Shown piece after piece: positions 1-57,391 of a DNA stretch of 57,391 nt. The stretch is taken from the NCBI GenBank assembly GCA_015056055.1, contig SVHC01000018.1, positions 1 through 57,391 on the forward strand, given 5' to 3'. The position numbers and the translations under genes are program-made. The notes beneath the pieces were generated by a model, which was given only the letters and a program-made list of their open reading frames with translations, was not told where the DNA came from and did no database searches. This DNA comes from Clostridiales bacterium (lineage in GTDB: Bacteria > Bacillota > Clostridia > Christensenellales > Aristaeellaceae). How positions within the stretch are numbered: position 1 is the stretch's first letter; each line of letters starts with the position of its first letter.

Positions 1-119
1 ACATCGAGATGGAGATCAACCTGATCACCCCCATCGCAGCTGAAGAAGGCCTCCGCTTCGCTATCCGTGAAGGCGGCCGTACCGTAGGCTCCGGCGTTAT
101 CATCAAGGTTATCGCATAA
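1..119 (+). CDS. tuf: Elongation factor Tu, C-terminal end (partial)
   Basis: The last 39 codons of EF-Tu, the GTPase that brings aminoacyl-tRNA to the ribosome. The reading frame starts at base 3 and shows the family's C-terminal domain 3 ending, with [17 protein letters not shown] and then RTVGSGVI, closing at TAA 117-119. The start lies outside the window, so nothing can be said about its promoter or upstream genes. A strong terminator follows at once, so tuf is the last gene of its transcript. Confidence 0.95.
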
Positions 120-130
120 TAGCCTTTTCA

Positions 131-162
131 AAGTCCGCTTCGTAATGAAGCGGACTTTTTTT
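131..162 (+). terminator. Rho-independent terminator of tuf
   Basis: A perfect 11-bp stem (131-141 with 147-157) closes a 5-nt loop and runs into seven T residues (156-162). It begins 12 bp after the tuf stop codon and lies just before the convergent carboxypeptidase gene. Confidence 0.93.
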
Positions 163-166
163 CTGT

Positions 167-1300
167 CTAAAAACCGCCTGAAACCATGCACGCTCCTGCG
201 CTCCACAGATGAAAGAGTCTTGAAAGGCGATAAAGGAATCCATCTTTTTCGACAGAATCTGTGCAGATGAGGTCAGTGGTGGCGAGGACTTCACCGTTTA
301 TGACAAGTTCTGCGGTTCCGACGATTTGGCCTGCGGCTACCGGTGCAGGAACGGAAGGCGGCGCATGCAGAACGATGGAATATTCTTCGCCCGGGCGCGC
401 TGCACAGGAGAGATTTTCGGCTGCGGCGAGATTCACGCTTTTTTGCGTGCCGCCGTCAATCGATACGGAGGTGAGGATATTCCCGCCGGCGGCTGCCAAA
501 AGACAGGCGTAGTTTTCGAATCCCCAGTCCAAAATACGACGTGCATCGTCAAACCAGGAATAATCGTTCAGAACAACGCCGATGAGCGTGAGACCTTCCC
601 GTTCCGCAGCAAATACGAGGCAGCGGCCTGCTTTTGAAGTGAAGCCGGTTTTTATGCCGATGGCCCCTTCATAGGAGGAAAGAAGCTTGTTTTTGTTCAC
701 AAGCAGGCGGTTGTATTCGCTGGTAGACCATGGGATCGTCATGCGTTTGGTAGAAACAATTTCACGGTACCACGCATTCTTCAATCCTTCGCGGGCAATG
801 AGTGCAAGCGCACGTGCGCTTGCGGCATGACCGGAGGCATCCAGCCCGTGCGGATTGATAAAGGTGGCATCCGCGCCCAGTGATTCTGCTCGGGCATTCA
901 TCAGCTCGCTGAATGCGGAAACACTGCCGGATATGTGCTCCGCAATGGCAACTGCCGCATCGTTTCCGGAGCGCAGCATCAGCCCATGGAGCATTTCGTC
1001 CATGGTGAGCTGTTCGCCTTCCGAAAGATAAATGGACGTACCCGGCACGCCGTGGGCGTTTTTGCCTGCGGTAACGATTTCATCGGGCGTGCAGTTTTCC
1101 ACTGCGAGCAGGCAGGTCATTACTTTTGTAGTGGAGGCCATGGGGTACTTTGCATCGGCATTTTGGCTGAAAAGCACCCGCCCGGACGCGGCGTCCATCA
1201 GAATTGCACCTTTGGCACTGAGAGAAATTTCCTCGCAGCCGGCGACAGGATTCGGAAAAAGCAGGACGGCAAGCAGCAAAAGCATGAAGGATTTTTTCAT
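167..1300 (-). CDS. D-alanyl-D-alanine carboxypeptidase (DacB/DacF-like, S11 family)
   Basis: A penicillin-binding protein that removes the terminal D-Ala from peptidoglycan stem peptides outside the membrane. 377 aa. The start is the ATG at 1300, with GGAGGT 7 nt upstream (1308-1313 on the minus strand); it opens a clear signal peptide, MKKSFMLLLLAVLLF. All three active-site motifs are visible: SxxK at Ser56-Lys59 (STTK), SGN at 111-113 and KTG at 217-219. The C-terminal third fits the beta-rich domain of PBP5-type enzymes. It is a single gene, convergent with tuf and divergent from the SSB-like gene at 1400. The exact paralog (DacB, DacF or DacA) cannot be told from sequence alone. Confidence 0.93.
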   Translation of the reverse strand: MKKSFMLLLLAVLLFPNPVAGCEEISLSAKGAILMDAASGRVLFSQNADAKYPMASTTKVMTCLLAVENCTPDEIVTAGKNAHGVPGTSIYLSEGEQLTMDEMLHGLMLRSGNDAAVAIAEHISGSVSAFSELMNARAESLGADATFINPHGLDASGHAASARALALIAREGLKNAWYREIVSTKRMTIPWSTSEYNRLLVNKNKLLSSYEGAIGIKTGFTSKAGRCLVFAAEREGLTLIGVVLNDYSWFDDARRILDWGFENYACLLAAAGGNILTSVSIDGGTQKSVNLAAAENLSCAARPGEEYSIVLHAPPSVPAPVAAGQIVGTAELVINGEVLATTDLICTDSVEKDGFLYRLSRLFHLWSAGACMVSGGF

Positions 1301-1399
1301 ACAGAACACCTCCCCGAATGTATATGCGCATTGGAAAAGGCATATCCCGGCAGATGGGTGCATATGCTATTGTGTAAATACGCAATACGAGGTGATACG

Positions 1400-2080
1400 A
1401 TGGAAAATCCCAACAATCACATGCTGGCGGCAGGCCGATTGGAAAGTCCCCTGGAATTGAGCCATGAGGTAATGAACGAGCCCTTTTACAGCGGAATTTT
1501 GCTGGTAAAGCGGCTGTCCGGCGCGGTGGACCGATTGCCGGTTACGATTCCCGGAAAGCTGCTTGCGGATGATATGCTGCCCGTGAACCAGATGATCATG
1601 ATCGCGGGTCAGGTGCGCTCGTACAACAAAGTCGTCGAAAGCTCCGGCAGACTGATGGTGACGCTGTTTGCGCAGAATATTTCCTTTGGCTGCGATAACG
1701 ATACGCTCAACCGTGTGGAACTTGTGGGCGCGCTGTGCAAGCCGCCGGTATATCGTTCAACGCCCTTTGGCAGGGAAATCTGTGATATGATGCTGGCGGT
1801 GAACCGTGCCTTTGGAAAATCGGACTATATTCCCTGCATCGCATGGGGAAGGAATGCGCAGTATGCTTCCCGCTTCCATGTGGGCGACCGTGTACGCATT
1901 GGCGGAAGGCTGCAATCGAGGGAATATCAGAAACTGATGGAAAATGGCGAGTACATGGTGCGCAATGCTTTTGAAGTTTCGGCCTTTACTCTGGAGGCGG
2001 ATGTGCAGCCGCAGCCGGTGCCTGTGGAGGAAGAGGAACTGTATCTTCCTGTCCTGAATCCGGGCGAAAATTTGGCTTGA
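1400..2080 (+). CDS. SSB-like OB-fold single-stranded DNA-binding protein
   Basis: 226 aa, starting at ATG 1400 behind AGGTGA. The second half (about residues 105-195) resembles an SSB OB-fold: NRVELVGALCKPPVYR, a central CIAWGRNAQYASRFHVGD and GGRLQSREYQK. The first half (about 20-100) looks like a second, diverged OB-fold strand pattern. The acidic C-terminus lacks the DDDIPF-type tip that recruits partners in canonical SSB. It is therefore probably an accessory SSB paralog rather than the main replication protein. The stop codon overlaps the -35 box of the metG promoter, so it ends its own transcription unit. Its role (repair, competence or phage defence) is not deducible here. Confidence 0.75.
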   Translation: MENPNNHMLAAGRLESPLELSHEVMNEPFYSGILLVKRLSGAVDRLPVTIPGKLLADDMLPVNQMIMIAGQVRSYNKVVESSGRLMVTLFAQNISFGCDNDTLNRVELVGALCKPPVYRSTPFGREICDMMLAVNRAFGKSDYIPCIAWGRNAQYASRFHVGDRVRIGGRLQSREYQKLMENGEYMVRNAFEVSAFTLEADVQPQPVPVEEEELYLPVLNPGENLA

Positions 2081-2105
2081 CAGGGGATGGGTTTCTGGCT
2101 ATAAT
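2077..2105 (+). promoter_or_regulatory. Sigma-A promoter of the metG leader
   Basis: A fully consensus promoter: TTGACA 2077-2082, a 17-bp spacer and TATAAT 2100-2105. It overlaps the stop codon of the SSB-like gene and drives the T-box leader. Confidence 0.9.
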
Positions 2106-2111
2106 AGGAAA

Positions 2112-2332
2112 ACAAAGGCGATGAAGGAAAGAGTAGCGCGCAGGAATGTCTTAAGAGAGCCGGGCAAGGTGAAAGCCGGCGGCAGGAAAGTGTGTGAACA
2201 TGGCTCCGGAGCTGTCCGCGTGAATCTTTAGCGCGGAACGGGCGTCCCGTTACAGACAGAAGGTTTATGACCTGAGAAACAAGCAGGGTGGTACCGCGTG
2301 TTACTACGCCCCTCGCAATGCGAGGGGTTTTT
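2112..2332 (+). ncRNA. T-box leader (tRNA-Met sensing) of metG
   Basis: The signature T-box sequence AGGGTGGTACCGCG sits at 2285-2298. It includes TGGT, which can pair with the 3' ACCA of uncharged tRNA. In stem I the specifier-loop context GAAC-ATG places a Met codon at 2200-2202, matching the downstream methionyl-tRNA synthetase gene. The terminator is an 8-bp stem (2309-2316 with 2320-2327) plus five T. By the known T-box mechanism, uncharged tRNA-Met stabilises the antiterminator and allows metG transcription. The specifier position is read by eye and has not been folded. Confidence 0.93.
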
Positions 2333-2353
2333 GTGATTTTGGAGGGATTGGAA

Positions 2354-4360
2354 ATGGAAAAACCGAAGTATTATATCACTACGCCGATTTATTATCCCAG
2401 CGATAATCTGCATATCGGTCACAGCTATTGCTCCACTGCCGCAGACACCATGGCCCGCTTCAAGAAGCTGACGGGTTATGATGTATTCTTCCTGACCGGC
2501 ACGGACGAGCATGGTCAGAAGATCGAGCGCAAGGCAGAGGCTGCCGGCGTGACCCCGCAGGCATATGTTGACAACATCGTTGCCGGCATCAAGGACCTGT
2601 GGAAGCTGATGGACGTTGAGTACAACGATTTCATCCGCACCACCGATGAGCGCCATGTAAAGGCCGTTCAGAAGATTTTCAAGCAGCTCTACGAGCAGGG
2701 CGACATCTATAAGAGCGAGTACGAAGGTCTGTACTGCACGCCGTGCGAGTCCTTCTGGACCGAGCTGCAGCTGAAGGACGGCTGCTGCCCCGACTGCGGA
2801 CGTCCCGTTGAAAAGACCCGCGAGGAAAGCTATTTCTTCCGCCTTTCCAAGTATCAGGATTGGCTGATCAACTATATCAAGGAAAATCCGGATTTCATCC
2901 AGCCGCCGTCCCGTACTGCGGAGATGCTCAATAACTTCCTGATTCCCGGCCTGCAGGACCTGTGCGTTTCCCGCACGACCCTCAAGTGGGGCATCCCGGT
3001 AGACTTTGATCCCAAGCACACCGTATATGTATGGGTCGATGCACTGACCAACTACATCAACGCTCTGGGCTACGGTTCCGACGATGATTCCCTGTACCAG
3101 AAGTACTGGCCGGCAGATATGCACCTCGTCGGCAAAGAAATCGTTCGTTTCCACACCATCATCTGGCCGATCATGCTGCATGCACTGGGCCTCCCGCTGC
3201 CCAAGCAGGTATTCGGTCACGGCTGGCTGGTTATCGACGGCGGCAAGATGAGCAAATCCAAGGGCAACGTCGTTGACCCGGTAAAGCTCTGCGAACGCTA
3301 TTCCTCCGATGCAGTCCGCTATTTCCTGATGCGCGAAATGCCGTTCGGCTCCGACGGTGAGTTCACCAACGAAGCTCTTATCCGCCGCATCAATTCCGAC
3401 CTGGCAAACGATCTGGGCAACCTCGTAAGCCGCAGCGTTGCAATGATCGAAAAGTACTTCGGCGGCACCATCCCGGCTCCGGCAGAGTACAATGAGCTGG
3501 ATCAGAAGCTGATCGAGCAGGCCAGTACCCTGTGGGAAAAGGTTGAAAAGAGCATGAATGGCCTGCAGTTCTCCGCCGCACTGAGCGAGATCTGGAAGCT
3601 GATCGGCGATTGCAACAAGTATATCGACCTGACCACCCCGTGGATTCTTGCCAAGAATGAAGAGGATCGTCCGCGTCTGGGCACCGTTATGTATGTGCTG
3701 CTGGAGTGCGCACGCATCGTTGCCGTACTGATTTCTCCCACCATGCCCCGCACGCCCGAGCGCATCTTTGCGCAGATTGGCGTAGATGACGAAGCCCAGA
3801 AGACCTGGGAATCCGTCAAGACCTTTGGCGGCGTAAAGCCGGGCAACATGGTCAAGAAGGGCGAAGCTCTGTTCCCGCGCCTCGACATCGAAAAGGAACT
3901 GGCCGCATTCTGCAGTGCAGACGCAGCTCCCGCCGAGGAAAAGAAGGAAGAGAAGAAGGAAGAAAAGAAGCCCGAAGTCAAGGCCGAAAAGAAGGAAGAA
4001 CCCGCCAAGACGGAAGAGGTCGAGACCTTTGAGCAGATCACCATCGACGATTTCGCCAAGGTTCAGCTGATCACCGCCAAGGTTCTGGCCTGCGAACGTG
4101 TACCGAAGGCGGATAAGCTGCTTAAGTCCACTCTGGATGTAGGCAACGGCGAAACCCGCACGGTTGTTTCCGGCATTGCAAAGGCTTACACTCCTGAGGA
4201 GATGGTCGGCAAGACCGTTATCCTGGTTGCAAATCTCAAGCCTGCCAAGCTGCGCGGCATCATGTCCGAAGGTATGATCCTGTGCGCATCGGATGCAGAG
4301 GGCAACCTGAAGCTCCTGTCCCATGAGGGCGAGCTGCCTGCAGGTTCGGAGGTTCGCTGA
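2354..4360 (+). CDS. metG: Methionyl-tRNA synthetase with C-terminal Trbp111 domain
   Basis: Charges tRNA-Met with methionine using ATP, in the cytoplasm. 668 aa; ATG 2354 follows GGAGGG at 2341. It shows the class I HIGH motif (residues 20-23), a zinc knuckle with CTPC and CCPDC around residues 130-150, and KMSKS at 298-302. A Lys/Glu-rich linker (about residues 520-555) leads to a C-terminal tRNA-binding OB domain (about 562-668), as in bacterial dimeric MetRS. It is regulated by the T-box upstream, and tatD follows with its ribosome site inside the metG end. Nothing is unusual apart from the highly charged, repetitive linker. Confidence 0.97.
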   Translation: MEKPKYYITTPIYYPSDNLHIGHSYCSTAADTMARFKKLTGYDVFFLTGTDEHGQKIERKAEAAGVTPQAYVDNIVAGIKDLWKLMDVEYNDFIRTTDERHVKAVQKIFKQLYEQGDIYKSEYEGLYCTPCESFWTELQLKDGCCPDCGRPVEKTREESYFFRLSKYQDWLINYIKENPDFIQPPSRTAEMLNNFLIPGLQDLCVSRTTLKWGIPVDFDPKHTVYVWVDALTNYINALGYGSDDDSLYQKYWPADMHLVGKEIVRFHTIIWPIMLHALGLPLPKQVFGHGWLVIDGGKMSKSKGNVVDPVKLCERYSSDAVRYFLMREMPFGSDGEFTNEALIRRINSDLANDLGNLVSRSVAMIEKYFGGTIPAPAEYNELDQKLIEQASTLWEKVEKSMNGLQFSAALSEIWKLIGDCNKYIDLTTPWILAKNEEDRPRLGTVMYVLLECARIVAVLISPTMPRTPERIFAQIGVDDEAQKTWESVKTFGGVKPGNMVKKGEALFPRLDIEKELAAFCSADAAPAEEKKEEKKEEKKPEVKAEKKEEPAKTEEVETFEQITIDDFAKVQLITAKVLACERVPKADKLLKSTLDVGNGETRTVVSGIAKAYTPEEMVGKTVILVANLKPAKLRGIMSEGMILCASDAEGNLKLLSHEGELPAGSEVR

Positions 4361-4361
4361 T

Positions 4362-5123
4362 TTGATTTTATTTGATACGCATACGCATATCAACGACGCG
4401 CGGTTCGATGAGGACCGCGCGTCCGTAATTGAGAATATGCTCGCAGCGGGCGTAAAGCTCGCAATGGTCGTGGGCGAGGCAAGCAAAGATCACGATATTG
4501 CCTTTGAGCTTGCCGAGGCGTATCCTTTCCTGTATGCCGCTACGGGCGTGCATCCGCATGAGGCCAGCAAATGGTCGAAGGATGTGGAAGAGCGCATTGT
4601 GCAGGCAATGGCGCATCCGAAGGCACGTGCGCTGGGCGAGATCGGGCTTGACTATCATTATGATCTTTCGCCGAGGGAAGAGCAGCGCGAGGTATTTGCA
4701 CGCCAGCTTGCCATGGCGAAAAGCCTGGATAAACCCGTAATCGTGCACATCCGCGAGGCGCACGGAGAGGCGATGGATATTATGCGCGCCTGCGATTTGC
4801 CCAGGGGCGTTCTGCACTGTTACACCGGCAGCTGGGAAAGCGCGAAGGTATATCTCAATATGGGATTTTATATCTCGCTGTCCGGCGCGGTCACGTTCAA
4901 AAATGCGCCCAAGCTTGCCGAGGTCGCGCAGAATGTGCCTCTGGACAGGCTCCTTGTGGAAACGGACTGCCCCTATATGGCGCCCGTTCCCATGCGCGGA
5001 AACCGCAATGAACCCGCATTTGTGGAATTCACTGCCCGCAAAATTGCTGAACTGCGCGGCATGGATGCGGAGGAATTTGCCTTTGCCGCATATGAAAACG
5101 GAAAAAGACTGTTTGGAATATAG
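4362..5123 (+). CDS. tatD: TatD family metal-dependent DNase
   Basis: 253 aa. The likely start is TTG 4362, one base after the metG stop, with GGAGG at 4348-4352 inside metG; an upstream ATG at 4323 would overlap metG and has no ribosome site. The metal-site motifs are FDTHTH at the N-terminus, GEIGLDYH in the middle, HCYTGS and ETDCPYMAP near the end. The length equals the family norm. metG-tatD is a common Firmicute pair. TatD enzymes are metal-dependent 3'-5' nucleases, thought to act in DNA repair or turnover. It is translationally coupled to metG and so is probably also under T-box control. Confidence 0.93.
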   Translation: MILFDTHTHINDARFDEDRASVIENMLAAGVKLAMVVGEASKDHDIAFELAEAYPFLYAATGVHPHEASKWSKDVEERIVQAMAHPKARALGEIGLDYHYDLSPREEQREVFARQLAMAKSLDKPVIVHIREAHGEAMDIMRACDLPRGVLHCYTGSWESAKVYLNMGFYISLSGAVTFKNAPKLAEVAQNVPLDRLLVETDCPYMAPVPMRGNRNEPAFVEFTARKIAELRGMDAEEFAFAAYENGKRLFGI

Positions 5124-5124
5124 A

Positions 5125-5158
5125 AAAACGCTCGTGTGCTCCGGCATGCGGGCGTTTT
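5125..5158 (+). terminator. Terminator after tatD
   Basis: A 15-bp stem including G-T wobbles (5125-5139 with 5144-5158) ends in four T, directly after the tatD stop codon. Confidence 0.8.
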
Positions 5159-5170
5159 GCATCTTCCGCA

Positions 5171-5199
5171 TTGACATTGAAGCTTTGCCAATTTATAAT
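5171..5199 (+). promoter_or_regulatory. Consensus sigma-A promoter of the TIR gene
   Basis: TTGACA 5171-5176, a 17-bp spacer and TATAAT 5194-5199, about 70 bp before the start codon. A perfect consensus suggests strong basal expression unless a repressor acts. Confidence 0.88.
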
Positions 5200-5269
5200 G
5201 ACTCTATATACCTCAATACTTATGCACATTCTTCCTGCAAGCATGGCGGGATTGCAAAAGGAGATTCGT

Positions 5270-8200
5270 ATGGAACGCTCATACATCGCTTTTATCAGCT
5301 ACAAACATGCCCCAAGGGATTCGGCAATTGCAAAGCGGGTTCATACGCTGATCGAAAATTATGTTGTGCCCAAAACACTGCGCAAGGGCTCGAAGAAGCT
5401 GGGCGTGGTTTTCAGGGATGAAGAGGAACTGCCCATTTCAAGTGATTTGACGGGGAGTATCTGCACTGCGCTGGACGCATCAAAATATCTGATCGTTATA
5501 TGTTCGCCGGAAGCCAGTCAGTCCCCATGGGTAGCCAGAGAGATCAATTATTTCCTCAGAAATCACGATGCAAGGAACATTTTTGTTATTCTGGCAGGCG
5601 GTGAGCCGCAGGATGTTTTCCCTCGTGAAGTAACTCACATTCTCAATCCGGCAACCGGCGAGTATGAGGAAGTGGAGCCGCTTGCTCTTGATGTGCGTTC
5701 CGATACTGCCGAGGGAGCTTTTAAGAAGCTGAAAGTGCATATCAGAAAACTGTATGCGGCGATGCTGGGCTGTTCATACGATACGCTGGTTCAGCGAGAA
5801 AAAAGCCGCAGAATGAAACGGCTTGCAATGCTGGTTATGCTTTTTGCGGTGGTGGTAAGCTGCTTCATGGGCATGCTCTTTGCAAAAAATCAGGAATTGT
5901 CCCGCAAAAATGATGAACTGACAGCCGCAATAGAGCTTTCAATGAAAAGGGAATCGCAGCTGCTGGCAAAGGATGCGGATGAAGCGCTTCAGGATGGAGA
6001 AATCATGGCTGCAATTCAATATGCGGTTGAGGCGCTGCATTCCGAAACGATTGAAAGACCGTATTCTGCTCCGGCTGAGCGCGCGCTGTTTTCTGCTATT
6101 GATATTTTTGCGGCTGACGCGGACAGAAGGTTTCTTTCCAAAGTTTCCCTTGAGCATCACGCGCCGATTGAAATGATGGCGTATTCCGGGGACGGCAAGT
6201 TTATCTATACCATTGATCTGTACGGCGCGGTAGCATGCTTTGATTCGGATTCGGGAGAGGAAGTTTGGAACCGGCAGCTCCGGGAAAATGAGAAGGAAAC
6301 GTTTTTGCCGGTAAATCCACAACTGCTGTACGACGGCCAAAGCGGCATTATCGTCTGCAGCTACGATGACATTATTACAGGGCTTGATGCGCAAACGGGC
6401 GGGATTTTATGGCAGCATGCGTGCGAAAACAGCATCGAACAGGGGTTGTTTTTTGATGCTGCCAGCCGGAAAGTTGCATATGTAGATGAGAAATATGTTT
6501 TTGACGTTCCGAACGGAAAGTACTGGTATGAATACCGGTTTATGCTTCTTTCAGCGAAAACCGGTGAATTGCTGCATGCAATTCCGCTGATGCAGACCGA
6601 GGAGCTCGGCTCCGTCGCCTTCCCAAGCGGAGCAGGTACCGATTCCAACGGAACGTTCATGGATTCGGATTGCTTTATCGGAACCGTCGTGAAAACGGAG
6701 AATGACGCAGAAGAATCGCTGCTTTACTGCATCGACCTTGCAGGCGGCGCGGTGCGCTATATTGCCGCTAAAGCCCCGGGGCAGGAAAGCAACAGATACA
6801 ACCATATGCGGATATTTGCTGCGCGGGACAATAAAGTTATCGTTGCAGAGGGCGGACTGGGCATAACGATGCGGTGCTTTGATCCGGTTTCAGGCGCCCT
6901 TCTGTGGGAAACAACCGACCTTCCGGAAGAATTTGTATCCAATGCAACTGAGTGTTTTATCATTGATGGTCAAACGTCTTTTCTGATTGGCGCGGAGAAA
7001 TATATGGCCATAGTTGATAAGAACAGCGGCGAAATTCAGTCTTCCGCGCAGCTTAAAGCCGATCTCATTGACCTATATAAGCTGGATGACCGCTTCTTCG
7101 CTTTTTCTCTTGCCGACGGTTACTGCGCGGCAGGGTGGGTGAACAGCTATGGTCTGCGCGATTCCAACAACTACAGTGTGACGGTGGATTTTCCGGATAC
7201 ATCCATGGTGGCTTCATATGGCGGCGGTTTGGTTCATCCGACGTATGATGGAGATACGCCGACCGGCTTCCATACGCCGTCTCTTGCAGATGGAGGAGGA
7301 AGGGTGACCTACCTGTCAGAGGATAGGTGTACGGCATATATTGCAACCGTTCTTCCGAATCCTGAGCTGCTCAAGCCGGTTCAGTTCAAGGAGAAGGATT
7401 CGGATTCGGTTATCCTTGACGGTGGCATCATTGATGCTAATCTGCAAGGAAATCTTCTTGTGAAGAGCGGAAATAGTTCTAATGGATATGTGACGGCTGT
7501 GATGGATGCAGCAAATCATACCTTTGAAATCATACCGTTGGATACGTCAATTCTCACATACGGAGAGCATTTTCGATTGACGGAGGATGGGCAATATGTG
7601 ATTGCCTGTTCAGATTACGGCGATATATGGCGTATCGGAATGGATGGAACCATTGATGTTCTTGCGGAGGATGAAGGAGTTTTTCTGGGTGTTCGCGGCA
7701 ATATGGAAATCTGGGGTCCGGGGCACATATCTGCTGAAGAAAGGCAGAATGGCAGCGGAAGCATCATTACAGCTCAAAGCGACGGAAAGGAAGTTGCTTT
7801 CTGGACTGACGGAGAGAATGAAACGGTGATTCCGATTCCGGAGGATGTTCGTACTCTGCAGACTGAAGGCTCGACTATGTACGAACTGTTCCGCGTGGGG
7901 GAAAACGGACTGATTCTTCTGGGAGATTATGATTCCCCCAATACAGACGAACTCGATGGTTTTGCGGTATACAATCTGGCGAAGAAGGCGTGGAAACAGA
8001 TTCCGGATGCCGTGCACGGAACGAAAGTCAGGCTTATCGTCTTTGGAGAAAGTCGGCCGGTATTTGCGGTATATGATGCCGATATGAATATCCGCGTATA
8101 CGACTGGGATACCGGGGATGTCGCCTATTGCATCAATACGAAGCTTCCTGCGGATTCCGTGATAGAATTCGGAATGCTGCCGGGAGAGCAGCATGTCTAT

Positions 8201-8554
8201 GTCATCACGGGGGATGGGCAGTGTATAGTCTATTCCGTGGCGACGGGTGAATCGGTGTTCCGCACCGTTATGAACGGCTTTATCACCGCAGAAAGTACTG
8301 CTGTCTGGTTCGATGCGGCAAATCAGAGACTGTATGTGAAGGCGGAAGACGAAGCTGTGTGCGTTGACATGCGCTCGTGGGAGGAATTGTTCCGATACAG
8401 CGGGCAAGTACGGAATCTGGCGTTCTATAATGCGGAGCAGAATGAAGCCTATATACGCACCTATGAATCGGATGCATCTTCCTATTCGTGGGAGGCAATC
8501 CGGATTCCCACGACGGAGGAACTGATTGATATAGCGCTGGAAGTTATCAATTAA
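5270..8554 (+). CDS. Membrane-anchored TIR-domain protein with large C-terminal beta-propeller
   Basis: 1094 aa; ATG 5270 with AAAGGAG at 5257-5263. Residues 1-160 form a TIR domain: YIAFISYKH at the start, VICSPEASQSPWVAREI in the middle. Glu91 sits at the place of the catalytic glutamate of TIR NAD hydrolases. A basic stretch (REKSRRMKR, 176-184) precedes one membrane helix (about 185-205). A charged, probably coiled or TPR-like segment (206-260) follows, then about 820 residues of repeating beta-strand units of WD40/PQQ type, many with tryptophan and DxxTGE turns. The positive-inside rule puts the TIR part in the cytoplasm and the propeller outside, like a sensor. It is monocistronic and no defence genes flank it. 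Ligand and activity are unknown. Confidence 0.82.
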   Translation: MERSYIAFISYKHAPRDSAIAKRVHTLIENYVVPKTLRKGSKKLGVVFRDEEELPISSDLTGSICTALDASKYLIVICSPEASQSPWVAREINYFLRNHDARNIFVILAGGEPQDVFPREVTHILNPATGEYEEVEPLALDVRSDTAEGAFKKLKVHIRKLYAAMLGCSYDTLVQREKSRRMKRLAMLVMLFAVVVSCFMGMLFAKNQELSRKNDELTAAIELSMKRESQLLAKDADEALQDGEIMAAIQYAVEALHSETIERPYSAPAERALFSAIDIFAADADRRFLSKVSLEHHAPIEMMAYSGDGKFIYTIDLYGAVACFDSDSGEEVWNRQLRENEKETFLPVNPQLLYDGQSGIIVCSYDDIITGLDAQTGGILWQHACENSIEQGLFFDAASRKVAYVDEKYVFDVPNGKYWYEYRFMLLSAKTGELLHAIPLMQTEELGSVAFPSGAGTDSNGTFMDSDCFIGTVVKTENDAEESLLYCIDLAGGAVRYIAAKAPGQESNRYNHMRIFAARDNKVIVAEGGLGITMRCFDPVSGALLWETTDLPEEFVSNATECFIIDGQTSFLIGAEKYMAIVDKNSGEIQSSAQLKADLIDLYKLDDRFFAFSLADGYCAAGWVNSYGLRDSNNYSVTVDFPDTSMVASYGGGLVHPTYDGDTPTGFHTPSLADGGGRVTYLSEDRCTAYIATVLPNPELLKPVQFKEKDSDSVILDGGIIDANLQGNLLVKSGNSSNGYVTAVMDAANHTFEIIPLDTSILTYGEHFRLTEDGQYVIACSDYGDIWRIGMDGTIDVLAEDEGVFLGVRGNMEIWGPGHISAEERQNGSGSIITAQSDGKEVAFWTDGENETVIPIPEDVRTLQTEGSTMYELFRVGENGLILLGDYDSPNTDELDGFAVYNLAKKAWKQIPDAVHGTKVRLIVFGESRPVFAVYDADMNIRVYDWDTGDVAYCINTKLPADSVIEFGMLPGEQHVYVITGDGQCIVYSVATGESVFRTVMNGFITAESTAVWFDAANQRLYVKAEDEAVCVDMRSWEELFRYSGQVRNLAFYNAEQNEAYIRTYESDASSYSWEAIRIPTTEELIDIALEVIN

Positions 8555-8567
8555 AAGAATGAGCAGA

Positions 8568-8603
8568 ACATCGCCCGCGTTTTTGAGACGCGGGCGATGT
8601 CTT
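8568..8603 (+). terminator. Terminator of the TIR gene
   Basis: A perfect 13-bp GC-rich stem (8568-8580 with 8588-8600) is followed by only CTTT. The weak T tract lowers certainty, but the placement 13 bp after the stop is right. Confidence 0.7.
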
Positions 8604-8679
8604 TAACGGTTGCGTATTAAGTTCAATCTGCATTGGCGCGCAGGTGAGGTATTATTCTTAGAAACGATTGCATGGTGTC

Positions 8680-10584
8680 TTATTCGCCCAGATACAGATC
8701 GGCGTATTCCTGCGCTTCGGCGATGAATTCCTCCAGCGTGAGCTTATCTGCCAGGAATTTCTCTATGGGTTCTTTCAGATAGTCTTCCGCATTGGCGAAA
8801 CGGTTGATAAACTTGCCGGTCGAGAGATAATGCTGCCACTCGGTCATTTCTTCTTCCGTAGGAAAGATAAACATGCTCAGAACATTGTTGTCACTCAGGA
8901 ACTTGATGTACTCGTTGTTTTCAAGACTGGGCAGGAAGAACTGCGAACCGACGGAAGCCCAGTTCTGTATTTCCACAGAGGTGAAGATTTCCATAAGTTC
9001 CACCGCAGCATCTGCGTGCTCGCTGTATTTGTTGATATAGTAGGCTTGCATCTGAATGGGAGTTACAGTTTCGCCGTCCAGCGTGGGCATGCCGAGATAT
9101 ATGCGGTCGTCCTCAAGTCCACCCATTTGGGGCATATTGACGAGAGGCGAATACTCATACGACAGCAATACCTGCGATGATGCACCATAACCGTGGATAA
9201 TCATATATTCGTCTTCCAATTGCTTCCACATGGCTGCAAGCTTGCGGAAGCTATCTGTATCATAGTTCGCTACGCCGCCTACAAGATCGCAGTACAGACC
9301 TTCATACTGGGCGCGGATTACGTCCCATAGTCCATAGGAGTCGGAAGCTGTAAGACGGAGTCCGTGTTCCCGGGCAACATCGGCAAGGGCAAAGAAATCA
9401 TCCCATGTCCATGTCTTTGGGTCGATATCCAGATTCAATTCGTCCCAAAGTGCCCTTGTCATTACGAATCCCATCGGAAGAACCATGCCCGGAATGGCAT
9501 ACAGGCTGCCATCGCTTTCGTACAGGAATGGCATGTCCGCCCACTGGGCGATGTTTTCGCCAATTACGGTGTTTTCCGAAAGATCCATAACCAGACCGGA
9601 CATTTTGAGCGGCGCGACCGCGTCGGTCATGGGAACGTACAGAATATCGTATCCCGGCTCATTTGCCATCAACGCCGTACGGAGCTTTGCCATCTGCGGA
9701 TAGGATGTCAGCTTTACGGTATATTCCGGATGGCGTTCCTCGAAAATTTTGATGGTTTCGGTCATGCGGTCATCATATTCTGCCTGTGTGCCGCCAACGA
9801 TGGTCAATGTCTTTTCTTCCACGCTTTCGGTCGGAAGCGGATATACGCACAGCGCGCCTTTATAGATTGCGTATATACCGTCATCTCCCAGCTTCACATC
9901 GTCTATGAAACTGTTGTCCGGAAGCTTTGCGTAAGAGACGGTTTCGCCATGCAGTGCATCGAGGAAATGAATGTTTCCGGAATTATAGAGGTAGAATCCC
10001 TCATCTGCCGAACTGCGTGCAATGTTGGTGTGGGCAGAAAGGTAATTGCCGTCAATCTCATTCAGCGTGGCACTGTCAATGACGGATACGCCATTTCCAT
10101 CGGACAGAATGAAGGAAGTGCTGTCGTAAGGGGAAATATCGCCATAATAGGCAAGCTTTTCAGAGGATATGGTTTGCGCAGCACCGTCCTCTATGCAGAC
10201 GGAACCGTATGCATCATCCGACAGGAAGATGATGTGCGTATCGGTGGACAGAATCTCCGTCAGACTTTCAAGCGGCGTTTCCCATTTGGCGAGTTCGTTT
10301 CCGGCACTGTCTGCCTTGATGATATTTCCTTCAAGGCTGTAATAGAAAGTGCTGTCCGCGCCGATGGCATAGCAGTCTGCGCCGGGCAGGATGGCTTTGC
10401 CGGTCTGCTTGCCGTCTTTGGCAAAGGGGGCAAGTCCTGCGCTTGTGTGCATCCAGACGGTGTCACCCTCGATGGAAACAATGGACAGAAGCTTCAGTTC
10501 GTCCTCTGCGCCTGCCGGGAAAGCCGCGCAGCCCAGGAACAATGCGAGCGTGAGAATCCATGCGAATAATCTTGCGGTTTTCAT
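8680..10584 (-). CDS. Secreted beta-propeller / ABC-type solute-binding protein fusion
   Basis: 634 aa. Start chosen at ATG 10584, 7 nt from AGGAGG; the ATG at 10590 is only 1 nt from it. The signal peptide ends in CAAFPAGA before a Glu; the Cys in LGC is a poor lipobox, so signal peptidase I is likelier. Residues 27-265 are propeller-like short beta units (DTVWMHTSAGLAPF, YAIGADSTFYY). From about 270 the chain is a family 1 solute-binding protein: KIFEERHPEYTVKL, DILYVPMTDAVAPL, a YAIPGMVLPMGFVMTR hinge, TWDDFFALAD. No permease or ATPase gene is near, so transport is unproven. The N-terminal module recurs in the gene at 27578, under an almost identical promoter region. Confidence 0.82.
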   Translation of the reverse strand: MKTARLFAWILTLALFLGCAAFPAGAEDELKLLSIVSIEGDTVWMHTSAGLAPFAKDGKQTGKAILPGADCYAIGADSTFYYSLEGNIIKADSAGNELAKWETPLESLTEILSTDTHIIFLSDDAYGSVCIEDGAAQTISSEKLAYYGDISPYDSTSFILSDGNGVSVIDSATLNEIDGNYLSAHTNIARSSADEGFYLYNSGNIHFLDALHGETVSYAKLPDNSFIDDVKLGDDGIYAIYKGALCVYPLPTESVEEKTLTIVGGTQAEYDDRMTETIKIFEERHPEYTVKLTSYPQMAKLRTALMANEPGYDILYVPMTDAVAPLKMSGLVMDLSENTVIGENIAQWADMPFLYESDGSLYAIPGMVLPMGFVMTRALWDELNLDIDPKTWTWDDFFALADVAREHGLRLTASDSYGLWDVIRAQYEGLYCDLVGGVANYDTDSFRKLAAMWKQLEDEYMIIHGYGASSQVLLSYEYSPLVNMPQMGGLEDDRIYLGMPTLDGETVTPIQMQAYYINKYSEHADAAVELMEIFTSVEIQNWASVGSQFFLPSLENNEYIKFLSDNNVLSMFIFPTEEEMTEWQHYLSTGKFINRFANAEDYLKEPIEKFLADKLTLEEFIAEAQEYADLYLGE

Positions 10585-10605
10585 TTTCATTCCTCCTTTT
10601 TTATG

Positions 10606-10673
10606 GGTGCCTGCACCTATTGGATGAATTTGAACACCTGTTTGGCTGTTAAATAAGAGTTAAATTCAGGTGC
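10606..10673 (-). promoter_or_regulatory. Possible structured 5' leader with alternative hairpins
   Basis: The roughly 95-nt leader of the propeller/solute-binding gene holds GGTGCCTGCACC (10606-10617), CACCTG (10635-10640) and CAGGTGC (10667-10673). On the transcript the upstream GCACCTG could pair with either of two downstream AGGTG segments. The last of these is next to the ribosome site. Function is unproven. Confidence 0.35.
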
Positions 10674-10685
10674 TTTGTTAATTTG

Positions 10686-10713
10686 AGTATAGCATTTGAG
10701 ATTCGCTTGTCAA
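10686..10713 (-). promoter_or_regulatory. Sigma-A promoter of the propeller/solute-binding gene
   Basis: On the minus strand: TTGACA (10713-10708), a 16-bp spacer and TATACT (10691-10686), about 100 bp before the start codon. The triple repeat at 10721-10776 ends 7 bp upstream of its -35 box. Confidence 0.88.
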
Positions 10714-10720
10714 TAGATTC

Positions 10721-10776
10721 TGTCTGAAAGATACATTTTGGCGTCTGAATTATACATTTTCGCGTCTGAAATTACA
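10721..10776 (-). repeat. Triple 21-bp-period direct repeat, putative activator operator (site A)
   Basis: On the minus strand TTCAGAC occurs three times at exactly 21-bp spacing. The first two copies are followed by GC and then AAAATGTAT; the third, at 10721-10729, is TTTCAGACA. The last copy ends 7 bp from the -35 box. The same block, 46 of 52 bp identical, precedes the gene at 27578 in the same orientation. Half-site length and two-turn spacing resemble LytTR-type activator sites, but the cognate regulator is not in this window. Confidence 0.8.
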
Positions 10777-10824
10777 AAGACGGATTTTTGTGGCATGGGA
10801 AATGGGATATTTTACGGGGAATGG

Positions 10825-10853
10825 TTGAAGTGTGCTTTTCTTCGTGATACAAT
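10825..10853 (+). promoter_or_regulatory. Promoter of the TIM-barrel/PHP gene pair
   Basis: TTGAAG 10825-10830, a 17-bp spacer and TACAAT 10848-10853, 25 bp before the start codon at 10879. Confidence 0.65.
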
Positions 10854-10878
10854 GAGAAAAAACAATGGAGGTACCGAC

Positions 10879-11724
10879 ATGCGAATTGGCGTAAGCTCCT
10901 ATAGTTTTTCACAGGCGATCGGCGACGGTCGTATGACGATGCTGGATGTAATTCCCATGGCCAAGGAAATGGGATACGAAGGCGTTGAAATCGTCAAGAC
11001 CGTATCCGATGAAGAAATGCGTGCGCTTGCTCCGAAACTTTTTGAGCAGAGCAAGGAATACGATATGCCGATCATTGCATACATGGTGGGCGCGGATTTC
11101 CTGCTGAAGGGCGTGGATGAGCAGGTAGAGGAACTGAAAAAGGAAATTGAAATTGCCGCTATCTTAGGTACGCGCCGCATGAGGCACGATGCAACCGGTG
11201 GTAAAGATAAGGATGGCAACGAGGTTTCTTGGGAAGATGCGCTTCCCATCCTTGCAGAGGGCTATTTCCGCGTGACGGAGTATGCCGCAGGAATCGGCAT
11301 CAAGACCATGATTGAAAACCACGGCTACTTTGCGCAGGATGCATACCGCGTAAAGCAGCTGGTTGAAACCGTAAATCACAAGAATTTCGGCTGGCTGGTG
11401 GATATCGGCAACTTTATGTGTGCTGATGAAACACCGGCAGAGTCGGTGAAAATTGCCGCAAACTACGCCGTGCATGTCCATGCCAAGGATTTCCACACCA
11501 AGAAGAAGGGCGAATACGTTCCGCAGTTTGGCTGGTTTCCCACCCGCAGCGGAAATGCGCTGCGCGGCTCGCTGGTTGGTCACGGTGACGTGAATGTTCC
11601 CGAATGCCTTGCCATTCTGAAGAATGCGGGCTATGACGGCTGGCTGAGCGTAGAATTCGAAGGAATTGAGGATTGCCTTGTGGCACTCCGTAAAAATCTG
11701 GAAGTATTGAGGGGTTTAGTATGA
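10879..11724 (+). CDS. Sugar phosphate isomerase/epimerase family TIM-barrel protein
   Basis: 281 aa; ATG 10879 with GGAGGT at 10867-10872. A xylose-isomerase-like TIM barrel (AP endonuclease 2 fold). It starts MRIGVSSYSF; the strands carry GYEGVEIVK, IMIENHGYF-like (TMIENHGYF), NFGWLVDIGNF, HVHAKDFHTKK and a C-terminal GYDGWLSVEFEG. The conserved Glu, Asp, His and Glu expected to bind a divalent metal are visible. The substrate cannot be named: family members isomerise or epimerise sugars, inositols or hydroxypyruvate. It overlaps the PHP gene by 4 bp (ATGA), implying coupled translation and a shared process. Confidence 0.85.
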   Translation: MRIGVSSYSFSQAIGDGRMTMLDVIPMAKEMGYEGVEIVKTVSDEEMRALAPKLFEQSKEYDMPIIAYMVGADFLLKGVDEQVEELKKEIEIAAILGTRRMRHDATGGKDKDGNEVSWEDALPILAEGYFRVTEYAAGIGIKTMIENHGYFAQDAYRVKQLVETVNHKNFGWLVDIGNFMCADETPAESVKIAANYAVHVHAKDFHTKKKGEYVPQFGWFPTRSGNALRGSLVGHGDVNVPECLAILKNAGYDGWLSVEFEGIEDCLVALRKNLEVLRGLV

Positions 11725-12977
11725 CGAGAGAAGAAGTATTGGCGCTGCTCAATGCGCCCGAAGCACTGGAAAACCTGAAGAAGCTGGTAGCAGACAACCC
11801 GTTCCCGCCGATGGGCACGGACGTGAATAACCACATCCACACGACCTATTCCTTCTCGCCGTATTCTCCCACGGCAGCGGTATATTTTGCCCGCATGGCA
11901 GGACTCACCACCTGCGGTCTGATGGACCATGATTCCATAGCAGGCGCAGAGGAATTCCTTGAGGCAGCCAAAATCGTCGGTATGGGCGCCACTATCGGCA
12001 TCGAGTGCCGCGTAAGCTTCAAGAATTCTCCGTTTGCCGAAAAGCGCATCAACAATCCTGATCAGAACGGCATCGTATATATGGCTATGCATGGCGTTCC
12101 GCATGGTCAGGCTGCACGCGTGAATGAGTTCTTTGCTCCCTATCGCGAGAAGCGCAACGAGCGCAACCGCAAGATGGTCGCCGCCGTTAACGGCCTGATG
12201 GAAAAGTACGGCGTGACCATGGATTTCGATAACGATGTTCTGCCGCTGTCCAACGGCGCACAGGGCGGCTCCGTAACCGAGCGCCATCTGTCCCGCGCCC
12301 TGTCCGAGAAGCTGCTGGCCCGCTTCGCAAAGGGCGAAGATCTGGTGGCATTCCTTGAAGGCGATATGGGCTTCAAGATTTCCGCCAAGGTTCGCGGCTA
12401 TCTCCTCGACGAGGCAAATCCCTTCCGTATGTATGACCTGCTCGGCTTCATCAAGAGCGACGTTATCGGCAAGTTCTACATCCCGGCAACCGAAGAGTGC
12501 CCCGATGTTCGCGACGTTCTGAAGCTGTCCGAAGAGGTCGGAGCAATCTCCGCATACGCCTATCTGGGCGATGTCGGCGACAGCGTAACCGGCGACAAGC
12601 GCGCGCAGAAGTTCGAAGATGATTATCTTGACGAACTGGTTCCCTTCCTGAAGGATCTCGGCTTCCGCGCCATCACTTACATGCCCTCCCGCAACACCAT
12701 GGCGCAGCTCAACCGCGTGCGTCAGCTGTGCGAGAAGTATTCCCTCATGCAGATCAGCGGCGAGGATATCAACTCCCCGCGCCAGTCCTTCGTATGCGAA
12801 GCACAGCGCGACCCGGCTTTCAGCCACCTGATGACCGCAACCTGGGCTCTGATCGCCCATGAGTGGCGCGCTACCGAAAACCCGGATGACGGAATTTTCT
12901 CCGCCAAGAGCGAAACCCTGTGGCCGTCCCTCGACGAGCGCATCAAGGCATTCGCACAGTTCGGCGAAAAAATGTAA
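11721..12977 (+). CDS. PHP-domain metal-dependent phosphoesterase family protein
   Basis: 418 aa; starts at ATG 11721, overlapping the previous stop codon. The N-terminal PHP motifs are NNHIHTTYSFSPYSP (His-x-His), GLMDHDSIAGAEEF, GIECRVSF and a later HGVPHG. The C-terminal half contains AYAYLGDVGDS and RAITYMPSRNTMAQL, also histidine/acid-poor barrel strands. PHP proteins hydrolyse phosphoesters with two or three metals; well-known relatives are histidinol phosphatase and PolX, but this one is longer than HisK-type phosphatases. The substrate is unknown. Pairing with a sugar isomerase suggests a phosphorylated sugar or polyol. A terminator follows. Confidence 0.8.
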   Translation: MTREEVLALLNAPEALENLKKLVADNPFPPMGTDVNNHIHTTYSFSPYSPTAAVYFARMAGLTTCGLMDHDSIAGAEEFLEAAKIVGMGATIGIECRVSFKNSPFAEKRINNPDQNGIVYMAMHGVPHGQAARVNEFFAPYREKRNERNRKMVAAVNGLMEKYGVTMDFDNDVLPLSNGAQGGSVTERHLSRALSEKLLARFAKGEDLVAFLEGDMGFKISAKVRGYLLDEANPFRMYDLLGFIKSDVIGKFYIPATEECPDVRDVLKLSEEVGAISAYAYLGDVGDSVTGDKRAQKFEDDYLDELVPFLKDLGFRAITYMPSRNTMAQLNRVRQLCEKYSLMQISGEDINSPRQSFVCEAQRDPAFSHLMTATWALIAHEWRATENPDDGIFSAKSETLWPSLDERIKAFAQFGEKM

Positions 12978-12990
12978 GCATATAAAGAAA

Positions 12991-13026
12991 AGCACTGCAG
13001 CTCGTTTTTGACGGCTGCGGTGCTTT
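12991..13026 (+). terminator. Terminator after the PHP gene
   Basis: An 11-bp stem (12991-13001 with 13014-13024) followed by T-rich sequence. On the other strand the hairpin ends TTTTCTTT, so it may also stop the convergent gene. Confidence 0.8.
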
Positions 13027-13058
13027 TTGCTTGCGAAGATGATGAAAAGCGAGATGCT

Positions 13059-13994
13059 TTACAGATTATCGCCGATATATTTGAGGATCGCTGTCTGCTC
13101 ATCGTCCCACGAACTGTCGAGTTCTACCCAGATATCAATGGTTACAACGCAGCCGACGGCATTGGCCTTGCGTACAAAATCGAGCATATGCTCCTTGGTA
13201 TAACGTGAACCCTTTCTGCGCCAGTGGGAGATATTTTCCGGGTCGTTTCCGAGCGGGGCAAGGATGTGCGCCTGTGCGCCGTCGATAAAGCGCTGCGGCG
13301 GAAGGGTTTCGAAATCATTGAATTCTCCGGCGGTGAATTCCTCACCGGAATAATGTTTGCAGTATTCCGGCTTTACACCGTCATTGAATGAAACAAGGCA
13401 ATCGGGATTACCGGCTTTGCAGGCATCGTACAGAATGCCGAGCAGTTCTTCGGAGTAACCGAAACCATCACCGTAGCAGCCGTCGATCCACCAGCCCTTT
13501 ACGCGATCTCCGTAGCGCAGCGAATATTCGCGCAGGACGGAAGCCCACTTCTCCACGAAATCGCGGGTAACATGCCGTCCGAAAACCTGCTGAAAACCAA
13601 AGGTGGGGCCGAGAAGGGGGTCAAGGTGCGGGCCGTCGCCGGTGTAGTAGAGATACAGGTCGATATCGTATTTTTTCAGCGCATCGGAAAGCTCCATAAT
13701 CAGATCGCGGCGGGCACAGGCTTCGCCGGGTTTGGTGCCTGCAATGCGGTCGAAGGTTTCGTTGGGCGCGATCATATATTTGAAACCCTGCATAAGCGTG
13801 ATGCAATAGTAACCTGCGCCGATATCATGCAGGCGCTTTGCAACAGCTTCCACATCGAAATGATCCACGCACCAGTTCCAGTCCGTTACGAATTCGGCAA
13901 TATCAGCGCGAACTTCGCTGCCGGGTCTGTAAGAAAGAAAATGATTGAACACACCGAATCGGCGGGCAAGAAACGCATCCTGAGCGTGGGACAT
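13059..13994 (-). CDS. GH29-like (alpha-L-fucosidase-type) glycoside hydrolase, short
   Basis: 311 aa. Start at ATG 13994, 8 nt from TGAGGTG; a TTG at 14000 is too near the ribosome site. The N-terminal part (RRFGVFNHF, a WNWCVDHFD region) and YITLMQ-like strand (YYCITLMQGFKY) match the GH29 barrel, and VKGWWIDGCYG carries the probable nucleophile Asp in the WxDG motif. No signal peptide is seen, so it should act in the cytoplasm on an imported glycan. It is shorter than typical 430-500 aa fucosidases, lacking the C-terminal beta domain. Convergent with the isomerase/PHP pair, with which it may share a sugar pathway. Exact substrate uncertain. Confidence 0.62.
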   Translation of the reverse strand: MSHAQDAFLARRFGVFNHFLSYRPGSEVRADIAEFVTDWNWCVDHFDVEAVAKRLHDIGAGYYCITLMQGFKYMIAPNETFDRIAGTKPGEACARRDLIMELSDALKKYDIDLYLYYTGDGPHLDPLLGPTFGFQQVFGRHVTRDFVEKWASVLREYSLRYGDRVKGWWIDGCYGDGFGYSEELLGILYDACKAGNPDCLVSFNDGVKPEYCKHYSGEEFTAGEFNDFETLPPQRFIDGAQAHILAPLGNDPENISHWRRKGSRYTKEHMLDFVRKANAVGCVVTIDIWVELDSSWDDEQTAILKYIGDNL

Positions 13995-14085
13995 AATCAA
14001 ATCACCTCACATTGAATGTATTTATCAGTATACGAAAAAAAGAGAAAGTTGTAAATACTACGCGCCAAAAAGTTGGAATTGTATG

Positions 14086-14114
14086 TTGACATCAGTGCGG
14101 TAAAGTGCTATAAT
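14086..14114 (+). promoter_or_regulatory. Consensus promoter of the aro-phe operon
   Basis: TTGACA 14086-14091, a 17-bp spacer and TATAAT 14109-14114, a perfect consensus. Transcription should start near 14121, just before the leader-peptide ribosome site. Confidence 0.92.
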
Positions 14115-14143
14115 TGTGCCAATTTCAAGGGGAGGTTGCCGAG

Positions 14144-14236
14144 ATGAATCGTGCATTCTTGTTTGCCGGTTATTTTACCTTTATTGCATTTGGCAATAAG
14201 GGCATTTTGCGTTTCACTGCAAACGGCAGCAAGTAA
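14144..14236 (+). CDS. Phe-rich leader peptide of the aro-phe operon
   Basis: A 30-codon reading frame between the promoter and the attenuator, with AAGGGGAGG at 14127-14135 and ATG at 14144. Six of 30 codons are Phe (14156, 14162, 14174, 14180, 14189, 14213) plus one Tyr (14171). The peptide starts MNRAFLFAGYFTFIAF. Composition, position and the downstream terminator match ribosome-stalling leader peptides such as that of pheA. When charged tRNA-Phe is short, stalling in the early Phe codons would leave bases 14209-14221 free for the antiterminator. Confidence 0.85.
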   Translation: MNRAFLFAGYFTFIAFGNKGILRFTANGSK

Positions 14237-14289
14237 CCCCCGCATATATGGTAGGTGAAGGCTCTGCAGCGAACGCTGTAGGGCTTTTT
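14209..14289 (+). terminator. Transcription attenuator (terminator/antiterminator switch)
   Basis: The terminator is an 11-bp stem with G-T wobbles (14261-14271 with 14274-14284), followed by five T. The alternative antiterminator pairs 14209-14213 (GCGTT) with 14272-14276 (AACGC) and 14217-14221 (CTGCA) with 14265-14269 (TGCAG), across a small internal loop. It uses bases from both arms of the terminator. A ribosome that reaches the leader stop at 14234 would cover 14209-14221, so the terminator forms. Confidence 0.82.
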
Positions 14290-14334
14290 GTTTTGTGCAG
14301 GCAGTAATACAATGAAAAGCTGGGAGGCGTTACT

Positions 14335-15342
14335 ATGGTTATAGTACTGAAAGAACATCCGAATGAAAGACAACTGGAAAAGTTTATGCAGTGGCTTTCC
14401 GGCATGCATGTGGAAGCGCGCATTACAAAGGGCGAACATCAGACGATTATGGGTCTGGTAGGCGATACTTCCCGCATTGATATGGATTTGATCCGCGCGC
14501 TGGATATCGTAGAGGATGTAAGGCGTATCCAGGAACCGTATAAAAATGCCAACCGTAAATTCCATCCGGACGATACCATTGTGAATGTAGGCGGCGTGCC
14601 GGTGGGCGGCGGCAATTTCCAGATCATTGCGGGCCCCTGCTCGGTGGAAAGCGAAGAACAGATTGTGTATGTGGCAAAGCGCGTGAAGGCTGCGGGCGCA
14701 ACGATGCTGCGCGGCGGCGCATTCAAGCCCCGCACGTCGCCCTATTCCTTCCAGGGACTGCACAACGAGGGACTCAGGCTTCTGTCCATTGCGAAAAAGG
14801 AAACCGGTCTTCCGATCGTTACCGAGATCATGGACGCAAATCACATTCCCATGTTTGAAGATGTCGATCTTATTCAGGTCGGCGCGCGCAACATGCAGAA
14901 CTTCGAACTTTTGAAGGAACTGGGCCAGATCCGAAAACCAATTCTTCTCAAACGCGGTCTTGCGAATACGATGGAGGAGCTTCTGATGAGCGCCGAATAC
15001 ATCATGGCAGGCGGCAACAATCAGGTTATCCTCTGTGAGCGCGGCATCCGCACGTTTGAAACTTATACGCGCAATACGCTGGATATTTCGGCAATTCCTA
15101 TTCTGAAGAGCCGTTCGCATCTTCCGGTTATCGTAGACCCGAGCCACGCGGCAGGCAAATCCAACCTTGTGAAACCCCTTTCCATGGCGAGCGTTGCCGC
15201 AGGTGTAGACGGCCTGATCATCGAAGTACACAATGACCCGCCGCATGCCATGTGCGACGGTCAGCAGTCCCTGACGCCCGAGGCATTTGAGGACGTGGTA
15301 AAGCAGGTTTCCCATCTGCGCGAGGCGCTGAAAGAAGGTTAG
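14335..15342 (+). CDS. aroF: DAHP synthase (3-deoxy-7-phosphoheptulonate synthase, type I-beta)
   Basis: Condenses phosphoenolpyruvate and erythrose 4-phosphate, the first step of the shikimate pathway. 335 aa; ATG 14335 after GGGAGG. Residues 1-75 are a ferredoxin-like/ACT-like regulatory domain (MVIVLKEHPNERQLEKF) as in Thermotoga-type enzymes. The barrel shows IAGPCSVES, LRGGAFKPRTSPYSFQG, VDPSHAAGK and IIEVHNDP. It is the first structural gene after the attenuator, 4 bp before aroB. Flux is thus likely controlled by both transcription attenuation and feedback through the N-terminal domain. Confidence 0.96.
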   Translation: MVIVLKEHPNERQLEKFMQWLSGMHVEARITKGEHQTIMGLVGDTSRIDMDLIRALDIVEDVRRIQEPYKNANRKFHPDDTIVNVGGVPVGGGNFQIIAGPCSVESEEQIVYVAKRVKAAGATMLRGGAFKPRTSPYSFQGLHNEGLRLLSIAKKETGLPIVTEIMDANHIPMFEDVDLIQVGARNMQNFELLKELGQIRKPILLKRGLANTMEELLMSAEYIMAGGNNQVILCERGIRTFETYTRNTLDISAIPILKSRSHLPVIVDPSHAAGKSNLVKPLSMASVAAGVDGLIIEVHNDPPHAMCDGQQSLTPEAFEDVVKQVSHLREALKEG

Positions 15343-15346
15343 AACC

Positions 15347-16390
15347 ATGAGGGAAGTACGCATTGAGGCTTCCAGAAATTATTCCGTTTGTTTTGAACAA
15401 GGCGGCCTTTGCTCGATTGGTGCGCGTGTTGCGGACATGAATATCCGCGAAGCCGTGGTTGTAACGGATGAAAATGTAAATCCGCTTTATGGTGACGCGG
15501 TCATGCAGAGCCTTGCGGAGGCGAGCATTCAGGCAAAGCGCATGGTGGTAGCACCCGGCGAGGGAAGCAAGAGCATGGAAACGCTTGGCGAACTGCTCGA
15601 ATTCCTTGCGGAGAATGCTCTTACCAAATCCGGCGCCCTGATTGCGCTTGGCGGCGGAGTTGTAGGCGATCTGACCGGCTTTGCGGCGGCAACCTTTCTG
15701 CGCGGCGTGCATTTTATTCAGATTCCTACAACGCTGCTTGCAGTGGTGGATTCCTCCGTGGGCGGCAAAACGGCGGTGAACCTCAAAGCGGGAAAGAATC
15801 TTGCAGGCGCGTTTTATCAACCGGATTTTGTGCTTGCGGATATCGATACGCTGAAAACGCTGCCGGAAAGTCAGATTGCAGACGGACTTTCCGAGATGGT
15901 CAAGTACGGCGTGATTGCGGATAAAGATTTGTTCGCCGAAATGAAACAGGGCGGATATACCGAGGCACGCGCCGTGCGCTGCGTGGAGATCAAGCGCGAT
16001 TTTGTTCTGCGTGACGAACGGGACGAGGGCACAAGGCAGGCGCTGAACTTTGGTCACACCATCGGCCACGCAATCGAGCGTGCTTCCGGATATGCAATTT
16101 CCCATGGACATGCGGTGGCAATCGGTATGGCAATGATGGCACATGCATCCGTCAAACGCGGCTGGTGCGAGGCGGCTGTGGAGGAAGAAATCCTTGCGGC
16201 GCTGAATGCAAATCATCTGCCAGTGAACTGTCCGTATACGGCGGATGTACTCGTTGAACACGCATTGAAGGATAAAAAACGGCGCGGCGGTACGATCACG
16301 ATTGTGGTGCCGCGTGAAATCGGTCAGTATGAGCTTAGAAAACTCCCGGTGGAGGAAATGGCGGAATTGATTCGGCTTGCGGAGGTGTGA
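15347..16390 (+). CDS. aroB: 3-dehydroquinate synthase
   Basis: Cyclises DAHP to 3-dehydroquinate using NAD+ and a divalent metal. 347 aa, normal length. Visible are the NAD-binding GGGVVGDLTGFAAAT, the substrate loop TTLLAVVDSSVGGKTAVN, and metal ligands in EMVKYG and FGHTIGHAIE...HGHAVAIGM. It starts at ATG 15347, 4 bp after the aroF stop. aroA follows with a ribosome site that overlaps the aroB end, so translation is coupled. Confidence 0.97.
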   Translation: MREVRIEASRNYSVCFEQGGLCSIGARVADMNIREAVVVTDENVNPLYGDAVMQSLAEASIQAKRMVVAPGEGSKSMETLGELLEFLAENALTKSGALIALGGGVVGDLTGFAAATFLRGVHFIQIPTTLLAVVDSSVGGKTAVNLKAGKNLAGAFYQPDFVLADIDTLKTLPESQIADGLSEMVKYGVIADKDLFAEMKQGGYTEARAVRCVEIKRDFVLRDERDEGTRQALNFGHTIGHAIERASGYAISHGHAVAIGMAMMAHASVKRGWCEAAVEEEILAALNANHLPVNCPYTADVLVEHALKDKKRRGGTITIVVPREIGQYELRKLPVEEMAELIRLAEV

Positions 16391-16392
16391 GT

Positions 16393-17532
16393 ATGGATGT
16401 GAAGGTTTATCCTGCAAAGCTTTCGGGCTGCGTGCGGGCAATCGATTCCAAATCCGCTGCGCACCGCGCAATTTTTGTTGCCGCGCTGTGCGATGAGGAA
16501 GTAAAGATCCATCTCGCAAGTACGTCGGATGATATTAAGGCAAGCCTTGGAGCGGCACATGCCATCCGCGAAGGGGCGGATACGGTAGACTGCGCAGAAT
16601 GCGGAGCAACGCTGCGATTCGCTCTGCCGGTGGCGGCGGCTCTCGGGAGCAATGCGCGGTTTATAGGACACGGCAGACTGCCGGAACGCCCCATTGGTCC
16701 GCTAGTGGATGCAATGAAGGAGCATGGGTGCACATTTTCTTCCGATAAGCTTCCGCTCGATTTGGGCGGGCGATTGGAGGGCGGCGTATTTACGCTTCCG
16801 GGCAATGTATCCAGCCAGTTTGTTTCAGGTCTTTTGATTGCGCTTCCTGCGGTGGGCGGCGGTGAAATCCGCCTGACCACGCAACTGGAATCCAAAGGCT
16901 ATGTGGATATGACGCGCGCTGTACTTCGTGATTTCGGCATCGAAGTGCAGGAAACAGAGAATGGCTATATCGTTCCGGCAGAGCAGAAGTATGCTTCGCC
17001 CGGGGAATATACCATAGAGGGCGACTGGTCGAATGCGGCATTTTTCCTTGCAGCCAACCTTCTGGGCGGCAGCGTGGAAGTAACGGGGCTGCGGGAAGAT
17101 TCTGCTCAGCCCGACCGGGAAATTGCGTCGCTTGTGAAGGAACTGAAAGATTTGGATGCATCCGTTGCGCCTGACCTTGCGCCTATCATGGCGGCGGTAT
17201 ATGCGCTTACGCCCGGTACATGGCGTGTAAGAAACGGTGCGCGTCTGCGGGCAAAGGAAAGCGACAGGCTTACGGCTCTTGCAGACTGCCTGCGGGAAAT
17301 CGGCGCGGATATCCGCGTGGATGGCGATGAACTGGAAATTCACGGGCGGGAAACTTTGCCCGGCGGCACTGCCGATGCGCGGGGCGATCACAGGCTTGCA
17401 ATGGCGCTTGCCATTGCGGCATGCTCGGCAAAAGAGCCGGTTATCATTCGCGGTGCGCAGGCGGTGAACAAATCCTATCCGGGATTCTTTGATGATCTTC
17501 GTTCGTTGGGAGGCAGAGTAGATGTCCTCTAG
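16393..17532 (+). CDS. aroA: EPSP synthase (3-phosphoshikimate 1-carboxyvinyltransferase), unusually short
   Basis: Transfers enolpyruvyl from PEP to shikimate 3-phosphate. 379 aa against about 425 in most bacteria. Start ATG 16393, 6 nt after GGAGGT; the in-frame GTG at 16387 lies too close. Catalytic landmarks are present: DSKSAAHRA, ECGATLRF, RLPERPIGPL, SSQFVSGLL, DWSNAAFFL, PDLAPIMAA, RAKESDR and GDHRLAMA. The missing residues fall mostly between the SDDI segment and ECGATLRF, where the usual insert is nearly absent. The PEP-site loop reads CGATLR rather than NAGTAMR. Still probably active: its pathway neighbours are complete and no second copy is seen here. Confidence 0.9.
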   Translation: MDVKVYPAKLSGCVRAIDSKSAAHRAIFVAALCDEEVKIHLASTSDDIKASLGAAHAIREGADTVDCAECGATLRFALPVAAALGSNARFIGHGRLPERPIGPLVDAMKEHGCTFSSDKLPLDLGGRLEGGVFTLPGNVSSQFVSGLLIALPAVGGGEIRLTTQLESKGYVDMTRAVLRDFGIEVQETENGYIVPAEQKYASPGEYTIEGDWSNAAFFLAANLLGGSVEVTGLREDSAQPDREIASLVKELKDLDASVAPDLAPIMAAVYALTPGTWRVRNGARLRAKESDRLTALADCLREIGADIRVDGDELEIHGRETLPGGTADARGDHRLAMALAIAACSAKEPVIIRGAQAVNKSYPGFFDDLRSLGGRVDVL

Positions 17533-18616
17533 TTATGGCAAAAATATAAGGCTTTCCATTTTCGGTCAGTCGCATTCGGAGGGAATCGGTGCGGTAATCG
17601 ACGGGCTTCCCTGCGGCGAAGCAATCGATATGGAGGAAGTCGTAAAGTTCATGCAGCGGCGCGCACCGGGCAGAAATGCATGGTCTACGCCGAGAAAAGA
17701 AGCGGATGCACCGCGCATCGTAAGCGGTCTTGTAAATGGCGTGACCTGCGGCGCGCCTCTTTGCATGCTGATTGAAAACTCGGGCATGCGTTCGCAGGAT
17801 TACGACAGGCTGCGCAATATGCCGCGCCCGTCCCATGCGGACTATACCGCCACGGTGAAATATAAGGGCTTTGCCGATATGCGTGGCGGCGGGCATTTTT
17901 CCGGCAGGCTTACTGCGCCCCTGTGCTTTGCGGGCGCGGTGGCTAAGCAGATTCTTTCTCGCCGGGGCATCGAAATCGGCGCACGCATCTGCGAAATTGC
18001 CGGTGTGCAGGACCGGGATGAGGACGAGTTCCTCTCTGCAAGGGAAAAGGAATTCCCGGTGCTCTGCGATGCGCAGGGCGAAAAAATGCGTGCAGCCATT
18101 GAAGCAGCGCGCATGGATTGTGATTCGGTTGGCGGCATTGTTGAGGTACGGGCATACGGTGTGCCGGTAGGTTTGGGTGACCCCATGTTTGGCGGCATGG
18201 AAAATGAACTTTCGCACTGGGCATTCGCCATTCCGGCGGTACGCGGCATAGAATTCGGCGCAGGCTTTGCGGCGGCGCGTATGCGCGGCAGCGAACACAA
18301 CGATACTTTTACCATGGAAGACGGAAACGTAAAAACGCGTACCAACAACCATGGCGGAATTCTTGGCGGCATCACAAGCGGAATGCCCGTGGTGATGCGC
18401 GTTGCCTTTAAGCCCACGCCTTCCATCGGGCGCGAGCAGGATACCGTGAACCTGGCAGAGGGCACGGATGCGAAACTCGTCATCGGCGGCAGGCACGACC
18501 CGTGCATTGTTCCGCGCGCGGTACCGTGCGTGGAGGCGGCGATGGCGCTTGCGATTCTGGATGCAATGGAAAGCGGGGGATATTATGGATATGCAGGAAT
18601 GTCGAGCGAAGATTGA
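17522..18616 (+). CDS. aroC: Chorismate synthase
   Basis: Converts EPSP to chorismate with reduced FMN. 364 aa, standard length. Signatures are the N-terminal FGQSHSEGIGAVIDG, RRAPGRN, the GRLTAPLCFAGAVAKQIL segment, RTNNHGGILGGITSG and a C-terminal RHDPCIVPRAVPCVEAA. The start at ATG 17522 overlaps the aroA stop by 11 bp, and its own end overlaps pheA by 32 bp. The tight packing shows a co-translated operon. Confidence 0.97.
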   Translation: MSSSYGKNIRLSIFGQSHSEGIGAVIDGLPCGEAIDMEEVVKFMQRRAPGRNAWSTPRKEADAPRIVSGLVNGVTCGAPLCMLIENSGMRSQDYDRLRNMPRPSHADYTATVKYKGFADMRGGGHFSGRLTAPLCFAGAVAKQILSRRGIEIGARICEIAGVQDRDEDEFLSAREKEFPVLCDAQGEKMRAAIEAARMDCDSVGGIVEVRAYGVPVGLGDPMFGGMENELSHWAFAIPAVRGIEFGAGFAAARMRGSEHNDTFTMEDGNVKTRTNNHGGILGGITSGMPVVMRVAFKPTPSIGREQDTVNLAEGTDAKLVIGGRHDPCIVPRAVPCVEAAMALAILDAMESGGYYGYAGMSSED

Positions 18617-19718
18617 TAGAATTGATGCGGAACTTGCAAAACTCTTTGCCGAGCGTATGCAGGTTGCGGAGGAAATCGCCGATTACAAGGCGAAGAACAA
18701 TCTGCCTATTTATCACCCGGGACGGGAGCGCGAGGTGCTTCTGCGCGCATCGCAGAATGCGCAGCCCTATTCCAGAGAGGCGCGTGTTCTTTACAACACG
18801 ATCATGGATGTGAGCCGTGCGCGTCAGGCGGCGCGGCACGCCGAAACGTCTCCCCTTACGGATGCAATCAAAAGCGCGGTAGAGGGAACGGGCGCAATCT
18901 TCCCGGCAAGTGCAACGGTTGCCTGCCAGGGAGTGGAGGGTGCTTACAGCCATCAGGCAGCGGAAAAGCTGTTCAATCTGCCGGAAATTCTGTTTTTCAA
19001 TCACTTTGAAGGCGTTTTTCAGGCGGTGGAAAGTGGCATGTGCCGGTATGGCGTGCTGCCGATTGAAAACAGCTCCGCAGGTTCTGTAACCCAGGTTTAC
19101 GACCTGATGAAGGGGCGCAACTTCTCCATCGTGCGCGGCGTCAGGCTGCACATTTCCCACGCGCTTTTGACGCGCGGTCAGCCTCTTTCGAAGATTCGCG
19201 AAGTGATGTCGCATGAACAGGCAATCCGCCAGTGTGCAGACTTCCTGAAGGCGCATCCTGAAATCCGCGTAACGCTGTGTGAAAATACGGCTGTTGCGGC
19301 GCAGCGCGTGGCAGAAAGCGGGCGCGATGATCTGGCGGCGATTGCTTCGCCCAACTGTGCGCAGCTTTACGGGCTTACCGCTTTGCCGGACCGAATCCAA
19401 ATGAGCGATAACAACCACACACGCTTCATCGTGATTTCGAAGAACATGGAAATCTATCCGGGCGCAAATCGCATCAGCATGATGCTCACGCTGCCGCACA
19501 TTTCGGGCGCACTGTATCGGCTGATTGCGCGATTCACTGCGGCGGATATGAATCTTCTGAAGATCGAAAGCCGCCCGATTCCGGGACGCGATTTTGAATT
19601 CATGTTCTACTTTGATGTGGAAGCGTCGGCTGCAAATCCCGAAACGCTTGTGTTGATTGCGGAACTTGAAAAGACCGTGGGACAGTTTGCCTTCCTGGGC
19701 AATTATCTGGAAGTATGA
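18585..19718 (+). CDS. pheA: Bifunctional chorismate mutase / prephenate dehydratase (P-protein)
   Basis: Turns chorismate to prephenate and then phenylpyruvate, the committed route to phenylalanine. 377 aa. ATG 18585 follows GCGGGGGA and starts inside aroC; ATG 18591 is an alternative. Residues 1-90 are an AroQ-type mutase (CRAKIDRIDAELAKLFAERM). About 110-290 is the dehydratase with GVEGAYSHQAA, PIENSSAGSV and the NHTRFIVI motif. The C-terminal ACT domain carries GALYRLIARF and ESRPIPGRDFEFMFY, the Phe-binding ESRP site. Feedback by Phe is therefore expected. No tyrA lies in the operon, consistent with a Phe-specific attenuator. Confidence 0.96.
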   Translation: MDMQECRAKIDRIDAELAKLFAERMQVAEEIADYKAKNNLPIYHPGREREVLLRASQNAQPYSREARVLYNTIMDVSRARQAARHAETSPLTDAIKSAVEGTGAIFPASATVACQGVEGAYSHQAAEKLFNLPEILFFNHFEGVFQAVESGMCRYGVLPIENSSAGSVTQVYDLMKGRNFSIVRGVRLHISHALLTRGQPLSKIREVMSHEQAIRQCADFLKAHPEIRVTLCENTAVAAQRVAESGRDDLAAIASPNCAQLYGLTALPDRIQMSDNNHTRFIVISKNMEIYPGANRISMMLTLPHISGALYRLIARFTAADMNLLKIESRPIPGRDFEFMFYFDVEASAANPETLVLIAELEKTVGQFAFLGNYLEV

Positions 19719-20950
19719 AATACGCATTGATCGGAGAAAAACTCGGCCACAGCTATTCCAAAAGCGTGCATGAAGCGCTGTGCGATTACGAGTATGAATT
19801 GAAGGAAATCGCAAGGGAAGATATGGATGCATTTCTCCGCGCACGCGAGTTCAGCGGGCTGAATGTGACCATTCCCTATAAGCAGACGGTGATTCCGTAT
19901 GTGGATCATCTTACCGAAACGGCAAAAACCGTAGGCGCGGTGAATACGCTGTATTTCGACGAAAACGGAGCTCTCTGGGGCGACAATACCGATGTTTACG
20001 GCTTCAAAACCATGCTTGCAAGCGCCGGTATCGACGTTAAGGGAAAAAAGGCGTTGGTGCTCGGCTCCGGCGGAACGAGCCTGACTGCCAGATTTGCGCT
20101 GGCGGAACTGGGCGCGAGGGAAATCCATATCGTTTCCCGAGCGGGCGAAGTGAATTACGATAATGTATATTCCCTGCATGCTGATGCGGATGTCATTATA
20201 AACACCACGCCTGTTGGCATGTTTCCCAGATGCGGTGAAAAGCCAATCGAGCTTGCGCGCTTTGCGAAGCTCAGCGGCGTGGCGGATGTGATTTACAATC
20301 CGGCAAGAACTGCGCTTTTGCAGGAAGCAGGGAGGCTTGGGATTCCCCATGCGGGCGGACTGATTATGCTGATTGCGCAGGCGGCAAGAAGCGCAGAACG
20401 CTTTACCGGAAGAAGTTTTCCGGAGGAAGAGTGGATGCCTGCCTTCCGGGATGTGGCATTCTCGCTGCGCGGCGTGGCAATCGTAGGCATGCCCGGCAGC
20501 GGAAAAAGCGTCATTGCAAAACGTGTTGCGCAGATGCTGGGACGCGAATGCGTTGACCTTGATGCCGAAATCGAAAAGGAGGCGGGCATGACTATCCCCG
20601 ATATTTTTGCCAAAGAAGGGGAAGCAGCATTCCGTGACCGGGAAGAGAAGATCACGCTTGCGTTTTCAAAGGGAAACAGCGTTATTTCCACCGGCGGCGG
20701 TTGTGTCCTGCGGGAAAAGAATCGCGAGGCGCTTCGTGCAAACAGCCTTGTCGTATGGCTCAAGCGCGATATCGATAAGCTTGCACGCGGCGGACGTCCG
20801 CTTTCTCAGGGCAATCTTGCCGAAATGGCGGCGAAGCGCGAGGAATTCTATCGGGCGGCAAGCGATATCGAGGTAATAAACGATTCTGATATTGAAACTG
20901 CGGCGAACACAATCGTTCGCACATTAAAGGAAGGAGCGGCCAACTTATGA
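19715..20950 (+). CDS. Shikimate dehydrogenase-shikimate kinase fusion
   Basis: 411 aa carrying two consecutive pathway enzymes. Residues 1-245 are AroE: GEKLGHSYSKSVHEAL, GLNVTIPYKQ with the catalytic Lys, DNTDVYGF, the NADP loop VLGSGGTSLTARFAL, and GGLIMLIAQAA. Residues about 250-411 are AroK: GMPGSGKSVIAKRVAQ (Walker A), DLDAEIEKEAGMTIPDIF, FRDREEKI, STGGGCVLREKN and a lid with RPLSQG. The fusion would pass shikimate from reductase to kinase. It overlaps pheA by 4 bp and aroQ by 4 bp. Both halves look intact. The aroE half is a little shorter than the usual 270 aa. Confidence 0.95.
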   Translation: MKYALIGEKLGHSYSKSVHEALCDYEYELKEIAREDMDAFLRAREFSGLNVTIPYKQTVIPYVDHLTETAKTVGAVNTLYFDENGALWGDNTDVYGFKTMLASAGIDVKGKKALVLGSGGTSLTARFALAELGAREIHIVSRAGEVNYDNVYSLHADADVIINTTPVGMFPRCGEKPIELARFAKLSGVADVIYNPARTALLQEAGRLGIPHAGGLIMLIAQAARSAERFTGRSFPEEEWMPAFRDVAFSLRGVAIVGMPGSGKSVIAKRVAQMLGRECVDLDAEIEKEAGMTIPDIFAKEGEAAFRDREEKITLAFSKGNSVISTGGGCVLREKNREALRANSLVVWLKRDIDKLARGGRPLSQGNLAEMAAKREEFYRAASDIEVINDSDIETAANTIVRTLKEGAANL

Positions 20951-21378
20951 AGATTCTTGTGCTGAACGGACCGAACATCAACATGCTTGGTATTCGCGAA
21001 CCGGGTATTTACGGCGGCGATAATTATCGGGACCTTGTGCGCCTTGTAAAACAGACGGCAGAAGAGATGGGCGTGGAAATCGATTGTCTGCAGACCAATT
21101 ACGAAGGCAAGCTGGTGGATTGGATTCAGCGCGCATATGGCCGCTGCGACGGTATTGTCATCAATCCCGCAGCCTATACGCATACCAGCATTGCAATTCT
21201 TGATGCCCTTAAGGCAGTAGGTATTCCCGCGGTTGAGGTACATATCTCCGATGTATCGAAGCGCGAGCCTTTCCGCCAGATTTCCTATGCCAGTATGGCC
21301 TGCGAAAAGACCATCATGGGCAAGGGTATTCAGGGATATGCCGAGGCGATCCGGTATCTGGCAGAAAAGTATCGGTGA
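20947..21378 (+). CDS. aroQ: Type II 3-dehydroquinate dehydratase
   Basis: Dehydrates 3-dehydroquinate to 3-dehydroshikimate by the trans mechanism of the dodecameric type II family. 143 aa, normal. It shows VLNGPNINMLGIREPGIYG with the catalytic Tyr, QTNYEGKLVDWI, INPAAYTHTSIAI and VEVHISDVSKREPFR. It is the last gene of the operon, overlapping the fusion gene by 4 bp, and is followed by a strong terminator. With it the operon holds all seven shikimate steps plus PheA. Confidence 0.97.
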   Translation: MKILVLNGPNINMLGIREPGIYGGDNYRDLVRLVKQTAEEMGVEIDCLQTNYEGKLVDWIQRAYGRCDGIVINPAAYTHTSIAILDALKAVGIPAVEVHISDVSKREPFRQISYASMACEKTIMGKGIQGYAEAIRYLAEKYR

Positions 21379-21415
21379 GCAAAATCATCTTGGAAACAAT
21401 GGCGAATATAACGTG

Positions 21416-21450
21416 CGAACGGCAAGGCAAATGAGCCTTGCCGTTCGTTT
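21416..21450 (+). terminator. Terminator of the aro-phe operon
   Basis: A perfect 13-bp stem (21416-21428 with 21435-21447) with a 6-nt loop and a short T run, 37 bp after the aroQ stop codon. Confidence 0.88.
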
Positions 21451-21452
21451 GT

Positions 21453-21690
21453 ATGAAATGACAAGAATAGCATCCGCGGATTCCGGAGGGCGAAGGCTGA
21501 AGTGGCGGCAAACGCAGTGCAGACCGGTGCGGAGAATGGAATTCGATGGTGTTTTTAGGAGCGGATTGCAAGGTTAAACGCTGCTCCTTTTAACTTTGTT
21601 GATAGGACTTTTAAAACCGCCGCTACATCACAGTATAAAAAATATGATATAATAGGTGCGTAAAATTTCCGGAATACGACCTGAAATGTT
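21453..21690. other. Intergenic stretch without recognised gene
   Basis: The roughly 240 bp between the aro terminator and the nad promoter hold no convincing reading frame. GGAGC at 21556-21560 could pair with GCTCC about 25 bp on, followed by TTTT, a weak hairpin. A TATAAT at 21648-21653 lacks a good -35. No known riboswitch was recognised. Confidence 0.4.
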
Positions 21691-21699
21691 TACAGCTAA

Positions 21700-21715
21700 C
21701 TTGACACATGACAAG
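21700..21715 (+). promoter_or_regulatory. Candidate NiaR operator overlapping the nad -35 box
   Basis: CTTGACACATGACAAG is an imperfect palindrome (six of eight base pairs symmetric) that contains the -35 hexamer TTGACA. A repressor here would block polymerase. The last gene of the operon encodes NiaR, making autoregulation by nicotinate plausible. The assignment rests on position and symmetry, not on a motif search. Confidence 0.5.
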
Positions 21716-21728
21716 CTTTTGATATAAT
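21701..21728 (+). promoter_or_regulatory. Sigma-A promoter of nadA-nadB-nadC-niaR
   Basis: TTGACA 21701-21706, a 16-bp spacer and TATAAT 21723-21728, 45 bp before the nadA start. Confidence 0.9.
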
Positions 21729-21773
21729 GGTAGCGATAAAATGCTTCGATTATGAGGGAGTTGCAGAAGTCAA

Positions 21774-22673
21774 GTGAAAAATGAAATTCTAACGCTGAAA
21801 AAAGAAAAAAATGCCGTTATTCTTGCACATTACTATGCTCCTGCCGAAGTGCAGGAAGTTGCCGATTATGTTGGCGATTCTTTTTATCTTGCGAAGATTG
21901 CCAAGAAAAGTACGGCAGACATTATTGTGTTTTGCGGCGTGTACTTTATGGGAGAAAGTGCAAAGATACTGAATCCCGATAAAAAGGTTCTGATGCCTGA
22001 ACTGACGGCAGATTGTCCTATGGCTCGTATGGTTGCCAAAGGCGAGATTGAAAGGATGAAAGCCAAATACGAGGATCTTGCCGTTGTGTGTTATATAAAT
22101 TCTACGGCTGAACTTAAAGCGCAAAGCGATGTTTGCGTAACCTCCTCCAATGCCGTTTCCATCGTTAAATCACTGCCGAACAAAAATATATTTTTTATTC
22201 CTGACAGGAATCTTGGCAGCTTTATCGCGGAACGTATTCCTGAGAAAAATATTATTTTGAATGACGGATACTGCCCGATTCATGCGGCTATTGCTGTAAA
22301 CGAGGTAAATGAGGAAAGGAAAAATCATCCGGGGGCACTTGTTCTGGCTCACCCTGAATGCGAAACGGAAATTTTGGAGATATCCGATTACATTGGCAGT
22401 ACGGCTGAAATTATTTCATTTGCTTCGAAAAGCACGGCCGATGAATTTATTATCTGTACCGAGTGTGGGGTAGAGTTCAAACTTACAAGTGATAGTGCTG
22501 CAAAAAAGTTTTACTTTCCGAAAACGCGCCCTTGCTGTACGGATATGAAACTTAATTCATTGCAAAAACTTCTGCATGTTTTGCAGACAGAAGAAAATGA
22601 AATTACAGTCAGCGAGGAAGTAAGGGAAGCATCTCTTGTTCCGCTTGCTAAAATGCTGGAACTTGCGAGGTGA
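21774..22673 (+). CDS. nadA: Quinolinate synthase
   Basis: Condenses iminoaspartate with dihydroxyacetone phosphate to quinolinate using a [4Fe-4S] cluster. 299 aa, the short form typical of many Firmicutes and Thermotoga. GTG 21774 is the likely start; GAGGGAG lies a rather long 13 nt upstream, and the ATG at 21781 is out of frame. Conserved features are ILAHYYAPAEVQEVADYVGDS and the three cluster cysteines: Cys81 in ADCPMA, the one in GYCPIH and one in RPCCTDMK. First gene of the nad operon; the stop is 4 bp before nadB. Its codons are clearly more AT-rich than those of the neighbouring aro genes. Confidence 0.95.
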   Translation: MKNEILTLKKEKNAVILAHYYAPAEVQEVADYVGDSFYLAKIAKKSTADIIVFCGVYFMGESAKILNPDKKVLMPELTADCPMARMVAKGEIERMKAKYEDLAVVCYINSTAELKAQSDVCVTSSNAVSIVKSLPNKNIFFIPDRNLGSFIAERIPEKNIILNDGYCPIHAAIAVNEVNEERKNHPGALVLAHPECETEILEISDYIGSTAEIISFASKSTADEFIICTECGVEFKLTSDSAAKKFYFPKTRPCCTDMKLNSLQKLLHVLQTEENEITVSEEVREASLVPLAKMLELAR

Positions 22674-22677
22674 CGGC

Positions 22678-23955
22678 ATGAAAACGGATATTTTGATTGT
22701 GGGAAGTGGAGTTGCCGGTCTTTACTGTGCGCTGAACTTTCCGAAAGATAAGAAAATTATTATAGTAACCAAAAACAAGGCGCGCAGAAGCGATTCCTAT
22801 CTTGCGCAAGGCGGAATTTGCGTATTGCGTGATGAGAATGATTATGATGCCTTTTATGAGGACACGATGAAGGCGGGCCATTACGAGAACAACCCTGATT
22901 CAGTCCACATTATGATTCATTCTTCGCAAGAGATTATTTCCGATCTTGTGTCCTTGGGCGTGCGATTTGAAAAGAACGGCGAGGAGTTTACATATACAAG
23001 AGAAGGTGCGCACTCGAATCCGCGTATTTTATTTCACGAAGATGAGACGGGCAAAGAAATTACATCCACCCTTCTTGAAACGGCAAGAAACAGACAGAAT
23101 ATCACCATTGTTGAGAATTATACGATGGTTGATCTGATATGTGGAGATAACGAGTGCAGAGGCATTATCGGGCACGATGCAAACGGGGATTATTCTGCTA
23201 TTGAGGCTGACTACACAGTGCTTGCTACAGGGGGGATTGGCGGTATTTTTGAGCACTCTACAAATTACAAGCATCTGACGGGCGATGCAATTGCCTTGGC
23301 TTTAAAATACGGAATTCGGCTTAAACATATCGACTATATTCAGATACACCCAACTACGCTCTATACAGGGAAGGAAGGCAGCAGAGAATTTTTGATATCT
23401 GAATCGGTGCGTGGTGAAGGGGCAATTTTGCTTAACTCCAAGGGAGAACGATTCGTTAATGAATTATTGCCGCGTGACGTTGTAGCAAATGCAATTTTTG
23501 CTGAAATGAAAAAAGAAGGCAGTAAACACGTTTGGCTTTCAATGCTTCCGATTCCGGAGGAGGAAATACGCACACATTTTCCGAATATCTATCAGCATTG
23601 TATGGATGCGGGATATGATGCTGCCAAGGAACCGATACCGGTTGTTCCTTCGCAGCACTACTTTATGGGTGGCATTGATGTTGATCGGTACAGCAGAACT
23701 TCTATGAAGCGGCTATATGCGGCAGGCGAGACCGCCTGTAATGGCGTTCACGGTAAAAATCGTCTTGCGAGCAACTCACTGCTTGAAAGTCTTGTGTTTG
23801 CAAGGCGCGCTGCACGGCACATTATGGAAGGATATACAACAGCAGCCGATGATACGGAAATTATCGTAGATGGTACCCGATACGAAAACTATCAGGAAGA
23901 ATACAAAGCAGCTATTCTTGCGGCAATTGAAAAGGAGAAATGCAGCCATGAATAA
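22678..23955 (+). CDS. nadB: L-aspartate oxidase (short form)
   Basis: FAD enzyme that oxidises aspartate to iminoaspartate, feeding NadA. 425 aa; ATG 22678 after GAGGTGA. It has the FAD-binding ILIVGSGVAGLYCALNF, SYLAQGGICV, VLATGGIGGIFEHSTN, QIHPTTLY, SVRGEGAILLN and NRLASNSLLESLVFARRAA. The enterobacterial enzyme is about 530 aa; this one stops soon after the flavin domain and lacks the C-terminal helical domain, as in several clostridial homologues. It overlaps nadC by 8 bp. Confidence 0.94.
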   Translation: MKTDILIVGSGVAGLYCALNFPKDKKIIIVTKNKARRSDSYLAQGGICVLRDENDYDAFYEDTMKAGHYENNPDSVHIMIHSSQEIISDLVSLGVRFEKNGEEFTYTREGAHSNPRILFHEDETGKEITSTLLETARNRQNITIVENYTMVDLICGDNECRGIIGHDANGDYSAIEADYTVLATGGIGGIFEHSTNYKHLTGDAIALALKYGIRLKHIDYIQIHPTTLYTGKEGSREFLISESVRGEGAILLNSKGERFVNELLPRDVVANAIFAEMKKEGSKHVWLSMLPIPEEEIRTHFPNIYQHCMDAGYDAAKEPIPVVPSQHYFMGGIDVDRYSRTSMKRLYAAGETACNGVHGKNRLASNSLLESLVFARRAARHIMEGYTTAADDTEIIVDGTRYENYQEEYKAAILAAIEKEKCSHE

Positions 23956-24799
23956 TATAACAATGAAAATGAACGCTGACGAGTTGATTCTGCAGGCTCT
24001 CAGAGAGGATATCACAAGCGAGGATATCACCACCAATTCGGTTATGCCCTGCTATCAGGCTGGTGAGGTTGATCTTATTTGTAAGCAGGATGGCGTGATT
24101 GCGGGTCTGGACGTGTTCAAGCGAGTGTTTGAGCTTCTCGATGCCAAAACGGAGGCAATTTTTTATTGCAAGGACGGTGATACCGTAAAGAAAGGTGAAA
24201 AGATAGGGCTTGTTCGCGGAGATATCCGTGTGCTTCTTTCCGGTGAGCGAACGGCGCTCAACTATTTGCAGAGAATGAGCGGTATTGCAACTTATACAAG
24301 AGCGATTGCAGACCTTCTCAAGGGTACAAAAACCAAACTCCTTGATACGAGAAAAACTACGCCCAATATGCGCATCTTTGAAAAATACTCGGTGAAGGTT
24401 GGCGGCGGTTATAACCATAGATACAATCTTAGCGACGGTATTCTCCTTAAAGACAACCATATCGGAGCAGCAGGCGGTGTCAAGGAAGCTGTAAGAATGG
24501 CGAAGGAGTATGCGCCCTTCGTTCGCAAGATCGAAATTGAAGTTGAAAACCTTGATATGTTGAAAGAAGCCCTTGAAGCGGGTGCAGATATTATTATGCT
24601 TGATAATATGTGTGTAGAGGATATGAAGAAAGCAGTTGAGTATTGCCGCGGCAAGGCTGAAACCGAGTGCAGCGGCAATGTGACGAGGGAAAATGTAGCC
24701 AAGCTCGTTGACATTGGCGTAGATTATATTTCGAGCGGCGCACTTACACATTCCTCTCCGATCCTTGATCTTTCGCTGAAAAATCTGCACGCAATTTAA
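23948..24799 (+). CDS. nadC: Nicotinate-nucleotide pyrophosphorylase (carboxylating)
   Basis: Transfers phosphoribose from PRPP to quinolinate with release of CO2, giving nicotinate mononucleotide. 283 aa. ATG 23948 overlaps the end of nadB and follows AAGGAG at 23932-23937. It displays ALREDITSEDITTNSV, LSGERTALNYLQRMSGIAT, LDTRKTTPNMRIFEKYSVKVGG-type PRPP-binding elements with HRYNLSDGILLKDNH, and DIIMLDNM near the end. Complete by length. niaR follows 14 bp downstream. Confidence 0.96.
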   Translation: MNNITMKMNADELILQALREDITSEDITTNSVMPCYQAGEVDLICKQDGVIAGLDVFKRVFELLDAKTEAIFYCKDGDTVKKGEKIGLVRGDIRVLLSGERTALNYLQRMSGIATYTRAIADLLKGTKTKLLDTRKTTPNMRIFEKYSVKVGGGYNHRYNLSDGILLKDNHIGAAGGVKEAVRMAKEYAPFVRKIEIEVENLDMLKEALEAGADIIMLDNMCVEDMKKAVEYCRGKAETECSGNVTRENVAKLVDIGVDYISSGALTHSSPILDLSLKNLHAI

Positions 24800-24813
24800 G
24801 AAAGGAGATTTCA

Positions 24814-25326
24814 ATGAAGGTAACCGAAAGAAGAAAAGCGATCGTAAACCTTCTTTTGTCCGCTAATTCGCCAGTTTCGGGCAGTGAGCTTGCGCAGAAA
24901 TTTGATATATCCCGTCAGATTATCGTGCAGGATATTACTGTGCTGAAAGGAATGGGATATGAGATACTTTCCACAAACCAGGGCTATGTCATGCAGAAAT
25001 CTCCCCTTGCAGAAAGGGTATTTAAGGTTCGGCATACTACGGATCAAACAGAGGATGAACTTTCCTGCATTGTGGATCTTGGTGGAACAGTGGTTGATGT
25101 GTTTGTTTGGCATAAGGTGTATGGGAAGATAGAAGCCACGCTCAACATATTCTCTCAAATGCATATCAAACAGTTTTTGGAGGGCGTGAGAACCGGTCAA
25201 TCAACCGAACTCATGCATGTAACAGGCGGATATCACTACCATACCGTTCGTGCGGATAATGAAGAGGTACTTAAAAGCATTGAAGCCGCACTGAATGCCA
25301 AAAAATATATTGTTCCTGAAATATAA
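24814..25326 (+). CDS. niaR: NiaR-type transcriptional repressor of NAD biosynthesis
   Basis: 170 aa; ATG 24814 after AAAGGAG. Residues 1-60 form a winged helix (HTH_11): RRKAIVNLLLSANSPVSGSELAQ, then DISRQIIVQDITVLKGMGYEI. The rest is a 3H domain, named for its three conserved histidines; candidates here are in KVRHTT, VWHKVYG, MHIKQF and TGGYHYHTV. In relatives the 3H domain binds nicotinic acid, and the protein represses nadABC and niacin transport genes. As the operon's last gene it probably controls its own promoter through the palindrome at 21700. Confidence 0.92.
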   Translation: MKVTERRKAIVNLLLSANSPVSGSELAQKFDISRQIIVQDITVLKGMGYEILSTNQGYVMQKSPLAERVFKVRHTTDQTEDELSCIVDLGGTVVDVFVWHKVYGKIEATLNIFSQMHIKQFLEGVRTGQSTELMHVTGGYHYHTVRADNEEVLKSIEAALNAKKYIVPEI

Positions 25327-25416
25327 TTGTACCTGACGAATGAATGTGAATGCACGTTAGAAAAACAGCATAAACAGAGAAGTACTATCGAAACGATGCG
25401 GAATATTGTTTCGACT

Positions 25417-25448
25417 AAAAAAGGCATCCGTATTTCGGATGCCTTTTT
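25417..25448. terminator. Bidirectional terminator between niaR and punA
   Basis: An 8-bp stem (25423-25430 with 25436-25443) flanked by six A on the left and five T on the right, so it can end both converging genes. Confidence 0.9.
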
Positions 25449-25462
25449 GATGCAAGTGCAAA

Positions 25463-26284
25463 TCAGATTCCTGCAATAAAATCCGACAGGAAGTTCGTGA
25501 ACTGTGCTTCTACGCGCTGGCCGACCTCGATAACCTCGGCGTGGGAGAGGGGATTCTTGGAAACGCCTGCCGCCTTATTGGTGATGGTAGACAGGGCGAA
25601 CACGCGCATGCCTGCATGGCGTGCCACGATGGCTTCCGGTACAGTGCTCATGCCGACTGCATCTGCGCCCATGGTGCGGGCCATAACGATTTCAGCGGGC
25701 GTTTCGAAGCTCGGACCGTAGAACTGCATATAAACGCCTTCGTACAGCGGGATATTCTGCTTTTCTGCGATGGCGCGGGCCTTTGCGCGCAATTCGGGAT
25801 CGTAAACACAGCTCATATCCGGGAAACGGGTACCAAGCGTTTCGTCATTGGGTCCGATCAAAGGATTTCTGCCGGTGAAGTTTATGTGGTCGCGCAGCAT
25901 CATGAAACAGCCCTCGGTGTACAGGGTATTCACGCCGCCTGCGGCATTGGTCAGCACAAGCACCTTCACGCCCAAAAGCTGCATGATGCGGATGGGGAAG
26001 GTGATCTCCTTGGGTTCATAGCCTTCGTACATGTGAAGACGGCCGGACATGACCATCACGGGCTTTCCCTTGATGGTGCCGAAGATGAAGGAGCCGTCGT
26101 GACCCTTGACGGTGGAAACACGCATGTTTGGTACTTCGGAATAGGGGATTCTTACGGCATTATCGATCTGGGATACAAAGCCGCCGGAACCGGAACCGAG
26201 CACGAGTGCGACTTCGGGAATGGAAGAAACGCGCGAACGGATGAAATCCGCCGCCTCTGTAATCTGCTGCTTATAAACGTGCAT
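25463..26284 (-). CDS. punA: Purine nucleoside phosphorylase (trimeric, PNP type)
   Basis: Cleaves purine nucleosides with phosphate, releasing base and (deoxy)ribose 1-phosphate for salvage. 273 aa. The ATG at 26284 is 7 nt from AGGAGG; the ATG at 26290 is only 1 nt away, so the shorter form is preferred. Motifs are VALVLGSGSGGF, a phosphate-binding SGRLHMYEGY, VLTNAAGGVN, YGPSFETPAEI, GMSTVPEAIVARHAGM and the base-contacting STITNKAAG. Monocistronic, divergent from the asparaginase gene with overlapping promoters. Confidence 0.95.
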   Translation of the reverse strand: MHVYKQQITEAADFIRSRVSSIPEVALVLGSGSGGFVSQIDNAVRIPYSEVPNMRVSTVKGHDGSFIFGTIKGKPVMVMSGRLHMYEGYEPKEITFPIRIMQLLGVKVLVLTNAAGGVNTLYTEGCFMMLRDHINFTGRNPLIGPNDETLGTRFPDMSCVYDPELRAKARAIAEKQNIPLYEGVYMQFYGPSFETPAEIVMARTMGADAVGMSTVPEAIVARHAGMRVFALSTITNKAAGVSKNPLSHAEVIEVGQRVEAQFTNFLSDFIAGI

Positions 26285-26316
26285 ATCCATGCCTCCTGAT
26301 TTATCAACATAACTTT

Positions 26317-26345
26317 ATTGTAACGGATGCGAAAGGGCTTGTCAA
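26317..26345 (-). promoter_or_regulatory. Promoter of punA
   Basis: On the minus strand: TTGACA (26345-26340), a 17-bp spacer and TACAAT (26322-26317). Its -35 box occupies nearly the same bases as the -35 of the divergent asparaginase promoter. Confidence 0.85.
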
Positions 26346-26366
26346 CCGCAGATAATGTGGTATAAT
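26339..26366 (+). promoter_or_regulatory. Promoter of the asparaginase gene
   Basis: TTGTCA 26339-26344, a 16-bp spacer and TATAAT 26361-26366, 21 bp before the start codon. It overlaps the divergent punA -35 box. Confidence 0.78.
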
Positions 26367-26387
26367 GCCAATAGGGAGTGGTTTATA

Positions 26388-27368
26388 ATGAAAATTGCAT
26401 TGCTCACGACGGGCGGAACAATTGCCTGTGAACCCACGGAACGCGGCCTTGCCCCGGCGCTGAATGCGGATGCCCTGCTCGGGCGTGCTGCGGCGGTAAA
26501 GGATATGGCTGAGATCGTGGTGGAAAATGTTTTTTCGCTGGATTCCAGCAATATTCAGCCGGAGGAATGGTGTACTATTGCCCGCGCGGTGGACCGCGTG
26601 CTGAAGGATGTGGATGGCGTTGTCATCACCCATGGCACGGATACCATGGCCTATTCCGCAGCGGCACTCAGCTATATGCTGGCAGGTCAGGTGAAGCCGG
26701 TCATCTTTACGGGTTCCCAGCTTCCGATCACGCATCCTCTGTCCGATGCGCCGAGCAACCTGGTAGAGGCGTTTATCGCGGCTACCTCCGGTGTAAGCGG
26801 CGTATATATTGCGTTTAACCATAAGCTGATTAACGGCGCACGCGCAATGAAGCTGCGTACTACCAGTTTTGACGCATTTGCCACGGTGAATGCACCCCTT
26901 GCCGGTGTATTTGATTCCGATGGATTGCGCCTGATTGCGCCGCAGGTGCGCACGGGAGAATATCATCTGGAAGACGGCCTGAACGAAAAAGTTTTCCTGT
27001 TGAAACTCGTTCCGGGTACTTCGCCGGATGTTCTGGATTATGTAATGAACGCGGGCTACAAGGGCGTTGTAATCGAGGCATTCGGCCTTGGCGGTCTGCA
27101 TTACATCCGCCGCAATCTCGTTGAAAAGCTCAAGCAGCTGGAAGAAAAGGGCATCGTCTGCATTGTTACAACGCAGTGCCTTTACGAGCGCGCGGACTTT
27201 ACCGTTTATGAAGTCGGCCGCAATATTGCCCGGTATGTCTATTCCGGCCGCGATATGACGACCGAAGCTGCCGTTGCAAAGCTTATGTGGATGCTGGGCG
27301 ACTGGAATTCCAGAGGTCAGTTCATTGACAAGAGCATGTGCGGCGAGATGGATGTATCAAATCTGTAA
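26388..27368 (+). CDS. L-asparaginase
   Basis: Hydrolyses asparagine to aspartate and ammonia. 326 aa; ATG 26388 after AGGGAG. The catalytic motifs are LLTTGGTIAC at the N-terminus and VVITHGTDTMAYSA about residue 85, holding both active threonines; FTGSQLPITHPLSDAPSN is the family's next conserved block. There is no signal peptide, so it is a cytoplasmic enzyme. Whether it is type I or II cannot be decided by eye. Monocistronic with a long terminator. Confidence 0.94.
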   Translation: MKIALLTTGGTIACEPTERGLAPALNADALLGRAAAVKDMAEIVVENVFSLDSSNIQPEEWCTIARAVDRVLKDVDGVVITHGTDTMAYSAAALSYMLAGQVKPVIFTGSQLPITHPLSDAPSNLVEAFIAATSGVSGVYIAFNHKLINGARAMKLRTTSFDAFATVNAPLAGVFDSDGLRLIAPQVRTGEYHLEDGLNEKVFLLKLVPGTSPDVLDYVMNAGYKGVVIEAFGLGGLHYIRRNLVEKLKQLEEKGIVCIVTTQCLYERADFTVYEVGRNIARYVYSGRDMTTEAAVAKLMWMLGDWNSRGQFIDKSMCGEMDVSNL

Positions 27369-27376
27369 TTAAAAGC

Positions 27377-27433
27377 AAAAAGCCTCTGCATTGGGGACTG
27401 TTTAAAAGCAGTCTTGATGCAGAGGCTTTTTTT
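27377..27433 (+). terminator. Terminator of the asparaginase gene
   Basis: Outer stem 27377-27391 with 27417-27431, a smaller inner hairpin between the arms, and seven T (27427-27433). Confidence 0.88.
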
Positions 27434-27440
27434 GAAATGA

Positions 27441-27492
27441 CATTTCAGACGCCAAAATGTATAATTCAGACACGAAAATGTACTTTTTAGAC
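27441..27492 (+). repeat. Triple 21-bp-period direct repeat, putative activator operator (site B)
   Basis: Second copy of the operator found at 10721-10776, in the same orientation to its gene. TTCAGAC occurs at 27444 and 27465, and the diverged TTTAGACA at 27485-27492, all at 21-bp period; AAAATGTA lies between the repeats. 46 of 52 bp match site A. The last repeat ends 8 bp from the -35 box. Confidence 0.8.
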
Positions 27493-27500
27493 AAAAACGC

Positions 27501-27529
27501 TTGAAAGGGTAGAAGTGGAATGTTATACT
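27501..27529 (+). promoter_or_regulatory. Promoter of the propeller/DUF6273 gene
   Basis: TTGAAA 27501-27506, a 17-bp spacer and TATACT 27524-27529. The -10 hexamer is the same as at the paralogous gene (10686-10691). Confidence 0.85.
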
Positions 27530-27577
27530 TGAATTAAATGATAAGGAATTTTTAATTTGCGTAAGGAGGAAAGAGAA

Positions 27578-29029
27578 ATGAAAAACATGAGAAGAATATC
27601 GTGGTTGCTTGCAATGGTTCTGATTCTGGGATGCACGGCATTTCCTGCAGGTGCGGAAGGGGAGATGAAGCTTCTTTCCATCACAGCGATTGAGGAAGAT
27701 ACAGTTTGGGTACATACAACCGCAGGTCTTGTTCCTTTTTCGAAGGAAGGGGAGATGATTGGCGAGCCGCTTTATCCTGAAGCCGAATACTATGCAATCG
27801 GTCCCGAAGGAACCATATATTATGGTATCGACCGCAGTGTTATTGGCGTGGATAGAGAAGGGAATCAGGTTGATCTACTGAAAATGCCCTTTGGCAATGT
27901 GAAAAGACTGCTGTTTAATGATGCATTCATGCTCGTAATTATGAATGGTACGCAATATTCTTCCATGGGCATGGAAAGCAGAGCTATGAAAGTTAAGGAG
28001 CTATCAGGAACCAAGGATATCGAATTTTACGGAGCAGATAGGTTTGTTGTTTTGCGCGAAAATATTGTATCGCAACTGATACTGGCGGAGTGCAACGAGT
28101 CGGGAGAAATCGATTATATGCAGCTGAACGATCTTGCTAAGTACGAGGGCATTGTATTTAATCCCGCAGGAGAAGGATGCTATTTGTATACGCAGGAGGA
28201 GATTTACCGACTGGATTCATTTGACGGCGAGGCTTCTGTCTACATGAGCCTTCGTGATATGGGAAATATCAGCGATGTGGCATTCGGTCAGGACAATGTT
28301 TATGTCATCGCTGATGGGGTTCTTAAAGCTATCGAGAAGCCGGATTCGAATGCACAGGGTGATGCGGTGGAGGTTGAGGTTCATTTTACATTCGGTTCCT
28401 ATGAACAGGATAATAATCCGGAAAACGGGCCGGAACCGATAGAATGGCGCATATTGGATGCAAAAGATGGAAAAGCACTTGTAATCAGTACCCATGCACT
28501 GGAGCTGATGCAGTATCATGAGCCTTCTGAAGTAGACAGGAAGACAACATGGGAAAAATGGGATTTGCGGACGTGGCTGAATGGTGAATTTATGGAAGCG
28601 GCATTTACCGAGGAGGAGAAGGCGCGGATTCCTGTTACCACGGTAAAAGCGCATATGGCGCATGACTGCTATACTGACCCGGGCAATGATACGCAGGATC
28701 AGATATTCCTGCTGAGTGTTCTGGAGGCAAGGCAGTATTTCTCGTCGAATGGCGCACGCAAATGCTTGCCCACAGCCGCTGCGACTGCAAATTATGCACT
28801 CCGAAATGGGGAAGAATGGATTCCGCAGAAATTGTGGTACGGTGAGAATATTGATGGAGAGTGCTTCTGGTGGCTACGGTCGCCCGGTGAATCCGGCGGA
28901 AGTCCTTCGTGCGTAAATGGGGGCGGATTTATAGCATACTTTACAAGCATCGACATGAATCGTTTGGCAGAAGGTCTCAAGGTTGAATATGGAGTCCGTC
29001 CGGCAATGTGGCTAGAACTGGAACCGTAA
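27578..29029 (+). CDS. Secreted beta-propeller / DUF6273-domain protein
   Basis: 483 aa; ATG 27578, 7 nt after AAGGAGGA. The signal peptide ends LGCTAFPAGA before Glu. Residues 25-260 are the same propeller-like module as in the gene at 8680: EMKLLSITAIEEDTVWVHTTAGLVPF aligns almost residue by residue in pieces, as does YYAIGPEGTIYY. From about 275 the C-terminus is a DUF6273-type domain: FGSYEQDN, IEWRILDAKDGKALVIS, WDLRTWLNGEFMEAAF, QIFLLSVLEARQYF, CFWWLRSPGE and YGVRPAMWLEL. This domain is common in secreted proteins of gut Clostridia and resembles the formylglycine-generating/C-type lectin fold. Function unknown. Monocistronic. Confidence 0.82.
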   Translation: MKNMRRISWLLAMVLILGCTAFPAGAEGEMKLLSITAIEEDTVWVHTTAGLVPFSKEGEMIGEPLYPEAEYYAIGPEGTIYYGIDRSVIGVDREGNQVDLLKMPFGNVKRLLFNDAFMLVIMNGTQYSSMGMESRAMKVKELSGTKDIEFYGADRFVVLRENIVSQLILAECNESGEIDYMQLNDLAKYEGIVFNPAGEGCYLYTQEEIYRLDSFDGEASVYMSLRDMGNISDVAFGQDNVYVIADGVLKAIEKPDSNAQGDAVEVEVHFTFGSYEQDNNPENGPEPIEWRILDAKDGKALVISTHALELMQYHEPSEVDRKTTWEKWDLRTWLNGEFMEAAFTEEEKARIPVTTVKAHMAHDCYTDPGNDTQDQIFLLSVLEARQYFSSNGARKCLPTAAATANYALRNGEEWIPQKLWYGENIDGECFWWLRSPGESGGSPSCVNGGGFIAYFTSIDMNRLAEGLKVEYGVRPAMWLELEP

Positions 29030-29040
29030 AATACAATGAA

Positions 29041-29068
29041 AAATGCCCGCCGAAAACGGCGGGCATTT
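29041..29068. terminator. Bidirectional terminator
   Basis: A 12-bp perfect stem (29041-29052 with 29057-29068) with AAAA loop, between the convergent DUF6273 and zinc-ribbon genes. Confidence 0.82.
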
Positions 29069-29077
29069 GTGCTTCAA

Positions 29078-29374
29078 TTAATAGCGATTCTGACGAACCT
29101 TGTTGTAGCACTCAGAGCAGTAAACCGGACGATCACCGCGGGGCTGGAAGGGAACCTGGGTGGGACGGCCGCACTCTGCGCAGGTTACGTCGAACATCTG
29201 GCGCTCGCCACGGGGCTGAGCGTTGTTATTGTTGTTGCGGCGAGCTGCACGGCAAGCGGGGCAACGGCCGGGCTCGTTCTGGAAGCCCTTATCGGCGTAG
29301 AACTGCTGCTCAGATGCGCTGAAAACGAACTCAGCACCGCACTCGCGGCATACAAGTACCTTGTCTTCAAACAT
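29078..29374 (-). CDS. Zinc-ribbon domain protein (CxxC-x17-CxxC type)
   Basis: 98 aa. ATG 29374 is preceded by GGAGG at 9 nt; in-frame upstream Met codons lack a ribosome site. Two zinc-binding parts are visible. The first is CRECGAEFVFSASEQQFY, followed by KGF and CPACR. The second runs from CAECGRPTQVPF to YCSECY. Between them is a polar Asn/Arg linker. Small proteins of this type are widespread in anaerobic Firmicutes and may bind nucleic acid; no function is established. Its promoter seems to be about 130 nt upstream, leaving a long untranslated leader. Confidence 0.85.
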   Translation of the reverse strand: MFEDKVLVCRECGAEFVFSASEQQFYADKGFQNEPGRCPACRAARRNNNNNAQPRGERQMFDVTCAECGRPTQVPFQPRGDRPVYCSECYNKVRQNRY

Positions 29375-29530
29375 GGGGAAAAACCTCCTAAATATAGTGC
29401 CCTGACTAGATGAAGGCCAAATGCTTCCGCTTTTCCATCGGCAGGGACACCACCGGAGGGATACAGGGTAATCAAGTGCCAGTTCATTCCTTGGGCTAAG
29501 TGGGATTATATCATAATGTGAGGGAAAAGT
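29375..29530 (-). promoter_or_regulatory. Promoter and long 5' leader of the zinc-ribbon gene
   Basis: On the minus strand a TATAAT lies near 29503-29508 with ATGACT 17 bp upstream. About 125 nt of leader follow before the start codon at 29374. No known riboswitch class was recognised and no leader peptide stands out. Confidence 0.4.
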
Positions 29531-29575
29531 CATCCCATTTTAGGGTTTTTGAAACGTTGTTTTTGTGTAAAGGTA

Positions 29576-30415
29576 TCAGCCGAAATCAAAGGGCAGAGAA
29601 ATGGACTGGAAACCGTCCTTGCTGATGAAATGATGGCGAATTCCAAGGTCATCCATCCAAGCTCGCACCTCAAGCGTAAGCCACGGGCCGGAATTCACGC
29701 CGCCGCCGCAATCGTTATTCCAGAGCCATACGGGAGTATTCCACAGGCAGGCTTTGGGGGAAACTGCTTCATAAAAGCTTTTGAATACGCCGTTTTGACC
29801 GTGGTGCGCCATCTGCACGAAATCGGCGCGGATTTCCTCGGCAGGCACGGTTTCCAGCACGCGGTCACCGGCTTCGGCTGCCAGGTCACCCGTGAACAGA
29901 ATGCGCTGCCCGGCGGCATCCATGCGGAATACCACGGAGGTATTGTTGCCCACTTCGCGGGTGAAGGAAGTATCGGGCGTATGCAGCACGTGGAAGGAAA
30001 CGTCATCCATCGAAAGCGTCATGCCCTTTTCAAAGGTTTCGCACAGGCCGGGGTGAGCCGCGGTGAAATTCAGATAGTTCTGCGCGGTGAAGTCGCAGGT
30101 ATCCCCTTCATACTTGTTTTCGATATAGAATTCCACGGGCATAAAGCAGCTGTACATCTTTTTGACGCGGAGGGGATGCGGATGGGAGAAAATTTCAAAC
30201 ATCGCGTCCAGATGATCGGTGTGCGGATGGGTGAAAAGCCAGAATTCGATTTCCGGCGATTCGCCGCCGAGTCGAATCAGCGTATCCAGAAGCGCTTGTG
30301 CATCATCCTTTGTGCCGCCATCGATTACGGCGAGCTTTCCCATAGACGATTGAATGATATATCCCATCATCTGCGAAGGGCCCTGTTCATTAAGAAGATA
30401 AATTGTGGGCTGCAT
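29576..30415 (-). CDS. MBL-fold metallo-hydrolase
   Basis: 279 aa; ATG 30415 with GGAGG 8 nt upstream. The metallo-beta-lactamase fold is shown by LAVIDGGTKDDAQALL, the metal motif THPHTDHLDAMF (HxHxDH), ILFTGDLAAEA and a late MAHHGQNG. There is no signal peptide. The order of motifs is like ComEC/Rec2-type and teichoic-acid-related MBL domains but without their partner domains. Substrate unknown. Divergent from the membrane-protein gene at 30601. Confidence 0.85.
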   Translation of the reverse strand: MQPTIYLLNEQGPSQMMGYIIQSSMGKLAVIDGGTKDDAQALLDTLIRLGGESPEIEFWLFTHPHTDHLDAMFEIFSHPHPLRVKKMYSCFMPVEFYIENKYEGDTCDFTAQNYLNFTAAHPGLCETFEKGMTLSMDDVSFHVLHTPDTSFTREVGNNTSVVFRMDAAGQRILFTGDLAAEAGDRVLETVPAEEIRADFVQMAHHGQNGVFKSFYEAVSPKACLWNTPVWLWNNDCGGGVNSGPWLTLEVRAWMDDLGIRHHFISKDGFQSISLPFDFG

Positions 30416-30512
30416 AGCCTGTCCTCCTGCGGAAAAATGATTATGACTATACTATAGCATGCGCATGAGGGGGTGTCAATTAAATGGGAAATGCTTGGGG
30501 AATGTGTACAAA

Positions 30513-30528
30513 ATGTAAATTTTTACAT
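30513..30528. promoter_or_regulatory. 16-bp AT-rich palindrome in a divergent promoter region
   Basis: ATGTAAATTTTTACAT has 7-bp arms (ATGTAAA and TTTACAT) and lies between the MBL gene and the gene at 30601, about 30 bp upstream of a TATGAT. It could be an operator; no regulator is assigned. Confidence 0.4.
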
Positions 30529-30600
30529 AAAAACGAGCAATTTGGTTTGTTTTGTGTTATGATATAGAAACTGCAATTAACATGGAAGGGTGATTTTACT

Positions 30601-31413
30601 ATGGCAAACGAGAAAAAGAGAAAGGCCTCTGCGCCGCCCAAGGGATTCAATGCCCGCAAAAAGGCAAATAAATATCGTCCCCTGACGGACAAAGAAAAGA
30701 AGATGATTATGATCGGCCTTGGTGCCGTTGTTGTTATCGTGCTGCTGATTGCAATTTTCTATGATGACGGCTCCCTGCCTATTAAGAAGGGCGCAGTTGT
30801 TACCGATGGCGCGCAGCAGATGCTGTCCTACGCATATGATGAGGAAACCGGTCTTGTAGCGGAAGAACCCAGCGAGTTTGAGGAAGACGTCCTCAATACC
30901 AACTGGATCGTTACCAACCTGGGCACCACCAAGAAGCCGAAGTACTTCAAGCTGGGTGAGGTTGAGGTGCCGGACGGTTACTATCGTCGCCAGGAAACGA
31001 ACAAGAGAAAGCAGGAAAGCGATTTCATGTTCTATGAAGCCGGCGAAAATGCAGATGAGAAGTCCTATGTCTACGTATCCGGTATGAAGGGTGCGTATGA
31101 CGATAATGCCAAGAACACGCTGGGTTACCTCTCGCAGTATAACACCAGCAACGATGTCAGCGAAATCATCAGCGCGAAGATCGGCGGCTATGACGCAAAT
31201 TACTATTATTACACTGCTACCGATACCGACGAGGATGATCCTGATATCACCTACTACGCACAGAGCGTAAACTGCTATCTGAATGCAGGCAGAAACAGGA
31301 CCATCTGCGTCATGGCTTTTGTCCGCGCCGAGTCTGAAGAAGACTACATGGATGAAAATGAGCTGCTTGCCAAGATTGAGGCAATTGCTCAGTGCATCAA
31401 GATTGAAGAATAA
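30601..31413 (+). CDS. Single-pass membrane protein of unknown function
   Basis: 270 aa; ATG 30601. A basic N-terminus (KKRKASAPPK, KKANKYRPL) precedes one membrane helix at about residues 37-53 (MIMIGLGAVVVIVLLIAIFY), so the acidic C-terminal 215 residues should face outward. That part is rich in Asp, Glu and Tyr (NYYYYTATDTDEDDPD) and shows no known domain. I do not recognise the family. Codon use is like the neighbours, and a terminator directly follows, so it is a single-gene unit. Placed just before two cell-wall proteins, but this says little about function. Confidence 0.75.
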   Translation: MANEKKRKASAPPKGFNARKKANKYRPLTDKEKKMIMIGLGAVVVIVLLIAIFYDDGSLPIKKGAVVTDGAQQMLSYAYDEETGLVAEEPSEFEEDVLNTNWIVTNLGTTKKPKYFKLGEVEVPDGYYRRQETNKRKQESDFMFYEAGENADEKSYVYVSGMKGAYDDNAKNTLGYLSQYNTSNDVSEIISAKIGGYDANYYYYTATDTDEDDPDITYYAQSVNCYLNAGRNRTICVMAFVRAESEEDYMDENELLAKIEAIAQCIKIEE

Positions 31414-31434
31414 GAGTAACACGTACAAATGCGG

Positions 31435-31473
31435 CACTCCGAAACTTTTTATAGGGTTTCGGAGTGTTTTTTT
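31435..31473 (+). terminator. Terminator after the membrane-protein gene
   Basis: An 11-bp stem (31435-31445 with 31456-31466) followed by seven T. Confidence 0.92.
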
Positions 31474-31601
31474 GACTTCCAAAAGTTAAATAATTCGAAA
31501 ATATTACGAAATGTTACAATGACATGCAGGAATGTGGAGGAGTTGTGTCGTATAATAAACGCATACGCGAAAAAGACGCGTTAGATGGAGGTTGGATGTA
31601 T

Positions 31602-34600
31602 ATGGAACATTGCAGAATGATGCGGCGCACGATTTCGTTGTTGCTGGCTGTATTCCTTATATTCACTATGTTTGCAGGAGGGGCTCTGGCAGCAGAGGAT
31701 GGAATGATCCGTGTGAAGCTGACCCGTCTTGGAACAAGGCAGTCGCTGACGTTTAAGACGAACTGCGCCTATTCCATCGGAGGAAACTCCTCCAAGGTGA
31801 TTCCCAGCGGTGCAAGCTGTACGGTTGCGCTTTCCGGCGGCGGTCTTACGCTGACGGTAAATGGCGTGCATGCGGCTTCCGGCGTTTCGCTGGAACTCAA
31901 GCGCGGTGCATCGGGCGGCACGAAGGGCGTCACATTTACTTCGCCCAGCTATTCCGGTATTTATTCGGGCGATCTGCTGTTTTCTGTTTCGTCCGGAGCA
32001 ATTCAGCCTGTTTTGCGCGCATATATCGAAGATTATGTAGTCGGCGTTGTAATCTGCGAGATGGGCAATAGCTTCCCGGTGGAAGCACTGAAGGCCCAGG
32101 CAATTGCGGCGAGAACCTATGCCATGATGATGAAGAAGTCCTCCGGTTCCTACGACCTGGTGGATAATACCAATGCACAGGCATACCGCGGCTATGATGC
32201 CGGCAAGACCAATGTTATCGAGGCAGTCAATGCGACCCGCGGCATGGTGGCCTATTATAACGGCCAGCTGGCACGCATGTATTATGGCGCAAGCAACGGT
32301 GGTCAGATGGAGCCGTCCGGCAATGTGTGGTCGAATGATTTGCCGTACCTTCTGCAGAAGGACGACCCCTATGATTACGAAAACACCGCCAGCGTGAAGA
32401 AATCCTATACCTTTAAAAAGAATTTCAATGCGAATTCCCTGCCTGCAAGCGTTGAAAACGCAATGAAGAATGCGATTGCAGGGGAACTTGCAAAGCTTGG
32501 GTTGCAAGCCGACGCGGGCAGTGTTATAATAAATACGATTGATGCGATGAATCTGCATTCTCCCCGATATGCGGGCGCAAGCCGCACGTATCAGAAGGTG
32601 CGCTTTACTGCGACTGTAACGCTGGCATCGAACGGCGAACAGGGACAGATTGCATTTGATCTGGCGACTTACGACCTGCTGGAAGGTGCGCTGAGCCTCA
32701 GCATCAATACTTCAAAGAATGAAACGTATGAAATTACGGAAGACGCAGACAGCTTTACGCTGACTGCACGTCGATATGGTCACGGCGTTGGCATGAGTCA
32801 GCGCGGTGCTCAGTGGATGGCATCTAAATATGGAAAATCCTGCCGCGAAATTCTGGAATTCTACTTCCCGGGTCTGAACTATAAGACCGTGAACTATGCC
32901 GATTCCACGGGCAATTATTCCGGCGGCAGCCTGGGTTCCGGCGATGCCGATACAAATGATAATACGCAGATGCCTGAAGAATCGGATGGCGTATACGGCG
33001 TCGTAAGGCTTTCCAGCGGTTCGAGCAAGCTCAACATGCGTGCGAAACCGAGCACGTCCGGCGATATTCTGGGCATGATTCCCAATGGTGCAAAGGTTGA
33101 AGTGCTTGCTACGAATGACGGCTGGGCACGCATCCGTTATTCGGGACTTACAGGCTATGTAATGCTCAGCTATCTGGAGCGAGTGGGCGGTGAAACTGTT
33201 CAGCCCACCGCAACGCCTGTGCCGACCCCGGGATCGGGTTCCGGCAATGCGCGTTATGCAGTACTGAGCCTGAGCTCTTCTACCGGTAAGATGAACGTCC
33301 GTCAGGGTCCGTCTACCTCCACGAGCAGTATCGGCGTGATTCCGCATGGTACGCGTCTTGAGGTGCTGGGTGAAACGGGCGAATGGTCCTTTATCCGTGT
33401 GAACAACCGTACCGGTTATGTAAAGACACAGTATCTGGTATTTGATGATACGCTGGTACCTGCGCCGACAACTGCTCCCACTCCGAATGCAACGCAGGCA
33501 CCGTCCGCAGGTCAGTATGCGGTGCTGACGCTCAGCTCGACTTCTGCAAAGATGCATGTGCGCAAGGGTCCCTCCACTTCCAGTGAGAGCCTTGGAACCA
33601 TTCCGCACGGCACGCGCCTTGAACTTCTGGGCGTGGAAGGCGAATGGGCATGCGTCGGTTTGAACGGCAATGTTGGTTACATTAAAAAGCAGTACCTGAA
33701 GGTTGAACAGGGCAGCACGATGCCGGAAAATACGATACCCACACCGACAGCGACTCCCGCTCCGTCCACAGCTCCGACGCCTGCTTATATTGCCTACAAG
33801 ACAGCGTATATCATGATCGATACCTCGGATGGAAATATTCCGGTATATGCTTCGCCTTCTCACAATGCAAAGGTCATCGCTTCTCTGAAATATAAGGATG
33901 CGGTGAAGGTCATTGCTGTGCAGGATGGTTGGGCACAGATCATGCTGGATGACACCTACGGATTTATTGACAATGGGATCCTGATGTACGTTATCGGTGG
34001 CGAAAACGATGATTCCCGAGTGGAACATTGGGGCGAATTTATTTCCACGCCGACTCCGGCACCGGCTGTTACGCCGAAACCGACGCAGAATGCTGCTGCC
34101 GGCAAAGGATATGCGGTGCTGACGCTGGCATCTTCCAGCAGTAAGATGAATGTTCGCCTTGGACCGTCCACGGGAACGCCGAGCGTATGTGTAATTCCGC
34201 ACGGTACATATCTGGAAGTGCTGGGTCAGACGGGCGAATGGTCGAATGTTCGCGTAAACGGTAAGGAAGGTTATGTAAAGACGAAGTACCTTTCTATGGT
34301 GGGCGGGGCAGCAACGGGTTCTACTCCGATGGCAACGCATGCTCCTGCAGCAACGCCGACACCTCTTTATATTGACTACAAGACGGCATATGTGATAATT
34401 GTCACAGAGAACGACAATGTTCCGGTATATATGTCTCCTTCACACAATGCAAAGATTATCGCTTCTCTGAAATATAAGGATGCGGTGAAGGTCATTGCTG
34501 TGCAGGATGGTTGGGCACAGATCATACTGGATGACACATACGCATTCATTGATAATGATATCCTGATGTATCTTGTCGGTGGCGACAATGACGATTCTCG

Positions 34601-35393
34601 AGTAGAGCATTGGGGCGAATTTGTTGCCACGCCGACTCCGGTACCGACACAGGCTCCGACGCCTGCGCCTACGCAGGTTCCGGAAGCTGCGGAAAAACCC
34701 GAAAGTGGCGATGAAAACGGTACATATGCTACCGTTAAACTGAGCAATTCCAGCAGCAAGCTGAATGTGCGCGCTGAAGCAAACACTTCTTCGGACATTG
34801 TTGGACGCGTTACGAATGGTATGCGCGTTGAAGTGCTTGGTACCAACGGAAAATGGGCAAAGATCCGCGTGAATGATACTGTCGGCTACGTTATGAAGAG
34901 CTACCTCGTGCTTGAAGAGAAAACTGAGGACGAGGAAGATGAGGAACTTCCGGAATTCGGAAGCACTCCCGCACCGACGGCAAAACCCTCTCAGAATACG
35001 GATGTAATGTTCTATGCGTTGGTAACACTTGATGATGAAGACGGCAAGCTTGGTGTGCGCAGCCGTGCATCCTCAAGCGCAAGCGTGATTCTGAGAGTTC
35101 CGAACAATACGGTATTTGAGGTGCTGGATTACAACGATTCTTGGGCGAAGGTTCGCCTGGACAACACTGTAGGCTATGTCTCGCGTTCGTATCTGGAACG
35201 CGCAGAAAATACTGCGGTGGCACTGCGCAATATTATAGTTTACAGTCAGCCGGATTCTGCAGGAACTTCCATTGGCAGAATCGAAAAGGATGTGCGTGTT
35301 GCGGTGGATGCAGTGCGCGGCGACTGGGCGCGCATCTATTATAACGGTGGCTGGGGTTATGTTTCGGAAGCCGAACTGAAAGAAGACCGATAA
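31602..35393 (+). CDS. Secreted SpoIID-domain protein with nine SH3-like repeats
   Basis: 1263 aa. Start ATG 31602, 9 nt after GGAGGT; ATG 31596 is only 3 nt away. Signal peptide (RRTISLLLAVFLIFTMFAGG) ends near ALAAED. Residues about 130-430 form a SpoIID lytic-transglycosylase domain: VVICEMGNSFPVEALKAQAI with the expected catalytic Glu153, YYGASNGGQ and RYGHGVGMSQRGAQWM. From 465 nine SH3-like repeats follow, joined by Pro/Thr-rich linkers. Seven are of the KMNVRxGPST type; two (near 33.8 and 34.4 kb) are of a second type with YKTAYxxI and VIAVQDGWAQI. This protein probably cleaves denuded glycan strands while anchored to wall. The next gene, 38 bp on, is also a wall protein. Confidence 0.9.
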   Translation: MEHCRMMRRTISLLLAVFLIFTMFAGGALAAEDGMIRVKLTRLGTRQSLTFKTNCAYSIGGNSSKVIPSGASCTVALSGGGLTLTVNGVHAASGVSLELKRGASGGTKGVTFTSPSYSGIYSGDLLFSVSSGAIQPVLRAYIEDYVVGVVICEMGNSFPVEALKAQAIAARTYAMMMKKSSGSYDLVDNTNAQAYRGYDAGKTNVIEAVNATRGMVAYYNGQLARMYYGASNGGQMEPSGNVWSNDLPYLLQKDDPYDYENTASVKKSYTFKKNFNANSLPASVENAMKNAIAGELAKLGLQADAGSVIINTIDAMNLHSPRYAGASRTYQKVRFTATVTLASNGEQGQIAFDLATYDLLEGALSLSINTSKNETYEITEDADSFTLTARRYGHGVGMSQRGAQWMASKYGKSCREILEFYFPGLNYKTVNYADSTGNYSGGSLGSGDADTNDNTQMPEESDGVYGVVRLSSGSSKLNMRAKPSTSGDILGMIPNGAKVEVLATNDGWARIRYSGLTGYVMLSYLERVGGETVQPTATPVPTPGSGSGNARYAVLSLSSSTGKMNVRQGPSTSTSSIGVIPHGTRLEVLGETGEWSFIRVNNRTGYVKTQYLVFDDTLVPAPTTAPTPNATQAPSAGQYAVLTLSSTSAKMHVRKGPSTSSESLGTIPHGTRLELLGVEGEWACVGLNGNVGYIKKQYLKVEQGSTMPENTIPTPTATPAPSTAPTPAYIAYKTAYIMIDTSDGNIPVYASPSHNAKVIASLKYKDAVKVIAVQDGWAQIMLDDTYGFIDNGILMYVIGGENDDSRVEHWGEFISTPTPAPAVTPKPTQNAAAGKGYAVLTLASSSSKMNVRLGPSTGTPSVCVIPHGTYLEVLGQTGEWSNVRVNGKEGYVKTKYLSMVGGAATGSTPMATHAPAATPTPLYIDYKTAYVIIVTENDNVPVYMSPSHNAKIIASLKYKDAVKVIAVQDGWAQIILDDTYAFIDNDILMYLVGGDNDDSRVEHWGEFVATPTPVPTQAPTPAPTQVPEAAEKPESGDENGTYATVKLSNSSSKLNVRAEANTSSDIVGRVTNGMRVEVLGTNGKWAKIRVNDTVGYVMKSYLVLEEKTEDEEDEELPEFGSTPAPTAKPSQNTDVMFYALVTLDDEDGKLGVRSRASSSASVILRVPNNTVFEVLDYNDSWAKVRLDNTVGYVSRSYLERAENTAVALRNIIVYSQPDSAGTSIGRIEKDVRVAVDAVRGDWARIYYNGGWGYVSEAELKEDR
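33780..34650 (+). repeat. Tandem duplication inside the SH3-repeat region (582-bp period)
   Basis: The segments beginning near 33785 and 34367 are nearly identical: for example CGGTGAAGGTCATTGCTGTG starts at both 33901 and 34483. Each unit encodes one second-type SH3 module plus an ordinary module. High DNA identity, with silent changes still few, points to a recent in-frame duplication of 194 codons. Confidence 0.85.
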
Positions 35394-35431
35394 CCGGATG
35401 CTGAAGGTTTGGTCGGATCAGGAGGACAGGA

Positions 35432-37267
35432 ATGCTTCGATTCCTGAAATGTAAGAATTGTACCGATGCTGCGCGCCGGCAAAGAACGCGCGCAGTATTG
35501 GCAGGATTGGTAATAGCGCTGGCGATGATGATCGCGAGCGCTGTTGCGCTTGCGGAGGGAATTGGCGATCTTGCCTACGGGATGACGAATGATGCAATTC
35601 GTGCCATGCAGGACCGACTGATTGAACTGAAGTATTTTTCGGGTGAATCGACGGGCCACTTCGGTGACAAGACCAAAACGGCAGTAAAGAATTTTCAGAT
35701 CGCAAACGGGCTGGAGGCCACGGGCATCGTAAATGAGGAGACGGTTGCCAAATTGAAGAGTGAGGATGCTGTTTCCAAAACGGAATACCTTGCATCTGTT
35801 TCCAGCACTTCCTCCGACAAAAACGATGTGCTTATGCAGGTGGGAAGCGAAGGCGAAGAGGTTATGGCTCTTCAGAAGCTTTTGATTTCGCTGGGATATG
35901 CAACAGGCGAGCCCTCCGGACGATATGGGCGTGTTACCCAGGAGGCTGTCATGGCATTCCAGAAAGCAAACCACCTGAAGGACACGGGCAGCGTTGATAC
36001 GGCTACTTATGAGCTGATGCGCAGCGGAAATGCACTTAGCCGACAGGAGGCGGAAGCGCGAAAGGAAAGAGAAGAGAAAAGCGACGAAGAAGTCTTCCTT
36101 AAGCCGGGCGATTCAGGCTCAAACGTGGGTATTCTTCAAAAATATCTTTTGGAATACGGCTATTATGCGGGCGAGATAGATTCCGAGTATTCCGATATTG
36201 TGGAAGCTGCTGTAAAGGAGTTTCAGAAGGAAAATGCACTTTCGCAAAGCGGTGTAGTGGATATCAATATGCGAAATCTGCTGATATCGGGCGATGTGGT
36301 GTATGAAAGCAATTATCAGAAAACCCTGTCTGTGCAGCCGGTAAAATTTGGCGACAAGGGAATTGCAGTAAAGCTTTTGCAGACACGGTTGAAGGCATTG
36401 GGTTATTATTCCGGAAAAATAGACGGGATTTTCAGCACAGCTACGCAGACTGCGGTGACTTTGTTCCAAAAGATGCATGATCTTGAAACGACGGGCATTG
36501 CAGATCAAACTACACGTATACGCATCAATGGCGAAAGTGCGGTTCCTTATTTGCAAATAAAGGGTGCAGCAGATGAAATCCCGGTTTTCAAATACGGCAT
36601 GGCGAGCGACCATATCGCTACCCTGCAGTCTTATCTGTATGGACACGGCTACTATTTTGATGTGATGGACGGCATATTTGGCTCAAATATGCTGGCGGCG
36701 GTGAAAAAATTTCAGGTGGCAAACGGCCTGGAAGTGACCGGCGAGATAGATGAAACCACGCGTATCACCATCATGAGCGAAGATGCGGTAGATTGCGAAA
36801 CGTATGATGCGATGCTTGCGACAATGGGCGCAAATATGAATGCGGGTGCGCTGGAAGACGCTTCTGACGAGGAAGAAATGCGCCGGGCACGCGTGGAATT
36901 TGTGTGTCACATGGCATTGGAAGAATTGGAAAAACCTTATCAATACGGTGCGGTGGGACCGGATTTTTATGATGGGTCCGGATTTGTACAGTATCTGTAT
37001 GGGAAAATCGGTCTGTCGATTGCACGCTCGGTCGAAAAACAGGGCTATGGGTCGTCGCATCGTATTACGGAGCAGAATCTGCAGCGCGGCGATTTGGTAT
37101 TTTTTAATACGGAATCGGATGACGACCTTTGTGATGAGGTGGGAATCTACCTTGGAGAAGGGCAATTTATTCACGCTTCCAGGCGGGAAGGCAGAGTGGT
37201 GATTTCCGCGATGGATACCGGATACTATGCCGAAAAGTACTCATGGGGCATTCGTCCCTTGCGATAG
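35432..37267 (+). CDS. Secreted peptidoglycan-binding-repeat protein with degenerate NlpC/P60 domain
   Basis: 611 aa; ATG 35432 after GGAGG. A signal or anchor helix (VLAGLVIALAMMIASAVALA) comes first. Then about five PG_binding_1 repeats follow (residues 45-460), each with patterns such as VMALQKLLISLGYATG and AAVKKFQVANGLEVTGEID. Residues about 490-611 form an NlpC/P60 domain. The catalytic Cys of the DCSGF motif is Gly515 (YDGSGFVQYLY), and the catalytic His before VGIY is Glu569; only the third-position His581 (FIHAS) remains. The rest of the fold is well kept (LQRGDLVFFNT). It is probably a wall-binding pseudoenzyme. It follows the SpoIID/SH3 gene by 38 bp and likely shares its transcript. 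Confidence 0.9.
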   Translation: MLRFLKCKNCTDAARRQRTRAVLAGLVIALAMMIASAVALAEGIGDLAYGMTNDAIRAMQDRLIELKYFSGESTGHFGDKTKTAVKNFQIANGLEATGIVNEETVAKLKSEDAVSKTEYLASVSSTSSDKNDVLMQVGSEGEEVMALQKLLISLGYATGEPSGRYGRVTQEAVMAFQKANHLKDTGSVDTATYELMRSGNALSRQEAEARKEREEKSDEEVFLKPGDSGSNVGILQKYLLEYGYYAGEIDSEYSDIVEAAVKEFQKENALSQSGVVDINMRNLLISGDVVYESNYQKTLSVQPVKFGDKGIAVKLLQTRLKALGYYSGKIDGIFSTATQTAVTLFQKMHDLETTGIADQTTRIRINGESAVPYLQIKGAADEIPVFKYGMASDHIATLQSYLYGHGYYFDVMDGIFGSNMLAAVKKFQVANGLEVTGEIDETTRITIMSEDAVDCETYDAMLATMGANMNAGALEDASDEEEMRRARVEFVCHMALEELEKPYQYGAVGPDFYDGSGFVQYLYGKIGLSIARSVEKQGYGSSHRITEQNLQRGDLVFFNTESDDDLCDEVGIYLGEGQFIHASRREGRVVISAMDTGYYAEKYSWGIRPLR

Positions 37268-37277
37268 GAGATTTAAG

Positions 37278-38036
37278 TTGACGCAGCTGAAGCAGGGGGA
37301 GCGCATCGACGACCTGATGCGCAATGGATTAAAACTGATACAGCGCGAGGATGGATTCCGGTTCGGTACGGATTCCGTTCTGTTGGCGGATTTTGCTCTG
37401 TATGGCAATCCGGAATATGCTGTCGATTTGGGCACAGGCAGCGGCATTCTTCCGATTTTGATGGCGGATGCGCAGCCAAGGGCACATTTTGATGCGGTTG
37501 AATTGCAGGAAGAAGCTGCAGACCGTGCGGCACGCTCCGTGAAAATGAATGGTCAGGAAGAAAAAATCACCGTGCATCATATGGACATGCGGCGCGCTCC
37601 AAAAGAATTGGGATACGGGAAGTACACTTGCTGCGTCTGCAATCCGCCCTACGGCAAAAAGGAAAGTACACTTGCAAGCGAGAGGGAGAATGTCCGCCTT
37701 GCGCGGCACGAAGGGGATATTTCCATTGAGGAAATCTGCAAGTGCGCGGCGCAGCTCCTTAAAAATGGCGGTCGGTTCCATGTGGTATTCCCTGCGCAGC
37801 GGGCGCTGGAGTTGATGAATGCTATGCAGAGTGCGCATCTTGCTCCCAAAAGGGTGCGGCTGGTGGAATTCATGGCCGGGAAAACGCCCAAGCTGATTTT
37901 GATGGATGCGGTAAAGGGCGGCGGTTCGCAGTTGCACTGGATGCCGACACTTGTGCTTTTTGAAGATGACGGCAGTCCGACGGCGGAATACCGGAGGATT
38001 TACCGAATGGATGACGCGCAGGAAAAAGAGAAATAA
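37278..38036 (+). CDS. trmN6: tRNA1(Val) A37 N6-methyltransferase family protein
   Basis: 252 aa. TTG 37278 is the probable start, 7 nt after AGGAG; no better ATG exists. The N-terminus carries GFRFGTDSVLLADFA, typical of TrmN6/YfiC. The SAM-binding loop is AVDLGTGSGILPILMA and the catalytic NPPY motif is VCNPPYGKK. It methylates adenine in tRNA in characterised relatives. It begins 11 bp after the NlpC-like gene, perhaps by read-through, and precedes the plsX promoter. Confidence 0.88.
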   Translation: MTQLKQGERIDDLMRNGLKLIQREDGFRFGTDSVLLADFALYGNPEYAVDLGTGSGILPILMADAQPRAHFDAVELQEEAADRAARSVKMNGQEEKITVHHMDMRRAPKELGYGKYTCCVCNPPYGKKESTLASERENVRLARHEGDISIEEICKCAAQLLKNGGRFHVVFPAQRALELMNAMQSAHLAPKRVRLVEFMAGKTPKLILMDAVKGGGSQLHWMPTLVLFEDDGSPTAEYRRIYRMDDAQEKEK

Positions 38037-38076
38037 AAGGATATATTATGCGGTTGTTTTCTTTATGGGTATAAGC

Positions 38077-38105
38077 TTGCACGTCGAATGGATTTCTGCT
38101 ATAAT
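38077..38105 (+). promoter_or_regulatory. Promoter of plsX-acpP-rnc-smc-ftsY
   Basis: TTGCAC 38077-38082, a 17-bp spacer and TATAAT 38100-38105, 34 bp before the plsX start. No FapR-like operator was recognised. Confidence 0.75.
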
Positions 38106-38138
38106 TACTCAGATAACTCTATTACGGAGGTGACGCCC

Positions 38139-39152
38139 GTGTCTGAAATTGTCATTGCACTTGATGCGATGGGTGGCGATAACGCTCCTCAGGCAACGGT
38201 GGAAGGCGCTCTTCTGGCGCTCAATGAATTGAAAGATGCCAGGATTCTGCTTTTTGGTTCCAAAGAAATCGAAGTTCAGCATGAAAGACTGGAATTTATA
38301 GAGACGACCGAGGTCATCACCAATGATGAAGCCCCGATGATGGCCGTAAGGAAAAAGATAAATTCTTCCATGGTAGCGGCGGCTCTCGCTGTAAAGGATG
38401 GCCGTGCAAACGCTATGGTATCCGCCGGATCGACGGGTGCGCTCCTTGCATGCGGCATGGTTCGCATCGGCAGAATTCAGGGGGTTGAAAGACCTGCATT
38501 GGCTTCGATCATTCCCGGACGCAAGAAGCCTTTTTTGCTGACGGACTGCGGTGCAAATGTAGACTGCCTGCCCAAGTATCTGGTGCAGTTTGGCCTTATG
38601 GGATCGGTTTATATGAACCGCATTATGGGCGTGAAAGAGCCGCGAGTTGGCCTTGCAAATATCGGTGCAGAAGCGGAAAAGGGCAATCAGCTGGCCAAAG
38701 CCACCTATGAGATGATGTCTCAGCAGAAGGAATTCTCATTTGCCGGCAATGTTGAGGCACGCGATATTCCGACGGGCGATTTCGATGTAGTCGTAACGGA
38801 CGGCTTTGATGGAAACCTGATCCTGAAATATACGGAAGGACTGGCGACTACGCTGGTCGGTATGCTGAAGGATGAAATCAAGGCTTCCAAGAAGGCTATG
38901 GTGGGCGCGTTGTTTATGAAGGATGCTATGCGCAAGTTCAAGGCGCGAATGGATCCTGAGGAAGTCGGCGGAGCGCCGCTTCTGGGTATTAAGGGCGCTG
39001 TAGTCAAGGCGCATGGTTCCAGCCGCGAAGGTGCTTTTAAGCATGCAATCATACAAGCCTACCATATGGTGAAAAACGGTATGGTAGAAGAGATTGAACG
39101 CGGAATCGCTGAGATTTCCGCAGAACAGACAAATGAGGAGGAAGTAAAATGA
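38139..39152 (+). CDS. plsX: Phosphate acyltransferase PlsX
   Basis: Makes acyl-phosphate from acyl-ACP for phospholipid synthesis. 337 aa. GTG 38139 with GGAGG at 38126-38130; an ATG at 38088 would lie over the promoter. Conserved: IVIALDAMGGDNAP, ANAMVSAGSTGALLA, ADCGANVD-like (LTDCGANVDCLP), DVVVTDGFDGNLILK and GGAPLLGIKG. acpP starts in the ATGA overlap. The order plsX-acpP-rnc-smc-ftsY is typical of Firmicutes, linking lipid synthesis with chromosome and membrane-targeting genes. Confidence 0.96.
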   Translation: MSEIVIALDAMGGDNAPQATVEGALLALNELKDARILLFGSKEIEVQHERLEFIETTEVITNDEAPMMAVRKKINSSMVAAALAVKDGRANAMVSAGSTGALLACGMVRIGRIQGVERPALASIIPGRKKPFLLTDCGANVDCLPKYLVQFGLMGSVYMNRIMGVKEPRVGLANIGAEAEKGNQLAKATYEMMSQQKEFSFAGNVEARDIPTGDFDVVVTDGFDGNLILKYTEGLATTLVGMLKDEIKASKKAMVGALFMKDAMRKFKARMDPEEVGGAPLLGIKGAVVKAHGSSREGAFKHAIIQAYHMVKNGMVEEIERGIAEISAEQTNEEEVK

Positions 39153-39376
39153 TTTTTGAAAAAGTTGCAGCAATGATCGCAGAACAGCTCTCCGTTCCGC
39201 AGAGCAAGGTTACCCGTGAAGCACGCCTTCTGGAAGATCTGAAGGCTGACAGTGCCAACGTCATGATGCTGATTCTGGATCTGGAAACGGAATTCGGTCT
39301 GGCTGTAGAAGATGATGTTCTGGCCAATATGCGCACTGTCAACGATATCGTGACCTATCTGGAGAAGAATGCCTGA
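39149..39376 (+). CDS. acpP: Acyl carrier protein
   Basis: 75 aa; overlaps plsX by 4 bp. Ser35 in LKADSANVMML is the phosphopantetheine attachment site. Helix II reads SANVMMLILDLETEFGL, with fewer acidic residues at its start than the usual DSLDxVEL, so it differs somewhat from canonical ACP. The position after plsX and before rnc supports the housekeeping fatty-acid ACP. Confidence 0.93.
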   Translation: MIFEKVAAMIAEQLSVPQSKVTREARLLEDLKADSANVMMLILDLETEFGLAVEDDVLANMRTVNDIVTYLEKNA

Positions 39377-40034
39377 CGTGAAGGAAGTACAGCAGAAGCT
39401 GGGATATACATTCCGGAATGAGGCACTTTTGCAGGCAGCGCTGACACATCCGTCCTTTTCGGCTGAAAACCGGGCGGAACACTATCAGCGGTTGGAATTT
39501 CTGGGCGATGCCGTGCTGGAACTGGTATGCAGCAGATTTTTGTACGATCAGTATCCGAAGCTGTCCGAAGGTGCGCTTACGCGTATGCGTGCGGAGCGTG
39601 TGCGTGAGGAATCCCTTGCGCAGGCGGCGCGGCGGCTGGAATTGAATCGCAATATTCGCCTTTCCCTGGGCGAGGTCCGCTGCGGCGGCGCAGATAAGCC
39701 TTCCATCCTTGCGGATGTGACGGAGGCGATCATCGGCGCGATTTATCTGGATGGCGGCTTGGAAGAGGCGAGAAAATTCATTGATCGGGAGATTCTGTCT
39801 CAGGAATTGCCTGAAAGCGTGAAAGATGCAAAAAGCCGATTGCAGGAACTTTTGCAGAAGACCGGACGTGCTCCGGTATATGAGCTGATTTCCGCAGAGG
39901 GGCCATCCCATGCGCCGGTCTTTGAATTCAGCGCATGCGTGGATGGAAAGCCAATCGGCAGAGGCTGTGGCACCAGCAAGCAGGCGGCACAGCAGGCAGC
40001 TGCAAAAGACGCGCTTGAACAGCTCAAAGGCTGA
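39369..40034 (+). CDS. rnc: Ribonuclease III
   Basis: Cleaves double-stranded RNA in rRNA maturation and mRNA decay. 221 aa. Signature YQRLEFLGDAVLELV holds the catalytic acids, with ADVTEAIIGAIYLDGG supplying the later Asp and Glu. The C-terminal double-stranded RNA-binding domain (about 150-221) shows SRLQELLQ and GCGTSKQAAQQAAAKDALEQL. It overlaps acpP by 8 bp. Confidence 0.97.
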   Translation: MPDVKEVQQKLGYTFRNEALLQAALTHPSFSAENRAEHYQRLEFLGDAVLELVCSRFLYDQYPKLSEGALTRMRAERVREESLAQAARRLELNRNIRLSLGEVRCGGADKPSILADVTEAIIGAIYLDGGLEEARKFIDREILSQELPESVKDAKSRLQELLQKTGRAPVYELISAEGPSHAPVFEFSACVDGKPIGRGCGTSKQAAQQAAAKDALEQLKG

Positions 40035-40065
40035 ATTATGATACGATGAAGGACGGACGCAGAAA

Positions 40066-43000
40066 TTGCGACTGAAAAAGCTGGAAATATACGGCTTCAA
40101 ATCTTTTGCCGACCGCGTTGAGATGCGCTTTGACTACGGCGTAACGGGCATTGTCGGCCCGAACGGCTGCGGAAAGAGCAATATATCCGACGCGGTTCGC
40201 TGGGTTTTGGGCGAACAGAGCGCCAAGCAGCTGCGCGGCGCTAAAATGGAAGACGTCATTTTTAACGGCACTGAGAAGCGCCGTCGCTTGTCGTACTGCG
40301 AAGTGACGCTTACATTTGACAATTCCGATCATGCCCTTCCGATTGATTTTGAAGAGGTGGCCATTGCCCGTCGTGTATACCGTACCGGCGACAGTGAGTA
40401 CAGCATAAACCGTGCTGCGTGCCGCCTTAAGGATATTGTGGATCTTTTCCGCGATACGGGTGTCGGCAAGGAAGGATATTCGTTGATCGGGCAGGGCAGA
40501 GTCGATGAAATTCTGTCTTCCAAAAGTGAAGATCGCCGCCAGATTTTTGAGGAGGCAGCCGGTATCGTAAAATACCGTGCGCGCCGCGATGAAGCGGAAA
40601 AGCGCATGGCCAATACGCGGTTGAATCTTTCCCGTGTGGAAGATATTCTGGCAGAACTCAACGCACGAATAGAGCCGCTGCGTGAGCAGTCTGAAACGGC
40701 GCGGGAATATTTGAAGCTGCGCGATGAACTTAAAGTGCTGGAACTCAACCTTTTCCTGTTGAAAACGGAAAGGCTGACGGAAAAAATCGATGAGCTCCGA
40801 GCGCAAAAAGGCGAAATGGAAGTGCTCGCCACCAAAGCTGCCGAGGAGCAGATGGTGCTTACTCGTGAACGCGGAGAAGTGGAAAATGCGCTTTCTGAGC
40901 TGGAAACGCAGGCTGCAGCCGAGCGAGAGGAAGTGCAGCGCCTGATTCGCGAAGTTGAGGCACGCGAAGGTGCGGTGCTTGTCATGCGTGAGCGCATGGC
41001 CAACTCCGCCAAAGAGCGCGAACGTCTGAATAACGAAATTGCCGCTGCCGGCGAAGGCAAGGAAGGCATGCTTCGTCGCATTCAGGCGCTGGATGAACGC
41101 GCATTGGAGCAGGAAAAGGAAGTACAGGAATCTGCGGCAATGCTTGCCGATAAGGAAGCCGAGCTTCAGGAGAAAGAAACCCTTCTCTCCGAACTTGAAG
41201 CCCGTGCAGAGGAAGCAAAGGCACGCATTATTCGCGAGATGAATCGATTGAGCGACGTGCGCAGCGAAAAGGCTCGCCTGACTGCTGTCAACGATGCGCT
41301 TGCCCGTCAGCTGGAACAGCTTTCTGCCAACAATGCGGATGAAGAGGAAATTGCCGAGCTGCGCGAGGATTATGCCCGTGCGCAGAACGTACTGGAAACA
41401 GAAAAGGCAGAAGAATCAAACCTGAAAGCACAGAGCGCAGAATATGATGCGCGTGTGCATGAACTGAGCGGACGCGCCGATTTGCTTGTGCGAGAGGTGC
41501 AGTCGCTGACGGTCCGCAGGCAGGAAACCGGTGCCAGACTGAAGCTGCTTTTGGAAATGCAGCGTGAGTATGAGGGCTATCAGAATCCGGTCAAGCAGGT
41601 ACTGCTGAAGTCGCGAAAAGATTCCGGTTCGGGTGTACACGGCGTAGTTGCCGATTTGATCAATGTACCCGAAAAGCTGGAACGTGCGGTTGACATGGCC
41701 TTGGGCGGCGCATTGCAGAATATTGTTGTCGACAGGGACGAAGATGCGAAGAAACTGATCGATTATCTGCGCGCAAACCGATATGGACGTGCGACGTTTT
41801 TGCCGTTGTCCTCTATCCGTTCCAGAACGCTTACCCCGGCCGAACGCCGCGTGCTGAATATGCCCGGCTGCCTTGGCGTGGCAAGCGAACTGATAGGCTA
41901 TAAAGATATTTATCGCGGCGTGATCGAAAGCCTTCTGGGCCGTACGATTGTGGCCGAAAATCTGGAGGCAGGCATTCAGATCCAGCGTGCCAGCAATTAT
42001 GCATGCAGGCTGGTAACGCTGGATGGCGATGTAATGCATTCCGGTGGTTCCATGACGGGCGGCAGCGTTGCTACAAAAGCAACAAGCCTGCTTTCCCGTA
42101 CCCGCGAAGCGGAAACCAATAAAAAGCTGCTTGATGAGATCACCAAAACGCTGGAAGAACGTCAGGCGGAAATGGAAAACCTGACGAGCGAACTCGGCGA
42201 AGTAAAAAAGGCGCGCAATGCTTTGGTTGACCGCGTGCATCAGCAGGAAATCGCCGTTACCCGCGCGGAAGCACATCTGTCCAAGGCACAAAGCGAACTG
42301 GAAACCTGTCTGCAGCATGCACAGCGTGTACGGCAGGAGGAAGAACGTCTGCGGGTTCAGGCGGCAGAAGTTCAGCAGGCTTTGCAGGAATGCGAACAGC
42401 AGCAGAATGAGGCTTCCGATACCACCAGTGTAACGCAGGCTGAAATCGGGCGCATGCAGCGCGAAATTTATGAGCGCCGCAATGCAGTAAGCGTGCTTCA
42501 TGATGCAGTAAGCGACGCACGCGTTGCGCAAACCACTGCTCAGCGTGACTGGGAGGATACCTGCGCAGAGAGCGAGCGCATGAAGGCGCAGAGTACGAAC
42601 CTCGAACGCTCAAAGGAAGAGGCAGAAGAGGCGCTTGCCGGTCTTTCCGAACGGGAAATGCTGGATGCACTGCGTTTGGAAGAAGATTTGTCTGCGCTTT
42701 CCGAACTCAAGCAGGAATTGGATGGCGCACGTACGCAGTTTAATACCAGCGATTTGAAAAGGCGCGATATGCAGGGCAGACTGCGCCTGCTCAGTGACCG
42801 GGCGGAAGAAATGCGTCTGGAAAACGATGAGCTAATGGCCCGTCTGCATAAAAACGAAATGCAGCTTTCTCGATCCGAAGATGAGCTTACCCAGCTCACC
42901 GGACGCATCTGGGAAGAATATGAACTGACCTATGCGAACGCTGTGCCGTGGCGCAATCCGGAATTTAAATACGGCGAAAGCGAGAAACGCATAGCAGCCA

Positions 43001-43623
43001 TCCGCGCACGCATCAAGCAGATGGGCTCCGTAAATGTTGCGGCGGTGGATGAATACCGCCAGACGATGGAACGCTGTGAACAGATGAGCGTTCAGCGCGA
43101 TGACCTTGTAAAGGCGCAGCTGGATTTGCAGGGCATTATTGATGATTTGCTCAGCAAGATGGAAACGCAGTTTAAGACGCAGTTTGAAACGTTGAACGGA
43201 TATTTCCAAAAGACTTTTGTCGCCCTCTTTGGCGGCGGTCATGCGGAATTACGCCTGAGCGACCCGAAGGATGCTCTCAATTGCGGCATTGACATCGTTG
43301 CACAGCCGCCGGGAAAGAAACTGCAGATGCTTTCGCTGCTTTCGGGCGGCGAACGAGCGCTGACGGCAATTGCCATTCTGTTCGCAATGCTTACGCTCAA
43401 ACCTACCCCGTTCTGCATTCTGGATGAGATTGAAGCGGCGCTTGACGATGCCAATATCGACAATTTTGCGCAGTATCTGAAGGACTATTCCCAGAAGACG
43501 CAGTTCGTTGTCGTTACACACCGCAAGGGCACTATGGAACGATGCGATGCGCTTTACGGCGTAACAATGCAGGAAAAGGGCGTTTCCAAAATGATTTCCG
43601 CTCAGTTGAGCGATATAGAATAA
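40066..43623 (+). CDS. smc: Chromosome segregation ATPase SMC
   Basis: 1185 aa; TTG 40066 start with only a weak ribosome site (AAGGACGGA). Head: MRLKKLEIYGFKSFADR and Walker A GPNGCGKSN (31-39). Coiled coils occupy about 170-500 and 670-1000. The hinge is near residue 520-640 (GVHGVVADLINVPEKLERAV, then GGSMTGGS). The C-terminal head has signature LLSGGERALTAIAI and Walker B PFCILDEIEAALDDANI. With ScpA/ScpB, not in the window, it organises and segregates the chromosome. ftsY follows 22 bp on. Confidence 0.98.
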   Translation: MRLKKLEIYGFKSFADRVEMRFDYGVTGIVGPNGCGKSNISDAVRWVLGEQSAKQLRGAKMEDVIFNGTEKRRRLSYCEVTLTFDNSDHALPIDFEEVAIARRVYRTGDSEYSINRAACRLKDIVDLFRDTGVGKEGYSLIGQGRVDEILSSKSEDRRQIFEEAAGIVKYRARRDEAEKRMANTRLNLSRVEDILAELNARIEPLREQSETAREYLKLRDELKVLELNLFLLKTERLTEKIDELRAQKGEMEVLATKAAEEQMVLTRERGEVENALSELETQAAAEREEVQRLIREVEAREGAVLVMRERMANSAKERERLNNEIAAAGEGKEGMLRRIQALDERALEQEKEVQESAAMLADKEAELQEKETLLSELEARAEEAKARIIREMNRLSDVRSEKARLTAVNDALARQLEQLSANNADEEEIAELREDYARAQNVLETEKAEESNLKAQSAEYDARVHELSGRADLLVREVQSLTVRRQETGARLKLLLEMQREYEGYQNPVKQVLLKSRKDSGSGVHGVVADLINVPEKLERAVDMALGGALQNIVVDRDEDAKKLIDYLRANRYGRATFLPLSSIRSRTLTPAERRVLNMPGCLGVASELIGYKDIYRGVIESLLGRTIVAENLEAGIQIQRASNYACRLVTLDGDVMHSGGSMTGGSVATKATSLLSRTREAETNKKLLDEITKTLEERQAEMENLTSELGEVKKARNALVDRVHQQEIAVTRAEAHLSKAQSELETCLQHAQRVRQEEERLRVQAAEVQQALQECEQQQNEASDTTSVTQAEIGRMQREIYERRNAVSVLHDAVSDARVAQTTAQRDWEDTCAESERMKAQSTNLERSKEEAEEALAGLSEREMLDALRLEEDLSALSELKQELDGARTQFNTSDLKRRDMQGRLRLLSDRAEEMRLENDELMARLHKNEMQLSRSEDELTQLTGRIWEEYELTYANAVPWRNPEFKYGESEKRIAAIRARIKQMGSVNVAAVDEYRQTMERCEQMSVQRDDLVKAQLDLQGIIDDLLSKMETQFKTQFETLNGYFQKTFVALFGGGHAELRLSDPKDALNCGIDIVAQPPGKKLQMLSLLSGGERALTAIAILFAMLTLKPTPFCILDEIEAALDDANIDNFAQYLKDYSQKTQFVVVTHRKGTMERCDALYGVTMQEKGVSKMISAQLSDIE

Positions 43624-43645
43624 CGATCGGACGGAGGCGGAGGAA

Positions 43646-44542
43646 ATGGGTCTGTTTGACCGGATTAAAAAGGGACTTATGCGCACGCGTGAAAACGTGG
43701 GTGCAAAGATGGAAGAACTCGTGGAACTGCACGAGGAGCTTACGGATGAATTTTATGAGGAACTTACGGATATTCTGATTATGGCGGACGTAGGCGTAAA
43801 GACGGCAGAACTGGCTGTAAACCGCCTGCGTGAGCGCTGCGAAAAGGAATCGGTTCCCAATACGCAGAAAGCACGCGAAGTGCTTAAGGACATTCTGGTG
43901 GAGATTATGGGCAGCGAACCCATGCGCCTGAGTTCTCCGATGGTTCTGCTCGTAATCGGCGTAAACGGCGTGGGCAAGACCACCTCCATTGGCAAGCTTG
44001 CTGCCCGCCTGCGTACCGTCGGCAGAAACGTTATTATCTGTGCGGGTGATACGTTCCGTGCTGCGGCAGCAGATCAGCTGACTGTATGGGCAGAGCGTGC
44101 AGGTGTTCCGATTGTGAAGCAGACCGAGGGTGCTGATCCGGCTGCAGTGGTTTTTGACGGCGTTCAGGCTGCGAAAAGCCGCTTTGCAGATGTTCTGATT
44201 GTTGATACTGCAGGCCGACTGCACAACAAGACCCATCTGATGGAAGAGCTGAAAAAGATCAGCCGCGTAGTTGCACGCGAATATCCGGAAGCTACTGTGA
44301 AGGCGCTGCTGGTGCTGGATGCAACTACCGGTCAGAATGGTCTGGCGCAGGCACAGGTGTTCAAGGACGTGGCAGAGATTGACGGCCTGATCCTGACCAA
44401 GCTGGACGGTACTGCCAAAGGCGGCATTGCTGTGGCCATCCGCCAGGAAATGGGATTGCCTGTTCGCTATATCGGCGTGGGCGAGCAGATCGACGATATG
44501 CAGCCCTTCGATGCGCGTGAATTTATAAACGCAATCTTCTAA
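43646..44542 (+). CDS. ftsY: Signal recognition particle receptor FtsY
   Basis: GTPase that docks SRP-ribosome complexes at the membrane. 298 aa; ATG 43646 after GGAGG. A short N domain with amphipathic MGLFDRIKKGL start replaces the long acidic A domain of E. coli. G-domain motifs: IGVNGVGKTTSIGKLA, ICAGDTFRAAAADQL, VDTAGRLHNK, LTKLDGTAKGG and GVGEQIDDMQPF. Last gene of the conserved cluster. Confidence 0.97.
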   Translation: MGLFDRIKKGLMRTRENVGAKMEELVELHEELTDEFYEELTDILIMADVGVKTAELAVNRLRERCEKESVPNTQKAREVLKDILVEIMGSEPMRLSSPMVLLVIGVNGVGKTTSIGKLAARLRTVGRNVIICAGDTFRAAAADQLTVWAERAGVPIVKQTEGADPAAVVFDGVQAAKSRFADVLIVDTAGRLHNKTHLMEELKKISRVVAREYPEATVKALLVLDATTGQNGLAQAQVFKDVAEIDGLILTKLDGTAKGGIAVAIRQEMGLPVRYIGVGEQIDDMQPFDAREFINAIF

Positions 44543-44571
44543 GCGATAAGGGATTTTCGGGAGGTATCCGG

Positions 44572-45228
44572 ATGAAAGTAAAGCAGGTTATCGTGGTTGG
44601 TCTGGGCAGGTTTGGCAGTTCGATTGCTGAAACGCTGGAGGATAACGGCTGTGAAGTGCTTGCAATGGATATAGACCCTGAATGTCTGGAAGACATTGCT
44701 CCTAAGGTCACGCATGCCGTGTGCGCAGATGCGACGGATGTGGATACGCTTACTGAACTCGGTGCAGGCAATTTTGACATGGCTGTGATTACCATAGGCT
44801 CGGATATCAAAGCCAGCAGCGTTGCCACCATGCTGATGAAGGAGCAGGGCGTTGCTCGCGTAATTGCCAAAGCACATGACGAGCAGCATGGACGGCTTCT
44901 GATGAAGGTGGGCGCGGACAAAATTGTTTTTCCGGAGAGGGACATGGGTCGCAGAATGGCGCATAACCTTATATCGGGAAATGTGCTGGAGTTTATTCAG
45001 CTTTCAAAGGACTATACGCTCAGCGAGATTGCTCCCTTGAAAAAATGGATTGGCAAAACGCTCATGGAACTGAAACTGCGCCAGGAATACAAAATCAACG
45101 TAATTGCGATTCGAACGGGAGAAAAATTCAATGCCGTGCCGGATGCGCATGACGTAATCCGCGAGGATGACGCACTGGTTGTGCTCGGCCCTGCGGCAAG
45201 TATACGGGAGCTGGAGAAAAGGGCATAG
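44572..45228 (+). CDS. TrkA/KtrA-type potassium-channel regulatory protein
   Basis: 218 aa; ATG 44572 behind GGGAGGT. N-terminal RCK domain with the nucleotide motif VIVVGLGRFGSSIAETL and the acidic end of strand 2 (AMDID). C-terminal TrkA_C domain about 135-218 (LKKWIGKTLMELKL, DALVVLGP). In relatives it binds NAD(H), ATP/ADP or c-di-AMP and gates KtrB-type potassium uptake. No ktrB/trkH gene follows, so the membrane partner must be elsewhere. Short gaps to ftsY and the esterase suggest read-through. Confidence 0.9.
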   Translation: MKVKQVIVVGLGRFGSSIAETLEDNGCEVLAMDIDPECLEDIAPKVTHAVCADATDVDTLTELGAGNFDMAVITIGSDIKASSVATMLMKEQGVARVIAKAHDEQHGRLLMKVGADKIVFPERDMGRRMAHNLISGNVLEFIQLSKDYTLSEIAPLKKWIGKTLMELKLRQEYKINVIAIRTGEKFNAVPDAHDVIREDDALVVLGPAASIRELEKRA

Positions 45229-45242
45229 CAGGAGGGATTTGC

Positions 45243-45989
45243 ATGGTTTGTGCAAACAGCCCGCTGGGGCGTCCGTTCGAATATGAAGGCGGACGCACAG
45301 GGATATTGCTGCTTCACGGCTTTACGGCAACCTGCGCGCAGATGCGCCCATTGGCGGATAAACTTCGCGATGCAGGTTATACCGTATCCGTACCGCTTCT
45401 GCCGGGGCACGGCACTACAATCGAGGACATGGAACGCTCGAATTGGAAAGAATGGCTTGCATGTGCAAAACAGGCATATGTACGCCTGCAGGAAAAGGTG
45501 GACAATGTTATCGTTGCCGGCCTTTCCATGGGAGGAACGCTTGCGCTGCTTTTGGCGGAGGAGTATATGCCCGATGGATGCATTGCGATAGCTCCGGCCA
45601 TCTCACTCAGAAATAAAACCGCGTGGCTTGCTGGGCTTGCGTGGCCTTTTATGCCGAGAATGGCAGGCGGAAGTGAGAATCGCGGCGAGGATTATCTGCA
45701 TTCGCTGGATGTTTGCTATGGCGCAACACCTGTGAAAAAGGTAGCTGACCTGAACAGGCTTCGCGCACGTGCCATGAGGAACCTTGCCTTGATTGCATGC
45801 CCGCTTTTTGTGATTCAGCCTGCAAAGGATACAACGGTTGATCCCAAAGGGGCAAAAAGCGTGATAGCCGGTGTGCAGTCAGAGAAAAAGAAGCTTTTGA
45901 TGCTGGAAAATTCGCCGCATGTGTGTACGCTGGGCCCGGAGCGGGAAAGGCTGAACCGAGCGGTGCTGGATTTTCTTGCGGAATTATAG
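45243..45989 (+). CDS. Alpha/beta hydrolase (carboxylesterase/lysophospholipase-like)
   Basis: 248 aa; ATG 45243 with AGGAGG 8 nt upstream. Oxyanion region LLLHGFTATCAQM, nucleophile Ser95 in GLSMGG, Asp in QPAKDTTVD and His in ENSPHVC complete the triad. No signal peptide. It resembles Est30/monoacylglycerol-lipase-type thermostable carboxylesterases of Firmicutes. The natural substrate is unknown. Confidence 0.9.
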   Translation: MVCANSPLGRPFEYEGGRTGILLLHGFTATCAQMRPLADKLRDAGYTVSVPLLPGHGTTIEDMERSNWKEWLACAKQAYVRLQEKVDNVIVAGLSMGGTLALLLAEEYMPDGCIAIAPAISLRNKTAWLAGLAWPFMPRMAGGSENRGEDYLHSLDVCYGATPVKKVADLNRLRARAMRNLALIACPLFVIQPAKDTTVDPKGAKSVIAGVQSEKKKLLMLENSPHVCTLGPERERLNRAVLDFLAEL

Positions 45990-45991
45990 TC

Positions 45992-46018
45992 AAAATACCG
46001 GCGGAATGCCGGTATTTT
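45992..46018 (+). terminator. Short hairpin between esterase and Nudix genes
   Basis: A perfect 11-bp stem (45992-46002 with 46008-46018), 5-nt loop, ending TTTT. It would work in both directions, though the plus strand is relevant here. Confidence 0.72.
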
Positions 46019-46044
46019 CAAAACCACAGAAATAGAGGGATACC

Positions 46045-46431
46045 ATGACGGAAGTTGTTGCGGCACTGATCTGGGAAGGGAATCGCTTTCTGGCCTGCCA
46101 GAGACCGGAAGGAAAGAAACGCGCCCTTTTGTGGGAGTTTGTCGGAGGCAAGGTAGAAAAGGGAGAAACCCCTGAAGAGGCGCTCGTGCGCGAATGCCGC
46201 GAGGAACTGGATATCACGGTTGCACCGCAGAGCATTTTTATGGAAGTCGTGCACGAATATCCGGATATTACGGTGCACCTTACGCTGTTTAATGCCGTGA
46301 TTGCCGAAGGGACGCCGAAGATGATCGAGCACAACGATATCCGCTGGCTGACTGCGGAAGAAATCGATCAGTATGAATTTTGCCCTGCGGATAAGGAGAT
46401 TCTGGAAAAGATCCGCGAAACGAAAAAATGA
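46045..46431 (+). CDS. Nudix hydrolase, MutT-like (8-oxo-dGTP diphosphatase type)
   Basis: 128 aa. The full Nudix box runs GGKVEKGETPEEALVRECRE and then ELDI. LWEFVGGK before it and the FNAVIAEGTPKMIEHNDIRWL block match the MutT/CTP pyrophosphohydrolase group that removes oxidised nucleotides. There is little space between the preceding hairpin and the start, so expression may depend on read-through. A terminator follows. Confidence 0.92.
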   Translation: MTEVVAALIWEGNRFLACQRPEGKKRALLWEFVGGKVEKGETPEEALVRECREELDITVAPQSIFMEVVHEYPDITVHLTLFNAVIAEGTPKMIEHNDIRWLTAEEIDQYEFCPADKEILEKIRETKK

Positions 46432-46446
46432 TAAGAAGGCATACAG

Positions 46447-46481
46447 AAGCCCGCTGCACTTCCAAATGCAGCGGGCTTTTT
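46447..46481. terminator. Terminator between the Nudix and NAGPA-domain genes
   Basis: A perfect 12-bp stem (46447-46458 with 46467-46478) with five T on the plus strand, between two convergent genes. Confidence 0.88.
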
Positions 46482-46497
46482 GTGTATACAGATTGGA

Positions 46498-47445
46498 TTA
46501 TTCTGCAGTTTCCTCATTCGGAACTGCGGTGACGAAATAAACGATATCGCCGACGATGCGCTCAGGTTCGGCAGAGAAGTTGATCTTTTCGCCCTTCCAT
46601 ACAACGGCAGCGGAGCCGCCGCCGTCAAGGTTGAATGCCTGATAGCAGCCGAGTTCCTTCATGTAGTGGGCAAGATTCTGCGTGGTGATGCCGGCAGACT
46701 CCGGAATGCGGCCGTCTACGCACACCAGCAGATATTCAAGCTCACCCAGCTGGCCGATGGCCTGACGGGGATTGAGCTCCATGGTTTCGAAGAAGTATTC
46801 GGATACGTCCTGCACTTCGCCATCTACAACAAGAGCCGGGCCGAAGGTGAATGCCTGATAGGTATCGCTGCGCAGCTCTTTGAGCGGGTAGTACTTATCA
46901 CGCTCGGTGATGATATGGAAGTTTCCGTCGAAATCAATAACGAGCTGATCCTGATTTCTGGCGGGATCATTGCGCAGACGCTTGCCCTGGCGGACGATGT
47001 AGCTGCCGTCACGATAGCTGTAGAAGTCGCCATTGATGGCGATAACGGCATTAACGGTCTTTGCCATGCGGGAGGGCAGTGCGCGGCCTGCACCGATAGA
47101 ATAGTATGCGGTGGTGGTACGCAGCTGGCTGGGATCAGCAATCTTTACATATACCAGCCAGACGATGGAATTGTATGCGAAAGTCTGCTTGATTTCCACG
47201 CGGATGGTTTCGTCCTCGTACAGATACGGGCCGACATAGCAATCGGGATTCGGAACATAGCCGCCGGTGAAATCTTCCACCATGGGGAATGCAGGCACAA
47301 ATTCCTCTTCTTCAGTCTGAACTTCTTCGCTCGTGACAGTGGCATCTTCGGACGAATTTGCATCCTCATCTGCCAGCGCGGGCATGCAGAAGGAAACGAG
47401 CATTGCAGCGATGAGCAGCCATGCAACCATGAACGTCTTTTTCAA
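46498..47445 (-). CDS. Secreted phosphodiester glycosidase (NAGPA-domain) protein
   Basis: 315 aa. The likely start is TTG 47445, 8 nt from GGAG; the GTG at 47454 touches the ribosome site. The signal peptide (KKTFMVAWLLIAAMLVSF) ends near ALADED, followed by an acidic Glu-rich stretch. The NAGPA domain follows: AVIAINGDFYSYRDGSYIVRQG in pieces, AFTFGPALVVDGEV, NPRQAIGQL, LVCVDGRIPESAGIT and FNLDGGGSAAVVW. Family members remove GlcNAc from phosphodiesters; in bacteria they act on wall or exopolysaccharides. It has its own unit downstream of htrA. Confidence 0.88.
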   Translation of the reverse strand: MKKTFMVAWLLIAAMLVSFCMPALADEDANSSEDATVTSEEVQTEEEEFVPAFPMVEDFTGGYVPNPDCYVGPYLYEDETIRVEIKQTFAYNSIVWLVYVKIADPSQLRTTTAYYSIGAGRALPSRMAKTVNAVIAINGDFYSYRDGSYIVRQGKRLRNDPARNQDQLVIDFDGNFHIITERDKYYPLKELRSDTYQAFTFGPALVVDGEVQDVSEYFFETMELNPRQAIGQLGELEYLLVCVDGRIPESAGITTQNLAHYMKELGCYQAFNLDGGGSAAVVWKGEKINFSAEPERIVGDIVYFVTAVPNEETAE

Positions 47446-47524
47446 ACAAAACACTCCATTTCCGGATATTCATGCCTTATTATAGCATAAAAATCATTGG
47501 AATGCCACCATCAAAGACAGAAAA

Positions 47525-47558
47525 CAAAAAATTCCCCGCCTCATTATGAAGCGGGGAA
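47525..47558 (-). terminator. Terminator of htrA
   Basis: An 8-bp outer stem (47532-47539 with 47551-47558) plus inner pairing; on the minus strand it runs into six T. It sits 7 bp after the htrA stop. Confidence 0.85.
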
Positions 47559-47564
47559 AATGGT

Positions 47565-48692
47565 TTATTCCGTCAGATCGAGCAGCTGAAGTTCTACATC
47601 AACGTCGAAGGTGATGGGAGTAGAAGCAGCCTTGCCGTTTGCGTTGTAGTAACGTGCAATGGAGAGGGTGATGGTTTCACCGGCTTCGTGCTGGTCGAAC
47701 AGCAGCTGCATCTCATCGGTATCCATGCAGCGTTCTCCGTTTACATGGGTAATGATGTCGTAAATCTGCAGGCCGGACTTCTCGGCGGGGCTGCCTTCCT
47801 CGATGTTGGTGATGATGGCGCCTGCCGGCGGATAGCTGCGAATGATTTCCTTGGGACCTTCGTTATCGGTGATGGTTACGCCGATGCGCGGACGGATAAC
47901 AATGCCGTATTCGATCAGATCATCGATGATGGGCTTTGCAGTATTGACCGGGATGGCGAATGCAATGCCCTCAACTACAGAAGTGTAGTTGTAGGCGGAC
48001 TTGATGGTGGGGATACCGATCAGTTCGCCCATACCGTTGAGCAGAGCGCCGCCGGAGTTGCCGGAGTTGATCTGCGCGGTGGTCTGAATAACGCTGAGCG
48101 GGCGGGTGTAGCTGCCGGTTGCCTTAATGCCTTCGCGGTTCAGACCGGAGATAATGCCGTAGGTAGTGGTGCCGTACAGGAAGGTATCGGAAGTGCCGGG
48201 ATTGCCGATGGCAATTGCGAGTTCACCGATACGCAGTGCATCGGAATCGCCCATCGGAACGGGAACTGCATCTACTTTGCCTTCAAATTTCAGAACAGCC
48301 AGGTCGGTGCTGGAATCGGTGCCGACGATTTCGGCCTCCATTCGGGTTCCGTCCAGCCAGAGGATTTCGGCGCGGTCCGCCTCGGCGATAACGTGGTTGT
48401 TGGTAACGATATAGCCGCGGTCGTCGATGTATACGCCGGAACCGAAGCTGGATTCAACGTCGGTGATGCCCTTCTGATAATCCCAAGTCTGCGTGATGGC
48501 AATTACCTGAACAACTGCAGGACGTACGCGGTCTGCAATATCGGGAATGGGATTTGCGGAGGTAAGGACGATCGTGGGATCAGAAACGGAGGTTTCGGCA
48601 ACGGCATTGATATCGGATGCCAGATAACCGCTGACGGAAGTAAGTACGACAGCCAGCGCAATAATAAGAGCCCATTTTCTGGTTAGTTTCAT
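47565..48692 (-). CDS. htrA: HtrA/DegP-type serine protease with PDZ domain
   Basis: Membrane-anchored protein-quality protease. 375 aa; ATG 48692, 6 nt from GAGGTG. An N-terminal uncleaved helix (ALIIALAVVLTSVSGYLA) anchors it outside the cell. The catalytic triad is His100 (TNNHVI), Asp130 (SSTDLAVL) and Ser213 (INSGNSGGAL). One PDZ domain (about 270-360) has GAIITNIEEGSPAEKSGL and DIITHVNGE. The promoter holds direct repeats expected for an OmpR-type regulator, and the two-component genes lie immediately upstream, an arrangement like CssRS/HtrA or WalRK-HtrA. Confidence 0.95.
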   Translation of the reverse strand: MKLTRKWALIIALAVVLTSVSGYLASDINAVAETSVSDPTIVLTSANPIPDIADRVRPAVVQVIAITQTWDYQKGITDVESSFGSGVYIDDRGYIVTNNHVIAEADRAEILWLDGTRMEAEIVGTDSSTDLAVLKFEGKVDAVPVPMGDSDALRIGELAIAIGNPGTSDTFLYGTTTYGIISGLNREGIKATGSYTRPLSVIQTTAQINSGNSGGALLNGMGELIGIPTIKSAYNYTSVVEGIAFAIPVNTAKPIIDDLIEYGIVIRPRIGVTITDNEGPKEIIRSYPPAGAIITNIEEGSPAEKSGLQIYDIITHVNGERCMDTDEMQLLFDQHEAGETITLSIARYYNANGKAASTPITFDVDVELQLLDLTE

Positions 48693-48761
48693 GTGGAGCA
48701 CCTCGATTTCTTATTTTTTATGAAGCAGGTACGAACGGTGCCTGTTCTTCTTTACGGATTC

Positions 48762-48808
48762 ATTATAACAGGCAGAATCTTAAATCGCGTGAACGATTTG
48801 TGAACGAT
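48762..48808 (-). promoter_or_regulatory. htrA promoter with OmpR-type direct repeats
   Basis: On the minus strand TATAAT lies at 48767-48762 with no good -35. Two perfect 9-bp direct repeats (GTGAACGAT on the plus strand, at 48789-48797 and 48800-48808) are 11 bp apart, centred on and above the missing -35. This is the usual geometry for a PhoB/OmpR-class activator. Confidence 0.75.
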
Positions 48809-48818
48809 GATGGCAGAA

Positions 48819-50282
48819 TTACATACTTTGGCAAATTGGGATCTCAAAACAGAAGGTTGTGATGCCGTTTTCGCTTTTTGCTGTGATGGTACCGCGATGC
48901 TGCATTACAATGCGCTGCGCAATGGCCAGACCGAGACCGGTACCCTGACCGGCAGTGTGGGCCTTATCAACTTTATAAAAGCGATCAAAGATATGCGGAA
49001 GATCTTCCTCCGGAATGGTTTCGCCGTCGTTGTTTACAATGAGGCGGATATGCGTACCGGAAGCGGAGGTTTCAACGGAGATATTTCCGTTTTCACCGGC
49101 GAACTTGACAGCATTGTCGAGAAGATTGTTGACCACCTGACGAAGCCTGTCTGCGTCGCCGTATGCGGTGGGAAGATTCTCATCCAACTGCATATCCGGC
49201 TCAATTCCCTTTTCTTCTATGCGCGGCAGCACGCTGATAAACGCGCGGCGTACCATCTCGTTCAGGTCAAACGGCGCAAAGTTGGGTTGGTATGCACCGG
49301 AATCCATGCGGGAAAGGGCGAGCAGATCATTTACCAATTTGCTCAAACGCTGCGTTTCGGAAATCACGATGCTAAGGAACTGCGTGCGCTCCTCCGGCTG
49401 CGCGGTTCCGTCCTCCAGCGCATGCAGATAGCCCTGTATGCTCATAAGAGGTGAACGGAGCTCGTGCGAAACATTTGCCACGAATTCACGGCGTGAGGTT
49501 TCCAGATTTTCAAGGTCGTCTGCCATGCGGTTAATGGCATCCGCCAACAGCATGAGTTCAGCACTGGTTTGAACATCCACGCGGTGCCCAAAATCGCCGC
49601 GGGCGAATTCCGCAACGATGGACTGCATCTGCCGGATAGGGCGCGACTGGCTGCGTGCGACGGTGGCTGACAGGACCAGACCCAACGAAAGCACCAGACA
49701 TGCAACCAGCAGAATCTGCGGCAGAAGGTCCGAAAGATTCACCGTAAGGTCATTGGTTTTTACATGCATCAAAACCGCACCGACAACAATTTCATCCTGA
49801 TAGGTTCGATATGTCCACGGTACGCCCAGTGTGACAATATCGTTTCCCAAATCCGGTATCAGACCCGTTTCGCGAATTTCATGTCCTTTGCGGATGCGGT
49901 CAAACTGATACATCACATCCTCTTCATAAATCAAAGTTTCCGTATTGGTCCAGTCGCTGTCCAGAAACAGGACTACGTTCTGACCGCTGGAATTCCAGTT
50001 GACGACCCAAATGGTTCCTTTATACTTTGCATAAATGGAGGACATTTTCTCACGAATAAGCCGGGACAGCGTGTTGTTCAGACGCAGGTCGTGGATATAG
50101 TAGGATTCTTCCAGAATATCCGAAACCCCCCGAAGCTGGGAAAGGATTTCGTATTCATAGGCAGCCTGCCTCTCGCGCTGAAGAACAGATACCGTAACGA
50201 CCGACATCAGAAGAACAGCGGTCAGCACTACGGCTGAAAGCGTGATGAACAGGCGGGAAAACAGTGTAAGATGCTTTTTCAT
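48819..50282 (-). CDS. Sensor histidine kinase (HAMP, HisKA, HATPase)
   Basis: 487 aa. Two membrane helices (about 10-33 and 186-208) enclose a 150-residue outside sensor domain. Then come HAMP (about 209-262), the phospho-acceptor helix with His273 in NVSHELRSPL, and the ATP-binding domain with NLLDNAVKFA, DGETIPEEDLPHIFDRFY and GTGLGLAIAQ. It overlaps the response regulator by 4 bp. The sensor domain has no recognised subtype. Pairing with htrA downstream suggests it detects wall or secretion stress. Confidence 0.95.
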   Translation of the reverse strand: MKKHLTLFSRLFITLSAVVLTAVLLMSVVTVSVLQRERQAAYEYEILSQLRGVSDILEESYYIHDLRLNNTLSRLIREKMSSIYAKYKGTIWVVNWNSSGQNVVLFLDSDWTNTETLIYEEDVMYQFDRIRKGHEIRETGLIPDLGNDIVTLGVPWTYRTYQDEIVVGAVLMHVKTNDLTVNLSDLLPQILLVACLVLSLGLVLSATVARSQSRPIRQMQSIVAEFARGDFGHRVDVQTSAELMLLADAINRMADDLENLETSRREFVANVSHELRSPLMSIQGYLHALEDGTAQPEERTQFLSIVISETQRLSKLVNDLLALSRMDSGAYQPNFAPFDLNEMVRRAFISVLPRIEEKGIEPDMQLDENLPTAYGDADRLRQVVNNLLDNAVKFAGENGNISVETSASGTHIRLIVNNDGETIPEEDLPHIFDRFYKVDKAHTAGQGTGLGLAIAQRIVMQHRGTITAKSENGITTFCFEIPICQSM

Positions 50283-50971
50283 TTTACTTCAAACTTATAT
50301 CCGACGCTCCATACCGTGCGCAGCTGCCAGCCGAGGGATTCGCAATCCGTCAGTTTTTCACGCAGACGCTTGATGTGCACATCCACCGTGCGGGAATCTC
50401 CGAAGAAATCATATCCCCAAACCTGTTCCAGCAGCTGTTCTCGCGTAAACACGATATTGGGATGGTTCGAAAGGAAATACAGCAGCTCGATTTCTTTGGG
50501 CGGCATATCGATTTGTTTCCCGCGGTAGATGCACGTATAGCTGGAGATATTCACCGTAAGACCGGGGAAGGAAAGTTCGCGGGATGCCGTGTCGCCGGTG
50601 TTCTGATAGCGGCGGAGTACAGCCTTGATGCGGGCGATCAGCTCCTTCATTTCAAAGGGCTTTACCATATAGTCATCCGCGCCCAGCTCCAGTCCCAGGA
50701 CCTTGTCGAATGTATCGTCCTTGGCGGTCAGCATGATGATGGGAATGTTGGAAAGCTTGCGTACCTCGCGGCACACCATCATTCCGTCCATTCCCGGCAG
50801 CATCAGGTCAAGGAGTATCAGATTCGGCGGGTTGCTTTTGAATTTTTCCAATGCTTTATCGCCGCGGTCACTGGTTTCAACCTCGTAACCTTCGCGAGTG
50901 AGATAAAGCTGAATCAGCTGGGAGATATTGGGATCATCGTCCACTACGAGAATTCTGATAATTCCGTTCAT
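50279..50971 (-). CDS. OmpR/PhoB-family response regulator
   Basis: 230 aa. Receiver domain with the acidic pocket VVDDDP, phospho-acceptor Asp55 (LILLDLMLPG), Thr in MLTA and Lys in VKPF. The winged-helix output domain (about 130-230) shows MPPKEIELLYFLSNHP and RTVDVHIKRLREKL. It begins 22 bp after the end of mutS2 on the same strand, so it may be read through from zapA-mutS2. Its predicted target is the 11-bp-period repeat upstream of htrA. Confidence 0.95.
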   Translation of the reverse strand: MNGIIRILVVDDDPNISQLIQLYLTREGYEVETSDRGDKALEKFKSNPPNLILLDLMLPGMDGMMVCREVRKLSNIPIIMLTAKDDTFDKVLGLELGADDYMVKPFEMKELIARIKAVLRRYQNTGDTASRELSFPGLTVNISSYTCIYRGKQIDMPPKEIELLYFLSNHPNIVFTREQLLEQVWGYDFFGDSRTVDVHIKRLREKLTDCESLGWQLRTVWSVGYKFEVK

Positions 50972-50993
50972 TGTGTTCCTCGCTTGCGTGGGA

Positions 50994-53345
50994 TTATTTC
51001 AGAGTTACAACGGTTACGCCGTCCTCGCCTTCGCCGTAGTGGCCCAGACGGAATTCCGCCACCATGCGGTGATGCTTCAGATAGTTCTGAATTCCGCTGC
51101 GCAGAACGCCTGTACCCTTTCCGTGAATGATATAAAGGGTTTTGAGCTTGTTGAGAATGCCTGCATCGATAAACAGGTCCACGGCGGAGAGGGCTTCTTC
51201 CTTTGTCATGCCGCGCACGTCGCATTCGGTTTTGACTTCGCGCGCTGCGGGAGAGAAGGAAGAGGACTTTTTCGGCTTGGCTTTCGATTTTGCTTCAGGT
51301 TCGGCAATGCGTGTATCCGCAAGCTTTACCTTCATTTTCATTGCGCCCGCCTGCACGGATACTTCGCCTTTGGCGTCCGGTGCGGACAGAACGGTTGCGC
51401 GGGTGTTGAGATTTATCAGCATGACGGTATCGCCGGGAGCAAGCGTTGCGGGGATGTTATCATCCGCCGGTGCTGCCTGAATCTTTTCTGCGGTGTCGCT
51501 GATGGCATCGTTCAGAACGCCGCGCAGAGCCTGAACTTCATGCTCGCGAATCTGACCGGAACGCATCTTTTTCAGTTCCTGAATCACCTGCTCGCTTTCG
51601 CGCTGCGCCTTCAGAAGAAGCTTTCTTGCGTCAGCCTTCGCCTTTTTGATTTCGGTTTCACGCCGCTCGTCCAGCTCCTGTTTCAGCTTTTCGGCTTCGT
51701 TGCGAAGTCTTTGCGTTTCCAGATGTGCCTGCTCGGCAAGTTCGCGTTCTTTTTCGGCAATCTGGCGATGGTATTCCGCGTTGGCGATAACATCCTCAAA
51801 GCGAATCTGTTCCTTGCTCAGGCGCTCATTGGCAGCCTGAATCAAATCGTCCGGCAGACCGAGCTTACGGGAAATTTCGAATGCGTTGGATTTACCGGGA
51901 ATGCCGATGGACAGGCGGTAGGTGGGACGCAGTGTTTCTACATTAAATTCCACACTGGCATTTTCTACGCCGATGGTGCCCAGAGCGAATGCTTTCAGCT
52001 CGCTGTAGTGCGTGGTGGCCATGGTGGTAACGCCGCGGTTCAGAAGATGTTCCAGGATGGTCATGGCGAGGGCAGCACCTTCGGTCGGGTCAGTGCCGGC
52101 ACCCAGCTCGTCAAACAGGGCGAGAGAATGATCGGTCACGTTTTGCAGAATATCCACGATGTTCGTCATGTGCGACGAGAAGGTGGAAAGCGACTGCTCG
52201 ATGGACTGTTCGTCGCCGATATCGGCAAAGATTTCATCAAATACGGAGATTTCAGAGCCGTATTTGGCAGGAATCTGCAGTCCGGCCTGTGCCATCAGGG
52301 AAAGAAGGCCAATGGTTTTGAGTGTTACGGTTTTACCGCCGGTATTCGGGCCGGTAACGACCAGAACACGGAAATCCTGACCGATCCACAGGTCGTTGGC
52401 TACCACTTTATCGGCATCGATCAGCGGATGACGAGCCTGCATAAGACGTACGCAGCCACGGTTATTGAGTTTCGGAGGTACGGCATGCATGGCGCGTCCG
52501 AGTCTGGCTTTGGCAAAAATGATGTCCAGCTCGGCAAGAATATCGATGCTGGATGCAATCATGGATGCATCGGGTGCGACGCGGCCGGAAAATTCCGAAA
52601 GGATGCGCTCGATTTCGCGCTGTTCCTTGGCGAGCCACTGTTTCAGATCGTTTCCGATTTCGACTACGACCATGGGCTCGATAAACAGTGTGGAACCGCT
52701 GCCGCTCTGGTCGTGAACAAGGCCGGGCACGAACTGGCGGCATTCGGCGCGCACAGGAATGACGTAGCGGCCGTTGCGCATGGTTACGATGCTGTCCTGC
52801 AGATATTTCTGCAGATTTGGATTGCGGATAAAGGTATTGAGCTTTTCACGCACCTTATCATTCAGGATGCGTATATGACGGCGAATGTCATAAAGCTCTG
52901 CGGAAGCGCGGTCAGCCATTTCCTCTTCGGAAAGGATGGCGTTGTAAATGTCTTCCTCCAGTGTGCGGTTTGTGGCAAGGCGGGAACCCATATCCGTGAG
53001 CAAGGGAGTATCCTCACGCTCGGTAACCAGCGCCGTGCGCGTGGAACGTGCGGCGCGCAGAACGTCTGCAACGTCCAGAAGGCCGCGCATGGATAAAGTT
53101 CCGCCCGCAGCGGCAATTCTCAGCTGCGGGCGTACATCGGTGAAATATTGTACCGGACTGCCGCCCGTCATACTGATAATGGTATTGGCCTCCTCGGTTT
53201 GGGCCTGATATTTTTCTACGGTATGAATATCGCCGGAAGGCATCAGTTCGTCGATGCGTTCCATGCCGAGTTCGGTTCCGGCATATTCCTTCAGCATTTC
53301 GCGTATCTTGGTAAATTCCAGTACGCGCAAATTGCGTTCACGCAT
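50994..53345 (-). CDS. mutS2: MutS2 family ATPase/endonuclease
   Basis: 783 aa, normal length. The N-terminal core and clamp region (MRERNLRVLEFTKIREML) lead to Walker A GPNTGGKTVTLKT and the MutS signature around DELGAGTDPTEGAALA. A long Lys/Glu-rich coiled coil follows (about 510-620), then the C-terminal Smr nuclease domain with CDVRGMTKEEAL and IIHGKGTGVLRSGI. Relatives suppress recombination or rescue collided ribosomes. zapA lies 11 bp upstream in a common Firmicute arrangement. Confidence 0.96.
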   Translation of the reverse strand: MRERNLRVLEFTKIREMLKEYAGTELGMERIDELMPSGDIHTVEKYQAQTEEANTIISMTGGSPVQYFTDVRPQLRIAAAGGTLSMRGLLDVADVLRAARSTRTALVTEREDTPLLTDMGSRLATNRTLEEDIYNAILSEEEMADRASAELYDIRRHIRILNDKVREKLNTFIRNPNLQKYLQDSIVTMRNGRYVIPVRAECRQFVPGLVHDQSGSGSTLFIEPMVVVEIGNDLKQWLAKEQREIERILSEFSGRVAPDASMIASSIDILAELDIIFAKARLGRAMHAVPPKLNNRGCVRLMQARHPLIDADKVVANDLWIGQDFRVLVVTGPNTGGKTVTLKTIGLLSLMAQAGLQIPAKYGSEISVFDEIFADIGDEQSIEQSLSTFSSHMTNIVDILQNVTDHSLALFDELGAGTDPTEGAALAMTILEHLLNRGVTTMATTHYSELKAFALGTIGVENASVEFNVETLRPTYRLSIGIPGKSNAFEISRKLGLPDDLIQAANERLSKEQIRFEDVIANAEYHRQIAEKERELAEQAHLETQRLRNEAEKLKQELDERRETEIKKAKADARKLLLKAQRESEQVIQELKKMRSGQIREHEVQALRGVLNDAISDTAEKIQAAPADDNIPATLAPGDTVMLINLNTRATVLSAPDAKGEVSVQAGAMKMKVKLADTRIAEPEAKSKAKPKKSSSFSPAAREVKTECDVRGMTKEEALSAVDLFIDAGILNKLKTLYIIHGKGTGVLRSGIQNYLKHHRMVAEFRLGHYGEGEDGVTVVTLK

Positions 53346-53356
53346 AACTTTCGCCT

Positions 53357-53659
53357 CTATTTCGTATTTTTGGCGCGCAGGGCGGCAAGCTCCCTTTTGA
53401 GCTCCGTCATTTCCTGGCGCGCTTCGCCCAGTTCACGCTTGAGTCTGGTAACTTCATCCTGAGCCTTGAGCATATCATCTGCAATTTTTACGGACGTAAG
53501 CACAGCTACCTGATTTGCGGACAGGCGGGTGGAGAGGGACATCTCCGTCAGGCGCCGGTCGACCAGCGCCGCAAGTCTGTGAACATATTCTGCGGTATCG
53601 TGGCTTGTGAGCGCGTATTCCCGTCCGGCAATTTTAACTGTGGTGCGAATTTTTTCCAT
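53357..53659 (-). CDS. zapA: Cell division protein ZapA
   Basis: Cross-links FtsZ filaments at the division site. 100 aa; ATG 53659 with GGAGGG upstream. N-terminal beta strands (TTVKIAGREYAL), then HDTAEYVHRLAALVDRRL and a C-terminal coiled coil (about 60-95, with ELGEARQEMTELKREL). Directly followed by mutS2. Confidence 0.9.
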   Translation of the reverse strand: MEKIRTTVKIAGREYALTSHDTAEYVHRLAALVDRRLTEMSLSTRLSANQVAVLTSVKIADDMLKAQDEVTRLKRELGEARQEMTELKRELAALRAKNTK

Positions 53660-53681
53660 GTCGCGATCCCTCCATGCGGTT

Positions 53682-53710
53682 ATTATACCATGTTCGGGCC
53701 TTAAAAACAA
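53682..53710 (-). promoter_or_regulatory. Promoter of zapA-mutS2
   Basis: On the minus strand TTGTTT (53710-53705), a 17-bp spacer and TATAAT (53687-53682). Confidence 0.75.
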
Positions 53711-53712
53711 CC

Positions 53713-53746
53713 AAAAACGAGCGCAGACCACTTGATCTGCGCTCGT
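53713..53746 (-). terminator. Terminator of the class I amidotransferase gene
   Basis: A perfect 11-bp stem (53717-53727 with 53736-53746). On the minus strand it is followed by a T5 run. It overlaps the upstream edge of the zapA promoter region. Confidence 0.88.
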
Positions 53747-53757
53747 AAAAGGGCATT

Positions 53758-54477
53758 TTAGGCACGTTCGCGAACAACGTTTATAAAATGTTCAAAAAAT
53801 GTCTTAAAGTCCGGGGTGCGGTCATCCCAGAGAATGCCGGTCAGACGCTCGGGATGGAACTGAACACCAAAGATAGGAAGGGTTTCGTGCTCATAGCCTT
53901 CGATGATCCCCTCAACCGAGCGCGCGGTCACGCGCAGGCCGGGAGCCAGATCCTTTACGGCCTGGTGATGCGTGCTGTTTACGCGGAAAACAGGACCGAA
54001 AAGCCTGTGCAGGATGGAACCTTCCTCGGCATACATATCGTGGCGGATGCGTCTGTCGGAGTGGATCCAGCCCTTCTGCTCCAGAAGATCCTGATACAGC
54101 GTTCCGCCGAGGATTACGTTCATCAGCTGGAAACCGCGGCAGATGGTCAGAATCGGCTTTTTCCTTTCAAGGAAAGCTTTGGCAAGCGGCACTTCGAACT
54201 GGGTGCGCAGCGGGTCGGGCTTTACGGTTTCATTCAGGATCTCTTCGCCGTAAAGATCGGGATCAACATCGTCGCCGCCGGAAAGCAGCAGACCTTCACA
54301 CAGTTCGGCCATCTCCTCCGGGCAATGCTCGTTGGTGAGCAGAGGGATTCCGCCTGCGGCAGCAATAGCTGCGCTGTATGCCTTGGGGCTTACAATCTGG
54401 CGCGGGCCTTCGCCCTTGGTAGAAAAAAAGTTGGAATCATTGGAAACGCAGATAAGCGGCTTTTGCTGGCAGTACAT
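53758..54477 (-). CDS. Class I glutamine amidotransferase-like hydrolase (peptidase C26, PuuD-like)
   Basis: 239 aa; ATG 54477 with GAGGGG upstream. The nucleophile is Cys113 in ILTICRGFQLMNV, and the catalytic His and Glu are in VQFHPE. LLLSGGDDVDPDLYGEE and NSTHHQAVKDLAPG are typical of gamma-glutamyl-gamma-aminobutyrate hydrolases. No putrescine-degradation genes are near, so the substrate remains open among gamma-glutamyl compounds. Confidence 0.9.
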   Translation of the reverse strand: MYCQQKPLICVSNDSNFFSTKGEGPRQIVSPKAYSAAIAAAGGIPLLTNEHCPEEMAELCEGLLLSGGDDVDPDLYGEEILNETVKPDPLRTQFEVPLAKAFLERKKPILTICRGFQLMNVILGGTLYQDLLEQKGWIHSDRRIRHDMYAEEGSILHRLFGPVFRVNSTHHQAVKDLAPGLRVTARSVEGIIEGYEHETLPIFGVQFHPERLTGILWDDRTPDFKTFFEHFINVVRERA

Positions 54478-54512
54478 AAATATCCCCTCGTGTATGGTAA
54501 TAGTATTGTCTT

Positions 54513-54541
54513 ATTGTACGCTTGTGGGGTATAAATTGCAA
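54513..54541 (-). promoter_or_regulatory. Promoter of the peptidase C26 gene
   Basis: On the minus strand TTGCAA (54541-54536), a 17-bp spacer and TACAAT (54518-54513). Confidence 0.7.
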
Positions 54542-54610
54542 GCAAACAGTGGGTAAAAGCGAAGGCGGATGCCTTTAAAACAAAAACATATGCATACCCT
54601 TTGGAAGTAT

Positions 54611-54646
54611 AAAGTTAACAAATGAGGTATTGCACAAAAGTTAACA
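54611..54646 (+). repeat. Twin AAAGTTAACA sites flanking the -35 box
   Basis: AAAGTTAACA occurs at 54611-54620 and again at 54637-54646, a 26-bp period. The core GTTAAC is palindromic. The second copy lies in the promoter spacer, directly after the -35 hexamer, a place where a bound repressor would block polymerase. Confidence 0.6.
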
Positions 54647-54658
54647 TAGTGCTATAAT
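54630..54658 (+). promoter_or_regulatory. Promoter of the TIM-barrel/acyl-CoA synthetase gene
   Basis: TTGCAC 54630-54635, a 17-bp spacer and TATAAT 54653-54658, 31 bp before the start codon. Confidence 0.82.
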
Positions 54659-54689
54659 AGCTAGAAATTCATAAATTGGAGGTTGGCAT

Positions 54690-57209
54690 ATGAGAATTTC
54701 ATTCTCGACGCTGGGCTGTCCGGATTTCAGCTGGGTAGATATCTACACCATGGCCAAGGACTTTAAGTTCGATGGCATTGAAATTCGCGGTCTGGGCGAA
54801 GATATTTATGCTGTAACTGCGCCGCCGTTTACGGCCGGGCAAATCGATAAGACCATTGCAAAGCTTGCAAGCCTCCATCTTTCGATTCCTTGTCTGTCTA
54901 CGGGCGTAACGCTGAAATATCCCAAAACCCGCTCTGCGGTTATTGCCGAAATAAGCGACTATATTCGACTGGCGCAGAAACTTTCCACTCCTTATATCCG
55001 ACTGCTTGCAGACCTCGACGGCGCTGTTACCGGCGAGGTTGACGATGAATATGTTGCAGGTGTGCTTCTGGAGCTTGCCGATATGGCGAAGGATACGGGA
55101 GTTACTCTTTTGTGTGAAACCAACGGTGTTTATGCCGATACCAAGCGCCTGCGCGCACTTCTGGATAAAGTAAACCGTCCCGAAATTGCAGCGTTGTGGG
55201 ATATCCATCATCCGTTCCGCTATTTCGGCGAATCCGCAAAGGAAACCGTTGCAAACCTCGGCAGCTATATCCGCCATGTTCATGCGAAGGATTCCGTTAT
55301 TATAAACGGAAAGGTTCAGTATCGCATGATGGGTGAGGGTGACCTTCCCATCACTGAAATGCTGGATGAACTGGTAAAACTGGGATACGATGGATTCGTA
55401 TCGCTGGAATGGCTGAAGAGATGGGCACCTGACCTGACGAATGCCGGTATTGTGTTCCCGCATTATGCCCACTATATGCATGATTATTTTGACAGCAAAG
55501 TGCTGCAGGATAACAATGCACACACCGGCAAATATATCTGGAAGAAAGAAACCATGATCGACCTCACCTTCCCGGAGCTTCTGGATCGTGTTGCCGATCA
55601 GTTCCCGGATCAGTATGCATTCCGCTATTCCACGATGGATTATGACCGCACCTATCCCGAATTCCGCGACGAGGTGGACAAGTTTGCCCGCGCGCTGATT
55701 GCAATGGGCGTAGGCAAGGGCGACCATGTTTCCATCTGGGCGACGAACGTTCCGCAGTGGTATCTGACGTTCTGGGCAACCACCCGTATCGGTGCGGTTC
55801 TGGTAACTGTAAACACCGCATACAAGGTGCATGAGGCTGAATATCTCCTGCGTCAGTCCGATACGCATACGCTGGTTATGATCGACGGCTATAAGGATTC
55901 GAATTATGTCGAGATCATCAATTCCATTTGCCCCGAACTGAAGGACTGCGCTCCGGGTCATCTGAATTCCAAGCGTCTGCCGCGCCTGAAGAATGTTATT
56001 TCGATCGATTCCGAGCAGCCCGGCTGCTTTACCTGGGAAAGCGCTATGGCCCTGTCCGAGCAGGTGCCGCTGGGCGAAGTGTATCGCCGCATGCGCGCCG
56101 TGAACAAGCACGACGTATGCAACATTCAGTACACTTCCGGCACCACCGGATTCCCCAAGGGCGTTATGCTCACGCATCACAATGTCGTCAACAACGGCAA
56201 GGCTATCGGTGACTGCATGGATCTTTCCACTGCAGACCGCCTGATGATTCAGGTTCCCATGTTCCATTGCTTCGGCATGGTTCTGGCAATGACCGCCTCT
56301 GTGACGCACGGCACGACCATGTGCCCGATTCCGTATTTCTCCCCGCGCGTATCGCTGGATACCATAAACAAGCTGCAGATCACGGCGTTCCATGGTGTTC
56401 CCACGATGTTTATCGCGATGCTTGAGCATCCGAACTTTGAAAAGACGGATTTCTCTCACATCCGCACCGGCATCATGGCAGGCAGTCCCTGCCCGATCAA
56501 GGTCATGCAGGATGTTGTCGATAAGATGAACATGAAGGAAATCTGCATCACCTACGGTCAGACGGAGGCATCTCCCGCCTGCACGATGAGCAAGACCACC
56601 GATTCGCTGGAAGCACGCGTAAATACCGTCGGCGGCGCAATCTTCGGCGTGGAATGCAAAATCGTGGATCCCGAAACGAACGAAGAACTTCCGGACAACA
56701 TGGACGGCGAATTCGTTGCACGCGGCTACAATATCATGAAGGGCTACTACAACATGGAAGAAGCCACTGCCGCCGTTATCGACGAGGATGGCTGGCTCCA
56801 TACCGGCGACCTTGCACGCCGCCTGCCCAACGGATACTATAAGATCACCGGCCGTATCAAGGATATGATCATCCGCGGCGGCGAAAATATCTATCCCAAG
56901 GAGATCGAGGAGTTCTATTACACGCATCCTGCCGTTAAGGATGTTCAGGTCATCGGCGTGCCGGATAAGCAGTACGGCGAGGAAATCATGGCCTGCATCA
57001 TTCTGAAGGAAGAATGTCAGGATACCACGGAAGAAGAACTGCGCAAATATACGCTCGAGCGCATGGCAAAGCATAAGTGCCCGCGCTACTTCGATTTCGT
57101 TACGGAGTTCCCGATGAACGCTGCAGGCAAGATCCTGAAGTACAAGATGCGCGAAAATGCCATCGAAAAGCTGAATCTGAAGGATGCCAGCAAGATCGAA
57201 ACCGCATAA
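54690..57209 (+). CDS. Fusion of TIM-barrel sugar isomerase-like domain and acyl-CoA synthetase
   Basis: 839 aa; ATG 54690 after GGAGGTTGG. Residues 1-275 are a xylose-isomerase-like TIM barrel: MRISFSTLGCPDFSWVD, FDGIEIRGLG, LLCETNGVY, ALWDIHHPFRYFG, RHVHAKDS and GYDGFVSLEW. From Met289 a full-length (551 aa) AMP-forming acyl-CoA synthetase follows: P-loop YTSGTTGFPKGVMLTH, TYGQTEASPACT, DGWLHTGDLARR, GRIKDMIIRGGENIYPKEIE and the catalytic Lys in AAGKILKYK. Both halves look catalytically intact. A weak GGAAG before codon 289 could allow internal initiation, which would also yield the ligase alone. The substrate is unknown; no pathway partner is adjacent. Confidence 0.9.
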   Translation: MRISFSTLGCPDFSWVDIYTMAKDFKFDGIEIRGLGEDIYAVTAPPFTAGQIDKTIAKLASLHLSIPCLSTGVTLKYPKTRSAVIAEISDYIRLAQKLSTPYIRLLADLDGAVTGEVDDEYVAGVLLELADMAKDTGVTLLCETNGVYADTKRLRALLDKVNRPEIAALWDIHHPFRYFGESAKETVANLGSYIRHVHAKDSVIINGKVQYRMMGEGDLPITEMLDELVKLGYDGFVSLEWLKRWAPDLTNAGIVFPHYAHYMHDYFDSKVLQDNNAHTGKYIWKKETMIDLTFPELLDRVADQFPDQYAFRYSTMDYDRTYPEFRDEVDKFARALIAMGVGKGDHVSIWATNVPQWYLTFWATTRIGAVLVTVNTAYKVHEAEYLLRQSDTHTLVMIDGYKDSNYVEIINSICPELKDCAPGHLNSKRLPRLKNVISIDSEQPGCFTWESAMALSEQVPLGEVYRRMRAVNKHDVCNIQYTSGTTGFPKGVMLTHHNVVNNGKAIGDCMDLSTADRLMIQVPMFHCFGMVLAMTASVTHGTTMCPIPYFSPRVSLDTINKLQITAFHGVPTMFIAMLEHPNFEKTDFSHIRTGIMAGSPCPIKVMQDVVDKMNMKEICITYGQTEASPACTMSKTTDSLEARVNTVGGAIFGVECKIVDPETNEELPDNMDGEFVARGYNIMKGYYNMEEATAAVIDEDGWLHTGDLARRLPNGYYKITGRIKDMIIRGGENIYPKEIEEFYYTHPAVKDVQVIGVPDKQYGEEIMACIILKEECQDTTEEELRKYTLERMAKHKCPRYFDFVTEFPMNAAGKILKYKMRENAIEKLNLKDASKIETA

Positions 57210-57234
57210 TTATTTCGCTTTCATATTTGCATAT

Positions 57235-57265
57235 AAAAAACGGCATGACTTGGTTCATGCCGTTT
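57235..57265 (+). terminator. Terminator of the fusion gene
   Basis: A 10-bp stem (57239-57248 with 57255-57264) preceded by A and ending in only three T, 30 bp after the stop. Confidence 0.65.
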
Positions 57266-57290
57266 CAGACCTCTGACAAACCCTGCAAAT

Positions 57291-57334
57291 GCAAAAATCC
57301 TTACGAATGGAAGGAAAGACGTAAGGATTTTTGC
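57291..57334. terminator. 15-bp inverted repeat, probable second terminator
   Basis: GCAAAAATCCTTACG (57291-57305) is perfectly inverted at 57320-57334 with a 14-nt loop. T5 within the right arm and A5 within the left would suit a bidirectional terminator for the fusion gene and a gene beyond the window. The last 57 bases hold nothing recognisable. Confidence 0.55.
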
Positions 57335-57391
57335 TTGCTGTATCAAGAATAGCGGACGGTCGCGCAGCGTCGTCGCGCGGACCGGCGGATT

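Follow-up and report, generated by a model that had tools for sequence, protein, structure and literature searches.

The window, a stretch of 57,391 nucleotides of the host genome, contains two genes for probably secreted proteins, each preceded by an array of three direct repeats and a sigma-70-type promoter. Both arrays were seen in the sequence and were recovered by R1, a model built from relatives only that is described below. The features are:

8680 to 10590, minus strand: gene for a probably secreted 636-aa protein, a putative target, with a C-terminal SBP_bac_8 solute-binding domain (residues 279-555); signal sequence by eye
10686 to 10691, minus strand: -10 element TATACT; the proximal TTCAG is 32 bp away
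10708 to 10713, minus strand: -35 element TTGACA, a consensus match by position only
10721 to 10776, minus strand: triple-repeat operator of the gene at 8680-10590
10764 to 10770, 10743 to 10749 and 10722 to 10728, minus strand: the three TTCAGAC copies of the first operator, with an exact 21-bp period
27436 to 27492, plus strand: triple-repeat operator of the gene at 27578-29029
27444, 27465 and 27486, plus strand: half-sites of the second operator (TTCAGAC, TTCAGAC and TTTAGAC), the repeats spanning 27444-27492
27501 to 27506, plus strand: -35 element TTGAAA, 8 bp past the last repeat
27524 to 27529, plus strand: -10 element TATACT, with a 17-bp spacer; the proximal half-site is 33 bp away
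27578 to 29029, plus strand: gene for a probably secreted 483-aa protein, a putative target, with a DUF6273 domain (residues 298-480); signal sequence by eye

An earlier description based on the letters of the window (the sequence-only reading) had reported three TTCAGAC copies at an exact 21-bp period before a TTGACA/TATACT promoter, and both elements were found where it placed them, as were the 46 identical bases in the 52-bp block shared by the two sites; its 7-bp gap between the last TTCAGAC and TTGACA was recounted as 8 bp, and the -35 and -10 elements there are separated by 16 bp. Its account of the site before 27578 stood as to the orientation toward the gene and the 8 bp to the -35; the third copy there reads TTTAGAC. 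The single heptamer is unremarkable, with 15 copies in the window; the pair TTCAGAC-N14-TTCAGAC occurs three times, as compared to none in 100 dinucleotide shuffles. The layout is that of LytTR-type sites, with at least two direct repeats of 9-11 nt that are separated by 10-13 bp (a period of about 21 bp) and stop a few bp before the -35, 8 bp at both window sites. A likely terminator, consisting of a 15-bp perfect inverted repeat and a T-run (27377-27431), ends just upstream of the second operator, so that the operator promoter would begin a transcript of its own.

The genome-wide search that the sequence-only reading had proposed, for paired TTCAGAC at a 21-bp period, returned 18 matches to TTCAGAC-N14-TTCAGAC in the host genome (G000; 2.83 Mb, 95% complete) and none to the reversed pattern. 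Triple TTCAG at 21-bp steps, with two mismatches or fewer, gave 36 matches versus 3 for the reversed control; 12 of these are clear triple sites (10 exact, two with one mismatch), and the remainder are chance-like or overlap true sites. All 12 are located 32-34 bp before the best -10-like hexamer (33 bp in six cases, 32 bp in five and 34 bp in one, with a search range of 26-41 bp downstream and ties broken towards 33 bp), and these hexamers are TATAAT-like. Across the 66 pairs of host sites, the 55-bp operator averages 0.82 identity, compared to 0.26 for the preceding 72 bp, 0.47 for the stretch between operator and -10 and 0.32 for 60 bp downstream; the most similar operators are near-identical (55/55 in the C5 pair, 54/55 between C8 and C79). 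Since the flanks are unrelated, the sites are not residues of one recent duplication, an explanation that had been raised together with the original proposal of a small regulon. That regulon, as now delineated in the host, comprises the 12 triple sites, listed here with the genes behind them, and one probable site with two half-sites:

C7 27578, C8, C28, C33 and C79: DUF6273 genes
C7 10590, C5a and C60: solute-binding-domain genes
C5b: gene for a 358-aa protein without a Pfam match
C9: ABC permease gene
C21: gene for a Band_7/SPFH protein
C63: nfeD-floA
C59:13798-13861 (L067 3799-3862), minus strand: probable 13th site, two half-sites 21 bp apart, matched by R1, 33 bp from TAGAAT

Downstream of the last of these are a reading frame of 51 aa and a gene whose start resembles a double-glycine leader (by eye); an AgrA-like LytTR gene is located near this site. 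Four further R1 matches were not counted as sites, one at C68:17282, which is at tRNA genes and is missing the distal half-site, and three partial ones at C29, C39 and C40. The host encodes 11 DUF6273 domains in 10 genes, five of which have an operator directly upstream. The N-termini of the DUF6273 and solute-binding proteins behind host sites, inspected by eye, indicate that these proteins are probably secreted. DUF6273-like domains of phage proteins are described as resembling C-type lectins in extracts from the literature consulted (among PMC4847170, PMC6193735, PMC11347149, PMC8581546, PMC10743442, PMC11237479, PMC13384398 and PMC4227749). The expectation that further sites would precede genes for secreted proteins was thus borne out in that more genes for probably secreted proteins were found, but it was too narrow, as nfeD-floA, SPFH and ABC genes are also among the putative targets and form the part conserved in relatives.

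The sequence-only reading had placed the regulator outside the window, and a candidate is indeed encoded on another contig, C63. There, a triple operator heads a four-gene operon, nfeD-floA-X-lytTR, the last gene of which (G000:C63:18889-19632) encodes a response regulator with a receiver domain (PF00072, 91 bits) and a LytTR domain (PF04397, 67 bits); the two genes that follow lytTR are, as we recognise them, tldD and tldE. Asp56 of the receiver, which from general knowledge of the family we take to be the phosphoacceptor, is invariant in an alignment of 10 sequences. In a comparison of the regulator with PDB sequences, the best 60 of 233 matches all fall on the receiver part. The X protein starts with a hydrophobic segment and varies in its middle part, and its C-terminal stretch is similar in most of 10 relatives (by eye). 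No partner histidine kinase was recognised by eye among the reading frames of the 10-kb C63 locus. The host genome contains four LytTR genes in total, on C63, C40, C35 and C59; the C63 protein shares only 23% identity with the C59 protein and 19% with the C40 protein.

Exact triple TTCAG occurs in 26 of the 151 genomes of the family, 25 of them other than the host, as compared to six non-host genomes for the reversed pattern. The non-host matches resemble coding sequence (by eye), and footprints were therefore sought upstream of orthologues of the regulator. Among 40 orthologue loci fetched, nfeD was found upstream in 33 (L135, L137, L141, L143, L154, L170 and L173 were left out). These 33 loci share a footprint of two half-sites before nfeD, GACAnTTgAG-N11-TATnTTTgrG, which beats the 20 shuffles of its own locus in 30 cases, the exceptions being L157, L160 and L169; the consensus was written after the sequences had been inspected. 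The proximal half-site is exactly 33 bp from the best -10 in 29 of 33 loci (ties broken towards 33), and the -35 boxes of the relatives' nfeD promoters appear weak by eye. The TT.AG core is complete in 16 of the 33 distal half-sites and in seven of the proximal ones, and at -21, the position of the third half-site in the host, in none. R1, a sequence-only model derived from these 33 loci with the host excluded, finds each of the 12 host sites with an E-value of 0.016 or lower; its host matches at E <= 10 number 26. In the congener G006 (83% complete), it detects one strong site besides that at nfeD, and the putative DUF6273 targets are likely to be new in the host.

The presence of the operator across the family follows that of the regulator. 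An orthologue of the C63 regulator is encoded in 93 of the 151 genomes, and a strong R1 hit (E < 1e-3) is found in 83 of these 93 as opposed to three of the 58 genomes without it, a contrast for which Fisher tests ignore shared ancestry; of the 60 orthologue-bearing genomes that did not contribute to R1 training, 51 have a strong hit. Ten orthologue-bearing genomes have no strong R1 hit. The three hits without an orthologue are in G101, where the operon is cut by a contig end, and in G121 and G122, which are incomplete and have no FloA in the assembly; genus g4 contains two of the exceptions to the regulator/operator rule. FloA itself is encoded in 142 of the 151 genomes, and only one (G101) of the 51 that have FloA without the orthologue shows a strong hit. 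Similarly, none of 19 regulator-less nfeD-floA loci scores above 50 shuffles, L323 having been excluded from the original 20 for too short an upstream sequence. In genera with mixed content, the regulator and the strong hit are absent together (G087 and G109 in g18, G032 and G070 in g32, G116 in g33, G075 in g47). Taken at the level of sequence, the predicted operator is seen to track the regulator and not floA. Genus g45 separates the two genes: contig assignments and coordinates place lytTR away from nfeD-floA in G074, G099, G119 and G138, and the operator remains at nfeD-floA. In G045 of the same genus (L170), no footprint was found in the 3 kb before the unlinked lytTR, and autoregulation is therefore not universal.

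Forty strong R1 sites away from a linked lytTR were taken from the top of the list down to an E-value of 2.7e-6. Ten of them are the nfeD-floA promoter on contigs or at places apart from lytTR, an assignment made by FloA coordinates for nine and by contig ends for G024, several being assembly-split operons. Behind the other 30 are 11 genes for Band_7/SPFH or flotillin-like proteins, nine for ABC ATPases, two for XpaC-like Halogen_Hydrol proteins and eight others, namely a Zn-ribbon protein, DUF4003, TetR, a P-type ATPase, a DUF6199-like protein (below cut-off), L286 (no family), and L262 and L281 (no domain scan). On the basis of this tally, the predicted targets shared with relatives are membrane-organising and transport genes, and the C21 Band_7 and C9 permease sites of the host agree with these classes. 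Class-wide, the regulator protein is present at E <= 1e-40 in 25 of 291 genomes, the host included. The order nfeD-floA-lytTR is kept in 15 of the 20 genomes fetched from the 24 non-host ones (FloA was out of reach in five of the 20); together with L290 and L291 (C. cibarium), this gives 17 loci outside the family, L292 and L365 having been taken as one contig and counted once. In 12 of the 17, the half-site footprint scores above all 200 shuffles; L374, L375, L377, L379 and L290 do not reach this level, and with a longer model of 72 columns that includes the promoter, L290 and L291 are not above shuffles. The predicted pair of switch and site hence recurs in many Clostridia. In two loci outside the family, L364 and L376, nfeD adjoins lytTR, and FloA was not found between them or nearby.

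The resemblance to LytTR activator sites that the sequence-only reading had seen in repeat length and spacing gains from the half-sites as well as from the LytTR response regulator gene behind one operator. LytTR sites, as excerpts of the sources describe them, are direct repeats of 9-11 nt with 11-13 bp between, just before the -35 (PMC4847170, PMC6193735, PMC4227749). Half-sites such as GACATTTCAG agree at 8 of 10 positions with the YpdB motif as given there, GGCATTTCAT (PMC4847170). The operator described here has the direct-repeat layout before the -35 in common with those of YpdB, AgrA and HdrR/BrsR and differs from those systems in that three half-sites are often present and the regulator gene is inside a flotillin operon. 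Three LytTR direct repeats about two helical turns apart, as in the host operator, are reported for CoxC and RcoM1 (PMC11347149); these regulators differ, however, in sensing CO, in controlling CO-oxidation genes and in their half-site, TTCNNGCA, and CoxC represses. Among LytTR regulatory systems (LRS), including LRS-like operons of Bacteroides, are autoregulatory LytTR operons with repeats before the -35, and the membrane protein of the Bacteroides version is described in an extract as having an NfeD-like domain, with its gene upstream of the LytTR gene (PMC6193735). Unlike LRS, in which a soluble LytTR regulator precedes the gene for a membrane inhibitor, the operon considered here has a receiver domain on the regulator, membrane-protein genes upstream of it and FloA among them, and an inhibitor role for these membrane proteins is putative, by analogy. 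Among the matches listed in a literature search on LytTR/LytR with flotillin, floA, nfeD or SPFH, no title or abstract start pairs LytTR with FloA; both kinds of term occur in PMC10647425 and PMC7481793.

In view of the above, the repeated block very probably serves as the binding site for a LytTR-type switch encoded in the flotillin operon. We consider it likely that the block is a LytTR-type operator that is read by the C63 receiver-LytTR regulator and serves to activate flotillin/SPFH membrane genes. In the operator, copies of a half-site close to GACATTTCAGAC would follow one another as direct repeats every two helical turns, ending 8 bp before the -35, and the product of G000:C63:18889-19632 would bind to them. 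Upon activation, probably by phosphorylation and presumably in response to envelope stress, the regulator would occupy adjacent half-sites on the same side of the helix and aid RNA polymerase at promoters with a -10 about 33 bp away. Its targets would be the operon that encodes it, nfeD-floA-X-lytTR, and, among relatives, further genes for membrane organisation and transport; in the host species, the operator has a third half-site, and DUF6273 and solute-binding-domain genes, including both window genes, would be extra targets.

Activation is the part of this scheme that would be reversed if the regulator bound and repressed, the repeats blocking the promoter until a signal arrives, as with CoxC, which is reported to bind three LytTR repeats and to repress (PMC11347149). 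The near-consensus -35 boxes at several host sites would fit such a role, as boxes of this kind need an activator less; yet the CoxC repeats overlap the -35, whereas those described here stop 8 bp upstream, the position reported for LytTR activators, and we regard repression as unlikely. It is quite unlikely, too, that another LytTR protein of the host (C40, C35 or C59) reads the operator, with nfeD-floA-lytTR merely one of its targets. The existence of four LytTR genes and the two-half-site version near the C59 regulator (C59:13798-13861) speak for this arrangement, and they have to be set against the family-wide co-occurrence of the operator with the C63 orthologue, the one LytTR gene whose spread was computed, and against the low identity of the C59 and C40 proteins to the C63 protein.

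Two further explanations would dispense with a LytTR regulator. The near-fixed spacing to the -10 could be that of a promoter element for an alternative sigma factor, but the TATAAT-like -10, the repeats of 21-bp period upstream of the -35 and the lack of repeats at floA promoters without lytTR make this very improbable. Even less credible is an origin of the blocks as ends or relics of a mobile element (IS21-like elements come to mind), for which the near-identical blocks at many loci could be cited; it was dropped on account of the unrelated flanks, with no shared sequence beyond the repeats (0.26 upstream over the 66 pairs), and the near-fixed distance to the -10, and the occurrence of the footprint before the nfeD orthologues of relatives also argues against it.

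For flotillin genes and the other membrane-organising SPFH genes of Clostridia, the C63 protein and its predicted operator are a named regulator and binding site that can be put to the test. They would also represent a case of regulon rewiring in one lineage, in which an operator made up of two half-sites in relatives contains three in the host, where it precedes DUF6273 genes and genes with fused solute-binding domains, whose role is unknown. Promoters for ECF sigma factors have a -10 of a form other than TATAAT, and the host -10 hexamers are TATAAT-like. The closest parallel in flotillin control is sigma-W of Bacillus subtilis, an ECF sigma factor that, in the excerpt consulted, controls FloA, FloT and pspA-ydjGHI (PMC8581546); the likeness is in one stress regulator for several SPFH proteins, and the difference is in the putative use here of a DNA-binding response regulator at TATAAT-type promoters. 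A more speculative and rather doubtful extension, by analogy with the membrane inhibitors of LRS, is that the flotillin/NfeD/X scaffold gates the LytTR regulator, so that a loss of membrane order would free it to rebuild the microdomain machinery. If so, the system would be a closed membrane-state sensor, a counterpart of sigma-W across many Clostridia, that was rewired in the host lineage to a set of surface proteins via the third half-site. Apart from this operon, the C35 LytTR domain is in a short reading frame of 151 aa behind ABC-transporter-like genes (L066 about 4200-4485, plus strand; G000:C35:21200-21484; layout by eye), and this short protein is possibly an LRS-like regulator.
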